Shown: positions 1 to 47,032 of the stretch, piece by piece | Layout: the number at the start of each line of letters is the position of its first letter | Numbering within the stretch: position 1 is the stretch's first letter | NCBI GenBank assembly: GCA_913058395.1 | Contig: CAJXQI010000027.1 | Span: forward strand, 1 to 47,032 | Source: an uncultured Colwellia sp. | Lineage (GTDB): Bacteria; Pseudomonadota; Gammaproteobacteria; Enterobacterales; Alteromonadaceae | Direction of reading: 5' to 3' | Length of the DNA: 47,032 nucleotides | Translations under genes and position numbers: made by a program | The notes under the pieces: model-generated | Database searches by the model: none | What the model was told of the DNA's origin: nothing | The model's input: only the letters and a program-made list of their open reading frames with translations

Positions 1-53
1 GCGCCGATGGTAGTGTGGGAGTTCCCATGTGAGAGTAGGACATTGCTAGGCTT
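1..53 (+). rRNA. rrf: 5S ribosomal RNA, 3' end (partial)
   Basis: The first 53 bases match the 3' third of gammaproteobacterial 5S rRNA: GCGCCGATGGTAGTGTGGGA at the start, GTGAGAGTAGGA in the middle and CATTGCTAGGCTT at the end. The rest of the gene and presumably the 16S-23S genes lie before the window. A terminator follows directly, so this is the distal end of an rRNA operon read on the plus strand. The exact 3' end could shift by a few bases. Confidence 0.93.
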
Positions 54-61
54 CTATTAAG

Positions 62-92
62 AAAAGCCCGTTACTGATGTGACGGGCTTTTT
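62..92 (+). terminator. Rho-independent terminator of the rRNA operon
   Basis: AAAAGCCCGT at 62-71 pairs with ACGGGCTTTT at 82-91 around a ten-base loop, and the stem ends in a run of five T. It begins nine bases after the 5S end, the normal position for an rrn terminator. Confidence 0.92.
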
Positions 93-184
93 GCTGTCTG
101 GTGATAAATAAGTTAATGAAAATATTTGCTTAATGACGATAGCGTCATAGGCCTATTTATTCTCACTCGCTATATGTAAAGAAA

Positions 185-318
185 CAACTGTGAAATGTGT
201 TAGCGGCGCGGGAAAATAGCGTGTGGGAGTTTCTCTCTATTATGTGAGAGTAGGGCACAACTCATTGCCATCTTGGCATCGTTGCATTAGGGAATCTATG
301 CACGCCATTGCTAGGCTT
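185..318 (+). pseudogene. Decayed 5S rRNA remnant with an internal insertion
   Basis: This stretch repeats the 3' half of the 5S gene in worn form: TGTGAAATGTGTTAGCGGCG near 190-209, GTGTGGGAG at 221-229, ATGTGAGAGTAGGG at 242-254 and CATTGCTAGGCTT at 306-318. The last block is identical to the end of the intact gene at 41-53. The copy is interrupted by 43 bases (263-305) bounded by the direct repeat CATTGC at 263-268 and 306-311. The stem bases around 231-240 are changed and lengthened, so it is unlikely to fold as a functional 5S. It probably arose from a duplicated rrf gene. No matching 23S sequence lies between the two copies. Confidence 0.7.
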
Positions 319-388
319 TTTTCTATATAGCAAATGAAATTAGCCACTGATCCTCTCTTTAGATATTTAAATGTTCATGACACTGGCT

Positions 389-886
389 TCATTTCTTAAC
401 TATTTTTCTATAAATGCCATCAAATGCTGTTTGCCAGGTTTCGCCTTTATCTTGGCTAATCTGCCAATGTTGTCGAACAGAACCATCTTTGTTTGGTGTC
501 CAACTGATTTTATTGGTAATTATTTGATGGTCTTTCCCGTAGGTTTCACCCACCATTACCATAGAGCCATTTTTAATGCTGGCTTGTAGTTGCAATAATA
601 ATCCAGAGCTATCAGTCCATGACTGGTGCCATTGCTTTGTTTGCTGATCATATATATTCAGGCTTTTGCCAACATAACCACTTGGAGAAGTGTATTCTTC
701 CAAAATGGTACAGCCGTTGTTTACTTTACTAATAGTATTAAAGCGGACAATATCATCAACTTCGCTGGTGACTTGCCAATCTCCGAGCTAAAAGTCAAAC
801 TCGTTGTAGCTTTCACTTGTGCAGTTTACGAGAGTAGAGTTTGAGTTAATTAAGAAAATAACTATCGCGAAGAGTGCTTTTTTCAT
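389..886 (-). pseudogene. Small secreted protein gene interrupted by one in-frame TAG
   Basis: Read on the minus strand from ATG at 886, the frame starts with a hydrophobic signal-like segment (MKKALFAIVIFLINS) and continues to a stop at 389, 165 codons in all. Codon 33 (788-790) is TAG. The residues around it read EFDF-stop-LGDWQV. Many DUF1579-like and related small proteins carry FDFWLG(E/D)W at this place, so the stop probably replaced a TGG tryptophan by one base change. The rest of the frame is intact and protein-like (W-rich, ending DGIYRKIVKK). A shorter product could start at TTG 703 but would lack the export signal and the N-terminal motif. Family assignment is by motif recall only. 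The gene could be a recent pseudogene, a suppressed nonsense gene or a sequencing error. Confidence 0.7.
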
Positions 887-1026
887 TAAGGTATTTCCGT
901 GTATAAGTTTTTGGTCTGCATTAGATTATATCTGTATGAAATTTATACGACAAGTAGTGCTGAATACTGTATTATGCGCGTTTTTAAAATTCATTTGCTG
1001 TTATTTTAATCAACAAAAGGCGATTT

Positions 1027-1797
1027 ATGCGTTACATCTCTATTTTTTGCCTGTTGGTATCACTTTATTGCAATTGCGTGATTGCTGCAGCAATCGAAGA
1101 AGAAGTCGGCATTCAAATTAGAGTGGTAACAGAAGATACCTTCCCACTACAATATTTTGAAAATGGTAAAATATCGGGTCCAGCAACCAAATTGGTAGAA
1201 CAAGTATTATCTGCGGCAAACATTAGCTATACGATTGAAGTTCTACCGTGGGCTAGAGCGTATCATTTAGCAATAACTGAACCTAATGTATTGATTTATT
1301 CATTAGCGCGTACCAAAGCAAGGACTAATAAGTTTAAATGGATTGGTCGAATTATGGCGTTAGAGTATTACTTATACGGTTCAGTTGATTCAGATATCAA
1401 TCTAAAAACGCCATTAGCCGCCCTTAAGAAGTTTCGAGTAGGTACGGTTCGAGATAGTGCTGTTGATCAATATTTAAAAGTAAATGGCTTTAAAAACTTA
1501 ACGACTGTCGTTCATGGCACACAGAATTTTAATTTATTTGAGCAAAAGCGTATTGATTTATTCCCTGCCAATCAGTCGAGTTTTCAGGCTGTGTGTTTGA
1601 AATATGCTTTTAATTGCCAAGATCTTAAGCCTCTACGTAAACTTGATATATCGTCTATTGATTTGTATATGGCGTTCAGCGAATTTACTGATGACATTTT
1701 AGTTGAAAAAGTTCGTATGGCTTATGAAGAAGTTATGCTAAAACGAAAAAGCATAGCTAGTTTTAATACGCATCAGAACAAGTTGGATAATGAATGA
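1027..1797 (+). CDS. Periplasmic substrate-binding protein, SBP family 3 type
   Basis: The 256-residue product starts with a signal peptide (hydrophobic residues 5-20, cleavage near AAA 20-22). It has the layout of family 3 solute-binding proteins: an early strand with IRVVTEDTFPLQYFENG, then a GPATKLVEQVL helix, IEVLPWARAY, and a second lobe starting at FRVGTVRDSAVDQYL. This is the type often labelled transporter substrate-binding domain or ABC amino-acid binding. No permease or ATPase gene is adjacent, as is common for the stand-alone members in Alteromonadales, so it may be a scavenging or sensory binding protein rather than part of a complete transporter. The ligand cannot be told from sequence. 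It stands alone, followed by ubiD after 72 bases. Confidence 0.75.
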   Translation: MRYISIFCLLVSLYCNCVIAAAIEEEVGIQIRVVTEDTFPLQYFENGKISGPATKLVEQVLSAANISYTIEVLPWARAYHLAITEPNVLIYSLARTKARTNKFKWIGRIMALEYYLYGSVDSDINLKTPLAALKKFRVGTVRDSAVDQYLKVNGFKNLTTVVHGTQNFNLFEQKRIDLFPANQSSFQAVCLKYAFNCQDLKPLRKLDISSIDLYMAFSEFTDDILVEKVRMAYEEVMLKRKSIASFNTHQNKLDNE

Positions 1798-1869
1798 TTC
1801 TAATTGGCATTAGGGTTTTTGGCTTTCTTACCGTTATAATACCTTACAAATTTTTAGTCAAAATCTAAT

Positions 1870-3351
1870 ATGAAATACAGTGATTTAAGAGATTTTATTG
1901 ATCAACTTGAGAAATTAGGCCAGTTAAAGCGTATCAGTCAGCCTATTTCTACTGATTTAACCATGACGGAAATCAGTGACCGCACCTTGCGCCAAGAAGG
2001 TCCAGCATTACTTTTTGAAAATCCCGTTGATAAAGATGGTAACCCTCATGGTATGCCTGTTTTAACCAACTTGTTTGGCACACCTGAACGAGTTGCATTG
2101 GCGATGGGACAAGATAATGTTGCCGCGTTACGTGATGTTGGCAAATTATTAGCCACTTTAAAAGAGCCTGAGCCACCAAAAGGTTTTCGTGATGCTTTAG
2201 ATAAGTTGCCTCTGTATAAACAAGTATTGAATATGCCTGTTAAGGTAATTAAGAAGCCACTTTGTCAGCAAGTTGTTATTACCGGTGATGATGTAGATTT
2301 GACTAAATTGCCGATTCAAAAGTGTTGGCCAGGTGATGTTGCACCATTAATCACTTGGGGCTTAACGGTTACCAAAGGTCCACATAAAGAACGACAAAAC
2401 TTAGGCATTTATCGTAATCAATTATTGGGTCCTAATAAAGTCATCATGCGTTGGTTATCACACCGTGGTGGTGCATTAGACTTTCAAGAATTTAAAAAGG
2501 CATTTCCAGGTGAGAAATACCCTGTTGCTGTGGCATTAGGTGCCGACCCTGCAACCATTCTAGGTGCAGTTACACCTGTACCTGACACACTGTCAGAATA
2601 TGCCTTTGCTGGCTTGCTACGTGGTAGTAAAACAGAAGTTGCGAAATGTATTAGTAATGAACTTGAAGTACCGGCTAGTGCTGAAATTGTTTTAGAAGGT
2701 TATATTGACCCTGAAGAAATGGCGCCAGAAGGCCCTTATGGCGACCACACCGGCTACTATAATGAAGTTGATGATTTTCCGGTATTTACCGTAACCCATG
2801 TGACGCATCGAAAAGATCCAATCTATCATAGTACTTATACTGGGCGTCCACCTGATGAACCGGCCATATTAGGTGTGGCATTAAATGAAGTATTTGTGCC
2901 TATTTTACAGAAGCAATTCCCTGAAATTCAAGACTTTTACTTACCGCCGGAAGGTTGTTCCTATCGTCTAGCTGTTGTGACCATTAAGAAGCAATATGCC
3001 GGTCATGCCAAGCGTGTAATGATGGGGGTTTGGTCGTTCTTACGTCAATTTATGTACACTAAGTTTGTTATTGTATGTGATGATGATGTGAATGCGCGAG
3101 ATTGGAAAGATGTTATTTGGGCGATGACCACCCGCATGGATCCGAGCCGCGATACGGTATTAATTGAAAACACCCCAATAGATTATTTAGATTTTGCTTC
3201 TCCTGTTTCGGGCTTAGGCTCTAAAATGGGTATGGACGCAACAAATAAATGGCCGGGTGAAACGAACCGTGAATGGGGCGAGCCCATTGAAATGACAAAA
3301 GAAGTTAAAGACCAAGTTGATGATATTTGGAATGAACTTAATATTTCCTAA
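1870..3351 (+). CDS. ubiD: 4-hydroxy-3-polyprenylbenzoate decarboxylase UbiD
   Basis: UbiD decarboxylates 4-hydroxy-3-polyprenylbenzoate in ubiquinone synthesis, using the prenylated FMN made by UbiX. The 493-residue product has the usual length (E. coli 497) and start ([22 protein letters not shown]). The family-conserved block [20 protein letters not shown] lies near residues 284-303, and the C-terminal [19 protein letters not shown] segment is typical. The gene is followed by fre after 79 bases on the same strand, the same pair and order as in E. coli and other gammaproteobacteria. No clear SD stands before the ATG at 1870, but the N terminus matches the family, so the start is secure. Confidence 0.96.
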
Positions 3352-3430
3352 AACGTTAACTACATTAACCAATTAATATAATAAATATCTGCGTCTCAAA
3401 CTTAAGAGCAGGAAAAAGGTAAAGAATTAA

Positions 3431-4126
3431 ATGAATGAGATCACATGTCAGGTAGTAGCACTTACTCCATTAACTGAGTATGTTTATAAGGTGCTGTTAA
3501 AGCCAAGCAAAGCGGTCGATTTTGCTGCCGGACAATATTTGAATTTTGTTATGAGTGATGAAGACAAAAGACCGTTTTCTATAGCCAGTGCGCCCGGTGC
3601 TGAATTTATCGAATTGCAAATTGGTGCCTTCGGTTCAGACAGTTACCCTATGCAAGTCATTGAGCGCATTAAAGCCAATGCTGAAGTGACCATTGAAATG
3701 CCATTTGGTGGTGCGCAATTACGTGAAGAAAGCGAACGTCCGTTATTATTAATTGCCGGTGGTACAGGGTTTTCTTATATTAAATCTATGTATGAACATT
3801 TAGTGAATGAAAACTCTCAACGTGAAGTTATTGTTTATTGGGGCTTACGTGATCCAAGTGCCTGCTATGAGCTTGATGAAACTGCTGAGATGATCAATAA
3901 GTTAGCGAACGGAAAGTTTATTCCGGTCATCGAAACACCACATAACGATTGGCAAGGGAAATTGGGTATGGTTCATAAAGTCGTGATGAATGATATCGAC
4001 AATTTGGCCGACTACGATATTTACTTAGCTGGGCGATTTGAAATGGTTGGCGCGGTTCGACAAGACTTCGTTGAACAAGGTGCTTTAGTTGAACATATGT
4101 ATGCTGATGCCTTCGCTTTTATCTAA
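3431..4126 (+). CDS. fre: NAD(P)H-flavin reductase Fre
   Basis: Fre reduces free flavins with NAD(P)H and supplies reduced FMN to other enzymes; next to ubiD this may support prenyl-FMN synthesis. The 231-residue product has the flavin-binding RPFSIAS motif at residues 47-53, the pyridine-nucleotide motif AGGTGFSYIKSM near 108-119, YWGLRDPSACYELDE, and the terminal YLAGRFEMVGAVR block that corresponds to the (A/G)G(P)xxM region. Length equals that of the E. coli enzyme (about 233). The gene ends at a strong terminator. A LuxG-type name would be equally consistent by sequence, but there are no lux genes here. Confidence 0.93.
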   Translation: MNEITCQVVALTPLTEYVYKVLLKPSKAVDFAAGQYLNFVMSDEDKRPFSIASAPGAEFIELQIGAFGSDSYPMQVIERIKANAEVTIEMPFGGAQLREESERPLLLIAGGTGFSYIKSMYEHLVNENSQREVIVYWGLRDPSACYELDETAEMINKLANGKFIPVIETPHNDWQGKLGMVHKVVMNDIDNLADYDIYLAGRFEMVGAVRQDFVEQGALVEHMYADAFAFI

Positions 4127-4149
4127 ATTAATATAATAAGTGTTAATTC

Positions 4150-4181
4150 AAAAGCTGAACATGTGAATGTTCAGCTTTTTT
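4150..4181. terminator. Bidirectional terminator between fre and the DUF2982 gene
   Basis: AAAAGCTGAACAT and ATGTTCAGCTTTTTT form a 13-base stem around a four-base loop (GTGA). The stem has A and T runs on its two sides, so it can end transcription of fre (plus) and of the convergent gene at 4216-4899 (minus). Confidence 0.9.
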
Positions 4182-4215
4182 ATGGCCGACTCTTTTTGAT
4201 GCTATCGTTAAAATA

Positions 4216-4899
4216 TCAATCTTCAGCACTTCCTAAGTAATTGTTTGCTAACACTACAAAATCGTTAATTGAACCGTTTAAATTACTCGCTGAAATAAAT
4301 AAGTGCGCACCAAGTGCTTGATGCAATACTTCACTGTGATGCATAAATGCCGCTAAAGGTCCTTTAATCAGGTCTCCATTACTTAATAGATATGGCTCAA
4401 AGTTTAAAATACCTTGCTCAAAGGTGATCAATTGCTGCTTAATACAATATTGCAGCAATGGTTTTTGCTCGTGGATCATTCTATTGGCTAAACGTAATGA
4501 TATATTCTCAACAAGCAGCTCTACTGAGTTTAATTTAATACCAACATAGTTTAGTTCTTCTTTCGTGATACCTACGGTATTAGTCACACTGTGTATGTTT
4601 CTAATTTGTTGCCAATTAAACTTCCAATCACCATGACGATGGTAAAACGTTAATGCTTTAGATGTAATGATTAGGCTGTATTTTGGTTCAGCTAATTTAA
4701 GCAGTCCGATGAAGATAGTGACGAAACACGCAAGCAGCATAAACATAAGTGGAAAGCGTGCTTGCAGCCAAAAATGGTTGCAAAACAATGCAACGACTAA
4801 TAATGCAATAAAACCCATTAACGTGATGAACAAACCATGATGTCGTGCAATCGCTTTAATCTTTATGGTTTCTCTGGTGTTTTTAACAGGTGATACCAT
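4216..4899 (-). CDS. DUF2982-type two-span membrane protein
   Basis: The 227-residue product has two hydrophobic spans near residues 24-46 and 51-69, then a soluble domain beginning EPKYSLIITSKALTFYHRHGDWKF, which resembles a PH-like or YdbT-like beta domain. Length and layout fit the DUF2982 family known from Shewanella, Vibrio and Colwellia. No function is established for this family. The gene is transcribed alone. Its promoter side faces a 310-base spacer that holds an inverted-repeat element and arfA on the other strand. The family name is by recall. Confidence 0.6.
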   Translation of the reverse strand: MVSPVKNTRETIKIKAIARHHGLFITLMGFIALLVVALFCNHFWLQARFPLMFMLLACFVTIFIGLLKLAEPKYSLIITSKALTFYHRHGDWKFNWQQIRNIHSVTNTVGITKEELNYVGIKLNSVELLVENISLRLANRMIHEQKPLLQYCIKQQLITFEQGILNFEPYLLSNGDLIKGPLAAFMHHSEVLHQALGAHLFISASNLNGSINDFVVLANNYLGSAED

Positions 4900-4964
4900 A
4901 GCTTGATTATTACTTTATAAAGATGGGTTAATGGTTATATATTACGCATTTTTTGTCGCTTAGG

Positions 4965-5133
4965 ATATAATACCAATCCCATTGAATTGTTGCTCACTTG
5001 TACTGGTTAAAATACTCCATGGTGGCGTTGCTCTCAATCCAGATAGCTAGCTATCAGTCAATCGAGCGCCTTACCCTGATGTTATTTTTCCTGCGCACAA
5101 CAAGATCAAAAACTTAATGGGACTGTAATAATA
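4965..5133. mobile_element. MITE-like imperfect inverted-repeat element, about 169 bp
   Basis: The left end (ATAATACCAATCCCATTGAA from 4967) and the right end (CTTAATGGGACTGTAATAAT, 5113-5132) are imperfect inverted repeats: the reverse complement of the right end matches the left at about 20 of 27 positions. The middle is the perfect palindrome GATAGCTAGCTATC (5042-5055), whose centre (5048.5) coincides with the centre of the whole element. Weaker complementarity joins the two arms in between. No coding frame is present. This is the structure of a non-autonomous miniature element or a large repetitive palindrome. I could not see a second copy in this window, and no clear target-site duplication was identified. 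Confidence 0.5.
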
Positions 5134-5210
5134 CGCGACGAACATGGAGATAATCTATTCAATGATAGTCCCAAACTTAATCAATAATCGAATAAAAGGG
5201 AATTAGCTTT

Positions 5211-5414
5211 ATGGCTAAACATAAACAAAAGAAAGATCAGCATATTAATGCTGAAAGTGAATTCGGACGGGGTGTTATTAAAGATAACTTTCTGGCGGCA
5301 CTGGTAACTTCTAAGCTCTATAAGCAGCAAGTGGTTAGTGCTAAAAAAGGCAAAGGTTCATACCAACGTAAACAAAAACATAAAGGACAAGAGTCCTATT
5401 TAATAGCGGCTTAA
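5211..5414 (+). CDS. arfA: Alternative ribosome-rescue factor ArfA
   Basis: ArfA frees ribosomes stalled at the 3' end of mRNAs without stop codon by recruiting RF2, as a backup to tmRNA. The 67-residue product carries the family core: GVIKDNFLAALVTSKLYKQ (residues about 20-38) followed by the basic KKGKGSYQRKQKHKG tail (about 45-59), matching E. coli GQIKDN...LFRQRV and KKGKGSYMRKGKHG. AAGGGA lies nine bases before the ATG. In E. coli full-length ArfA has an unstable hydrophobic tail and is normally made from truncated, stop-less mRNA. Here too the last codons and the stop are inside a strong hairpin (separate entry), and the encoded tail is SYLIAA. Family call is firm; the regulation is inferred. 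Confidence 0.9.
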   Translation: MAKHKQKKDQHINAESEFGRGVIKDNFLAALVTSKLYKQQVVSAKKGKGSYQRKQKHKGQESYLIAA

Positions 5415-5441
5415 TATACGTCGTTATTAAATAGGGCTTTT
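5389..5441 (+). promoter_or_regulatory. Hairpin overlapping the arfA stop codon (nonstop-mRNA switch)
   Basis: The last ArfA codons form the 5' arm AGTCCTATTTAATA (5392-5405), which pairs with TATTAAATAGGGCT (5425-5438). GCG at 5406-5408 pairs with CGT at 5422-5424 (one G-U), and AAG at 5389-5391 pairs with TTT at 5439-5441 (one G-U). This makes about 20 pairs around a 13-base loop, 5409-5421. The stop codon TAA (5412-5414) sits in that loop. Cleavage in the stem, or termination at it, would remove the stop and leave a nonstop arfA mRNA, as known for E. coli arfA with RNase III. The T run after the stem is short, so cleavage seems more likely than termination. Confidence 0.75.
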
Positions 5442-5497
5442 AGCAAACCAATAGCCATTAGCTGAAACTGAATTTAACCTTCAATAGCGATTAGTGC

Positions 5498-6685
5498 TTA
5501 AGAATGAATTTTTCTTAATACTTGGTTAGCTTTCTCATATTCGCTTTGTTGTTCTAACACTAAAGCAAAAGCCAATAAATCTATTTTGTCGTATTGCGAA
5601 CCTTCAAGGTTCACCAAAGTATTGAACGCTTTTTCTGCCAATGGCCATTGCTGAGAAAAAACTGCGAAATGAGCCACCAACGATAACCAAAGGGCATTTT
5701 GAGGATCGTTATGTAGATGCTTTTGTGCCGCTGCAACTAATTCATTAGCTTGTGTTATTGGTAAGCTTCTTATTGATTTTAGTAGCTTACTATCAGCAGC
5801 CTTCTTAACTACCGGTAACAATACTTTTGCTAATGGCTCGTTAATATTGTTTTCTGCCAATACTCGACAATAGGCAAGTACAACCACTTCTTCTTGTTTA
5901 ACTTTTTTAGCTAGTTGCTGCCAATATTGCATCAAAGCATTGTTATCGTGCTGCTTAATTTGGTTGTTAAACGCTCCGTAAAACGCCGCTTGTTGCCATT
6001 TCGCTATAGTTTCGCTAGTAATTGTTTTTTGTTTTTTAGCGCTATTAAGTTGCTTAACAACGTAATCGAAACGTTGCTCAATAAGGCTGAGATCAATTTC
6101 AAGTGATAACAAGCGAGCATCATGACCAATATGCTTATGGTGCTGATCAATGACTTCACGCGCTAATTGATAGTTTTGCTGACCGATCAGTAATTTTATT
6201 TTAATTAAAATGGCTTCTAAACCCGCTTCTTTCAGAGTATCCGTGCTCTTCTCCAATAGTGCTAAGTAATGTTCGGTATTAGGTTTTAAGGCTTGCTTTT
6301 GTGCCGCATCAGCAGCGACTAAATAAGCAATATGCTCTAGTGAAGATGCTTCTGCAGATTTTGCCAGTAAATGTTCTGATTGTTGATAGTCACCTAACAC
6401 ATAGGCGGCAATACCTTTGTTTAGGTTTCTTAATGCACGACGACGGCCAGCAAAGGCAATTTTATTCCAAGTGGCAAAGCTAAAATTTAAACTGCCGCGA
6501 AAAACTTTTAGTGTGATTAATAAAGCCATAAAAGTTAGCATCAACATGATAGATGCAGTGACTACCGTTGATTCTAAAGTTAAATCGCCCATGGCGATGA
6601 GAATATAGCCTTTCTCGTCAATAAGCATCGGGCTTAATGCAACAGCGGCAAAGATCAATAGCAATAATAAAAGTAGTCGTTTCAT
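5498..6685 (-). CDS. hemY: HemY, TPR membrane protein of the heme operon
   Basis: HemY is an inner-membrane protein with tetratricopeptide repeats coded beside the heme genes in gammaproteobacteria; its exact role in heme synthesis is unsettled. It is not the Bacillus HemY oxidase. The 395-residue product has two N-terminal spans (residues 3-20 and about 43-62), then NFSFATWNKIAFAGRRRALRNLNKGIAAYVLGDYQQSEHLLAKSA, the family signature leading into the TPR region. Length is near the E. coli protein (398). Its ATG overlaps the hemX stop by one base (TAATG), so translation is coupled. It is the last gene of the minus-strand operon. Confidence 0.9.
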   Translation of the reverse strand: MKRLLLLLLLIFAAVALSPMLIDEKGYILIAMGDLTLESTVVTASIMLMLTFMALLITLKVFRGSLNFSFATWNKIAFAGRRRALRNLNKGIAAYVLGDYQQSEHLLAKSAEASSLEHIAYLVAADAAQKQALKPNTEHYLALLEKSTDTLKEAGLEAILIKIKLLIGQQNYQLAREVIDQHHKHIGHDARLLSLEIDLSLIEQRFDYVVKQLNSAKKQKTITSETIAKWQQAAFYGAFNNQIKQHDNNALMQYWQQLAKKVKQEEVVVLAYCRVLAENNINEPLAKVLLPVVKKAADSKLLKSIRSLPITQANELVAAAQKHLHNDPQNALWLSLVAHFAVFSQQWPLAEKAFNTLVNLEGSQYDKIDLLAFALVLEQQSEYEKANQVLRKIHS

Positions 6686-8097
6686 TATGCGTCCTCTCGC
6701 TGTTTGTTCTTAGGTTCTTCATCTGGATTTTCTGCTACGGGCGCTAATATAGCTGGCTCTGTTTCGTTCTTAGGCTCAGGTGCAATTGGTGTTGTGTTGT
6801 GTGATAGTATCTCTCGAATCACGGCTAATGAGGCTAGTTTGTTTGGGTATGAAACGTTAACGGTTTCATTTTTCAGTGCTAGTAAAGCTTCAGCAAAGTG
6901 CTGATTACTGGTTTCAGCCATAGCAAAATAGTCATTTAACCAAGCATTGATATCGGTAAGTGATTGGCGATAAATTTCTGTATTACCCTTACTTGCTGCC
7001 CATATCGCGGTTTGTAATTTCAAGTTTAAGTTTTCACGTAAATTTTGTTGAAAAGTCGGTGACATTAAAGGTTCTACATTACCCGTTCTTCGACTTACGG
7101 TAATGAAATCAGCAGTAAATTTGCGCCAAGACTTAGCTAAGTTTTCTCGCCAATCACTAGCATTTTCAGTTAATTCTAAATCACTTTTTTGTTCACTACT
7201 GGTTGGAATATTTACCATAGCTAAAGGGAGTTGCTTAGACTGATGAGCAAGTGCCATTAGTTTAAGCATGACTTCGTCAGTCTTTAACTTTGGCAACAAT
7301 TGTAAGCTAGCAATATCTTGTTGAATAGTTTGGCGTAGCGATAAGAATTGTGGATCATTGAGCTCTTGAATGCGGCGCTCAGCGTCATGTAAAAGACCAA
7401 TGGCGGCAGTGGTATCTTTTTCTAACCATAAGCTGCGTGATGCGACACGGATTAAGTATTCTGCTTCATGCAATAACCAGTCGCTCGGCTGACTTTGACT
7501 TAAACTTGCCATTTGTTGTTCAAGTTGAGCCAACTGTTGTTGAAGTTGTTTAATATTACTTTCAGTATTACGTTGTACACTAGCTTCAATGGTTTTTAAC
7601 TGTGAATTGTTCTGCTGTTTTTGTTGTAATAACTGCTGTGAAACTTTTGCTTGGCTTAGCTGTAATTGTTGCTGAAACTCGTCATTTAGCTGTTGAGAAA
7701 ATTGTGCTTTTTGTTGTTCATTCCAATAGTAATGTCCGGCACTTGCGGCAATGGCTAATAAGGCAATGAGTAACGCAACAACGGCTGTTTTGGATAATTT
7801 ATTTTTTTGTTCAGTTGTGTTGGTAGCACGCATTTTTGATGGCGTAGCTGCAGAAGTTTTTTTCACTGGTGCTTTACTCATATCACTGGTTGTTTTAGTT
7901 GTTGGCTTTTGTTCGGTGCTAGTGTCAGCAAGTTTCTCATTTTGCGACTTAGGTTTCTCATCAACAGATGAAGAAGAGAGATTAATGGAAGCAGATAAAC
8001 CTTGTTGATTTTCTGTATCAATAGCGGAAGGGCCACTTGGTGTTGCCGCTTTATCGTCTGAAGGTTTGTTTGGCTCTGACTTTTTTTTATCGCTCAT
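6685..8097 (-). CDS. hemX: HemX, membrane-anchored coiled-coil protein
   Basis: HemX is often annotated as an uroporphyrinogen-III C-methyltransferase homologue, but it lacks that fold; its function is not settled. The 470-residue product has a long polar, low-complexity N terminus (about 100 residues rich in K, S, T and D), one span near 104-124 (ALLIALLAIAASAGHYYW), a glutamine-rich coiled coil (about 130-200), and the conserved C-terminal region with DWLLHEAEYLIRVASRSLWLEKD, INAWLNDYFAMAE and ALLALKNETVNV. It is longer than E. coli HemX (393), mainly in the cytoplasmic N-terminal part. It lies between hemD and hemY. Confidence 0.88.
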   Translation of the reverse strand: MSDKKKSEPNKPSDDKAATPSGPSAIDTENQQGLSASINLSSSSVDEKPKSQNEKLADTSTEQKPTTKTTSDMSKAPVKKTSAATPSKMRATNTTEQKNKLSKTAVVALLIALLAIAASAGHYYWNEQQKAQFSQQLNDEFQQQLQLSQAKVSQQLLQQKQQNNSQLKTIEASVQRNTESNIKQLQQQLAQLEQQMASLSQSQPSDWLLHEAEYLIRVASRSLWLEKDTTAAIGLLHDAERRIQELNDPQFLSLRQTIQQDIASLQLLPKLKTDEVMLKLMALAHQSKQLPLAMVNIPTSSEQKSDLELTENASDWRENLAKSWRKFTADFITVSRRTGNVEPLMSPTFQQNLRENLNLKLQTAIWAASKGNTEIYRQSLTDINAWLNDYFAMAETSNQHFAEALLALKNETVNVSYPNKLASLAVIREILSHNTTPIAPEPKNETEPAILAPVAENPDEEPKNKQREDA

Positions 8098-8197
8098 GAA
8101 CTGATCCTATCTTACATGTTGGCGCTGATGCTTTTTATACCATATCAACTGATAACTAAGCGAAAGAAGTTACGGTAATTACTTTTTATTCAAATGC

Positions 8198-8938
8198 TTA
8201 GCAAGTAAGTGAAGATAATGCAGCGGTAACTGCTTGCTTGTTCGCACCATGAGCATTAATCACTCGCTTTAGACCTAAGCTTTTGGCTTTAGCAGCGATT
8301 CTGTTGCTCGCAACAAGCCAAATACAATCTTCTTGCCAATAAGTATCTGAATCTTTAATTAAGTTTACTATGAATTCGAGTAAAGCGTTACTGGTAACTA
8401 AGATACAATTTATCTGTTGTTGTTGCCATGTTTTGATGAGCTCAATTGACGAATTTCGCCAAACGCGTCGATAACTTTCAAAGTAATGTACTGATGCACC
8501 GCGATTAGACAATTCTTCTGCAATTAATTCTCTACCCCCATCACCACGAATAATTAGTACATTGTTAGTACTAACATTTTGTAATGACGCTAAAGCAAGT
8601 AAACCTTCGCTGTCATGCTGTTCAGGCATAATAGCACTTACACCAAGCGCTTTTAGCGCTTGAAAAGTTGCGCTTCCCACGGCGATAACTTCTTGTTTGG
8701 GCCATGAGGAAATAGGTTTTAATTTATGTGCAAACTCAACGGCAGCAACGCTAACAAAAATAAGAATAGGTTTTACTAGTTGACGCTGTAGTGTTGTTAA
8801 CGTCGAAAGAGTGTCGTTGGTTTGGTAATCGAAAAAAGGCTGGCAATAACTGACAAAACCTTGGCTATTGAGGTGTTGCTGAAGATCACGCCCAGCAGAT
8901 TCTGGGCGTGTAATTAAAATATTAAAACTATTGTTGGT
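8198..8938 (-). CDS. hemD: Uroporphyrinogen-III synthase HemD
   Basis: HemD closes hydroxymethylbilane, with inversion of ring D, to uroporphyrinogen III. Starting at the ATG at 8938 gives 246 residues, the length of the E. coli enzyme, and the typical N terminus [19 protein letters not shown] longer start at 8971 would add eleven residues overlapping hemC and is less likely. The ATG lies inside the last codons of hemC (11-base overlap), so the two are translationally coupled. Other family features are [15 protein letters not shown] and [24 protein letters not shown]. Sequence conservation of this family is always low; the context fixes the call. Confidence 0.93.
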
Positions 8939-9860
8939 CATAAACCTGGCGAAGAATTTTATCAGCACCATCGGCTAACAAAGTTGCTGCTAGGTCAGTG
9001 CCTAATTTTTCAGCATCTTGAACTTTTCCGCGTACTTCGCTGGTAAGAATTTCGCTGCCATCTACAGCGCCAACTAAGCCTCGTAAATAGATTTCTTGAT
9101 TTTCAATAATTGCGTAGCTGCCAATTGGCACCTGACAACCACCTTCAAGTGCTCTATTCATCGAGCGTTCTGCAATAACGCGAATACGTGTTTCTTCACA
9201 GCCTAACGGCGCAAGTAGGTTTTTAATGGTTTCATCTTCAGTGCGACATTCAATGCCAACAGCACCTTGGCCATTTGCTGGTAGCATAACTTCTGGGGCA
9301 ATAAATTCACGAATGCGTTCAGGCATCTCTAAACGAATTAGCCCGGCAGCGGCCAAAATAATGGCGTCATATTCATTATTATCAAGCTTTTTCAGGCGAG
9401 TGTTAACGTTGCCACGTAAATCACGAATGTCTAAATCAGGGCGCAAGGCTTTGATTTGACATTGACGACGTAAGCTTGAAGTACCAACAACAGCACCTTG
9501 AGGTAAATCGGAAAAACTGGCAATAGTGTTAGAAACGAAAGCGTCACGTGGGTCTTCGCGTGGACAAATAATCTCCAAACCTAAACCTTCAGGAAACTCT
9601 ACCGGTACATCTTTCATTGAATGAACAGCGATATCGGCACGATTTTCTAACATCGCGACTTCAAGCTCTTTAACAAATAAACCTTTGCCACCAACTTTCG
9701 CTAATGGCGTATCAAGAATGATGTCGCCTTTGGTGGTCATTGGTACTAATTCAACATTAATACCAGGATGAAAGTGCTCAAGTTGCGCTTTCACATACTC
9801 TGCTTGCCAAAGTGCTAGGGCACTTTTTCGCGTTGCAATACGAACAGTTTGTTGAGTCAT
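8928..9860 (-). CDS. hemC: Hydroxymethylbilane synthase (porphobilinogen deaminase)
   Basis: HemC joins four porphobilinogen units into hydroxymethylbilane. The 310-residue product has [19 protein letters not shown] at the start, the [11 protein letters not shown] loop, AVHSMKDVP with the catalytic aspartate region, [11 protein letters not shown], and the cysteine that holds the dipyrromethane cofactor in [13 protein letters not shown] at residue 242, the same number as in E. coli. It lies 22 bases after cyaY on the same strand and overlaps hemD. In E. coli cyaA sits between hemC and cyaY; here it is absent. Confidence 0.97.
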
Positions 9861-9882
9861 TTCAGTTACCTTATATACTTAT

Positions 9883-10203
9883 TTATTGTGCAGACAGGAC
9901 AATAGTTTCTTCTGCTTGTTTGCTTACCGCGTCAGATAAAAACTGCCATAACTCATCACCGCCGCGCTTATCAAGCCACTGGTTATTTTCAAAATGAAAG
10001 TGGTGACCGTTAAATTTTGTTGCTACCCATATCTCATGTAAGGGTGCTTGTTTGTTAATAATGATTTTAGTCGCATTCTTAAAAGTTAGGGTAAGTAAAC
10101 CACCTATGCCTTCAAAATCGATATCACAGCCGGTTTCTTCGATGGCTTCTTCTATCGCTAGTAGAATATCGTCAGCGGCTAAATTATATTGGCTATCATT
10201 CAT
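9883..10203 (-). CDS. cyaY: Iron donor protein CyaY (frataxin)
   Basis: CyaY is the bacterial frataxin, an iron-binding regulator of iron-sulfur cluster assembly. The 106-residue product has the usual length and fold signature: an acidic first helix (LAADDILLAIEEAIEETG), then CDIDFEGIGGLLTLTF, KIIINKQAPLHEIWVATKFNGHHF and WLDKRGGDELWQFLSDAV. Being 22 bases upstream of hemC on the same strand, it is probably the first gene of a cyaY-hemCDXY transcript, which would tie an iron-delivery protein to heme production. Confidence 0.95.
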   Translation of the reverse strand: MNDSQYNLAADDILLAIEEAIEETGCDIDFEGIGGLLTLTFKNATKIIINKQAPLHEIWVATKFNGHHFHFENNQWLDKRGGDELWQFLSDAVSKQAEETIVLSAQ

Positions 10204-10313
10204 TAACTCTTCCTTTTTACCTAAGTATTATGATTGTTTAATCTTTACTTGGTAATTATTGGTCATGGGATTATAAAACGTCTATCATGGGAAAAAAATC
10301 GAATAAATCAATT

Positions 10314-10472
10314 ATGCGTAAACAAATTGCAATTATTTTCATCACTTTGCTTGGTTTAGCCACAATAGCAGGATGCGGTATTAAAGGTCCTTTATACCAA
10401 ACTCCTGAGCAACAGCAAGAAAACTCGTCTAAAACAAGCGATGAATCCAATAAAAGTACACTAAAACAGTAG
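10314..10472 (+). CDS. lptM: LptM-type small outer-membrane lipoprotein (YifL)
   Basis: LptM helps assembly of the LptD-LptE lipopolysaccharide translocon. Starting at ATG 10314 gives 52 residues with a lipoprotein signal ending IAGC (cysteine 21) followed at once by GIKGPLY, the hallmark of the family. An in-frame ATG at 10287 would add nine polar residues before the signal and is less likely. The tail is polar and Q/S/K-rich. The gene is divergent from cyaY and precedes lysA by ten bases, matching the cyaY-yifL-dapF order of E. coli with lysA added. Confidence 0.9.
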   Translation: MRKQIAIIFITLLGLATIAGCGIKGPLYQTPEQQQENSSKTSDESNKSTLKQ

Positions 10473-10482
10473 GAATAGCCCC

Positions 10483-11730
10483 TTGGACTTTTTCAATCGT
10501 AAGCAAAACTCATTGTTTGCTGAGCAATGTGCGGTGTCTGAATTAGCTAAAGAATACGGCACACCACTTTATGTCTATTCAAAAGCCACTATTGAACGTC
10601 ATTGGCATGCCTTTGACCAAGCAGCAGGCGATCGTCCTCATCTTGTTTGTTATGCGGTAAAAGCAAACAGCAATATTGCGGTATTAAATGTTATGGCCCT
10701 TTTGGGCTCTGGTTTTGATATCGTTTCTAAAGGTGAGTTGCTGCGCGTGATTGAAGCCGGTGGAGACCCAAAAAAAGTGGTATTTTCTGGCGTCGGTAAA
10801 ACCTCAGATGAAATAGCCTTTGCTTTGGGCTTAGGTATTCATTGTTTTAATGTCGAATCAGCTGCTGAACTTGATAGAATTCAACAGGTAGCAAAAAAGT
10901 TAGATAAAGTAGCGCCGATTTCTTTAAGGGTTAATCCTGATGTTGATGCTGGCACGCACCCTTATATTTCTACGGGCTTAAAAGAGAATAAGTTTGGTAT
11001 TAGTATTGAACATGCGCCTGAGCTTTATGCCTATGCTGCGACTTTATCTCATGTAAATATTCAAGGGGTTGATTGTCATATCGGCTCACAGTTGACTGAA
11101 ATATTACCTTTTTTAGATGCGTTAGACCGAGTTTTACACTTAGTTGATCAATTGGCCGCGCAAGATATTATCATTTCTCATATCGATGTCGGTGGTGGCC
11201 TAGGCGTTTGTTATGATGATGAACAACCTCCGCATCCTAATGAATACGCGAAAGCGATTGCCGATAAATTAGCTGGGCGAACGCTAAGTTTAATTTACGA
11301 GCCAGGACGTGCCGTAATGGCAAATGCCGGTATTCTGATAACTGAAGTTGAATACTTAAAGCCTGGTGGTGACAAAAATTTCGCCATTGTTGATGCTGCG
11401 ATGAATGATTTAATTCGCCCGTCGTTATATCAAGCTTGGCAAGCGATTATTCCAGTTGAACAACGAGATGATGTTGCGAGTGCAGAATATGACGTCGTGG
11501 GACCTATTTGCGAAACTGGAGATTTTCTTGGTAAAGAGCGTAGTTTAGCGATAAAAGCTGGTGATTTGTTGGCAGTACGCAGTGCTGGCGCATACGGTTT
11601 TACCATGAGTTCAAATTATAATAGTCGACCGCGCGCAGCAGAAGTGATGGTTGATGGCGACAAGAGCCACTTAATCCGACAACGTGAAACCTTCAGCCAA
11701 TTGTGGCAAGGTGAGCACTTGTTACCTTAA
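10483..11730 (+). CDS. lysA: Diaminopimelate decarboxylase LysA
   Basis: LysA decarboxylates meso-diaminopimelate to lysine with pyridoxal phosphate. The 415-residue product has the PLP lysine in CYAVKANSN (Lys60), the phosphate-binding glycine loop VGGGLG, EPGRAVMANAG, and the catalytic cysteine of the dimer partner in PICETGDFL (Cys343), then SAGAYGFTMSSNYNSRPR. Translation starts at TTG 10483, eight bases after AGGA at 10471-10474; no in-frame ATG lies near. It precedes dapF, whose product makes its substrate, by 20 bases. Confidence 0.96.
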   Translation: MDFFNRKQNSLFAEQCAVSELAKEYGTPLYVYSKATIERHWHAFDQAAGDRPHLVCYAVKANSNIAVLNVMALLGSGFDIVSKGELLRVIEAGGDPKKVVFSGVGKTSDEIAFALGLGIHCFNVESAAELDRIQQVAKKLDKVAPISLRVNPDVDAGTHPYISTGLKENKFGISIEHAPELYAYAATLSHVNIQGVDCHIGSQLTEILPFLDALDRVLHLVDQLAAQDIIISHIDVGGGLGVCYDDEQPPHPNEYAKAIADKLAGRTLSLIYEPGRAVMANAGILITEVEYLKPGGDKNFAIVDAAMNDLIRPSLYQAWQAIIPVEQRDDVASAEYDVVGPICETGDFLGKERSLAIKAGDLLAVRSAGAYGFTMSSNYNSRPRAAEVMVDGDKSHLIRQRETFSQLWQGEHLLP

Positions 11731-11750
11731 TGGTGTGAGAATAAAGAGTA

Positions 11751-12581
11751 ATGTTAGTAAATTTTTCTAAAATGCACGGCTTAGGTAATGATTTTCTGGT
11801 CTTAGATAATGTTACGCAGAATGTTTATTTGTCGAATGAGCAAATTAAGCAGCTAGCTGATCGGCATTTTGGTGTTGGCTTTGATCAGGTTTTGGTTGTT
11901 GAGCCGCCTTATGATCCTGACTTAGACTTTCACTATCGAATTTTTAATGCCGATGGTAGCGAAGTTGGACAGTGTGGCAATGGCGCCCGTTGTTTTGCTA
12001 AGTTCGTACGCTTAAAAAGCTTAACCAATAAGAACAAGATTAAAGTCTCGACGCAATCTGGCAAAATGACTTTATTTATTGAGCGAGATGGTAATGTCTC
12101 GGTCAACATGCCGGTACCACAGTTTGAGCCTGCGAAAATCCCCTTTACTGCCCAAAAAGCTGAAGGAACTTATATTTTACGTAGTGAAGAAGAAACGGTG
12201 CTTTGTGGTGTTGTTTCACTAGGTAACCCTCACTGTGTATTAACCATTGATAATGTTAAAGAAGCCCCAGTTGCACGATTGGGTAAAGCATTATCACACC
12301 ATGAACGTTTTCCTCAGCAAGCTAATATCAGCTTTATGGAAGTGGTGTCAGCAGAATATATTAAACTGCGTGTTTATGAACGTGGTGCAGCAGAAACGCT
12401 TGCCTGCGGCAGTGGCGCATGTGCCGCGGTAGTGATTGGGCAAATGCAAAAGAAACTTAATCGACAAGTACTCGTCGATTTACCTGGCGGGCAATTGAAA
12501 ATTTATTGGAAAGGCCCAGGTAATTCGGTAAAAATGACAGGTCCCGCTGTGCATGTATTCGACGGGCAAATTACGCTATGA
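11751..12581 (+). CDS. dapF: Diaminopimelate epimerase DapF
   Basis: DapF converts LL- to meso-diaminopimelate for peptidoglycan and lysine. The 276-residue product carries the two catalytic cysteines of this PLP-free racemase: Cys75 in [12 protein letters not shown] and Cys219 in [13 protein letters not shown] (E. coli 73 and 217). [15 protein letters not shown] is the usual start. The stop overlaps the next start by four bases (ATGA at 12578-12581). Confidence 0.97.
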
Positions 12582-13285
12582 CACAAGATAAAAACAAACC
12601 TATGCAATCAAACGAATCTGAAATGTTATTGAACGATATTAGTTTAACCGATGAATTAGTGGCAGCTTATTTACAAGACCACCCAGAGTTTTTTAATCGC
12701 CAAGCTGAAGTGGTTACTGGCTTGCGTTTACCTGATCAGCACCGTGGTGCGGTATCACTAGTTGAGCGTCAATTGTCACAGCAACGACAAAAAATTCATA
12801 ATCTTGAAGAAGAAATCACTCAACTTATGGTGATTGCAAATCAAAATGAGCAATTATTTGCCTTATATAGTGACATGTATTTACGTTTGCTTGATTGTAC
12901 AACCGCAGAAGAATTACTTGATTGCTTACATGTCGCAACAACACAATTGTTGTCTTTGGATGCCTTGAAGCTTTGGTTAGTTAAACCAACAACGGTTAAT
13001 CATAGTTCTATTGTTTCGGCAGATTGTACTGAAATCATCGAAAGTAGATTAAGTAAAGACGGTTATTACTTTGGCCGTTTACAGCAAAGTGAACAAGAAT
13101 TGATTTTTGCTGAGCCGACAGAAGGCTCAGTGGTTTTAGTGCGTTTAACTCACCACGAAGAAGAAATTGGTTTCTTAGCCATTAGTAGCCGTGATGCTGA
13201 ACACTTTGACCCACGCATGGATACCTTATTACTGAATCAATTTAAAAAACTAGTCGCTAAACTTTTACATCAGCAGTTGTATTAG
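12578..13285 (+). CDS. DUF484 family GAF-like protein
   Basis: The 235-residue product has the DUF484 layout: an N-terminal segment [39 protein letters not shown] (quoted here as two motifs, YLQDHPEFF and VSLVERQL), a coiled helix, then a GAF-like domain (about 95-230). E. coli has the short yigA at this place. No biochemical role is established. It overlaps dapF by four bases, so it is co-translated. In most gammaproteobacteria xerC follows; here a HAD phosphatase gene follows after eleven bases. Confidence 0.85.
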
Positions 13286-13296
13286 GCGCTAGTTTT

Positions 13297-14022
13297 ATGA
13301 GATTTTATCGTCGTTTACAGCCATTTCATGCGATCAGTTTTGATTTAGACGATACGCTCTATAGTAATCATCCGATAATGCTAGCCACCGATAAAAAAAT
13401 GGCTAGCTACTTTACGCGGATATTGACTGATTATGGTATTGATACCTCTAAAGCGACGTATAGCTTTCGTTATTGGTTTCCTTATCGCCAACAGGCGATT
13501 GCTCAATGGCCTCTGTTAAAGCATGATGTTGGTTTATTGCGGCAAAAAAGTTACCTCCTTGGCGCGTTGGCGTTAGGCATTGAACACGTCGCAGCAGAAG
13601 AGTTTGCTAATTCAGCCTTAGCGTACTTTACTGAGCAGCGCAGTAATTTTACCTTGCCACAACATACCCATGACTTTCTTGTTTATCTGCAAAGTAAAAG
13701 ACCATTAGTGGCTATTACTAATGGCAATGTCGATACTGATAAAATTGGTATTTCAAAGTATTTTAGTCATCACTTTCACGCCTCTATCGACAATCGCTTA
13801 AAGCCCGATCCTGATATGTTTAATAAAACGTGCTTAGCATTGAGTATTAAACCCGCGCAGCTTTTACATGTTGGTGATTGTGGAAAAAATGATGTTTTAG
13901 GCGGTGTTAATGCTGGTTGTCAAACTGCTTGGCTTAATCAATACCATGTTGGTAAACCATTAGCCGTGTTACCTACGCTAGCACTTGACGATGTTGAGCA
14001 ACTTGCCAATATTGTCACTTAA
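13297..14022 (+). CDS. yigB: HAD-family phosphatase YigB
   Basis: YigB-type enzymes dephosphorylate 5-amino-6-(5-phospho-D-ribitylamino)uracil in riboflavin synthesis, among other substrates. The 241-residue product shows all HAD motifs: nucleophile FDLDDTLYS (motif I), AITNGN (II), LKPDPDMF with the lysine (III) and HVGDCGKNDVLG (IV). Its place before uvrD is the same as in E. coli. The gene that normally precedes yigB, xerC, is not there. Confidence 0.88.
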   Translation: MRFYRRLQPFHAISFDLDDTLYSNHPIMLATDKKMASYFTRILTDYGIDTSKATYSFRYWFPYRQQAIAQWPLLKHDVGLLRQKSYLLGALALGIEHVAAEEFANSALAYFTEQRSNFTLPQHTHDFLVYLQSKRPLVAITNGNVDTDKIGISKYFSHHFHASIDNRLKPDPDMFNKTCLALSIKPAQLLHVGDCGKNDVLGGVNAGCQTAWLNQYHVGKPLAVLPTLALDDVEQLANIVT

Positions 14023-14092
14023 CACTGCGTCATTTTTAACATAGCGTTGGTGCTGATTCGCCATTGTAAACATCAATAAATTTTCATTAGCG

Positions 14093-14122
14093 TTATTAAA
14101 AAACTACTGAACTTGCTATGAT
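14093..14122 (+). promoter_or_regulatory. Possible sigma70 promoter of uvrD
   Basis: TATGAT at 14117-14122 is a five-of-six match to the -10 hexamer, with the weak -35 candidate TTATTA (14093-14098) 18 bases before. It lies 36 bases before the uvrD start. No LexA box of the CTGT-N8-ACAG type is visible here, unlike E. coli uvrD. The assignment rests mainly on the -10. Confidence 0.3.
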
Positions 14123-14157
14123 ATCGGCATATTTTTGTTAATAATTTTTACCTTTCT

Positions 14158-16332
14158 ATGGATGTTTCTGAATTACTTGATTCGTTAAACGATAAGCAAC
14201 GCGATGTTGTTGCTGCGCCTTTACAAAATATGTTGGTTCTTGCAGGTGCAGGCAGTGGCAAAACACGTGTTTTAGTACAGCGAATTGCTTGGTTAATGAA
14301 AGTTGAGCAAGCATCACCACATAGCATTCTTGCGGTAACTTTTACTAATAAAGCGGCGGCTGAAATGCGTGCCCGTGTTGAACAAACCGTTGATGGTAAT
14401 GTGCATGGTATGTGGGTGGGTACTTTCCATGGTTTAGCGCATCGCTTATTGCGCATGCATTTCCAAGAAGCAAAATTACCACAAAGCTTCCAAGTATTAG
14501 ATTCTGATGATCAACTGCGTATGGTGAAACGTATTGTGCGTTCACTCGAGCTGGATGAAAAACGTTGGCCAGCAAAACAATTCCTTTGGTATATCAACGG
14601 CAAAAAAGATGAAGGTTTACGTCCGCAACACATTGATACGCAACACGACGTTACCGAAGAAACCTTTGTTAAAGTGTATCGGGTTTATCAAGACACTTGT
14701 GATCGTGCAGGCTTAGTCGACTTTGCTGAATTACTGCTACGTGCCCATGAACTTTGGTTAAATAATCCAGCGTTATTGCAGCATTATCAACAACGATTTT
14801 CTCATGTTTTAGTGGATGAGTTTCAAGATACTAACGCGATTCAATATGCTTGGTTAAATATGCTCGGCCAAAAAAGTGGCAACGTGATGATTGTTGGTGA
14901 TGATGACCAATCTATTTACGGCTGGCGTGGTGCGAAAATAGAAAATATTCAACGATTTTTAAATGACTTTGATGGGGCAAAAACCATTAAGCTTGAGCAA
15001 AACTATCGCTCAACAGCCAATATTCTCAATGCTGCTAATCAACTGATTAACAATAATAATAATCGCTTAGGTAAAGACTTGTGGACTGAAGATGATGCCG
15101 GCGAAAAAATCTCTATCTATACCGCGTTCAATGAAATAGATGAAGCACGCTTTATTGCTGGCCGTATTGCCGATTGGCGTAAAAATGACGGTTCACTTGA
15201 TGATGTTGCTATTTTATATCGTAGCAATGCGCAATCACGTTTGATGGAAGAAGCGTTAATTCAAGCGCAATTGCCTTACCGTATTTATGGCGGTTTACGA
15301 TTCTTCGAACGTCAAGAAATTAAAGATGCGCTGGCGTATTTACGTATACTAAACAATCGTGCTGATGATGCGGCATTTGAACGAATTATTAATACTCCGG
15401 CACGTGGCATTGGTAATCAAACCCTGAGTTTGGTGCGTGACGCCGCCCGTAGTATGGAATGTACTTTATGGCAAGCATGTCAGCATATGATTCAAAACGA
15501 AGCATTAAAAGGTCGCAGTGCTAAGGTTATTCAACAGTTTGTCCATTTAATTGATCAACTTGAAGATGATTCGTGTAACTTAAACTTAGACCAGCAAGCG
15601 AATTATATTATTCAGCATTCTGGTTTGAAGGCCATGTATCAAGCAGAAAAAGGCGAGCGCGCTGAAGCCCGTATTGAAAACTTAAATGAGCTAGTGACTG
15701 CCTGCCAAACGTTTGAAATTGACCCAGAGCTTGAAGAAGAGCAAAGCGAACTTACCGCATTTTTAACCCACGCTGCGCTTGAGTCTGGCGAGTCACAGGC
15801 TGATGATTACGAAGCTGCTGTGCAGTTAATGACAATGCATTCAGCCAAAGGCTTAGAGTTTCCTTTAGTGTTTATTGCTGGCTTAGAAGAAGGCATGTTT
15901 CCTTCTCAACAATCAGTTGAAGATATTAGCCGTTTAGAGGAAGAGCGCCGTTTGTGTTACGTTGGTATGACACGCGCTATGCAAAAACTTTATTTATGCC
16001 ATGCGGAAAGCCGCCGTTTATACGGACAAGAAAAATATCATAAACCTAGTCGATTTTTAAGAGAACTTCCTGATGAATGCACCGAAGAAATTCGTATGCA
16101 GAACCAGGTGAGCCGACCAAAAACGACCGGTCGATTTGCTTCGACTATTACCTTAGAAACATTTGAAAGCACTGGCTTTAAGTTAGGGCAAAATGTTCGA
16201 CACCAGAAGTTTGGTGAAGGGGTAGTTTTAAATTACGAAGGAAGTGGTGCGCAAAGTCGTATTCAAGTTAACTTTGCAGAAGTTGGCAGTAAGTGGCTTG
16301 TTGTTTCTTATGCTAACCTAGAAGCGATGTAA
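14158..16332 (+). CDS. uvrD: DNA helicase II UvrD
   Basis: UvrD is the 3'-5' helicase of nucleotide excision and mismatch repair. The 724-residue product has the full superfamily 1A set: Q motif NDKQRDVVAAP, Walker A AGAGSGKT at residues 29-36, DEFQDTN (motif II), DDDQSIYGWRGA (III), QNYRS (IV), MTMHSAKGLEFPLVFIAGLE (V) and VGMTRAM (VI). The C terminus has the Tudor-like RNA polymerase-binding domain (about 668-724, GQNVRHQKFGEGVVLNYEG). Length equals that of E. coli UvrD (720). It follows yigB as in E. coli. Confidence 0.97.
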   Translation: MDVSELLDSLNDKQRDVVAAPLQNMLVLAGAGSGKTRVLVQRIAWLMKVEQASPHSILAVTFTNKAAAEMRARVEQTVDGNVHGMWVGTFHGLAHRLLRMHFQEAKLPQSFQVLDSDDQLRMVKRIVRSLELDEKRWPAKQFLWYINGKKDEGLRPQHIDTQHDVTEETFVKVYRVYQDTCDRAGLVDFAELLLRAHELWLNNPALLQHYQQRFSHVLVDEFQDTNAIQYAWLNMLGQKSGNVMIVGDDDQSIYGWRGAKIENIQRFLNDFDGAKTIKLEQNYRSTANILNAANQLINNNNNRLGKDLWTEDDAGEKISIYTAFNEIDEARFIAGRIADWRKNDGSLDDVAILYRSNAQSRLMEEALIQAQLPYRIYGGLRFFERQEIKDALAYLRILNNRADDAAFERIINTPARGIGNQTLSLVRDAARSMECTLWQACQHMIQNEALKGRSAKVIQQFVHLIDQLEDDSCNLNLDQQANYIIQHSGLKAMYQAEKGERAEARIENLNELVTACQTFEIDPELEEEQSELTAFLTHAALESGESQADDYEAAVQLMTMHSAKGLEFPLVFIAGLEEGMFPSQQSVEDISRLEEERRLCYVGMTRAMQKLYLCHAESRRLYGQEKYHKPSRFLRELPDECTEEIRMQNQVSRPKTTGRFASTITLETFESTGFKLGQNVRHQKFGEGVVLNYEGSGAQSRIQVNFAEVGSKWLVVSYANLEAM

Positions 16333-16359
16333 GTATATTACGAGGAAATGGGAATTATT

Positions 16360-17622
16360 ATGTCAAAAAAATTATTAGTGGTTGAAGACAGTCGCCCAAT
16401 AGCTCGTGTTATAAAACAAATTGGTGAAGCTTTAAATTATCAGGTTACAGTTGCTGCAAGCCTGGCTGAAGTTGAGGCTATCTTGCAAGGCGGGGAAAGT
16501 GATTTTTTTGCTGCAACCATTGATTATGCTTTACCTGATGCCAATGATGGCGAAGCTATCGCATGTGTTTTGTCACATGGTATTCCTAGTGTTGTGATGA
16601 CGGGTAAAATGGATGAGTCAACGCGTCAGAAAATATTATCGCAGCCAGTTATTGATTATATTCCGAAAGAAAATAGCCAAGCGTTTTTGTATTTAAAGCG
16701 TGTTTTACATTGGCAATTAACTAACCAAGGCAATGGTATATTAGTGGTTGATGACTCTTCATCGGCACGTAATCACGTTGTTGAGTTGTTAAAACGTCGA
16801 AATTTTAATGTTTATGTTGCTGAAAATGGCCAACTTGCACTTAACGTGCTGGCGCAACATAGCGATATTAAAATGGTCATTACTGACTTGGAAATGCCAG
16901 TGATGGACGGTATTGAACTCACTAATGAGATTCGTAAAAATTATGGTCGAGATCAACTCGCCATTATCGGTATTTCCGGTGCAAGTAATGGTATTCATTC
17001 TGCACGGTTCATTAAAAATGGCGCTGATGATTTCTTAAGAAAGCCGTTTTGTCCGGAAGAGTTTTATTGTCGAATTACGCAAAACATTGAAAGTTTGAAT
17101 AATATTGAGCAAATTCAAAAAGCAGCTAATACTGATTATTTAACTGACTTGCCGAATCGACGAGCGTTTATTCGTGATGCACAAGCAAGCATCGCAGAAT
17201 ATATCAAAAATAAAACACCTTATGCCTTAGCGATGCTAGATATTGATTTCTTCAAACGCGTTAATGATAATTATGGTCATGATGCTGGCGATCATATTTT
17301 AAAAGTATTATCGCTTTATATGCGTAAACATTTTGGTAACGGATTAGTAGCTCGTTTAGGTGGTGAAGAATTTGCAATCGTACTTTCTGGCTTAGATGAA
17401 GACCAATTGTATAATCGTTTAGATGACTTTCGCCGAGCTATTTCAGTAGCGCAGATTGCTTTTGGGCAAGAACAGATTAACTTTTCTGTTAGCCTAGGTG
17501 TTATTTTTAATAGCGATGAATTGCTGGCGAAACAAATGAGCTTAGCGGATAACGCCTTATATTACGCCAAAGAAAATGGCCGTAATCAGGTCAGTATTGT
17601 TGGTGCACTAGAAGAGTCATAG
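16360..17622 (+). CDS. Two-receiver response regulator with GGEEF diguanylate cyclase domain
   Basis: This PleD-like protein should make c-di-GMP under phosphorelay control. From ATG 16360 it has 420 residues: REC1 (about 3-120, phospho-acceptor Asp55 in TIDYALPD, not the usual context but with the acidic pair VVEDS), REC2 (about 128-245, Asp176 in VITDLEMPVMDG, Lys in LRKPFCPEE), and GGDEF (about 255-420) with the intact active site GGEEF at 334-338 and NDNYGHDAGD. No RxxD inhibitory site stands five residues before GGEEF. A start at 16348 (MGII) is also open and close to GAGGAA. It sits alone between uvrD and rarD, ending at a strong terminator; no sensor kinase gene is near. Confidence 0.9.
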   Translation: MSKKLLVVEDSRPIARVIKQIGEALNYQVTVAASLAEVEAILQGGESDFFAATIDYALPDANDGEAIACVLSHGIPSVVMTGKMDESTRQKILSQPVIDYIPKENSQAFLYLKRVLHWQLTNQGNGILVVDDSSSARNHVVELLKRRNFNVYVAENGQLALNVLAQHSDIKMVITDLEMPVMDGIELTNEIRKNYGRDQLAIIGISGASNGIHSARFIKNGADDFLRKPFCPEEFYCRITQNIESLNNIEQIQKAANTDYLTDLPNRRAFIRDAQASIAEYIKNKTPYALAMLDIDFFKRVNDNYGHDAGDHILKVLSLYMRKHFGNGLVARLGGEEFAIVLSGLDEDQLYNRLDDFRRAISVAQIAFGQEQINFSVSLGVIFNSDELLAKQMSLADNALYYAKENGRNQVSIVGALEES

Positions 17623-17687
17623 TACAGTGAAACTATAGCTGCCCATGTTCGATCATGTGATAGTAGAATACCATTCATCCTGAATAT

Positions 17688-17715
17688 AAGAGTGTCTATC
17701 ACGACACTCTTTTTT
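17688..17715. terminator. Terminator after the two-receiver cyclase gene
   Basis: AAGAGTGTC (17688-17696) pairs with GACACTCTT (17703-17711) around TATCAC, followed by a T run to 17714. It also lies 13 bases past the stop of the convergent rarD, so it can serve both strands. Confidence 0.88.
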
Positions 17716-17727
17716 ATGTCCGTTATA

Positions 17728-18639
17728 TTAGTTTATAGCTACTTTCTTTGCCGTTCTTCGGGCCTTAATTGAATCAACACTGAATATTGCTAACGCGGTC
17801 CAAATACAAGCAAAAGTAACCAATTTGGCAAAATAAAGTGGTTCTTGGTAGTAAAAAGTCGCTAGTACGAACATGATACTTGGGCCAATATATTGAAAAA
17901 AGCCCAGTGCAGTTAATGTCATACGCTTAGCAGCAGCAGTAAAACATAATAATGGTGCTGTTGTGACAATGCCTGCACAAATTAATGTGGTGTTTAACGA
18001 CCATTCATTCAGAAGTATGTTACTGGTGCTAGTTTCCAAAAATAGCAGCCAATATACCAACGCAATAGGTAGCATCATTAGCGATTCAATGAGTAAGCCA
18101 ACAAATGAGTCAATATGCATTTGTTTACGCAGCAAGCCATAAATACCGAAAGTACCTGCCAATGCCAAAGAAACCATAGGTAAAGAGCCGATCATCACTA
18201 ACTGAATAACTACACCAACAAACGCTAAACCAACAGCGAATATTTGCCAAGGTCGCAAGCGCTCGCCGAGAAATATTACGCCTAAAGCAACACTTAATAA
18301 TGGGTTAATATAGTAGCCCAAACTAGCGTCAAGTAAGTGGTCATTATTGACCGCCCAAATAAACATAAACCAGTTCACTGCTAAAAAGCTAGCTGAAATA
18401 GTCAGGCGTAATACCATATTCGGTTGCGTAACAACCTTGATAAAACCCCGCCACTTATTTGAAAGCAAAACGACAACTAGCAACAACAACGTAGACCAAA
18501 CCACACGATGTACTAGAATTTCATCGGCACCAATGTGTTGAATTAATTTAAAATATAGTGGTGCAATGCCCCACATTGTATAGGCACTAATGGCACTGAT
18601 AATACCGCCACGTAAGGCAGTTTGTTGAGCTGTGGACAT
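17728..18639 (-). CDS. rarD: EamA-family permease RarD
   Basis: RarD belongs to the ten-span drug/metabolite transporter superfamily; it is named for a chloramphenicol-sensitivity effect and its substrate is unknown. The 303-residue product has the family start GGIISAISAYTMWGIAPLYFKL, then HRVVWS, NWFMFIWAVNNDHLLDASLGYYINPLL and FFQYIGPSIMFVLATFYYQEP, with ten hydrophobic segments. It is followed upstream by the yigI thioesterase gene on the same strand, the E. coli order. Confidence 0.93.
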   Translation of the reverse strand: MSTAQQTALRGGIISAISAYTMWGIAPLYFKLIQHIGADEILVHRVVWSTLLLLVVVLLSNKWRGFIKVVTQPNMVLRLTISASFLAVNWFMFIWAVNNDHLLDASLGYYINPLLSVALGVIFLGERLRPWQIFAVGLAFVGVVIQLVMIGSLPMVSLALAGTFGIYGLLRKQMHIDSFVGLLIESLMMLPIALVYWLLFLETSTSNILLNEWSLNTTLICAGIVTTAPLLCFTAAAKRMTLTALGFFQYIGPSIMFVLATFYYQEPLYFAKLVTFACIWTALAIFSVDSIKARRTAKKVAIN

Positions 18640-18737
18640 GAAGTTCTTGCTTGTTGGTAATGACGTTCAAGGAAACGTAATGATATCACTATTCGCTTAA
18701 ACAACATATTCAACAAGCAACTAACATCAGTACATAT

Positions 18738-19193
18738 TTAACCTACCATATAAGTTCCCGTGCCAAAGGCAATGTGATCACCTTGTTCGTTGTGCATTTC
18801 CATACGCGCGACTGCGACTTTGTTGCCACTACGAATAATTTTTGCGGTGGCAATAAATAACTTACCACGACCAGGTCTTAAAAAGTCAGTGCGCAAATCT
18901 ATGGTGCTTAAACGGCTTAAGCTCTGTGAAATAATTTCAGGTGACAACTCTGGCAGCTGACTTAGGATATTCGCAGCAGCAACAACGCCACCTGCTAGAT
19001 CAAGTGCTGATGCGGTAACTCCGCCATGTAAAATTTTTTGTTCTGGGTTACCGATGAGCTTGTCATCCCATGCGACACTTACCGCAGATTCCAAAGCATT
19101 AAATTGAGTGATTTCCAAACCCAACAGTTTGTTAAAAGGCATTGCTTGATTCCAATACTCGGCGATTTGCTTGAATGTATCGTCCTGTGTCAT
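18738..19193 (-). CDS. yigI: YigI-type hotdog acyl-CoA thioesterase
   Basis: The product is a PaaI/YigI-like hotdog thioesterase. Starting from ATG 19193, preceded by AAGGGA at a good distance, it has 151 residues (E. coli YigI 155). A longer frame starting at 19235 gives a poor N terminus and lacks this SD. Signature stretches are LLGLEITQFNALESAVSVAW, KILHGGVTASALDLAGGVVA (the hotdog helix) and IDLRTDFLRPGRG. E. coli YigI is reported to act on medium- and long-chain acyl-CoA; the substrate here is inferred. It lies between rarD and the divergent recQ as in E. coli, without pldA. Confidence 0.85.
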   Translation of the reverse strand: MTQDDTFKQIAEYWNQAMPFNKLLGLEITQFNALESAVSVAWDDKLIGNPEQKILHGGVTASALDLAGGVVAAANILSQLPELSPEIISQSLSRLSTIDLRTDFLRPGRGKLFIATAKIIRSGNKVAVARMEMHNEQGDHIAFGTGTYMVG

Positions 19194-19323
19194 AAATTTC
19201 CCTTTGGATTTGGTAAGTTGAAAAAAGAATAACAATAAATAGGGAGATTATGAAAATAATTCTCTGCACTGTGCGCTGTCTGAGGTAAAATATTGTCTGA
19301 TTTCCCTTATCGAAGATTGTCTG

Positions 19324-21123
19324 TTGCAAGTCACTCCCCATACGACATTAACTGAAGCCTTAAAGCATCATTTTGGTTATCAAGCCTTTCGTCCTGGTCA
19401 AGAAGAAATTATTCAGCAGGCCATGCAAGGTCGTGATAGTTTAGTTTTAATGCCAACAGGTGGCGGTAAATCTATGTGTTACCAACTCCCTGCAACATTG
19501 ATGTCGGGAGTTACTATTGTTGTTTCGCCATTAATTGCCTTGATGAAAGATCAAGTTGATGGTTTGATACGACAAGGAATATCAGCAGCTTATGTCAATT
19601 CATCGCTTGATAGTGACACCATTAATGATATTTTTAAGCGCTTAGGCCAAGGTGAAATTAAGCTACTTTATGTTGCCCCAGAGCGGTTAAAAAATTACTA
19701 TTTTCTGCAAGGCTTATCACAGTTAACTATTAGCCTTTTTGCTATTGATGAAGCGCATTGTATTTCACAATGGGGCCATGATTTTAGACCTGCATATACT
19801 CAATTACATATGCTTAAGCAAAACTTTACGAATGTGCCGGTGATGGCGTTAACGGCAACAGCCGACGTAACAACTCGTAGAGATATTTTGCAGCAACTGG
19901 CTTTGCACGACCCTTATATTCATCTTGATAGCTTTGACCGACCAAATATTCGTTTTACCTTGGCGGAAAAATACCAAGGCGAGCAACAAGTTTTGGGTTA
20001 CATCAAAAAGCGTAAAGATGAATGCGGCATTATTTATTGTAATAGCCGTTGGCAAGTAGAAAAATTATCTAAGTCGTTAGCGAGTTCAGGGGTTAATTGT
20101 GCCGCTTACCATGCAGGTTTAGAATCTGAAATTCGCAATATTATTCAAGACAAATTTGCTAAAGATGATGTACAAGTCGTGGTAGCAACGGTTGCATTTG
20201 GGCTTGGCATCAATAAATCGAACGTTCGTTATGTTATTCATTACGAGCCACCAAGAACGTTAGAGTCCTATTATCAGGAAATTGGCCGAGCAGGTCGAGA
20301 TGGCATGCCTGCGGAAGCACTATTTTTACACGATAGCAAAGATGTTGAACGCATCAGTAAGCGCATTTCCGAAGGGGAAAATGAAGAAAGAGTTAATGTT
20401 GAAATGCAACGTTTTCAGGCATTGCGTGGCTTTGTTGATGCGCAAACATGTCGACGTCGTGTAGTACTAAGCTACTTTGCTGAGTTTACTGAGCAAGGGT
20501 GTGGTAATTGTGATATTTGCTTAGATCCTCCTAGTCAATTTGATGCTACAGAGGCTGCTCAGAAGGTTCTATCATGTGTTTATCGAATAGAACAAAGCGG
20601 TGATATTGAACACGTGGTTGCAGTTTTACGAGCTGATAATAATGAAAAAATTGGCCGATTAGCACACGACAAAGTTTCTACCTTTGGTATTGGCAAAGAT
20701 AAAACACCTGGCTATTGGTTTTCTATTATTAGGCAATTGATTCACTTGGGGTATTTGCAGCAGGATATCGCCGCGCAATCTAGCTTATGTTTAACACAAG
20801 AATCAGGCATGGTTTTGAAAGGTCAAGAGCCATTAATGCTAGCGGCCCCACGCTTGCAAAAAGCCAGTTATTGGCAGCGTAATAAACAAGGTAAAGTTTA
20901 CGATAGAGCGTTATTTTCTAAGCTTAGATCATTACGTAAAGAAATTGCTCAACTTGAAGATATCGCGCCATTCATTGTTTTTAATGATGCGACTTTGGCT
21001 GAGTTAGCGCGTGTGCAACCTGTGACGTCATCACAAATGCTCAATGTTAGTGGCATCGGCGATACTAAACTTGCTCGTTATGGCGAGCCATTTTTGTCGT
21101 TAATTAAACAACATTTAAATTAG
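19324..21123 (+). CDS. recQ: ATP-dependent DNA helicase RecQ
   Basis: RecQ unwinds DNA 3'-5' in RecF-pathway recombination and fork repair. The 599-residue product shows Walker A PTGGGKS (44-50), DEAH at 142-145 with [21 protein letters not shown] (motif VI), the zinc cysteines 376, 393, 396 and 399 (E. coli 380, 397, 400, 403), a winged-helix part, and an HRDC domain in the last 80 residues. The start is TTG 19324 without a clear SD. No suitable ATG exists before the [14 protein letters not shown] helicase start, so TTG or a neighbouring CTG must be used. Confidence 0.95.
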
Positions 21124-21135
21124 AATGGCAGAAAC

Positions 21136-21162
21136 AAAAAAAGCGCTAATTAGCGCTTTTTT
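21136..21162. terminator. Bidirectional terminator between recQ and cytochrome c
   Basis: A perfect palindrome, AAAAAAGCGCTAA then TTAGCGCTTTTTT (21137-21162), with A and T runs on the flanks. It can end recQ (plus) and the convergent cytochrome gene (minus). Confidence 0.9.
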
Positions 21163-21193
21163 ATGTACAAGAAGTACGGTGTACGACTCAATG

Positions 21194-21493
21194 TTACTTA
21201 AGGCTTGCGTAATATGCTGCAATATTTGCCATATCTTCGTCTGACAATGCCATAGCCATTGGTGCCATTACTGGATCTTTACGGTTGCCCGATTTAAAAT
21301 CTTTTAATTGCTTAGCAATATAAGCTTCTTTTTGACCAGCTAGGTTAGGATACATAGGAACAGCAGAAATACCTGCAGCGCCGTGACATGCTGCACACAT
21401 GCCTGTTTTAGCTTTACCTGCCGCAGCGTCGCCAGCGAAAACTGGTGAAGCCATCATAACAGTAGCAGCAACTGCTAAAGTAAGTTTTTTCAT
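21194..21493 (-). CDS. Periplasmic class I c-type cytochrome (c5/c553 type)
   Basis: The 99-residue precursor has a cleavable signal (cleavage after SPVFA, residue 20) and a single heme-binding motif CAACH at 33-37. [48 protein letters not shown] is the typical second half of the small cytochrome c553/c5 group; quoted motifs are NLAGQ and [12 protein letters not shown], the latter with the axial methionine. It is likely an electron shuttle to a terminal oxidase or peroxidase. It is transcribed alone, with a plausible SD region (AGAGAGATAATATTT) before the ATG. Confidence 0.93.
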
Positions 21494-21672
21494 AAATATT
21501 ATCTCTCTTTGATAAATAATTTTAAAGGATCCTTTTTTGATTATATGTAAAAAGTAACCAATTGTCCTCGCTTTTTTTAGTATCGTGCCAGTTGGAAAAA
21601 TTATTTTATACTTTGTTGCGCTAGCTCAAGTTTTAGCCAATGAAATGTTACTCATAGGAATTTATCTTAACC

Positions 21673-21990
21673 ATGCAAAACCCAAATTTAGCTGAAGTAG
21701 CCTCTGTAGAATTGATCGGCACTACGGTATTACAAATTCAATTTACATTAGATTGGTCGATGGAAGATAGTGCGGATTTAAGTGAAAAGTTATTACTGTT
21801 AGCATCGGCTAAGGTAATAGAGCGCGTTCAAGGTGCTGATTTACACTGTATACGTTTGCAGTATCAAGATGCCGAACTATTGTTAAATTTTGAAGAATAT
21901 AGTCATTCATGCTGGCTTGAGTGTTCCACCGCACAAGACTCTTCAGGTTTGTTGGCAATTAAAGAACTTATATTACAGTCAATTCATTGA
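21673..21990 (+). CDS. Conserved small protein, DUF3630 type
   Basis: The 105-residue product has no signal or membrane span. It is mainly beta/alpha, with VELIGTTVLQIQFTLDW, an acidic middle and a tryptophan-cysteine segment SHSCWLECSTAQDSSGLLAIKELI. The layout fits the DUF3630 family of Alteromonadales, named here by recall. No function is known. It precedes the DUF523 gene closely (gap 22 bases) and is likely co-transcribed with it. Confidence 0.6.
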   Translation: MQNPNLAEVASVELIGTTVLQIQFTLDWSMEDSADLSEKLLLLASAKVIERVQGADLHCIRLQYQDAELLLNFEEYSHSCWLECSTAQDSSGLLAIKELILQSIH

Positions 21991-22012
21991 TCATGGTTAA
22001 GGGGTAGTGAAT

Positions 22013-22492
22013 TTGGAAAAAATATTGATCAGCAGCTGCTTTCTAGGCAATAAAGTGCGTTATGACGGTAAAGATAATTTATTAACAGAAAGTGCCATTC
22101 AGACTTGGCAACGAGAGCAACGTTTAGTCGTTATTTGTCCTGAATTGGCGGGCGGTTTACCCATTCCAAGAGCCCCCGCTGAAATTCAACATCACAAGCA
22201 TGGTCAAATAAAAGTAGTAACAAATACAGGTCATGATGTCACAACTGCATTTGAAGCTGGCGCAAATGAAGCATTACGTATGTGCAAACTACATGAGGTT
22301 CGTTATGCGCTATTGAAAGAGTCGAGCCCTTCGTGTGGCAGCTCAACAATATATGATGGTTCATTTAGTCGAGAAAAAGTTGCTGGGCAGGGCGTAACGA
22401 CAAGCTTGTTACAAGCTAATGGTATAAAAGTTTATTCAGAAAAAAATATCGCTGATTTGATTACAGAACTTACTTTAATTACAGCGATTTAG
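22013..22492 (+). CDS. DUF523 family protein
   Basis: The 159-residue product carries the two conserved cysteine blocks of DUF523: ISSCFLGNKVRYDG at the N terminus and LKESSPSCGSSTIYDGSF in the C-terminal half, with VICPELAGGLPIPR between them. These cysteines suggest metal or thiol chemistry, but no activity is established. The start is most likely TTG 22013, eight bases after AAGGGG (21999-22004). A GTG at 22007 lies too close to that SD. It follows the DUF3630 gene. Confidence 0.88.
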   Translation: MEKILISSCFLGNKVRYDGKDNLLTESAIQTWQREQRLVVICPELAGGLPIPRAPAEIQHHKHGQIKVVTNTGHDVTTAFEAGANEALRMCKLHEVRYALLKESSPSCGSSTIYDGSFSREKVAGQGVTTSLLQANGIKVYSEKNIADLITELTLITAI

Positions 22493-22550
22493 TTTAATTA
22501 CTACTTGTTGCACAACAAACCGTTATCGCTCTAAAAACGTATAAGTAATG

Positions 22551-23564
22551 TTATATTTTGGCAATATTTACGTGGTTTGTTAGATTATTGGTAATATTAT
22601 CAATTAATTGGCGTGTTTGCGTCACAATAGCATTGGCACTAGTTGCAACATTATAATCACTTACACCAATACTTAAGGTCATTTGTGGCAAGCGAGCACC
22701 TGATTTACTGCTAACAAACCTAAGTTTTTCAACACCCTGTCTAATTTTTTCTGCAATTTCACCAGCTAGGCTGCGCTCAACATCAGGTAGCAAAATTAAA
22801 AACTCATCTTCAGCTGATCTCACTGGTAAGCCACTCTCTCCAACGTAGCTACTAATTTTATTGGCAATTTTTGTTAAGAGAACATCACTAATTAATGGCC
22901 CAAATTGTTCATTCATATTTGAAAATTGATCAATGTTGACAATAATTGCAGCAACTTGCTTATTAGGATCGTTCGACAGCCAAATATCGAGATGCTTGGT
23001 CATGGCCTTACGATTATATAAGCCAGTTAATGGGTCTAAATAAATCTCTTTTTTAACATCGTCTAATTCAGTTCTTAGCGCATCTGTAGATTGCTGTGAA
23101 GCGAGTAATTGTTCAGCAAGTTTTTCTTGTTCTGCTTTAAATTGGCGTGTCGCTTGACGTATTTGTTTAATAGCGGAAAGTATTTCGTGCTTGTCAGTTG
23201 ATTTTAAACTACTGATATTCTCATCTAATTGATTTATCAGTTGCTCAGTACAATGTGTCGATTTTTTACTATTATCTTGTAAATCAACGAGTACTTCGTC
23301 AAGGTCGTCAATAAGTTCGCCATTAAAAGCGCTTTGCCCCAAAATATACTGACGGTAAAGCTCTTCTAAAAAGAAGTTGTCGAGCTTTTTACCAGAGCCA
23401 AGCTGTTTTTCAATATTGCCATTAAGGGCTTTTGAGGTTTTGTTGAGGTAGTTGTAACTTACCGCGTAATTAGTTGGCGTCGCTGGGATATGCCATAATT
23501 GCAATTGTTTTATGGCGGCGTGCATTTTCTGATCGGCTTGCGCTATGGAATCATGGTATTTCAC
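22551..23564 (-). CDS. GGDEF-family protein with degenerate active-site motif
   Basis: The 337-residue cytoplasmic protein has an N-terminal helical domain starting LQLWHIPATPTNYAVSYNYL, a type found in many marine GGDEF proteins, then a coiled coil (about 110-175) and a GGDEF-fold domain beginning DPLTGLYNRKAM. The active-site turn reads RSAEDEFLILLP: AEDEF at residues 251-255 replaces GGDEF. The two glycines that contact GTP are lost, so cyclase activity is doubtful; it may bind GTP or c-di-GMP or act by protein contacts. A control by another residue order cannot be excluded. It is divergent from the DUF885 gene. Confidence 0.85.
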   Translation of the reverse strand: MKYHDSIAQADQKMHAAIKQLQLWHIPATPTNYAVSYNYLNKTSKALNGNIEKQLGSGKKLDNFFLEELYRQYILGQSAFNGELIDDLDEVLVDLQDNSKKSTHCTEQLINQLDENISSLKSTDKHEILSAIKQIRQATRQFKAEQEKLAEQLLASQQSTDALRTELDDVKKEIYLDPLTGLYNRKAMTKHLDIWLSNDPNKQVAAIIVNIDQFSNMNEQFGPLISDVLLTKIANKISSYVGESGLPVRSAEDEFLILLPDVERSLAGEIAEKIRQGVEKLRFVSSKSGARLPQMTLSIGVSDYNVATSANAIVTQTRQLIDNITNNLTNHVNIAKI

Positions 23565-23803
23565 TATTCCAACCTTTTAAACCTATAGACATTTACTTAC
23601 TAGAGTAGGTATTCTCCAGTAAATTCTACAAAAGTACCATAGTAAAATAAGTTAAATAGCGATTAATTGTCATTTTTTTTGCTACTAATGTGTAAATTTT
23701 ATCTTCTACAGTCGAATATAAATAAATACTTTAAAATTAACGCTGTTTTGCTATGGTAAATAACTATATAGCTGACTTTATTCAATTACCTCTGGGACTT
23801 TTA

Positions 23804-25582
23804 ATGAAAGTATTTTTAACGGCAACAATGATGTTGTTTCTCTTGACGGCTTGTCAGTCAAATCGTACTCAAGTATCTATTTTAAATACTGAACTTGAAC
23901 AGGTTATAAAAGGTTACCAAGCTTTTAAAGATCAGGAAAGCCCATTCAATCAAGATATTGCTGGTGAATCAAATAGCGAATTACCTGATTTATCTCCTAG
24001 CAACCTTAAACAGCAACATATTAAATTACTCGCCATATATCAGCGTTTAAGTGCCATAGACAGCAAAAAATTAGACCGCCAAGGTTTGATTAACCATTCT
24101 GTATTGTCATATACCATTAAAAATCAGCTTGATAGTTTTATTAATAAAGAACATTACATGCCATTGACTGCGGAGTCAGGTTTCCATGTGTGGATCAGCC
24201 GTATTAATCAACAAGTAAGCTTTAAAACAGAACAGGATTACCGTGATTATTTGGCTAGATTAACGGCACTACCTCATTACTTTTCTCAGCAGATGGCATG
24301 GATGGACAAAGGAATTTCAGAGGGTATTACTCAACCTAAAATTGTATTAGAAGGTTTTGAAGAGTCAATTAAGGCATTTATTAAAACAGATGTTACAAAG
24401 AGCACTTATTATCAGCCTTTCATTGCTATGCCAAACCACCTTTCTCAAGGGCTGAAGTCACAATTAAGGGCTGAAGCATCTAAAGCAATTCAACAATCTG
24501 TTATGCCAAGTTATCAGAAATATTATGACTATATGGTAAAGCGCTACCAACCAAACGCCAGAACCAATATTGCAGCAACATCATTACCTAACGGTGAAGG
24601 TTACTATTTAAATCGCTTACAGCATTACACTACTTTGCCAATGACGGTTGAACAAGTTCATCAAACGGGTGTAGCAGAAGTAAAACGCATTCGGCTTGAA
24701 ATGCAGAAAATTATTGACCAAGTAGGTTTTGAAGGAAGCTTTGCTGATTTTGTTCAATTTCTACGTACTGATAAACAATTTTACGCCACTAGTCCTGAAG
24801 GCTTATTAAAAGAGGCGTCATTCATTGCTAAGAAAATGGACGCACAGCTACCTAAGTTATTTAAAACCTTACCTCGCACACCTTATGGTGTGGTAGAAGT
24901 TCCCGCCAATATTGCGCCTAAATACACCACAGGCAGATATTCAGGTCCATCTAGAGATGATCAACCTGGTAATTACTGGGTTAATACTTATCGTTTAGAC
25001 CGTCGTCCATTATATGTTTTAGAAGCATTAACTTTGCATGAAGCAGTGCCCGGTCATCACTTGCAAGGTTCAATTGCACGTGAAATGAAGAATGTACCAA
25101 AATTTCGAAACAGCACTTACATTTCAGCTTTTGGTGAAGGCTGGGGTTTATACTCTGAATATTTAGGCATTGAAGCTGGGTTTTATCAAAGTCCGTATAG
25201 TGATTTCGGTCGTCTGACTTATGAAATGTGGCGAGCTAGCCGATTGGTAGTTGATACCGGTATGCACGCTAAAGGTTGGAGTCGTGAACAAGCAATGAAT
25301 TTTCTAGCTAGTAATACCGCACTGTCATTACATAATGTTAAAACAGAAATTGATCGTTATATCTCTTGGCCTGGGCAAGCTTTGTCATACAAAATGGGTG
25401 AGTTAACCATTAAAAGATTACGTAAAATGGCTGAAACTGAATTAGGTGAAACATTTGATTTAAGAGAGTTTCATGATCAAATTTTGAAAAATGGCTCTAT
25501 GCCTTTATCTATGCTTGAAGTTATTGTGACTGAATATATTAATGAGCGTAAAACTCAGCAAGAGAATGTTAAAACGGACTGA
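23804..25582 (+). CDS. DUF885 zinc-peptidase-like lipoprotein
   Basis: DUF885 proteins resemble carboxypeptidase/M32-type zinc metallopeptidases. From ATG 23804, preceded by GGGA, the 592-residue product has a lipoprotein signal ending LLTAC (Cys17), so it is probably membrane-attached in the periplasm. The metal site is HEAVPGHHLQ (His412, Glu413), followed by EGWGLYSEYLG with a further glutamate, the normal DUF885 arrangement. C-terminal SWPGQALSYKMGEL is also conserved. A start at 23753 would add 17 residues before the signal and is less likely. Its stop codon is the edge of a GEMM-like sequence, and the 3' end lies under a predicted antisense riboswitch transcript. Confidence 0.88.
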   Translation: MKVFLTATMMLFLLTACQSNRTQVSILNTELEQVIKGYQAFKDQESPFNQDIAGESNSELPDLSPSNLKQQHIKLLAIYQRLSAIDSKKLDRQGLINHSVLSYTIKNQLDSFINKEHYMPLTAESGFHVWISRINQQVSFKTEQDYRDYLARLTALPHYFSQQMAWMDKGISEGITQPKIVLEGFEESIKAFIKTDVTKSTYYQPFIAMPNHLSQGLKSQLRAEASKAIQQSVMPSYQKYYDYMVKRYQPNARTNIAATSLPNGEGYYLNRLQHYTTLPMTVEQVHQTGVAEVKRIRLEMQKIIDQVGFEGSFADFVQFLRTDKQFYATSPEGLLKEASFIAKKMDAQLPKLFKTLPRTPYGVVEVPANIAPKYTTGRYSGPSRDDQPGNYWVNTYRLDRRPLYVLEALTLHEAVPGHHLQGSIAREMKNVPKFRNSTYISAFGEGWGLYSEYLGIEAGFYQSPYSDFGRLTYEMWRASRLVVDTGMHAKGWSREQAMNFLASNTALSLHNVKTEIDRYISWPGQALSYKMGELTIKRLRKMAETELGETFDLREFHDQILKNGSMPLSMLEVIVTEYINERKTQQENVKTD

Positions 25583-25633
25583 TAAACAAAGGAGGCACGC
25601 AAAGCTACCGGAGGATATGACAGTGGACTGGTC
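25581..25633 (+). promoter_or_regulatory. Degenerate GEMM-like (c-di-GMP-I) sequence, plus strand
   Basis: From the DUF885 stop codon onward the plus strand reads GATAAAC, then GGCACGCAAAGCTACCGG (25594-25611) and ATATGACAGTGGACTGGTC (25615-25633). These match the 3' two thirds of the c-di-GMP-I aptamer (CGCAAAGCYAY-GG, AUGAYAGCNGGRYUG). The P1b hairpin with its GAAA loop is missing or reduced and P2 is shortened. It is in mirror orientation to the good aptamer on the minus strand. It could be a decayed riboswitch, or serve as the pairing partner of the minus-strand RNA. Confidence 0.45.
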
Positions 25634-25662
25634 AACAAAGACAAGCCCCCACTATATCTAAA

Positions 25663-25740
25663 TTTGGCAGTCCCGCTATCATAGGCTTCCCCTTAGATCG
25701 GTAACTTTGCGTCTCCAGCTTTCACTGGGTTTGCCTTTGT
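25663..25740 (-). promoter_or_regulatory. c-di-GMP-I riboswitch aptamer (GEMM), orphan
   Basis: On the minus strand the sequence runs GGCAAACC (25735-25728), a P1b hairpin CCAGT-GAAA-GCTGG with the GAAA tetraloop, GACGCAAAG, TTACCGATCTAAGG, and ATGATAGCGGGACTGCC ending at 25666. This aligns block by block with Vibrio Vc2: GGCAAACC, GAAA, GACGCAAAG, CTAA and GGTAGCGGGG. The ends GGCA and TGCC can form P1. All core elements of c-di-GMP binding (P1 G, the ACGCAAAG joining strand, the AGCGGG region) are present. A promoter lies directly upstream, but no minus-strand gene follows: transcription runs antisense into the DUF885 gene. The remaining spacer 25792-25966 shows no further gene. Confidence 0.88.
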
Positions 25741-25763
25741 CGAGCTTTAACAGCTCACCGATG

Positions 25764-25791
25764 ATTATAGGCAAAGAAATATATTTGTAAA
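25764..25791 (-). promoter_or_regulatory. Sigma70-type promoter for the orphan riboswitch RNA
   Basis: On the minus strand TTTACA (25791-25786) is followed after 16 bases by a perfect TATAAT (25769-25764). The predicted start, near 25757, is just before a small 5' hairpin (GAGCTGTTAAAGCTC, 25756-25742) and then the aptamer. Confidence 0.7.
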
Positions 25792-25966
25792 CTATTTTTA
25801 ATGTAATCAAATCAATTCATGCGTTAACATACTAAATAATCAGCGAAAGTACTAATATGTATCATGCGCCTTTAAGTGTGCAAAATACTAACTCACTAGT
25901 CTTTATTTACGAATTAAGCTTAGCAAGGTGAATGATCTGGATGTACAACATGGAAGTTTTATATAA

Positions 25967-27808
25967 GTGATACGAATACTGTTGTGCATTTGTTTGAGTT
26001 ACTTTCTTGCTTTGTTGAGCCAAGCTACGGTGTTCGATGCCAAGACAAATTATCGTAAATTGCTCAATAACTATTACACGCAAGATAAGGAATCACTTAT
26101 TTATCAAGATGTTGTTAAGGTATCTCAAACTGTTGTTAATAATAGAAAAAAGTATAGTAGGGATATAGTTGCAAAAGCCTTTTCATTGCTATCAGATACC
26201 GCTTTTAACCGCGGAGATTTAGTCGTAGCGCTACAGTTTGCTCAATACGGTGTTAGCATTGAAAAGATAGCGGTAATGATCAAGCTTGATTTATTGTTGA
26301 AAGTAGCACGGGGATATTATTCTCAGGGAAAATATATCGAGTTAAGAGACATTTCTCAAGAAGCAGCATGGTTAGCTGAACAAGCTGGTAATATGAATTA
26401 CCACTTACAAGCAAGTGCTTACTCGGTGGTAGCATATGCTTTAAGTGCCGATTATACGTTAGCCGCAGCCGAGCTGAGTAAAGTTGAGCAATTATTGGCA
26501 CAAAATCAACATATCGTTGAGCAAGTTACTTTATTAGAAATACTGGCCGAAGCACACTTTTATTTGGCTGAATACGACAATGTAACTGAATTGCTAAATC
26601 GGGTATTAAAATTACGCGTTGAAATGTCAAAAATGAAAGGTGTGGCAAAAACCTATCATTTACTTGCTGAAGCATATTTTCAATTACATCAATATGATAA
26701 TGCTTATTACGCCTATTTTGAATCAAAGCAGTTTTCTTCGAAGTATGGTCTTAATATCCGTTCATCTTATGCTGAACTTGGTCTCGGAAAAGTATTATAT
26801 CAGCAACAAAATTTTACTCAGGCTAAAGAACACCTAGTTAGGGCATTGGCGATTTTTGAGCGTTATAATTTAACGCGTACCAAGCTTTCCACGCAAATTA
26901 TTCTGGCGAAAGTCTATTATGGTTTAAATGAGCCAGAGCAAGCTATTCGGTTTTTACTGCTAGCTGAGAATTTAGCTGAAAAAATAGTATTAACACCACA
27001 GCAAATAGAACTGTATTTGTTACTGTCAAAGTATTACCAATCAGGCAATCAATTGCAGCAAGTCGTTGCCGCACAACAGAAGTATATCGAGCTATATAAA
27101 ACCTTCAACCCGGGAGGTAATAAAAAAAGTGTCGTTGCTGCCACTGCAGCTAATACTAGTGATAAGACCCAAAAGTTAGCGTTGAACTTGGCGGAAAATA
27201 GTGAATTGAGTTTACGTTTTAGCAAAAAATTTCAGCGACAAAAATTACTCATTACAATACTAACGATAGTTCTTAGCTTATTGGCCTTGGTTTATGCTTT
27301 TAAACGTTTTCGTCGTTATAGAAAAAAATTACACCAGGGTTATGACGATGTCGAATTATCGAATAATCAGTTAGCGCGCCCCGTAAAAACAAAACAGTGG
27401 TATCAACAGCAATATAAAATTGCTCGAAAGTATCAATATAATATTTCAGTTGCTTATTTGGTGGTTGAAAACTGGCAAGAGCTTAGCTTTCATTTTAGTA
27501 CAAAAATATTAGACGACGTTTATCAAGCTATTGCTATTATTGTCAACGAACACCTCGAAGAAGAAGATTTTTCAGGTGAGATAAGTGCTGGTGAATATTT
27601 ATTTTTATGTCCGTATCAAAGTACAGAAGAAGTGCTAATTAAGCTGACACGGATTCAGCAGGCAATTAAGACGAGATTTTTTGCCAATTTAGGTGATTAT
27701 TCAGTTAAAATTAGTTTTTCAGTCGCTTCACCCAATATTCAAGATATTGATCCTTATGTTTTTCTTTCGCGTTTAAGTGATAATGCTGGTGCGGAACTTA
27801 GTGAGTAA
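25967..27808 (+). CDS. TPR membrane protein with degenerate GGDEF-like C-terminal domain
   Basis: The 613-residue product starts with a signal sequence (residues 2-20), then a periplasmic TPR region (about 60-390; recognisable repeats such as YLAEYDNVTELLNRVLKL and GKVLYQQQNFTQAKEHLVRAL), one span near 427-445 and a cytoplasmic domain of about 150 residues. That domain has a GGDEF-like layout, but the signature turn is SAGEYLFLCP (540-549) and no NxxxGHxxGD-like metal site is visible. It is therefore probably a non-catalytic sensor. The start is GTG 25967; no strong SD was seen. The next gene follows after 14 bases. Confidence 0.75.
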   Translation: MIRILLCICLSYFLALLSQATVFDAKTNYRKLLNNYYTQDKESLIYQDVVKVSQTVVNNRKKYSRDIVAKAFSLLSDTAFNRGDLVVALQFAQYGVSIEKIAVMIKLDLLLKVARGYYSQGKYIELRDISQEAAWLAEQAGNMNYHLQASAYSVVAYALSADYTLAAAELSKVEQLLAQNQHIVEQVTLLEILAEAHFYLAEYDNVTELLNRVLKLRVEMSKMKGVAKTYHLLAEAYFQLHQYDNAYYAYFESKQFSSKYGLNIRSSYAELGLGKVLYQQQNFTQAKEHLVRALAIFERYNLTRTKLSTQIILAKVYYGLNEPEQAIRFLLLAENLAEKIVLTPQQIELYLLLSKYYQSGNQLQQVVAAQQKYIELYKTFNPGGNKKSVVAATAANTSDKTQKLALNLAENSELSLRFSKKFQRQKLLITILTIVLSLLALVYAFKRFRRYRKKLHQGYDDVELSNNQLARPVKTKQWYQQQYKIARKYQYNISVAYLVVENWQELSFHFSTKILDDVYQAIAIIVNEHLEEEDFSGEISAGEYLFLCPYQSTEEVLIKLTRIQQAIKTRFFANLGDYSVKISFSVASPNIQDIDPYVFLSRLSDNAGAELSE

Positions 27809-27822
27809 TTATAGGTTAGAGA

Positions 27823-28302
27823 ATGATTTTTGTTTTAGTTATTATCGCGATATTTGTCGCAGTAAGTGTGTATTTCTTTTTCAAAGTTGAGAGTTTACAA
27901 CGTGAAATAATTCTTATGAAAAGGGAAATGACAAGTACAAAAAAAGAAAATAAGGTTTATGTGGAAGCGGTAGCTACTATTGCCCAACGTTATGAAGAAG
28001 TAGCGAAGAAAAAGCTGTTAGATTTAAGAAAAAATGAAGCTTTAGATACCAAAGTAATTGAAATAATAACCCCTATGGTTAACAACTACGCGATAATTTT
28101 TAATGATAGCATTCGTGCAAAAGGAAAGTTACAGTCGGCAGTTAAAAAAGTTTATGAAGGTTATCAAAAGGGTTCATACAAAACGTTTTCTAATCATATT
28201 GCACAATCAAACACCGAAATTAAAAGAGCCTGGTCAAGTAATAATATAAATGGCTGTATCATTATGGTTGACGCATTATTACAAAGTGAAAATAAAAAAT
28301 AA
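27823..28302 (+). CDS. Small membrane-anchored coiled-coil protein of unknown function
   Basis: I do not recognise the family. The 159-residue product has one N-terminal span (residues 2-20) and then a long charged helical region (VESLQREIILMKREMTSTKK, EEVAKKKLLDLRKNEALD), suggesting a coiled coil facing the cytoplasm. It follows the TPR/GGDEF-like gene by 14 bases on the same strand, so the two are likely an operon, and the proteins may work together at the membrane. Weak SD sequence AGGTTAGAG precedes the ATG. Confidence 0.7.
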   Translation: MIFVLVIIAIFVAVSVYFFFKVESLQREIILMKREMTSTKKENKVYVEAVATIAQRYEEVAKKKLLDLRKNEALDTKVIEIITPMVNNYAIIFNDSIRAKGKLQSAVKKVYEGYQKGSYKTFSNHIAQSNTEIKRAWSSNNINGCIIMVDALLQSENKK

Positions 28303-28362
28303 CTATTTAGAAGCTAAAAAAAAGTTAACACTCGAAAGAGAATTTTATTATCTAATCTTTGC

Positions 28363-28617
28363 TTATGGTCGAATAGAGATGTTTGGTGTGGTATCAATTT
28401 CACCATCTGAGCTTATGGTTGCAGCATTGTCATTACACATTAACACGGCGAGGTTGCCTGATTTGCTACTGCGAATAAAAGCTAAGTCGTAACCAAATTG
28501 AAGTAAGTTACTTGTAGCAAATTTTTGGGCAAGCGACAGTTTGTCCCACAAGTTTGATTGCTCTGGTATATATTGACGTCTTTCTAGTAATACTTCACGC
28601 TCAAGAACTGCTTGCAA
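28363..28617 (-). CDS. Conserved hypothetical small protein
   Basis: The 84-residue product looks like a true globular protein: REVLLERRQYIPEQ, WDKLSLAQKFATSNLLQFGYDLAFIRSSKSGNLAVLM and the end DGEIDTTPNISIRP are balanced and resemble a small conserved family of Alteromonadales whose name I cannot give. The start is TTG 28617 with GAGG five bases before it; no upstream ATG is in frame. It is convergent with the preceding gene. A plus-strand frame (28250-28492) overlaps it and seems to be its shadow. No function can be proposed. Confidence 0.6.
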   Translation of the reverse strand: MQAVLEREVLLERRQYIPEQSNLWDKLSLAQKFATSNLLQFGYDLAFIRSSKSGNLAVLMCNDNAATISSDGEIDTTPNISIRP

Positions 28618-28858
28618 AATAGCCTCGTTTTATTTTTTTATTAGTTTTCATAGCTACGATATAACGAAATCTATATCAGATTTTTATCAAGTGCAATACA
28701 AAATAACAATATATTGTCTAAAAATTCCTCAGGTAGACCAGTTTGATAATTAAAATAGCGTGAACGCATAGCTGTTATTAATCTAAAGCGTTATGAATTG
28801 TCATATTGCACGCTATAATGCTTGCAAGTCATAAGTATTAAATAAAATAAGAGTTTGT

Positions 28859-29716
28859 ATGAGTCAGGTGTTGAATGATTTAACGGCGCTATTGAAGTTA
28901 GAAGCAATAGAGCAAGGGATTTACCGGGGTGAAAGTCAGGATTTAGGCTTTCGTGCATTGTTTGGTGGTCAAGTAATGGGGCAGGCCCTGTCTGCGGCAC
29001 AGGAAACCGTTGCGGTAACTCATAATGTCCACTCATTACATTCATACTTTTTAAGACCTGGAGACGCAAGTAAGCCGGTCGTTTATCAAGTTGAAAAAAT
29101 TCGCGATGGTCGCAGTTTTAATACTAGACGGGTTAATGCTATTCAAAATGGTAAAGCTATTTTCTACATGACGGCTTCATTTCAACAGCAAGAAACTGGA
29201 TTTGATCATCAAGATGTGATGCCAGAAGTACCTGGTCCTGAAGGGTTAAAATCTTATACTGATTTTATTTTTGATAACCAAGCTGCGATTCCTGAAGAAA
29301 TTCGCGGTAAATTTTTATCAGAAAAACCGATAGAGATGAGGCCAGTGAAGCAATATAACTGGTTGAAGCCAGAAAAAACTGAAGCCAAATGTTATACGTG
29401 GATAAAGGCAAACGGTGAATTACCGGAAGACTTGCGTATTCATACTTACCTATTAGCTTATACCTCGGACTTTTCTTTTTTACCGACAGCGCTTTACCCG
29501 CACGGCGTTAGTTATTGGCATCCAAATTTTCAATTAGCAACGATTGACCATTCAATGTGGTTTCACCGCCCATTTCGTTTAGATGAGTGGTTACTTTATA
29601 GTATGGATAGCCCGTCAGCGAGCGGTGGCCGTGGGCTAGTCAAAGGACAAATATTCAATCGTGAAGGGTTATTAGTTGCATCCACTATGCAAGAGGGTGT
29701 TATGCGTCAGCGCTAG
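28859..29716 (+). CDS. tesB: Acyl-CoA thioesterase II TesB
   Basis: TesB is a double-hotdog thioesterase that hydrolyses medium- and long-chain acyl-CoA. The 285-residue product (E. coli 286) has FRALFGGQVMGQALSAA, HSLHSYFLRPGD, LAYTSDFSFLPTALYPHG with the catalytic aspartate region, SLDHSMWFHRPF-like IDHSMWFHRPFRLDEWLLY, and GRGLVKGQIFNREGLLVAS. AATAAGAG precedes the ATG. The last 17 bases overlap the 3' end of the convergent channel gene. Confidence 0.96.
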   Translation: MSQVLNDLTALLKLEAIEQGIYRGESQDLGFRALFGGQVMGQALSAAQETVAVTHNVHSLHSYFLRPGDASKPVVYQVEKIRDGRSFNTRRVNAIQNGKAIFYMTASFQQQETGFDHQDVMPEVPGPEGLKSYTDFIFDNQAAIPEEIRGKFLSEKPIEMRPVKQYNWLKPEKTEAKCYTWIKANGELPEDLRIHTYLLAYTSDFSFLPTALYPHGVSYWHPNFQLATIDHSMWFHRPFRLDEWLLYSMDSPSASGGRGLVKGQIFNREGLLVASTMQEGVMRQR

Positions 29717-30965
29717 TGTGCTGACTCTGCCAGTCGTAACCGCTTGGGTGTTGGAATATCCGTAAGTCAAACATTGGAGCCGCGGCATATAAGTGATCAA
29801 ATATATCTGCCTGTATGGCTTCATAATTTACCCAGTTTTTATCATTACTAAAGAAGTATAGTTCTAGTGGTAAGCCAACCTCAGTAGACGGTAGTTGTCT
29901 TACCATACAGGTCATTTCTTGATGAACTTTTGTATGTTGTCTTAAATAGGCTGTGATATAGGCTCTAAATGTGCCTATATTGGTTAATTGTCGACTATTT
30001 ATCGTTGTTCTACCTGTTAAGTTCCCAATGGCTTTATCTGCACTTTCTTGAGATATCTCTTGTTGCTTTCCTGTTAAATAATCACTAATTAATTGCACCG
30101 ATTGTAGTGCTTTAATTTGTTCTTGGTTATAAAAGTGAATGCTGCGTACATCAATAACAATTGAACGTTTAATGCGTCGTCCGCCAGAATTAAGCATGCC
30201 TCGCCAGTTTTTAAATGAACCACTAGTTAATGCGTAGGTCGGTACGGTGGTAATGGTATTGTCAAAGTTTTTCACTTTTACGGTATTTAAACCGATTTCT
30301 AATACATCGCCATCAGCGCCATATTTAGGTAACTCGATCCAATCGCCAGGGGCGACCATTTTATTGGCTGAAATTTGAATACTAGCGACTAAGCCTTTAA
30401 TAGTGTCTTGGAAAACTAAAATCAGCACTGCAGTTAATGCACCTAAACCACTGAGTAAATATAATGGTGAACGGTCTAAAACTAACGATATAGCTAAAAT
30501 ACTTGCCACTAAATACACTACAAGCTTGATGACTTGTAAGGTTGAATTTAATGGTAAATAGCGTTCACTTGCTTTTTGTCGATAGGCGCTATTAATAACA
30601 TTGAGTACCGAGCTGATACTACGAGCAATTTGGAAACAAATCGCGACCTTGGCAAAAATGATGATAACGTTAGCAAGTAGTGATTCAGCGTCAATAAATA
30701 TTGGCGTGAGCAATAACAACAAAACAAAAGGCACAAGCAAAGCGATACGAGAAAATACCTGATGATCGAATAATAAATCATCCCAAGTATTTTTTGATGC
30801 CGTAATTAGTTTATGAATAATGACCAAAACTTGATGTTTTGTTAGGTAAAAGCTAATGCTACATAACAGTAAAATTACCGCACAGCCTATAACAGCTGTG
30901 CTTAAGGCAATGTAAGGTGTCGCCATGCCTTGCTCAGTTAACCATGATGTAATAATTGCTTGCAT
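29700..30965 (-). CDS. ybdG: Mechanosensitive channel, YbdG type
   Basis: The MscS-family product of 421 residues (E. coli YbdG 415) should open under membrane tension and protect against osmotic downshock. It has N-terminal spans near 17-42, 70-88 and 96-115, then the pore helix region LLSGLGALTAVLILVFQDTIKGLVASI and the beta domain APGDWIELPKYGADGDVLEIGLNTVKVKNFDNTITTVPTYAL; shorter motif: FKNWRGMLNSGGRRIKRSI, characteristic of YbdG. Its ATG overlaps the stop of the acyltransferase gene by one base (TAATG), so the two are translated together. Confidence 0.9.
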   Translation of the reverse strand: MQAIITSWLTEQGMATPYIALSTAVIGCAVILLLCSISFYLTKHQVLVIIHKLITASKNTWDDLLFDHQVFSRIALLVPFVLLLLLTPIFIDAESLLANVIIIFAKVAICFQIARSISSVLNVINSAYRQKASERYLPLNSTLQVIKLVVYLVASILAISLVLDRSPLYLLSGLGALTAVLILVFQDTIKGLVASIQISANKMVAPGDWIELPKYGADGDVLEIGLNTVKVKNFDNTITTVPTYALTSGSFKNWRGMLNSGGRRIKRSIVIDVRSIHFYNQEQIKALQSVQLISDYLTGKQQEISQESADKAIGNLTGRTTINSRQLTNIGTFRAYITAYLRQHTKVHQEMTCMVRQLPSTEVGLPLELYFFSNDKNWVNYEAIQADIFDHLYAAAPMFDLRIFQHPSGYDWQSQHTSADA

Positions 30966-31870
30966 TAAAATTCCCTTTTGGCTTTTTCCTCAAGTTGCAG
31001 CATTTTCTGATCTTTATCAAGCCAAAGTTGGTTTACCCACTTTTGAAATTGTATTTTATAGGCACGATCATTGACGTAATCACCTTTAAGCGATTCATCA
31101 ATGTCTTGAGTTTCGATACAAATATCAACTTGTTTGACACGCCCCGTTAAAAAATCAAAAAAGCTTGGCGTACCACCCGGATAATAAATTGTCACGTTTA
31201 CTACTTTACTAAGGTTTCCTTTCATCGCCTGTAAAACAAAGCCAATACCACCTGCCTTTGGTTTTAATAATCGTTGGAAAGGTGAATTTTGTTTTTTATG
31301 CTTTTCATTGGTAAAGCGTGTCCCTTCGATGAAATTCATTACACTGACTGGCTTGTGCTTAAATTTCTCACAGGCTTTTTTCGTCGTTTCAATATCTTTA
31401 CCTTTTAAATGTGGATTCTTTTTTAAAAAGTGCTGGCTATAGCGTTTCATAAACGGAAAATCGAGCGCCCACCATGCTAAACCTAACAAAGGTACGTAAA
31501 TGAGTTCTCTTTTTAGAAAGAATTTTAAAAAAGGAATTCTGCCATGAAAAATTCGCTGTAAAACTACTATATCTACCCAGCTTTGATGATTACTGATCAC
31601 TAGGTACCAGTCTTTCATTTTTAGCTTTTCTAACCCCGTGACTTGAAATGTTGTTTTAGTGAACAATTTTTGATTAAAGGTATTAAATAGCACCCAATTA
31701 CTTGCCATTTGGTCGAGTAAATAGCTAAAAAACTTTTGCCACAATTTTAGCGGTACTAATGCTTTTAATAATGAACATATAAGTATGGGGATTAACCACA
31801 GTATGGTATTAGCAATGTATATAACAAAAGAGATACAGCCGATAATGGGCGCAGGTAAGAAATGTAGCAT
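30965..31870 (-). CDS. yihG: 1-acylglycerol-3-phosphate acyltransferase-like protein, YihG type
   Basis: This PlsC-family membrane acyltransferase probably acylates lysophosphatidic acid or a related lipid. The 301-residue product has N-terminal spans (about 10-40), the catalytic HX4D motif NHQSWVD, the FLKRELIYVPLLGLAWWALDFPFMKRY region, and the substrate motif NFIEGTRFT (EGTR). YihG of E. coli (310 residues) is the nearest match by recall; YihG is linked to branched or polyunsaturated chain incorporation, which is inferred here. It is co-translated with the YbdG-type channel. Confidence 0.85.
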   Translation of the reverse strand: MLHFLPAPIIGCISFVIYIANTILWLIPILICSLLKALVPLKLWQKFFSYLLDQMASNWVLFNTFNQKLFTKTTFQVTGLEKLKMKDWYLVISNHQSWVDIVVLQRIFHGRIPFLKFFLKRELIYVPLLGLAWWALDFPFMKRYSQHFLKKNPHLKGKDIETTKKACEKFKHKPVSVMNFIEGTRFTNEKHKKQNSPFQRLLKPKAGGIGFVLQAMKGNLSKVVNVTIYYPGGTPSFFDFLTGRVKQVDICIETQDIDESLKGDYVNDRAYKIQFQKWVNQLWLDKDQKMLQLEEKAKREF

Positions 31871-32014
31871 AAAACAAAAACCAAATAATTGAGAGCATAA
31901 TTACTGGTTATAATCTTAATGGGTTTTACGCTTGTTTTCAGTAAAAATCGTTAAAAATTAGTAATCGATTAATAAAATAAACGTAGCGTAATTATTTGCA
32001 TTGAAGCGGTTAAT

Positions 32015-32030
32015 TGTGATGAAAGTCACA
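32015..32030. promoter_or_regulatory. Perfect CRP-type binding site in the 446-bp spacer before proB
   Basis: TGTGA-TGAAAG-TCACA fits both half-sites of the CRP consensus exactly, with flanking T and A as in strong sites. It lies 145 bases upstream of the acyltransferase start (minus) and about 287 bases upstream of proB (plus). On the minus strand AATAAT (31996-31991) is a -10-like hexamer about 29-34 bases from the site centre, near the class II distance, but this is weak. Other parts of 31871-32316 are AT-rich, with no gene I can support. Confidence 0.65.
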
Positions 32031-32316
32031 AAAGTAACCTTTGAACTATGCTCTTTCAGCGTTTTTATTGCTAATCATCAATCGTTGTTTGCCTTTGCAA
32101 GGTGAAAACAAGTTGGATAAAAACGCATCATTATTTTATTGCTAATGACAATTATCAAATAATTGACCATATTAGGATAGTAAAATCATTACTTAAGCGT
32201 ACTAATTCCATTAAGCAGTAGAAAATAGCAAACAAGTCTAGATTAAATGCAAAAGTTGATTGCAAATTAACCATCATTCAAGGCAAGCTTAATGAATACC
32301 AAATAAAGGAGTTGTA

Positions 32317-33414
32317 ATGAAGTTTAATCGTGCAGTTATTAAGGTGGGCAGTGCTTTGGTTTCTCCAGACGCCAAAGGATGTAGTGGCAAGTATTTACTT
32401 GCAATCGCTCGCTTTATTACACAATGCCAACAAGCAGGTAAAGAAATAATTCTGGTCTCATCTGGTAGCGTTGCTGCTGGCAGAAGTTTAATTACGCACG
32501 GTTCTCCTAATCCCTCAATACCCACAAAACAGGCTATGGCAGCCGTTGGTCAAATGCAAATGATGGCAAATTGGCAGCGATTTTTTGATGTGCCATGCAG
32601 CCAATTATTGATTACTCATGGTGACTTGAAAGACCGAGAGCGTTATATCAGTATCAAAAATACCTTAAGAATATTGCTGGCTAATGGCGTTATCCCCATT
32701 GTTAATGAAAATGATACCGTCGCAACTGATGAACTAAAAGTTGGTGACAATGACAACTTAGCCGCTTTGGTTGCTTTAGTTAGTGAAGCTGATAGTTTAT
32801 TTATATTAAGCGATGTAGATGGTGTTTATGACCAAGACCCGCGCATAAACCCGCAAGCAAAATTACTGCCTGAAATTAGTGAAATAGACGAGTCCGTTTA
32901 CGCTATGGCAGGGGCTACCAATAACCATATTGCTACTGGCGGGATGAAAACTAAAATTCAAGCGGCGGAAAAGGCGGTAGAAAACGGCATTGAAACCTAT
33001 ATTTTAAATGGTAGCCGTGGTGATGTTTTTGAAAAAATTCTGCAAGGTAATAACCCAGGCACACACTTTATTGCCAAGCAAGGGGCAACACGTGCGCGTA
33101 AGCACTGGCTCAAGCATACGCTTAAAAGCAATGGTAAAGTACAGTTAGATACTGGCGCGGTAAATGCGTTGATGAATAAAGGTGCTTCTTTATTGCCATC
33201 CGGCATCATCGAAGTCACGGGTACGTTTAACGCTGGAGATTGTATTGACATTTTTGACAGTAATAATGGTCAACATATTGCGAAAGGTATCAGCCAATAC
33301 AGTTACCGTGATTTAAAACGTATTCAAGGTAAAAACAGTGATGACATTGTTGCTTTACTCGGCTGCTGTCCAAGTAAAGTCGTTATTCACCGTGACGATA
33401 TGGTCGTTGTCTAG
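32317..33414 (+). CDS. proB: Glutamate 5-kinase ProB
   Basis: ProB phosphorylates glutamate in proline synthesis. The 365-residue product (E. coli 367) has the amino-acid kinase domain (AVIKVGSALV, VSSGSVAAGR, IPIVNENDTVATDELKVGDNDNLAA, LSDVDGVYDQDPR) and a C-terminal PUA domain from about residue 275 (GKVQLDTGAVNALMNKGASLLPSGI). AAAGGAG stands six bases before ATG 32317. The stop is 31 bases before proA. Feedback by proline is the family rule. Confidence 0.97.
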   Translation: MKFNRAVIKVGSALVSPDAKGCSGKYLLAIARFITQCQQAGKEIILVSSGSVAAGRSLITHGSPNPSIPTKQAMAAVGQMQMMANWQRFFDVPCSQLLITHGDLKDRERYISIKNTLRILLANGVIPIVNENDTVATDELKVGDNDNLAALVALVSEADSLFILSDVDGVYDQDPRINPQAKLLPEISEIDESVYAMAGATNNHIATGGMKTKIQAAEKAVENGIETYILNGSRGDVFEKILQGNNPGTHFIAKQGATRARKHWLKHTLKSNGKVQLDTGAVNALMNKGASLLPSGIIEVTGTFNAGDCIDIFDSNNGQHIAKGISQYSYRDLKRIQGKNSDDIVALLGCCPSKVVIHRDDMVVV

Positions 33415-33445
33415 CCACAGTAAATTAATAGGTAGAGTAAAAATA

Positions 33446-34693
33446 ATGTTTGATATTGCAAAAAGTGCGGTGTTGGCAAAACAAGCCGCGTTAACCGTTG
33501 CCCAGCTAACTAGCCTTGAAAAAAATGACTTATTATTGAAAATGGCTGATGCCATTGTTGCCAGTAGCGCGACAATTATTGTTGAAAACGCAAAAGATAT
33601 TGAGGCTGGTAGAGCCAAAGGCTTATCGTCAGCGATGCTTGATAGGTTGCTGCTCACTGAACAAGCTATTAACGATATTGCTGACGCTATTCGAGAGATT
33701 GTACGATTAGATGATCCTATTGGTCATATCAGTAATATGACTTTAAGACCAAATGGCATACAAGTAGGGAAAATGCGTATTCCATTGGGCGTTATCGCGA
33801 TGATTTATGAAGCACGTCCTAATGTTACTGCTGAATCGGCTGCGTTATGTTTAAAATCAGGTAATGCCGTGATCTTGCGCGGTGGCTCTGAAGCTATTCA
33901 TAGTAATATTGCTTTAGCAAAATGTTTACACCAGGTATTAGAGCAAGCCAATATTGATAAAAATTGCATTACCGTCATCCCTGATACCAGTCGTGACGTT
34001 ATTGAATTATTATTAAAGCAACGGGCAACTATTGATTTAGTGATCCCGCGTGGTGGTGAAGGTTTGATACGCTATGTTACTGAGCATAGCCAAATCCCGG
34101 TGATTCAACACTTTAAAGGTGTTTGTCACTTATATATTGATAAATATGCTGATGTTGAAAAAGCGCTAAATATATTAGTGAATGGAAAAACTCAACGACC
34201 AAGTGCCTGTAACGCGTTAGAAACAGTATTAGTACATGGTGAAATCGCTGATGAACTGTTACCAAAAATGGCTGCGGCACTGTTACCTGCTCAGGTTAAA
34301 GTTCATGCCTGTAGTGAGAGTATTAGCTCTTTTGCTAATGCAGAAATTGCTACTGAAGCCGACTTTCAAGCGGAATACTTAGCACAAGAAATTGCAGTGA
34401 AAGTTGTCGCAAATTTTGCGCAGGCTATTGAGCATATTCAAGCCTACAGTTCAGATCATACCGAGGTTATTGTGACGCAAGACACTTCGCGCAGTCAGCG
34501 TTTTGTTCGCAGTATTAATTCGTCGGTGGTGATGGTTAATGCGTCTTCACGTTTTTCTGATGGTGGTCAGCTTGGTCTTGGTTCTGAAATTGGTATTTCT
34601 ACCAGCAAACTACATGCCTATGGACCTATGGGCTTAACGGCATTGACCACTGAAAAATTTGTTGTGTTAGGTGATGGGCAAATTAGAGGTTAA
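33446..34693 (+). CDS. proA: Gamma-glutamyl phosphate reductase ProA
   Basis: ProA reduces glutamyl-5-phosphate to the semialdehyde. From ATG 33446 it has 415 residues (E. coli 417). A longer in-frame extension would overlap proB and does not match the family. Recognisable parts are PLGVIAMIYEARPNVT, ALCLKSGNAVILRGGSEA, the catalytic cysteine in GKTQRPSACNALETVL, and SSRFSDGGQLGLGSEIGIST. GGTAGAG before the ATG may serve as SD. The gene ends at a strong hairpin. Confidence 0.97.
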   Translation: MFDIAKSAVLAKQAALTVAQLTSLEKNDLLLKMADAIVASSATIIVENAKDIEAGRAKGLSSAMLDRLLLTEQAINDIADAIREIVRLDDPIGHISNMTLRPNGIQVGKMRIPLGVIAMIYEARPNVTAESAALCLKSGNAVILRGGSEAIHSNIALAKCLHQVLEQANIDKNCITVIPDTSRDVIELLLKQRATIDLVIPRGGEGLIRYVTEHSQIPVIQHFKGVCHLYIDKYADVEKALNILVNGKTQRPSACNALETVLVHGEIADELLPKMAAALLPAQVKVHACSESISSFANAEIATEADFQAEYLAQEIAVKVVANFAQAIEHIQAYSSDHTEVIVTQDTSRSQRFVRSINSSVVMVNASSRFSDGGQLGLGSEIGISTSKLHAYGPMGLTALTTEKFVVLGDGQIRG

Positions 34694-34714
34694 GCTTAAT
34701 TTTGCATATTGGTA

Positions 34715-34752
34715 AAGTCAGTGACGATAATAGGTAGTATCGTCGCTGACTT
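34715..34752. terminator. Hairpin between proA and the convergent 34791 gene
   Basis: AAGTCAGTGACGATA (34715-34729) pairs with TATCGTCGCTGACTT (34738-34752), 15 pairs with one G-T, and an eight-base loop. The T run is short, but position between convergent genes supports a terminator for both. Confidence 0.75.
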
Positions 34753-34790
34753 ATAATAAGTGGCTTTTATAAGAAGAGGTATAGTGTCAA

Positions 34791-35186
34791 CTAATGCATT
34801 TTATGACGGCTTTTAGTGGGTTTTTGTTTAGGGCTATTCAGTTGTAATCGGTCTGGCCAACGTCCTTCATGCTCTCGCATGCATGACTCTTCACTATCAA
34901 AATGTATATTTTGACGCACATTCTTTAGTACAACACCGACTTTCAATAGTTGCTTTTGAATGGTTTGACGTAACTGTTCATCTAACGATGCTTCTTTCAT
35001 CGCGATAATTTCATCATCAGTTTCAAATACACAGGTCACCACTAAACTCGCGGGGAAGTTGGTATAATTAGCGCGATGCGTTAACCAAGAAAAGCCCTTA
35101 ACTTCATGCAAAGAGTTTTCGCAAGCGATGGTTAATGCTTTACATACGTTGTTATCGAGCTTTTGTGTGGTTTTGTTAAGTTTCAT
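34791..35186 (-). CDS. Conserved hypothetical protein
   Basis: The 131-residue product has VCKALTIACENSLHEVKGFSWLTHRANYTNFPASLVVTCVFET, then an acidic-helical part and HFDSEESCMREHEGRW near the end, with a basic K/R-rich tail (KQKPTKSRHK). Homologues in Shewanella and Vibrio exist by recall and are sometimes labelled as Fis-like regulators, with no sequence support for that. No signal or span is present. The function is unknown. GAAAGGAAAGA before the ATG is a good SD region. Confidence 0.6.
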   Translation of the reverse strand: MKLNKTTQKLDNNVCKALTIACENSLHEVKGFSWLTHRANYTNFPASLVVTCVFETDDEIIAMKEASLDEQLRQTIQKQLLKVGVVLKNVRQNIHFDSEESCMREHEGRWPDRLQLNSPKQKPTKSRHKMH

Positions 35187-35350
35187 TTTTTCTTTCCTTT
35201 CTAAAAATGATGTTATTTATGAGTGATAAATTTCATCAGTTACGTTGAATGTTTCAATTTTAATTACTTCGTAGATGCATTGCTACTTGTTAGCTTATTT
35301 ACATTAATAGTGCTAATTTTATTAGTGTTATCAGCAATGTTTGGAATGGA

Positions 35351-37186
35351 ATGAAAATAACAGTAATGACGCTATTGATAATTATAAGCGCTAAGTTTGC
35401 TCATGCACAGAATATTGATGTGCTAGAAATGCAGCTTAAATCTTTAACCAATCCCCAAAAGAAGCAAAAAATATTAGAAAATAATCTATCGTTTTTTGTA
35501 GAAAGTGGTGTTCCAAATCAAAATCACTTTCTTTTATTGTATGGCATAGCGCTACAAGAAAACCATCAAACAAATAAAGCTCTTGATGTTTTCAACCAAT
35601 CATTAGCAAGTCTTACACCATTAAAAGAAACGCACCGGGCATTATACATAAAAACACTTAATCAAAGATCCTACGCGAAATATTTACAAGCAAATGATCC
35701 TGCTAGTTATTGTCCTGACAGAAAAGCTGCTTTTGACGCATTAACCCCTGAGATCGCAGCTGATCTAAAAGTACTGACTTATAGCTATTATTCATATTGT
35801 TTTCGAAATGGGAAAAGTGACTTCTACTATTCAATAGAATTATTGGATAGGGCGCTGAAAATTGCTCTAGAGCATAATTTACCACCAAGAACATTAGCAA
35901 TGATTTATAACGCTGTTGGTATTATTTATTTAAAGAATCAAATGTTTAGTAAATCGTATGATTTCATCCTAAATGCATATATGCAATGGGAAAAAGTAAA
36001 GGACTATAAAGATATGCATATTATGCTGCATAATTTGATTGTCATCTCTATAGAAATGCTTAATTTTGAGCAAGCAAGAGAGCATGCAAAAGAAATGTTT
36101 CGATTAGCTGATGAGCAAAAAGCATTTATCGATTTTCTATTTTTCGCAAATTATAATCTTGGTATTATCGAACAAGCAGAAAGTAATATAGCTAAAAGTA
36201 ATCACTACTTTATTACTGCATTAAATGAAAAAAGCAATACTTCAAAGGGGTATTTCATTAAGCAAGCATTTGAGCAACTTATTATTAATTTCCTTCATAC
36301 TGATGATATAGATAGTGCAAATAAATATTTACTTAAACTCCAACTTTACCATCCAGAATATGAGAGTAATTCGCTTGCTATAAACGCTTTTATTGAGTTT
36401 AAGGGTGAAAGTTTTTTTGATGCGGTAAGGCTACTTTTACAAAACGTTGAGCAAGAAAAAAAAGATCGTCGTTTATTTGTTAAATATGCAACCGAGTCAG
36501 CAATTATCAATAACTCCAAAAGTATTGCTGAATTAGATAAGAAAGTACTAAGAAAGACCGTTAGGATACAAGAGTTGAAATTAGAGCAAGAAAAAAATGA
36601 TAAACAAAATATGCTACTCATTTTCTTTCTTGGTTTTTTGCTTTGTTTTGGCTTATCTGTTTTTTGCTATTATTTAATTCGAACACGAAAAACCCTGAAA
36701 ATTCATGCTAATACTGATTATTTAACAAGAGCCTACAATCGACGTTACTTATTTGAAAAAGGAGCTAGAGTAATTAACGATGCCCAATTGAATAATAAGC
36801 ATGTTGCAATTTTGTTACTTGATATTGATAATTTTAAAAATATTAATGATAGTAAAGGCCATTATGCAGGAGATATGGCAATAAAACATGTTGTTGAACA
36901 GTGTAAAAAATATCTCCCCAAGCATGCATTTATTGGTAGACTTGGTGGCGATGAATTCCTGATAATAATTCCCGAACAAACAATAGAGTTTACAATTAAA
37001 ACAGCAGAATATATCCGTCGATCGGTTGTAGAAAACACCTTGGAGTTGATTCATCCAATACCGCTTACGATAAGTATTGGAATCGTAAGTTGCTCAAAAA
37101 AGAGCAGCTTGGACGATGTAATTGCTGAAGCCGATGACTTGTTGTATCAAGCCAAGGAAGGGGGCAGAAATCTTGTGATTTATTAG
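35351..37186 (+). CDS. TPR-containing membrane diguanylate cyclase
   Basis: The 611-residue product has a signal peptide (cleavage after FAHA, residue 19), a periplasmic TPR domain (about 60-380), one span near 420-442 (LLIFFLGFLLCFGLSVFCYYLI region), and a cytoplasmic GGDEF domain starting DYLTRAYNRRYLFEKG. The active site GGDEF at 532-536 and the metal-site LDIDNFKNINDSKGHYAGD are intact, so it should make c-di-GMP. No RxxD I-site precedes GGDEF. It resembles the 25967 gene in layout, but that one has lost the motif. It sits alone with a hairpin after it. Confidence 0.88.
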   Translation: MKITVMTLLIIISAKFAHAQNIDVLEMQLKSLTNPQKKQKILENNLSFFVESGVPNQNHFLLLYGIALQENHQTNKALDVFNQSLASLTPLKETHRALYIKTLNQRSYAKYLQANDPASYCPDRKAAFDALTPEIAADLKVLTYSYYSYCFRNGKSDFYYSIELLDRALKIALEHNLPPRTLAMIYNAVGIIYLKNQMFSKSYDFILNAYMQWEKVKDYKDMHIMLHNLIVISIEMLNFEQAREHAKEMFRLADEQKAFIDFLFFANYNLGIIEQAESNIAKSNHYFITALNEKSNTSKGYFIKQAFEQLIINFLHTDDIDSANKYLLKLQLYHPEYESNSLAINAFIEFKGESFFDAVRLLLQNVEQEKKDRRLFVKYATESAIINNSKSIAELDKKVLRKTVRIQELKLEQEKNDKQNMLLIFFLGFLLCFGLSVFCYYLIRTRKTLKIHANTDYLTRAYNRRYLFEKGARVINDAQLNNKHVAILLLDIDNFKNINDSKGHYAGDMAIKHVVEQCKKYLPKHAFIGRLGGDEFLIIIPEQTIEFTIKTAEYIRRSVVENTLELIHPIPLTISIGIVSCSKKSSLDDVIAEADDLLYQAKEGGRNLVIY

Positions 37187-37281
37187 GCACTAGTAGTAGC
37201 TTTATAAATTATGCCTAGTTTAGGTGCCTTATAGTAGCCAATTCAGATATAAACTATTTATCATCTTTAAGTTTGTAAGCT

Positions 37282-37318
37282 AAAAGTAGTATTGACTATG
37301 TTTATCAGTACTACTTTT
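37282..37318. terminator. Bidirectional terminator between the TPR-GGDEF gene and ilvC
   Basis: AAAAGTAGTA (37282-37291) pairs with TACTACTTTT (37309-37318). The inner bases can pair further, leaving a loop near 37296-37303. A and T runs flank the stem on both sides, and the neighbouring genes are convergent. Confidence 0.75.
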
Positions 37319-37344
37319 AATCTTTGTAATAAGTAACTTAAATA

Positions 37345-38829
37345 TTAGCTATTGGCTTCAACAATACGTTTCATATCTGTCATGTAACCACGTAATTCTT
37401 TACCAACAACTTCTACTTGGTGGCTACGAATAGCTTCATTAACTTCAATTAAACGCACGTTATCAACACCAGTGTTAGCGGCAGAAAGCCCTTCACCTAA
37501 TTGCTCTAAGGTTAAGTTGCTAGCGTAGTCAGCTAATAATGGTACTGCTGCATGAGTAAATAAGTAGTTACCGTACTCAGCAGTATCAGAAATTACTACG
37601 TTCATTTCATAAAGCTTGTTACGAGCAATACAGTTGGCAATTAATGGTGTTTCATGCAGAGACTCATAATATGCAGACTCTTCAATAATACCTGCTGCAA
37701 CCATAGACTCAAACGCTAACTCTACACCGGCTTTGATCATGGCAACCACAAAAATGCCTTTGTCATAATATTCTTGTTCAGTAATTTCTGTATCGCAATC
37801 AGGGGCTAATTCAAATGTGGTTTCTGCTGTTTCTGCGCGCCATTTTAATAAATTGGCGTCGTCGTTTGCCCAATCTTCCATCATCGTTGATGAGAAGTGA
37901 CCTTCGATAATATCATCCATATGCTTTTCGAATAATGGACGTAGAATTATTTTTAATTCTTCAGACATGTCAAAAGCTTTAACTTTAGCTGGGTTTGAAA
38001 GGCGATCCATCATGTTGGTAATCCCACCATGCTTTAAACCTTCAGTGGTTGTTTCAATGCCGTACTGCAGTAATTTACGTGCGTACGCAGCATCCATACC
38101 TTGAGCAATTAATTGCTTATGCCCTAATACGGCAGCAGTTTGTAACATACCGCATAAAATGGTTTGCTCGCCCATTAAGTCTGACTTAACTTCGGCAATA
38201 AACGATGACTCAAGAACCCCTGCACGATCGCCACCAGTAGCAGAAGCGTATGCTTTAGCAATGGCTAAACCGTTACCTTGAGGATCATTTTCAGGATGTA
38301 CAGCAATTAATGTTGGCACACCAAAACCACGTTTGTATTCTTCACGTACTTCAGTTCCCGGACATTTAGGTGCAACCATTACCACGGTAATGTCTGGACG
38401 CACTTGCATGCCTTCTTCAACAATATTAAAACCGTGTGAATATGAAAGTGTTGCGCCTTGTTTCATTAACGGCATAACTGCGCTAACGGCAGATGTATGT
38501 TGTTTGTCAGGCGTTAAGTTAAGTACTAAATCAGCTTGTGGAATTAATTCTTGGTAACTACCAACGGTAAAACCATTCTCGCTCGCCCATTGATAAGACT
38601 GGCGCTTTTCTGCAATGGCAGCGTCACGTAAGGCATAAGAAATATTCAAGCCAGAATCACGCATATTCAAACCTTGGTTCAGGCCTTGAGCACCACAACC
38701 AACAATGACAATATTCCAATCTTTAATGAAATTACAACCGTCGCTGAATTCTTCACGTTGCATAAAGCGACATTTGCCTAATTGCGATAATTTTTCACGT
38801 AAACTTAAAGTATTGAAATAGTTAGCCAT
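37345..38829 (-). CDS. ilvC: Ketol-acid reductoisomerase IlvC (class II)
   Basis: IlvC rearranges and reduces acetolactate and acetohydroxybutyrate with NADPH. From ATG 38829, behind AGGAGAG, the product has 494 residues (E. coli 491) starting [21 protein letters not shown] longer start at 38859 is unlikely. The dinucleotide motif [19 protein letters not shown] and the double C-terminal knotted domain (about 205-485) mark the long class II form. It is divergent from ilvY, its usual activator, with the operators between. Confidence 0.97.
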
Positions 38830-38945
38830 CTTGCTCTCCTGTACTTGGCTATCGACCAAGGAATGTAAATAAATTCATCAATTTTATGATGTGAGTAATA
38901 TCCTAACGCAGATTTATTGTTGCTTAAAATGATATATTTGCATTG

Positions 38946-38987
38946 CAGTGTTGCGAAAAACGCAATACTGTATTGGCAACTACTGCA
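38946..38987. promoter_or_regulatory. IlvY operator region in the ilvC-ilvY spacer
   Basis: CAGTGTTGCG (38946-38955) and CGCAATACTG (38961-38970) form a nearly perfect inverted repeat around AAAAA. A second, weaker TTGG-N7-GCAA site (38973-38987) has its centre 22 bases from the first, two helical turns, as in the tandem O1/O2 sites of E. coli ilvY-ilvC. In that system IlvY binds both, represses its own gene and activates ilvC when substrate is present. Confidence 0.7.
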
Positions 38988-39020
38988 AAATAAGCGTTGT
39001 TAGTCAATTTAAGGTCGAGT

Positions 39021-39896
39021 ATGGAATTTAAGTCATTACGCATGTTTGTTGATTTGGCAAAATCACTTCATTTTGGTAAAACTGCCGAATTGCATCATGT
39101 TAGCCCATCAACGCTAAGTCGTGCTATTCAACGCTTGGAGTTGGAACTTGGCAGCTCTTTGCTGCATCGAGATAACCGTACTGTGGTGCTTAGCGAAGCG
39201 GGCAAACAATTCCGTCAATTTGCTGAGCAGCAGCTTGAGCAGTGGCAAATGTTGCAATTGTCGTTAAATCAAAAGCAGGCTGAATTACAAGGTAAATTAC
39301 ATATTTACTGTTCTGTTACTGCGGCTTACAGCCATTTGCCACCGCTGCTTGAACGCTTTCGACAGCAGCACCCACTAGTAGAAATAATGCTTACCACCGG
39401 TGATGCTGCAGATGCCTTAGAGCAAGTCGAAAAACAAGCGGTTGATTTTGCCATTGCTGCCAAACCTGAGCAATTATCGCGAATTTTCACCTTTCACCAT
39501 TTGGCTGAAATTCCATTGTCGGTGATTGCACCGACCATGGTTTGCCAAGTTCAACAGCAAATTCAAAGTGATTTTATTTGGTCTGATGTACCGATTATTT
39601 TGCCTGAGCATGGCGCGGCACGTAAACGTTTTGAATATTGGTTTCGTAAAAAACAGCAAGGTAAAGCCAATATTTATGCAACAGTTTCTGGCCATGAAGC
39701 CCTTGTCAGTATGGTGGCTTTAGGCTGTGGTGTCGGTATTGTTCCGCGCGTTGTGGTAGAAAACAGCCCAGTGAAAGACCGCGTGCAGTATCTAGAAAAC
39801 GTGGGGGCAATTGAACCCTTTGATCTTGGTGTTTGTTGCTTGAATCAAAGTAAAGACCAACCTCTCATCAAAGCATTCTTCGATGCAATAAAATAA
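39021..39896 (+). CDS. ilvY: LysR-type activator IlvY
   Basis: IlvY controls ilvC in response to acetolactate and acetohydroxybutyrate. From ATG 39021 it has 291 residues (E. coli 297). The winged helix (about 1-60) contains HHVSPSTLSRAIQRLELELG, followed by HRDNRTVVLSEAG. The effector domain keeps IYCSVTAAYSHLPPLLERF and LTTGDAADALEQVE, and near the C terminus ATVSGHEALVSMVALGCGVGIVPRVVVENSP, stretches nearly the same as E. coli IlvY. A start at 38997 would add eight residues that the family lacks. Confidence 0.95.
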   Translation: MEFKSLRMFVDLAKSLHFGKTAELHHVSPSTLSRAIQRLELELGSSLLHRDNRTVVLSEAGKQFRQFAEQQLEQWQMLQLSLNQKQAELQGKLHIYCSVTAAYSHLPPLLERFRQQHPLVEIMLTTGDAADALEQVEKQAVDFAIAAKPEQLSRIFTFHHLAEIPLSVIAPTMVCQVQQQIQSDFIWSDVPIILPEHGAARKRFEYWFRKKQQGKANIYATVSGHEALVSMVALGCGVGIVPRVVVENSPVKDRVQYLENVGAIEPFDLGVCCLNQSKDQPLIKAFFDAIK

Positions 39897-39918
39897 CTAA
39901 CTAAAGCGTTATTGCATC
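39882..39918. terminator. Possible shared terminator hairpin at the convergent ends of ilvY and comM
   Basis: GATGCAATAA (39882-39891) pairs with TTATTGCATC (39909-39918) around a 17-base loop. The stem is made of the last codons of both genes (both proteins end with Asp-Ala-Ile plus one or two residues). A hairpin in the coding ends may terminate both strands, but there is no T run. Confidence 0.3.
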
Positions 39919-41424
39919 AGTTAAGTGGCGCAATATTCTGTCCATTGCACGGTAAGACAACGCTTCGGTTAGGTGTTTACGTTCAATGTTTTCTAACGCT
40001 TCCATGTCGGCTAGAGTGCGGGCAATTTTTAAAATTTTATGGTGTGCTCGAGTTGATAAATTCAACTTTTCAATAGCAAGCTCTAAAAACTCATTATCTT
40101 CAGCATCAAGTTGACAAACTATCCGTAACTCAGCACTGCTAAGCTGGGCGTTAGCTTTGTTTTGTCGCTGCATTTGTCGCTGATGGCATTGATAAACTCG
40201 TTGTTGGATGACATAGCTAGACTCACCTTTTTCAGTGCTATTAGCCCACATGCCTTTCGGTAATCGAGTGACTTCAATTTGTATATCGATACGGTCGAGA
40301 AAAGGGCCTGAAAGCCGATTCAAATAGCGAAGTACCTGTTCAGGCGTGCTACGTTTATCATTGTAAAAACCTGTTGGACTAGGATTCATCGCAGCAACCA
40401 ATTGAAATTGAGCCGGAAAAGTTTGCTTCACTAAGGCTCGTGAAATGGTGACTTCTCCAGATTCCATCGGTTCTCGTAAGACATCAAGCACTTTGCGCTC
40501 AAATTCAGGTAGCTCATCAAGAAACAATACCCCGTTATGTGCGAGCGAAATTTCACCGGGTTGCGGATGACTACCACCACCAACCAAAGCGGCAGATGAC
40601 GCTGTGTGGTGCGGCGCTCGAAATGGCCGTGTTAGCCAAGAATCAGGATTAACACTTTTGTGGCAGATAGATTGAATGGCCGCGCTATCAAGGGCTTCTT
40701 GTTCAGTCATTGGCGGTAAAATTCCCGGTAAGCGACTGGCTAGCATTGTTTTTCCTGTACCTGGAGGACCAATGAACAGCAAATTGTGACCACCGCTTGC
40801 GGCAATTTCCAATGCGCGTTTCGCCAAGGGCTGACCGACAACATCGGCGATATCATCCTGGCAATTTATCGTTGGGTTGTGGCTCAATGTTGTTTCAACA
40901 AAAGGTAGGGTCTGCTGCTTGAGAAAGTGTGGAAATAGTTGAGTCAAATGCGACAAGCTCAGTATTTTTGTTTGTTTCACCCAGCTTGCTTGCTCGGCAT
41001 TTTCACTGGGGATCACAAGCGTTCGGTCACTTTGTTTACACGCCATTGCCATTGGAATTTCACCTATGATTGGTCTTAATTCACCTGATAATGCGAGTTC
41101 GCCAGCAAATTCGTATTGTTTCAAGTCGGTATCGGGCAGTTGTGATGCTGCGGCTAAAATACCAATAGCAATGGGAAGATCAAAGCGTCCGCCTTCCTTG
41201 GGTAAGTCAGCTGGCGCTAAATTAACCGTGATGCGCTTGGCGGGAAATTCATAGCCACAGTTGATGATGGCGCTACGTACTCGATCTTTTGCTTCTCGTA
41301 CCGATGTTTCTGGTAAACCAACGATGTTGAATGCCGGTAAGCCGTTTGCTAAGTGCACTTCGACAGTGACTAACGGTGATTCGAGTCCTATTCGGGCTCG
41401 ACTATAAACACAAGCTAAGGCCAT
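39901..41424 (-). CDS. comM: ComM/YifB family AAA+ ATPase
   Basis: ComM is a hexameric helicase that promotes branch migration in natural transformation; YifB is the E. coli form. From ATG 41424 it has 507 residues (E. coli 506). The N-terminal Lon-protease-like fold includes TVEVHLANGLPAFNIVGLPE and NLAPADLPKEGGRFDLPIAI. The ATPase has Walker A GPPGTGKTMLASRLPGILPPM, Walker B NGVLFLDELPEF and a C-terminal Mg-chelatase-like part. An upstream TTG start at 41448 is less likely. It lies between ilvY and the ilv leader, as in E. coli, and is transcribed the other way. Confidence 0.93.
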   Translation of the reverse strand: MALACVYSRARIGLESPLVTVEVHLANGLPAFNIVGLPETSVREAKDRVRSAIINCGYEFPAKRITVNLAPADLPKEGGRFDLPIAIGILAAASQLPDTDLKQYEFAGELALSGELRPIIGEIPMAMACKQSDRTLVIPSENAEQASWVKQTKILSLSHLTQLFPHFLKQQTLPFVETTLSHNPTINCQDDIADVVGQPLAKRALEIAASGGHNLLFIGPPGTGKTMLASRLPGILPPMTEQEALDSAAIQSICHKSVNPDSWLTRPFRAPHHTASSAALVGGGSHPQPGEISLAHNGVLFLDELPEFERKVLDVLREPMESGEVTISRALVKQTFPAQFQLVAAMNPSPTGFYNDKRSTPEQVLRYLNRLSGPFLDRIDIQIEVTRLPKGMWANSTEKGESSYVIQQRVYQCHQRQMQRQNKANAQLSSAELRIVCQLDAEDNEFLELAIEKLNLSTRAHHKILKIARTLADMEALENIERKHLTEALSYRAMDRILRHLTDAITL

Positions 41425-41664
41425 AAAAATCCATTTTAAGTGTGCCAAGTTATCAGGGAATTGTAGTCAAAGAATGGTGTTTGTGCGAAAAACAAGTTAT
41501 TTAATATTTGGTAAAACGGAAGTGGTTATAACTAATAAAATAAAGCGACTAAAAAAAACTATAATAAAAATGCTTGCGTTAAGGATTAGAGCTATGGTAC
41601 TAATTTAAATAGGCTGAAAACAGCAAATCTATTTTTAATAAATTTACATAAAAAGTATATAAAA

Positions 41665-41745
41665 ATGCAAAACTATAGCTCAGTGATTATTAACATTCTC
41701 GTCGTGGTGATTATTAAATCGTCGCGGGGTTGTTTGTTGAGCTAA
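41665..41745 (+). CDS. ilvL: Branched-chain leader peptide IlvL
   Basis: A 26-codon frame begins at ATG 41665 and ends at TAA 41743-41745. The peptide starts MQNYSSVIINILVVVIIK and has five isoleucines, four valines and three leucines, the expected composition of the attenuator peptide of an ilvGMEDA operon. The middle codons SVIINILVVVII are the control codons: shortage of charged Ile-, Val- or Leu-tRNA would stall the ribosome there. It lies before the attenuator stem. No strong SD is visible (run of A before the ATG). Sequence context identifies it; homology to E. coli IlvL is functional rather than exact. Confidence 0.85.
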   Translation: MQNYSSVIINILVVVIIKSSRGCLLS

Positions 41746-41809
41746 AGAAAAACTTTTAAAATAACAAACCCCTCGCTCTGAAAAGACCGGGGGGTTTGTC
41801 GTTTCAGAG
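41726..41809 (+). promoter_or_regulatory. ilv attenuator: terminator and competing pairings
   Basis: ACAAACCCCTCG (41764-41775) and CGGGGGGTTTGT (41788-41799) form a stem followed by the T-rich TTTGTCGTTT region, the likely terminator. GGGG...GTTTGTT at 41726-41738 can pair with AACAAACCCC (41763-41772), the likely antiterminator. A further repeat CTCTGAAA (41776-41783)/TTTCAGAG (41802-41809) spans the terminator and excludes it. Ribosome stalling in ilvL would choose between these. The poly-U is weak, so efficiency is uncertain. The -10-like TATAAT at 41560-41565 may mark the promoter; the -35 is not clear. 41449-41640 shows no other gene I can support. Confidence 0.7.
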
Positions 41810-41942
41810 ATAAATAAATTGCGTAAAGCGCTTTGGCATCATTTACTTTGGCAAGAAAGCTGACAAATTATAATCTTTTGCAGCTGTTTTCTAAAAATGA
41901 ATGGTTTTTGAATAAAAAAGTAATTGGAAAGTTGAAACAAAC

Positions 41943-43607
41943 ATGGCGACAGAAAAAAAATTAACCGGCGGAAGCTTACTATTTAATGTCTTGGAACAGC
42001 ATGGCGTTGAGCATGTTTTTGGTTACCCAGGCGGCGCCATTATGCCAATTTATGACGCTTTGTATGATAGTAACGTTGAGCATTTTTTGTGTCGACATGA
42101 ACAAGGGGCAGCTTTTTCTGCTGTTGGTTATGCTAGAGCCTCTGGCAAGGTGGGCGTTTGTTTTGCCACCTCAGGCCCCGGAGCAACCAATTTAATTACT
42201 GGCTTGGCTGATGCACTTGCGGACTCAATTCCTGTTGTTGCGATAACCGGGCAAGTAGCGACCTCAGCGATGGGCTCTGATGCTTTCCAAGAAATAGATA
42301 TTTTCGGTTTGTCGTTGGCATGTACTAAACATTCTTTCCAAGTGACTGACATTAACGATTTAGCGAAAGTATTGCACCAAGCTTTTGCTATTGCACTAGA
42401 AGGCCGACAAGGACCGGTATTAGTTGATATTCCAAAGGATGTTCAACTAGCAGAAGTTAACGGTTGCTTAGATGAATTAGTGAGTTTGAAAAATAAAGTT
42501 AAATTGCCACCTGCTAATGTTGGAAGTGCGATTGCATTATTGAATCAAGCGAAACAACCAGTGTTATACGTTGGTGGTGGTGTTGGTATGGCCAATGCTG
42601 TTGATGAATTAAGAGAGTTCGCCAGCATAACGGGTGTGCCGAGCGTTTCAACGTTGAAAGGTTTAGGTGCTATTGACCCGGAAGATGAAAACTATTTAGG
42701 CATGTTAGGCATGCATGGTACTAAAGCGGCAAATTTGGCGGTTCAACAGTGTGATTTATTGATTGCAGTCGGCGCACGTTTTGATGACCGAGTTACTGGC
42801 AAGTTAAATGAATTTGCACCGAATGCGAAAGTGATTCATTTTGATATCGATACTGCTGAAATTAATAAACGTAGAGTAGCTGATGCAGCGATACTAGGTG
42901 ATTTAAAAGTGAATTTACCTGCCTTAGCTATCCCGTTATCAATTGCTACTTGGCAAGGTAAATGTCAGCAAATGAAAGTTGATTTTGCCTGGGATTACAA
43001 CCACCCTGGAGAGTCAATTTTTGCTCCTGCCGTGTTGAAAGAAGTTAGCGATAAAATGCCGAAAAACACCTGTGTAACCACGGATGTTGGTCAACACCAA
43101 ATGTGGGCTGCACAGCATATGTTATTTGATGACCCAAGTAACTTTTTAACCAGTGGCGGTATGGGAACTATGGGCTTTGGCGTACCTGCGGCGGTTGGTG
43201 CTCAAGTTAGTCGACCAACCGATTGTATAGTTGCCGTGTCGGGTGATGGTTCATTTATGATGAATGTTCAAGAGCTTTCTACCATTAAACGTTTTCAGTT
43301 GCCGGTTAAAATTGTTCTTATTGATAATGCTAAATTAGGCATGGTGCGACAGTGGCAAGATTTATTCTTTAATGGCCGATTAAGTGAAACTGATTTAGCC
43401 GATAACCCTGATTTTGTTATGCTAGCGAATGCATTTGATATTAAAGCAAAGTTGATCTCAAAAAAATCGGAAGTGAGCGATGCCATTGAAGATATGATGA
43501 ACCATGATGGCCCGTATTTGTTGCAAGTAAAAATAAATGCCCAAGATAATGTTTGGCCGCTAGTACCGCCAAATACTGCTAATGATAAAATGATGGAGAG
43601 TACGTAA
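41943..43607 (+). CDS. ilvG: Acetolactate synthase II large subunit IlvG
   Basis: IlvG condenses two pyruvate, or pyruvate and 2-oxobutyrate, with ThDP. The 554-residue product (E. coli about 548) is intact. It has the [15 protein letters not shown] start, the ThDP glutamate region [21 protein letters not shown], the FAD-binding middle domain, and the ThDP motif [17 protein letters not shown]...[10 protein letters not shown]. The stop is directly followed by the ilvM ATG (TAA ATG), so ilvG-ilvM are coupled. Regulation is by the leader before it. Confidence 0.96.
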
Positions 43608-43865
43608 ATGAACAATTACCAATTGATGATCAAAGCTGATGACAAGCAAGTGGTACTTGAGCGTATTCTACAAGTGGCTCGCTATCGTGGTTTTTTAATT
43701 TCCGGTATTCATGCACAAGTTAATACTGGTACCAATATTGGTACCATTGAATTATTGGTCAGAAGTGAACGGCCAATCGAACTTTTAGTGGATCAAATAA
43801 ATAAACTAATCGACATCAAAGAAGTCAAGGTAGACAATAGTGCACCGCAGCAATGTATAGCATAA
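43608..43865 (+). CDS. ilvM: Acetolactate synthase II small subunit IlvM
   Basis: IlvM is the ACT-domain small subunit of acetolactate synthase II. The 85-residue product (E. coli 87) begins NNYQLMIKADDKQVVLERILQVARYRGFLISGIHAQVN, a single ACT fold, and ends in a short tail. Its ATG abuts the ilvG stop. In E. coli isozyme II is insensitive to valine feedback; this is assumed here by homology. Confidence 0.93.
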   Translation: MNNYQLMIKADDKQVVLERILQVARYRGFLISGIHAQVNTGTNIGTIELLVRSERPIELLVDQINKLIDIKEVKVDNSAPQQCIA

Positions 43866-43967
43866 TGCTGGGTTAAAATTTACCGCAACAAGCAATAAAA
43901 ACTAAATCAGAAAATGCTGGTTAACCAGCATAGTTTGATTGAGATAAAACAAAATTTAGGAATAGAA

Positions 43968-44894
43968 ATGGCTAAAGTTAATGCAGAACTAATTTGGTTT
44001 AATGGTGAACTCATGCCGTGGCAGAACGCTACAGTACATGTAATGAGCCATGCACTACATTATGGTTCGTCAGTTTTTGAAGGTATTCGTGCTTACAATA
44101 CGCATAAAGGTACATGTATTTTCCGTTTAGAAGAGCACATTAAGCGCTTATTTGATTCGGCGAAAATCTACCGTATGAACATTCCTTTTACAGAAGAAGA
44201 AGTGATTCAAGCGTGTAAAGATGCCGTAGTTAAAAACAATTTAAAGTCAGCTTATTTACGTCCGTTAGCATTTTTAGGCGATATTGGTATGGGCCTTCGC
44301 CCACCAATCGACGCTGTAGCTGACGTGATGATTGCCGCATTTAGCTGGGAAGCCTATTTAGGTGCTGATGCTATTGAAAATGGTGTTGAAGTTGGTGTAT
44401 CAAGCTGGAATCGTTTAGCGCCAAACACTATGCCTACAGCAGCTAAAGCTGGCGGTAACTACTTGTCTTCACAGTTGATTTCTACTGAAGCGGCTCGTCA
44501 CGGTTATGCTGAAGGTGTTGCCCTAGACGTGAATAACATGGTCAGCGAAGGCGCAGGTCAGAATTTATTCTTGATCCGTAAAGGGGTTATTTATACGCCA
44601 CCTGGAACGGCGTCAATTTTACAAGGCCTAACACGTGACACGGTATTCTTCCTTGCGAAGCAGCTAGGTTATGAAGTACGTGAAGAGTCAATTTCTCGTG
44701 AGTCTTTATACCTAGCTGATGAATTCTTCATGTGTGGTACCGCGACTGAAGTAGTGCCTGTGAAATCAGTAGATGGTATGGCAGTAGGTAATGGTTCTCG
44801 TGGGCCAATTACTAAAGCGCTTCAAGAAGCCTTTTTTGGTATTTTTGACGGCACTACTGAAGTACCAGAAGGTTGGTTAGACAACGTAGAATAA
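43968..44894 (+). CDS. ilvE: Branched-chain-amino-acid aminotransferase IlvE
   Basis: IlvE transaminates the 2-oxo acids to valine, leucine and isoleucine with PLP (fold type IV). From ATG 43968, behind AGGAATAG, it has 308 residues (E. coli 309). The motifs are MSHALHYGSSVFEGIRAY, the PLP lysine in TAAKAGGNYLSSQL, NMVSEGAGQNLFLIR and FMCGTATEVVPV. A frame opening at 43914 would add 18 residues not found in the family. It follows ilvM by 102 bases. Confidence 0.96.
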   Translation: MAKVNAELIWFNGELMPWQNATVHVMSHALHYGSSVFEGIRAYNTHKGTCIFRLEEHIKRLFDSAKIYRMNIPFTEEEVIQACKDAVVKNNLKSAYLRPLAFLGDIGMGLRPPIDAVADVMIAAFSWEAYLGADAIENGVEVGVSSWNRLAPNTMPTAAKAGGNYLSSQLISTEAARHGYAEGVALDVNNMVSEGAGQNLFLIRKGVIYTPPGTASILQGLTRDTVFFLAKQLGYEVREESISRESLYLADEFFMCGTATEVVPVKSVDGMAVGNGSRGPITKALQEAFFGIFDGTTEVPEGWLDNVE

Positions 44895-44925
44895 CGTTCG
44901 ATTAAATTCAGTGCTCGCTGATTTA

Positions 44926-45027
44926 TAGCCTAGCTACGTGTTCTGCGTAGCGGGCTAATTTAACCTCTCGAACTTGCTCATTTAGCTTATTTGCATAAAT
45001 GAGTCTGCAACTGCGGCACCAACCGCA
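44926..45027 (+). other. Three consecutive hairpins in the ilvE-ilvD spacer
   Basis: The 243-base gap between ilvE and ilvD has three inverted repeats: TAGCC-ta-GCTACG/CGTAGC-g-GGCTA (44926-44957), CTCATTTA/TAAATGAG (44977-45003) and TGCGG/CCGCA (45012-45027). None ends in a long T run. They could be mRNA-processing or stability elements, a weak internal terminator, or mark an internal promoter region for ilvD. No coding frame was found. Confidence 0.45.
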
Positions 45028-45137
45028 TCTTGTTGTTCAAACTAGATTATTTTAAAAGATCATTAAGCTAGTGCTTTTTTAAAATAACAACTACAAAACT
45101 TATAATATTAAAACTTAACGCATTTAGGGAATTTGTC

Positions 45138-47000
45138 ATGCCAAAATTACGCTCAGCAACCTCGACTCAAGGCCGAAATATGGCAGGCGCGCGTGCGCTC
45201 TGGCGTGCAACAGGCATGACTGATGGCGATTTTGGCAAACCTATTATTGCTGTAGTTAACTCTTTTACGCAGTTTGTTCCTGGCCATGTACATTTAAAAG
45301 ATATGGGGCAATTAGTTGCTGGCGCAATTGAAGAAGCTGGCGGAGTTGCGAAAGAGTTTAATACCATTGCTGTTGATGATGGTATCGCTATGGGGCATAG
45401 CGGTATGCTTTATAGTTTACCGTCTCGCGACTTAATTGCTGACTCAGTAGAGTATATGGTAAATGCCCATTGTGCTGATGCAATGGTGTGTATTTCAAAC
45501 TGTGACAAAATCACTCCAGGCATGTTGATGGCAGCGATGCGTTTAAATATTCCAGTGATTTTTGTTTCAGGCGGACCAATGGAAGCAGGTAAAACTAAGC
45601 TTTCAGACCAAATTATCAAACTAGATTTAGTTGATGCCATGATCCAAGGTGCGGATCCAAAAGTATCTGATGAGCAATCAGATCAAGTTGAACGTTCGGC
45701 TTGTCCAACCTGTGGTTCTTGTTCTGGTATGTTCACCGCGAATTCAATGAACTGTTTAGCTGAAGCGTTAGGTTTAGCATTACCGGGTAACGGTTCAATG
45801 TTGGCAACTCATGCTGACAGAGAACAGCTATTTTTAGATGCTGGTAAACAAATTGTTGCATTGACTAAACGTTACTATCAACAAAACGACGAGTCAGCAT
45901 TGCCACGCAATATTGCTAATAAAGACTCCTTCTCAAATGCCATGTGTTTAGATATTGCTATGGGCGGTTCAACTAATACCATTTTGCATTTACTCGCCAC
46001 TGCACAAGAAGCTGAAATAGATTACACCATGGCAGATATGGATAAACTATCACGTATTGTGCCTCAGCTTTGTAAGGTTGCACCATCGACACCTGAGTAT
46101 CATATGGAAGATGTCCATCGTGCTGGCGGTGTTATTGCTATTTTGGGCGAACTAGCTCGTGCTAATTTATTAACTACAGATGTGCCAAATGTTTTGGGTA
46201 CCACGTTAGCTGATGTTATCGCAAAATATGATATCAAAGTTACAGAAGATGAAGCGGTTAAAAAATTCTATCGTGCAGGTCCTGCTGGCATTCGTACCAC
46301 AAAAGCCTTTAGCCAAGATTGTCGTTGGGACACCTTGGATGATGACCGAGCTAATGGCTGTATTCGCAGTCTGGAACATGCTTTTTCAACTGAAGGTGGC
46401 TTAGCGGTACTTTCAGGTAATATTGCCGTTGATGGCTGTGTTGTTAAAACTGCAGGCGTGAGTGACGATAACTTAGTATTTACCGGTTCTGCTCATATAT
46501 TTGAAAGCCAAGACGCTGCCGTAGCTGGTATTTTAGACGGCAAGGTTGTTGCTGGCGAAGTGGTAGTAATTCGTTACGAAGGCCCTAAAGGCGGGCCTGG
46601 CATGCAAGAAATGCTTTACCCAACCACTTACTTAAAATCTATGGGCTTAGGTAAGGCGTGTGCGCTATTAACTGATGGTCGATTTTCTGGTGGTACATCA
46701 GGTTTATCGATTGGTCATGTATCACCTGAAGCTGCTGATGGCGGTACGATTGCCTTAGTTGAGCAAGGTGACATTATTCATATTGATATTCCTACTCGTG
46801 CAATTACATTACAAGTGTCAGCTGAAGAGCTTGCGACTCGTCGTGCTGCGATGGAAGCTAAAGATAAAAAAGCTTGGCAGCCAGTTGATCGAGTTCGTCC
46901 AATTAGTTATGCCCTGAAGAACTACGCCATGCTAGCAACCAGTGCCGATAAAGGCGCAGTTCGCAATAGAGCCTTACTTGATGGCTTGGTGGAAAAATAA
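45138..47000 (+). CDS. ilvD: Dihydroxy-acid dehydratase IlvD
   Basis: IlvD dehydrates the dihydroxy acids to 2-oxo acids with an iron-sulfur cluster. The 620-residue product (E. coli 616) starts [27 protein letters not shown]. The cluster cysteines are Cys122 (in CISNCDK) and Cys195 (in [11 protein letters not shown]), both at the E. coli positions, with [19 protein letters not shown] and [19 protein letters not shown] also present. TTTAGGGAATTTGTC before the ATG contains AGGG as SD. The next gene starts two bases after its stop. Confidence 0.97.
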
Positions 47001-47002
47001 TA

Positions 47003-47032
47003 ATGTCGCAGCATAAATTGAAAAATTACGCA
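47003..47032 (+). CDS. ilvA: Start of the next operon gene, probably ilvA (partial)
   Basis: An ATG at 47003, two bases after the ilvD stop, opens a frame of ten codons (MSQHKLKNYA) before the window ends. In ilvGMEDA operons threonine dehydratase IlvA follows ilvD at this place. The name rests on context only. Confidence 0.55.
   Translation, partial: MSQHKLKNYA

What the first reader, a model, noticed from the sequence alone, without database searches (positions are those of the whole stretch)
25663..25791. Orphan c-di-GMP-I riboswitch with its own promoter, antisense to a peptidase gene
The minus strand shows a promoter (TTTACA, 16 bases, TATAAT), a short 5' hairpin and a GEMM-I aptamer matching the Vc2 core. 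Such aptamers normally sit in the 5' leader of a gene, but here no minus-strand gene follows for 2 kb; the RNA would enter the 3' end of the DUF885 gene in antisense. It may be a c-di-GMP-dependent small or antisense RNA, or a leader that lost its gene.
Basis: partly seen in the sequence, partly recalled or inferred. Interest (0 to 1): 0.78.

Follow-up and report, generated by a model that had tools for sequence, protein, structure and literature searches.

The report
Stand-alone c-di-GMP-sensing small RNA
The window holds what looks like a separate small RNA gene, found again in many related marine bacteria, in which a sensor for the signal molecule c-di-GMP is followed by a strand that can pair back onto the sensor, so it is more likely a signal-controlled RNA in its own right than a leader that lost its gene.

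Summary
The aptamer is real: RF01051, minus strand 25745-25663, 75.3 bits, cutoff 35, behind promoter TTTACA-16-TATAAT. The feature is larger than reported, about 25757 to 25583: 5' hairpin, aptamer, a hairpin with a UGGGGG loop, and a 3' arm complementary to the aptamer core, ending in a pyrimidine tract beside the DUF885 stop codon.

76 distinct relatives were collected. In the 50 named records 49 titles name Colwellia, Cognaticolwellia, Thalassotalea, Litorilituus or Alteromonadaceae. The next gene varies: DUF885 on the opposite strand in 51, a diguanylate cyclase in 21, neither in 2, contig cut in 2; the estimated RNA end overlaps DUF885 in 7 of 51. Arms pair better with their own aptamer than with other species' aptamers; flanking-DNA controls are null.

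Best reading: a stand-alone RNA with two competing folds, switched by c-di-GMP. Its output is unknown; action in trans is my preferred inference. Nearest precedent: Bdellovibrio merRNA. Transcription and ligand binding are untested.

The parts
25764..25791 (-). sigma-70-type promoter: TTTACA 25791-25786, 16-nt spacer, TATAAT 25769-25764
   Evidence: kept in relatives: TTTACA 56 of 60, TATAAT 56 of 60, spacer 16 in 57 of 60. Start of the RNA near 25757 is inferred from the usual distance to the -10 box (recalled), not mapped
25742..25756 (-). 5' hairpin GAGCU-GUUAA-AGCUC directly before the aptamer
   Evidence: consensus helix in 57 aligned members with changes on both sides at several pairs
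25663..25745 (-). c-di-GMP-I (GEMM-I) aptamer
   Evidence: RF01051, 75.3 bits; 32 of 32 further members scanned pass the gathering score of a c-di-GMP-I-clan family, 29 as RF01051 and 3 as RF03167
25640..25658 (-). apical hairpin with bulged U and UGGGGG loop
   Evidence: 76 members: loop UGGGGG 75, CGGGGG 1; bulge U 74, C 2; stem pair 1 GC 73, AU 1, GU 2; pair 2 AU 74, GC 2; pair 3 UA 52, UG 19, CG 4, AU 1; pair 5 AU 75, one mismatch. Most members were found through this motif, so its invariance is biased; the 17 found through the aptamer all have it
25597..25639 (-). 3' arm complementary to the aptamer; CUUUGCGU at 25604-25597 is the complement of the aptamer core ACGCAAAG
   Evidence: inverted repeat 25597-25610 with 25699-25712, 93%; CTTTGC in 60 of 60 (a member without it would have been kept, none was); own-versus-swapped test; 0 of 15 other GEMM-I loci have CTTTGC within 150 nt
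25583..25596 (-). pyrimidine-rich tail, pairs with the 5' edge of the aptamer at the base of the long hairpin; probable 3' end
   Evidence: A is 0-8% at positions 9-21 after the CTTTGC start against 20-45% at positions 26-40 in 60 members; base-helix test 0 of 20000 permutations. The 3' end itself is inferred

Best explanation
A stand-alone, c-di-GMP-responsive non-coding RNA of about 175 nt with its own promoter and two competing folds. During transcription the GEMM-I aptamer folds first. If c-di-GMP is bound, the aptamer holds and the 3' arm stays free, exposing CUUUGCGU and a CU-rich, anti-Shine-Dalgarno-like tract. If not, the arm zips back from the apical hairpin over the aptamer into one long hairpin that hides the arm and may also serve as the terminator. 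The fixed UGGGGG loop is present in both folds and is probably the docking site for a constant partner, RNA or protein. The free arm most likely acts in trans on other RNAs. Shown by sequence: the conserved parts, their constant linkage, the matching of arm and aptamer, the lack of an obligate neighbour gene. Inferred: transcription, c-di-GMP binding, folding order, the 3' end and the trans output.
For: Aptamer 75.3 bits and promoter. 76 distinct members. Neighbours vary: 51 DUF885 minus, 21 cyclase plus, 2 neither, 2 cut; upstream 70 TPR gene, 6 thioesterase homologue. Own-versus-swapped pairing: base 0, middle 6, whole 0 of 20000 permutations; controls 7279 and 14735; 12 diverse representatives 11, 412, 399, controls 11649 and 10947. 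Predicted pairing of the core with the arm has mean probability 0.94 over 76 members, above 0.5 in 76. The apical stem changes by compensation while the loop stays. Window RNA: MFE -73.4, z -4.86, 0 of 200 shuffles.
Against: No transcript, ligand or partner data. The long fold is on average 15.7 kcal/mol below the two halves folded apart (60 members, range 4.3 to 28.4), too much for ligand to overturn at equilibrium in many members, so a switch would have to be kinetic. The core pairing never varies and cannot covary; RNAalifold on 57 members predicts the aptamer fold and pairs CUUUG with CAAGG/UAAGG instead. In the raw test L080's own arm is poor: 31 of 31 other arms pair better with its aptamer. 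Aptamer-downstream duplex z-scores overlap: members -0.6 to -4.3, other loci -1.6 to +2.5. The permutation test handles relatedness only partly. No recurring target for the loop was found.
Confidence: 0.5

Rival explanations
1. c-di-GMP sink or store: an abundant RNA that binds up c-di-GMP, as proposed for Bdellovibrio merRNA, the long hairpin serving stability or release of the ligand.
For: Stand-alone RNA with near-consensus promoter; merRNA precedent (PMC3627812, passages).
Against: A sink needs no arm that competes with its own aptamer and no fixed loop, yet both are kept. Abundance is unknown.
Confidence: 0.2
2. Ligand-gated antisense control of DUF885: c-di-GMP blocks the terminator-like hairpin, and read-through RNA runs antisense into the DUF885 gene.
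For: DUF885 is the next gene, opposite strand, in 51 of 76 members; antisense-acting riboswitches are described (PMC9943018: abstract and passages), with 152 putative antisense c-di-GMP cases in its Table 1.
Against: 21 of 76 have the cyclase next instead and 2 neither; the RNA body overlaps DUF885 in 7 of 51, and the gap reaches 446 nt.
Confidence: 0.12
3. Riboswitch leader of the diguanylate cyclase gene (feedback control), with DUF885 inserted between them in many genomes.
For: The cyclase is on the same strand and first downstream in 21 of 76; it also lies beyond DUF885 in 22 of the 37 DUF885 cases with more than 4.5 kb of sequence.
Against: It was not found downstream in 15 of those 37 and in L084. 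An upstream element GCACTTT-N-CTAGAGAAT precedes the cyclase in 14 of 21 adjacent and 19 of 24 separated cases, 31 of 900 shuffles (pattern chosen after looking, at least 2 of the 33 look spurious), pointing to a promoter of its own.
Confidence: 0.1
4. A relic without function.
For: No downstream gene within 2 kb in the window.
Against: 76 members with intact parts, Rfam scores of 63.5 to 85.5 in the 32 scanned, kept promoter.
Confidence: 0.03

Closest known systems
merRNA of Bdellovibrio bacteriovorus (PMC3627812; passages read)
   Same: Non-coding RNA with a c-di-GMP riboswitch and no conserved downstream ORF
   Different: merRNA is 445 nt, massively expressed in attack phase, reported as not conserved outside Bdellovibrio; mirror arm and loop were not compared. 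The present RNA is about 175 nt, expression unknown, with a complementary arm and a fixed loop
Antisense-acting riboswitches: SAM riboswitch of Clostridium acetobutylicum, cobalamin riboswitch at Listeria pocR (from the abstract of PMC9943018)
   Same: Aptamer at the 3' end of a gene on the opposite strand
   Different: Here the gene on the other strand is not constant and the RNA body rarely overlaps it
Rli55 / EutX, riboswitch-containing RNAs that sequester a protein (recalled; papers seen only in the listing)
   Same: A riboswitch that controls a non-coding RNA acting in trans
   Different: Other ligand and aptamer; no partner known here, and trans action is inferred
Ordinary GEMM-I leaders, e.g. 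the two others in this genome (L002, L003)
   Same: The aptamer
   Different: Those are followed within about 70 nt by an ATG and have no CTTTGC arm within 150 nt

Membership tests
c-di-GMP-I riboswitch aptamer (RF01051) | Covariance score above the gathering threshold | tested here: met
   75.3 bits against 35
c-di-GMP-I riboswitch aptamer (RF01051) | Binds c-di-GMP | not testable with these tools
   Needs in-line probing. The G of GGCAAA that favours c-di-GMP over cGAMP is present (position rule recalled)
cis-acting riboswitch (leader of a gene) | Same-strand gene directly downstream across relatives | tested here: not met
   Same-strand cyclase first in 21 of 76, opposite-strand DUF885 in 51, neither 2, cut 2
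antisense-acting riboswitch | Sits at the 3' end of an opposite-strand gene within 500 nt (criterion of PMC9943018, passage) | tested here: met
   True for this locus: 2-nt estimated overlap; not constant in relatives, 51 of 76
antisense-acting riboswitch | Antisense transcript regulates that gene | not testable with these tools
   No transcript data; RNA body overlaps the coding sequence in 7 of 51
merRNA | Homologous sequence | not tested
   merRNA sequence was not compared
merRNA | Massive expression as a discrete RNA | not testable with these tools
   No RNA-seq held
merRNA | No conserved downstream ORF | tested here: met

The most novel reading that the evidence does not exclude
A c-di-GMP-gated trans-acting RNA: ligand binding frees an anti-aptamer arm that base-pairs with other RNAs, possibly including the two other GEMM-I aptamers of the same cell. 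The window's arm pairs with them at -41.2 and -40.5 kcal/mol, with 6 and 1 of 500 shuffled arms as good. One riboswitch could then retune the cell's other c-di-GMP riboswitches, with the fixed UGGGGG loop holding a partner. Since GEMM-I cores are alike, this pairing may be only a by-product of self-complementarity.
Probability: 0.3. Interest if true: 0.88.

Novelty: new variant of a known kind. Interest (0 to 1): 0.66.

Why it matters
Riboswitches are mostly read as leaders of genes. A c-di-GMP sensor kept as a free RNA across a marine clade, with an arm that mirrors and competes with the sensor, would tie second-messenger signalling to RNA-based control in trans. The 76 natural variants make the question of what an orphan riboswitch does testable, and the fixed G-rich loop points to an unknown partner.

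Tried and rejected
Target of the loop: its 10-nt complement has 65 matches in 18 genomes against 8 of the reversed control. 30 of the 65 sites were read: 7 are the RNA locus itself, 21 of the other 23 lie in an open frame of 120 codons or more, and one pair of orthologous sites recurs. No target is claimed; the excess is unexplained.

Non-members: the exact-motif hit in G049 (L095) has no aptamer motif. Of 73 matches of the 2-mismatch search 50 stretches were read, 39 members and 11 not; 23 were not fetched then, 13 of them being members fetched earlier and 10 never read.

Conserved peptide: ORFs starting in the RNA vary in length (longest per member median 37, up to 77 codons), and the reading frame after the GUG in the loop differs between members; rejected by inspection.

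Short canonical terminator on the minus strand: none in the scan of 25400-26000, so the terminator role of the long hairpin is inference.

Raw own-versus-swapped energies were replaced by residuals with controls.

Dropped before counts: L095 (no aptamer), L112 and L113 (too little flank), identical sequences; L090, L114, L141 were left out of the 57-row alignment.

Not run: a covariance model of the whole RNA, structure prediction, RNA-seq.

Full report
CHECK OF THE OBSERVATION. cmscan against Rfam 15 gives one match in the whole window at the gathering threshold: RF01051, 25745-25663 minus, 75.3 bits, cutoff 35. The plus-strand DUF885 gene ends at 25582 and the next minus-strand gene is the GGDEF gene 23564-22551, 2.0 kb on. 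The own genome has two more GEMM-I aptamers, each followed by an ATG within about 70 nt.

THE FEATURE IS LARGER. After the aptamer the minus strand holds a hairpin with a UGGGGG loop (25658-25640) and an arm whose CUUUGCGU (25604-25597) is the exact complement of the aptamer core ACGCAAAG; the repeat finder reports the inverted repeat 25597-25610 with 25699-25712, 14 nt, 93% complementary. The tail GCCUCCUUUGUUU reaches 25584, beside the DUF885 stop codon 25580-25582. The stretch 25765-25577 folds into one long hairpin at -73.4 kcal/mol, z -4.86, 0 of 200 shuffles as stable.

RELATIVES. (own genome and 60 relatives, 38 of 60 with a GEMM-I match) gave 32 GEMM-I loci. Seventeen, picked by eye and including this one, share promoter, 5' hairpin, aptamer type, loop and arm; 0 of the other 15 have CTTTGC within 150 nt downstream. 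An exact 15-mer of the loop region is in 33 of 147 genomes, once each, with no hit of the reversed control; one, G049, has no aptamer motif and was dropped. A 19-mer scan of the collection of 84,980 species genomes finds 50 stretches: by title 32 Colwellia, 8 Thalassotalea, 2 Cognaticolwellia, 1 Litorilituus, 6 Alteromonadaceae, 1 Endozoicomonas. Of these 48 had enough flank, and 48 of 48 have the aptamer motif. Distinct members at that point: 60. A 2-mismatch search matched 70 of 196 genomes of the family; of 50 stretches read, 39 are members and 11 are not. Total: 76 distinct members. Of these, 32 were scanned separately: 32 of 32 pass, 29 as RF01051 and 3 as its clan mate RF03167, 63.5-85.5 bits.

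CONSERVED PARTS. In 60 members TTTACA occurs in 56, TATAAT in 56, a 16-nt spacer in 57; CTTTGC of the arm in 60. In the tail, A is 0-8% at positions 9-21 after the start of CTTTGC against 20-45% at positions 26-40. In 76 members the apical loop is UGGGGG in 75 and CGGGGG in 1, the bulge U in 74 and C in 2, while the stem varies by compensation: pair 1 GC 73, AU 1, GU 2; pair 2 AU 74, GC 2; pair 3 UA 52, UG 19, CG 4, AU 1; pair 5 AU 75 and one mismatch. That is an RNA hairpin with a fixed loop. Most members were found through this motif, which biases towards an intact loop; the 17 found through the aptamer all have it. The 5' hairpin and the aptamer's first hairpin also vary by compensation.

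TWO COMPETING FOLDS. RNAalifold on 57 members predicts the aptamer with the two hairpins, plus a five-pair helix of CUUUG with YAAGG. Single-sequence ensembles instead pair the core with the arm: mean probability 0.94, lowest 0.74, 76 of 76 above 0.5. The core does not vary, so this pairing cannot covary; the rest of the arm was tested by pairing each aptamer in silico with its own and with every other arm and removing row and column means. Own pairs are better: base 0, middle 6, whole 0 of 20000 permutations as good. The same test with 67 nt of downstream or upstream DNA gives 7279 and 14735. Twelve representatives below 70% arm identity give 11, 412 and 399, controls 11649 and 10947. Against this: relatedness is handled only partly; L080's own arm is worse than 31 of 31 others in the raw comparison; aptamer-downstream duplex z-scores of members (-0.6 to -4.3) and of other loci (-1.6 to +2.5) overlap. 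The long fold is on average 15.7 kcal/mol below the two halves folded apart (60 members, range 4.3-28.4), so a switch would have to be decided during transcription.

NEIGHBOURS. Over 76 members the first downstream homologue of a window gene is DUF885 on the opposite strand in 51, the diguanylate cyclase on the same strand in 21, neither in 2, contig cut in 2; upstream it is the divergent TPR gene in 70 and a thioesterase homologue in 6. In those 6 (L127, L211-L214, L220) the cyclase was not found downstream either, and the RNA remains. Taking the RNA end as 24 nt after the start of CTTTGC, the DUF885 stop lies from 45 nt inside to 446 nt beyond it; it overlaps in 7 of 51, the window by 2 nt. 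The cyclase has an upstream element GCACTTT-N(10-18)-CTAGAGAAT, up to 2 mismatches each, in 33 of 45 cases (14 of 21 adjacent to the RNA, 19 of 24 separated), 31 of 900 shuffles; I chose the pattern after looking, and L038 and L044, at another distance, look spurious. Neither gene explains the RNA.

MECHANISM. The best reading is a free RNA in which aptamer and arm compete and c-di-GMP decides during transcription. Trans action of the freed arm, a change of length by termination, and storage of c-di-GMP are not separated by these data. I prefer trans action because the loop is fixed and present in both predicted folds and the arm carries a CU-rich stretch like the anti-Shine-Dalgarno sequence (likeness recalled). 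The window's arm can also pair with the two other GEMM-I aptamers of its genome; 6 and 1 of 500 shuffled arms do as well. A search for the loop's complement gave no target.

KNOWN WORK. merRNA of Bdellovibrio is the nearest precedent (PMC3627812, passages). A 2023 survey lists 152 putative antisense c-di-GMP riboswitches and names an uncharacterised ORF of Colwellia sp. PAMC 21821 (PMC9943018: abstract, outline, passages, sections 21 and 26). It may be this locus; the text seen gives neither the riboswitch class nor the gene family. Seven other or earlier searches of the library listed no paper that I recognised as describing this RNA; only listings were seen, and the library lacks most subscription journals.

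ORGANISM. Two genomes of its genus have contigs of exactly the length of named Cognaticolwellia records (476169 and 728031 bases), so the window is probably from Cognaticolwellia (inference).

The list fields were rewritten, 'all' statements were replaced by counts, and results against the reading (L080, overlapping z-scores, the RNAalifold pairing, the excess of loop complements) were added. The overall odds are those I hold after these additions.

Noticed in passing
window 23565-23752 (minus) and relatives with the cyclase: The diguanylate cyclase gene has a recurring upstream element GCACTTT-N-CTAGAGAAT, about 60-90 nt before its start, in 33 of 45 relatives; it may be a promoter of another sigma factor.
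   Followed up: partly
window 25967-27808 (+): The divergent neighbour has TPR repeats and a C-terminal stretch like GGDEF but below the curated cutoff (TIGR00254, 27.1 against 37.4 bits; Pfam lists only TPR families). It is the upstream neighbour in 70 of 76 members.
   Followed up: partly
G013:C35:414126-414201 (-) and 414816-414891 (+): Two GEMM-I aptamers on opposite strands, about 600 bases apart, in a genome of the same genus.
   Followed up: no
18 genomes: The complement of the apical loop (10 nt) occurs 65 times against 8 for the reversed pattern; at most 11 or so are the RNA locus itself. Codon usage may explain it; not tested.
   Followed up: partly
L109 / G017:C41: A record titled Endozoicomonas sp. 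G2_1 carries this RNA; a contig of the same length is in a genome placed in the window's family, so the title is probably a misnomer.
   Followed up: no
window 25562-25591 and 25611-25640: Two imperfect direct repeats of 30 nt (73%) span the DUF885 stop codon and the 3' arm; possibly chance.
   Followed up: no
L086, 0.4-2.3 kb upstream of the RNA: The TPR gene is split into three ORFs in this metagenome-assembled genome.
   Followed up: no
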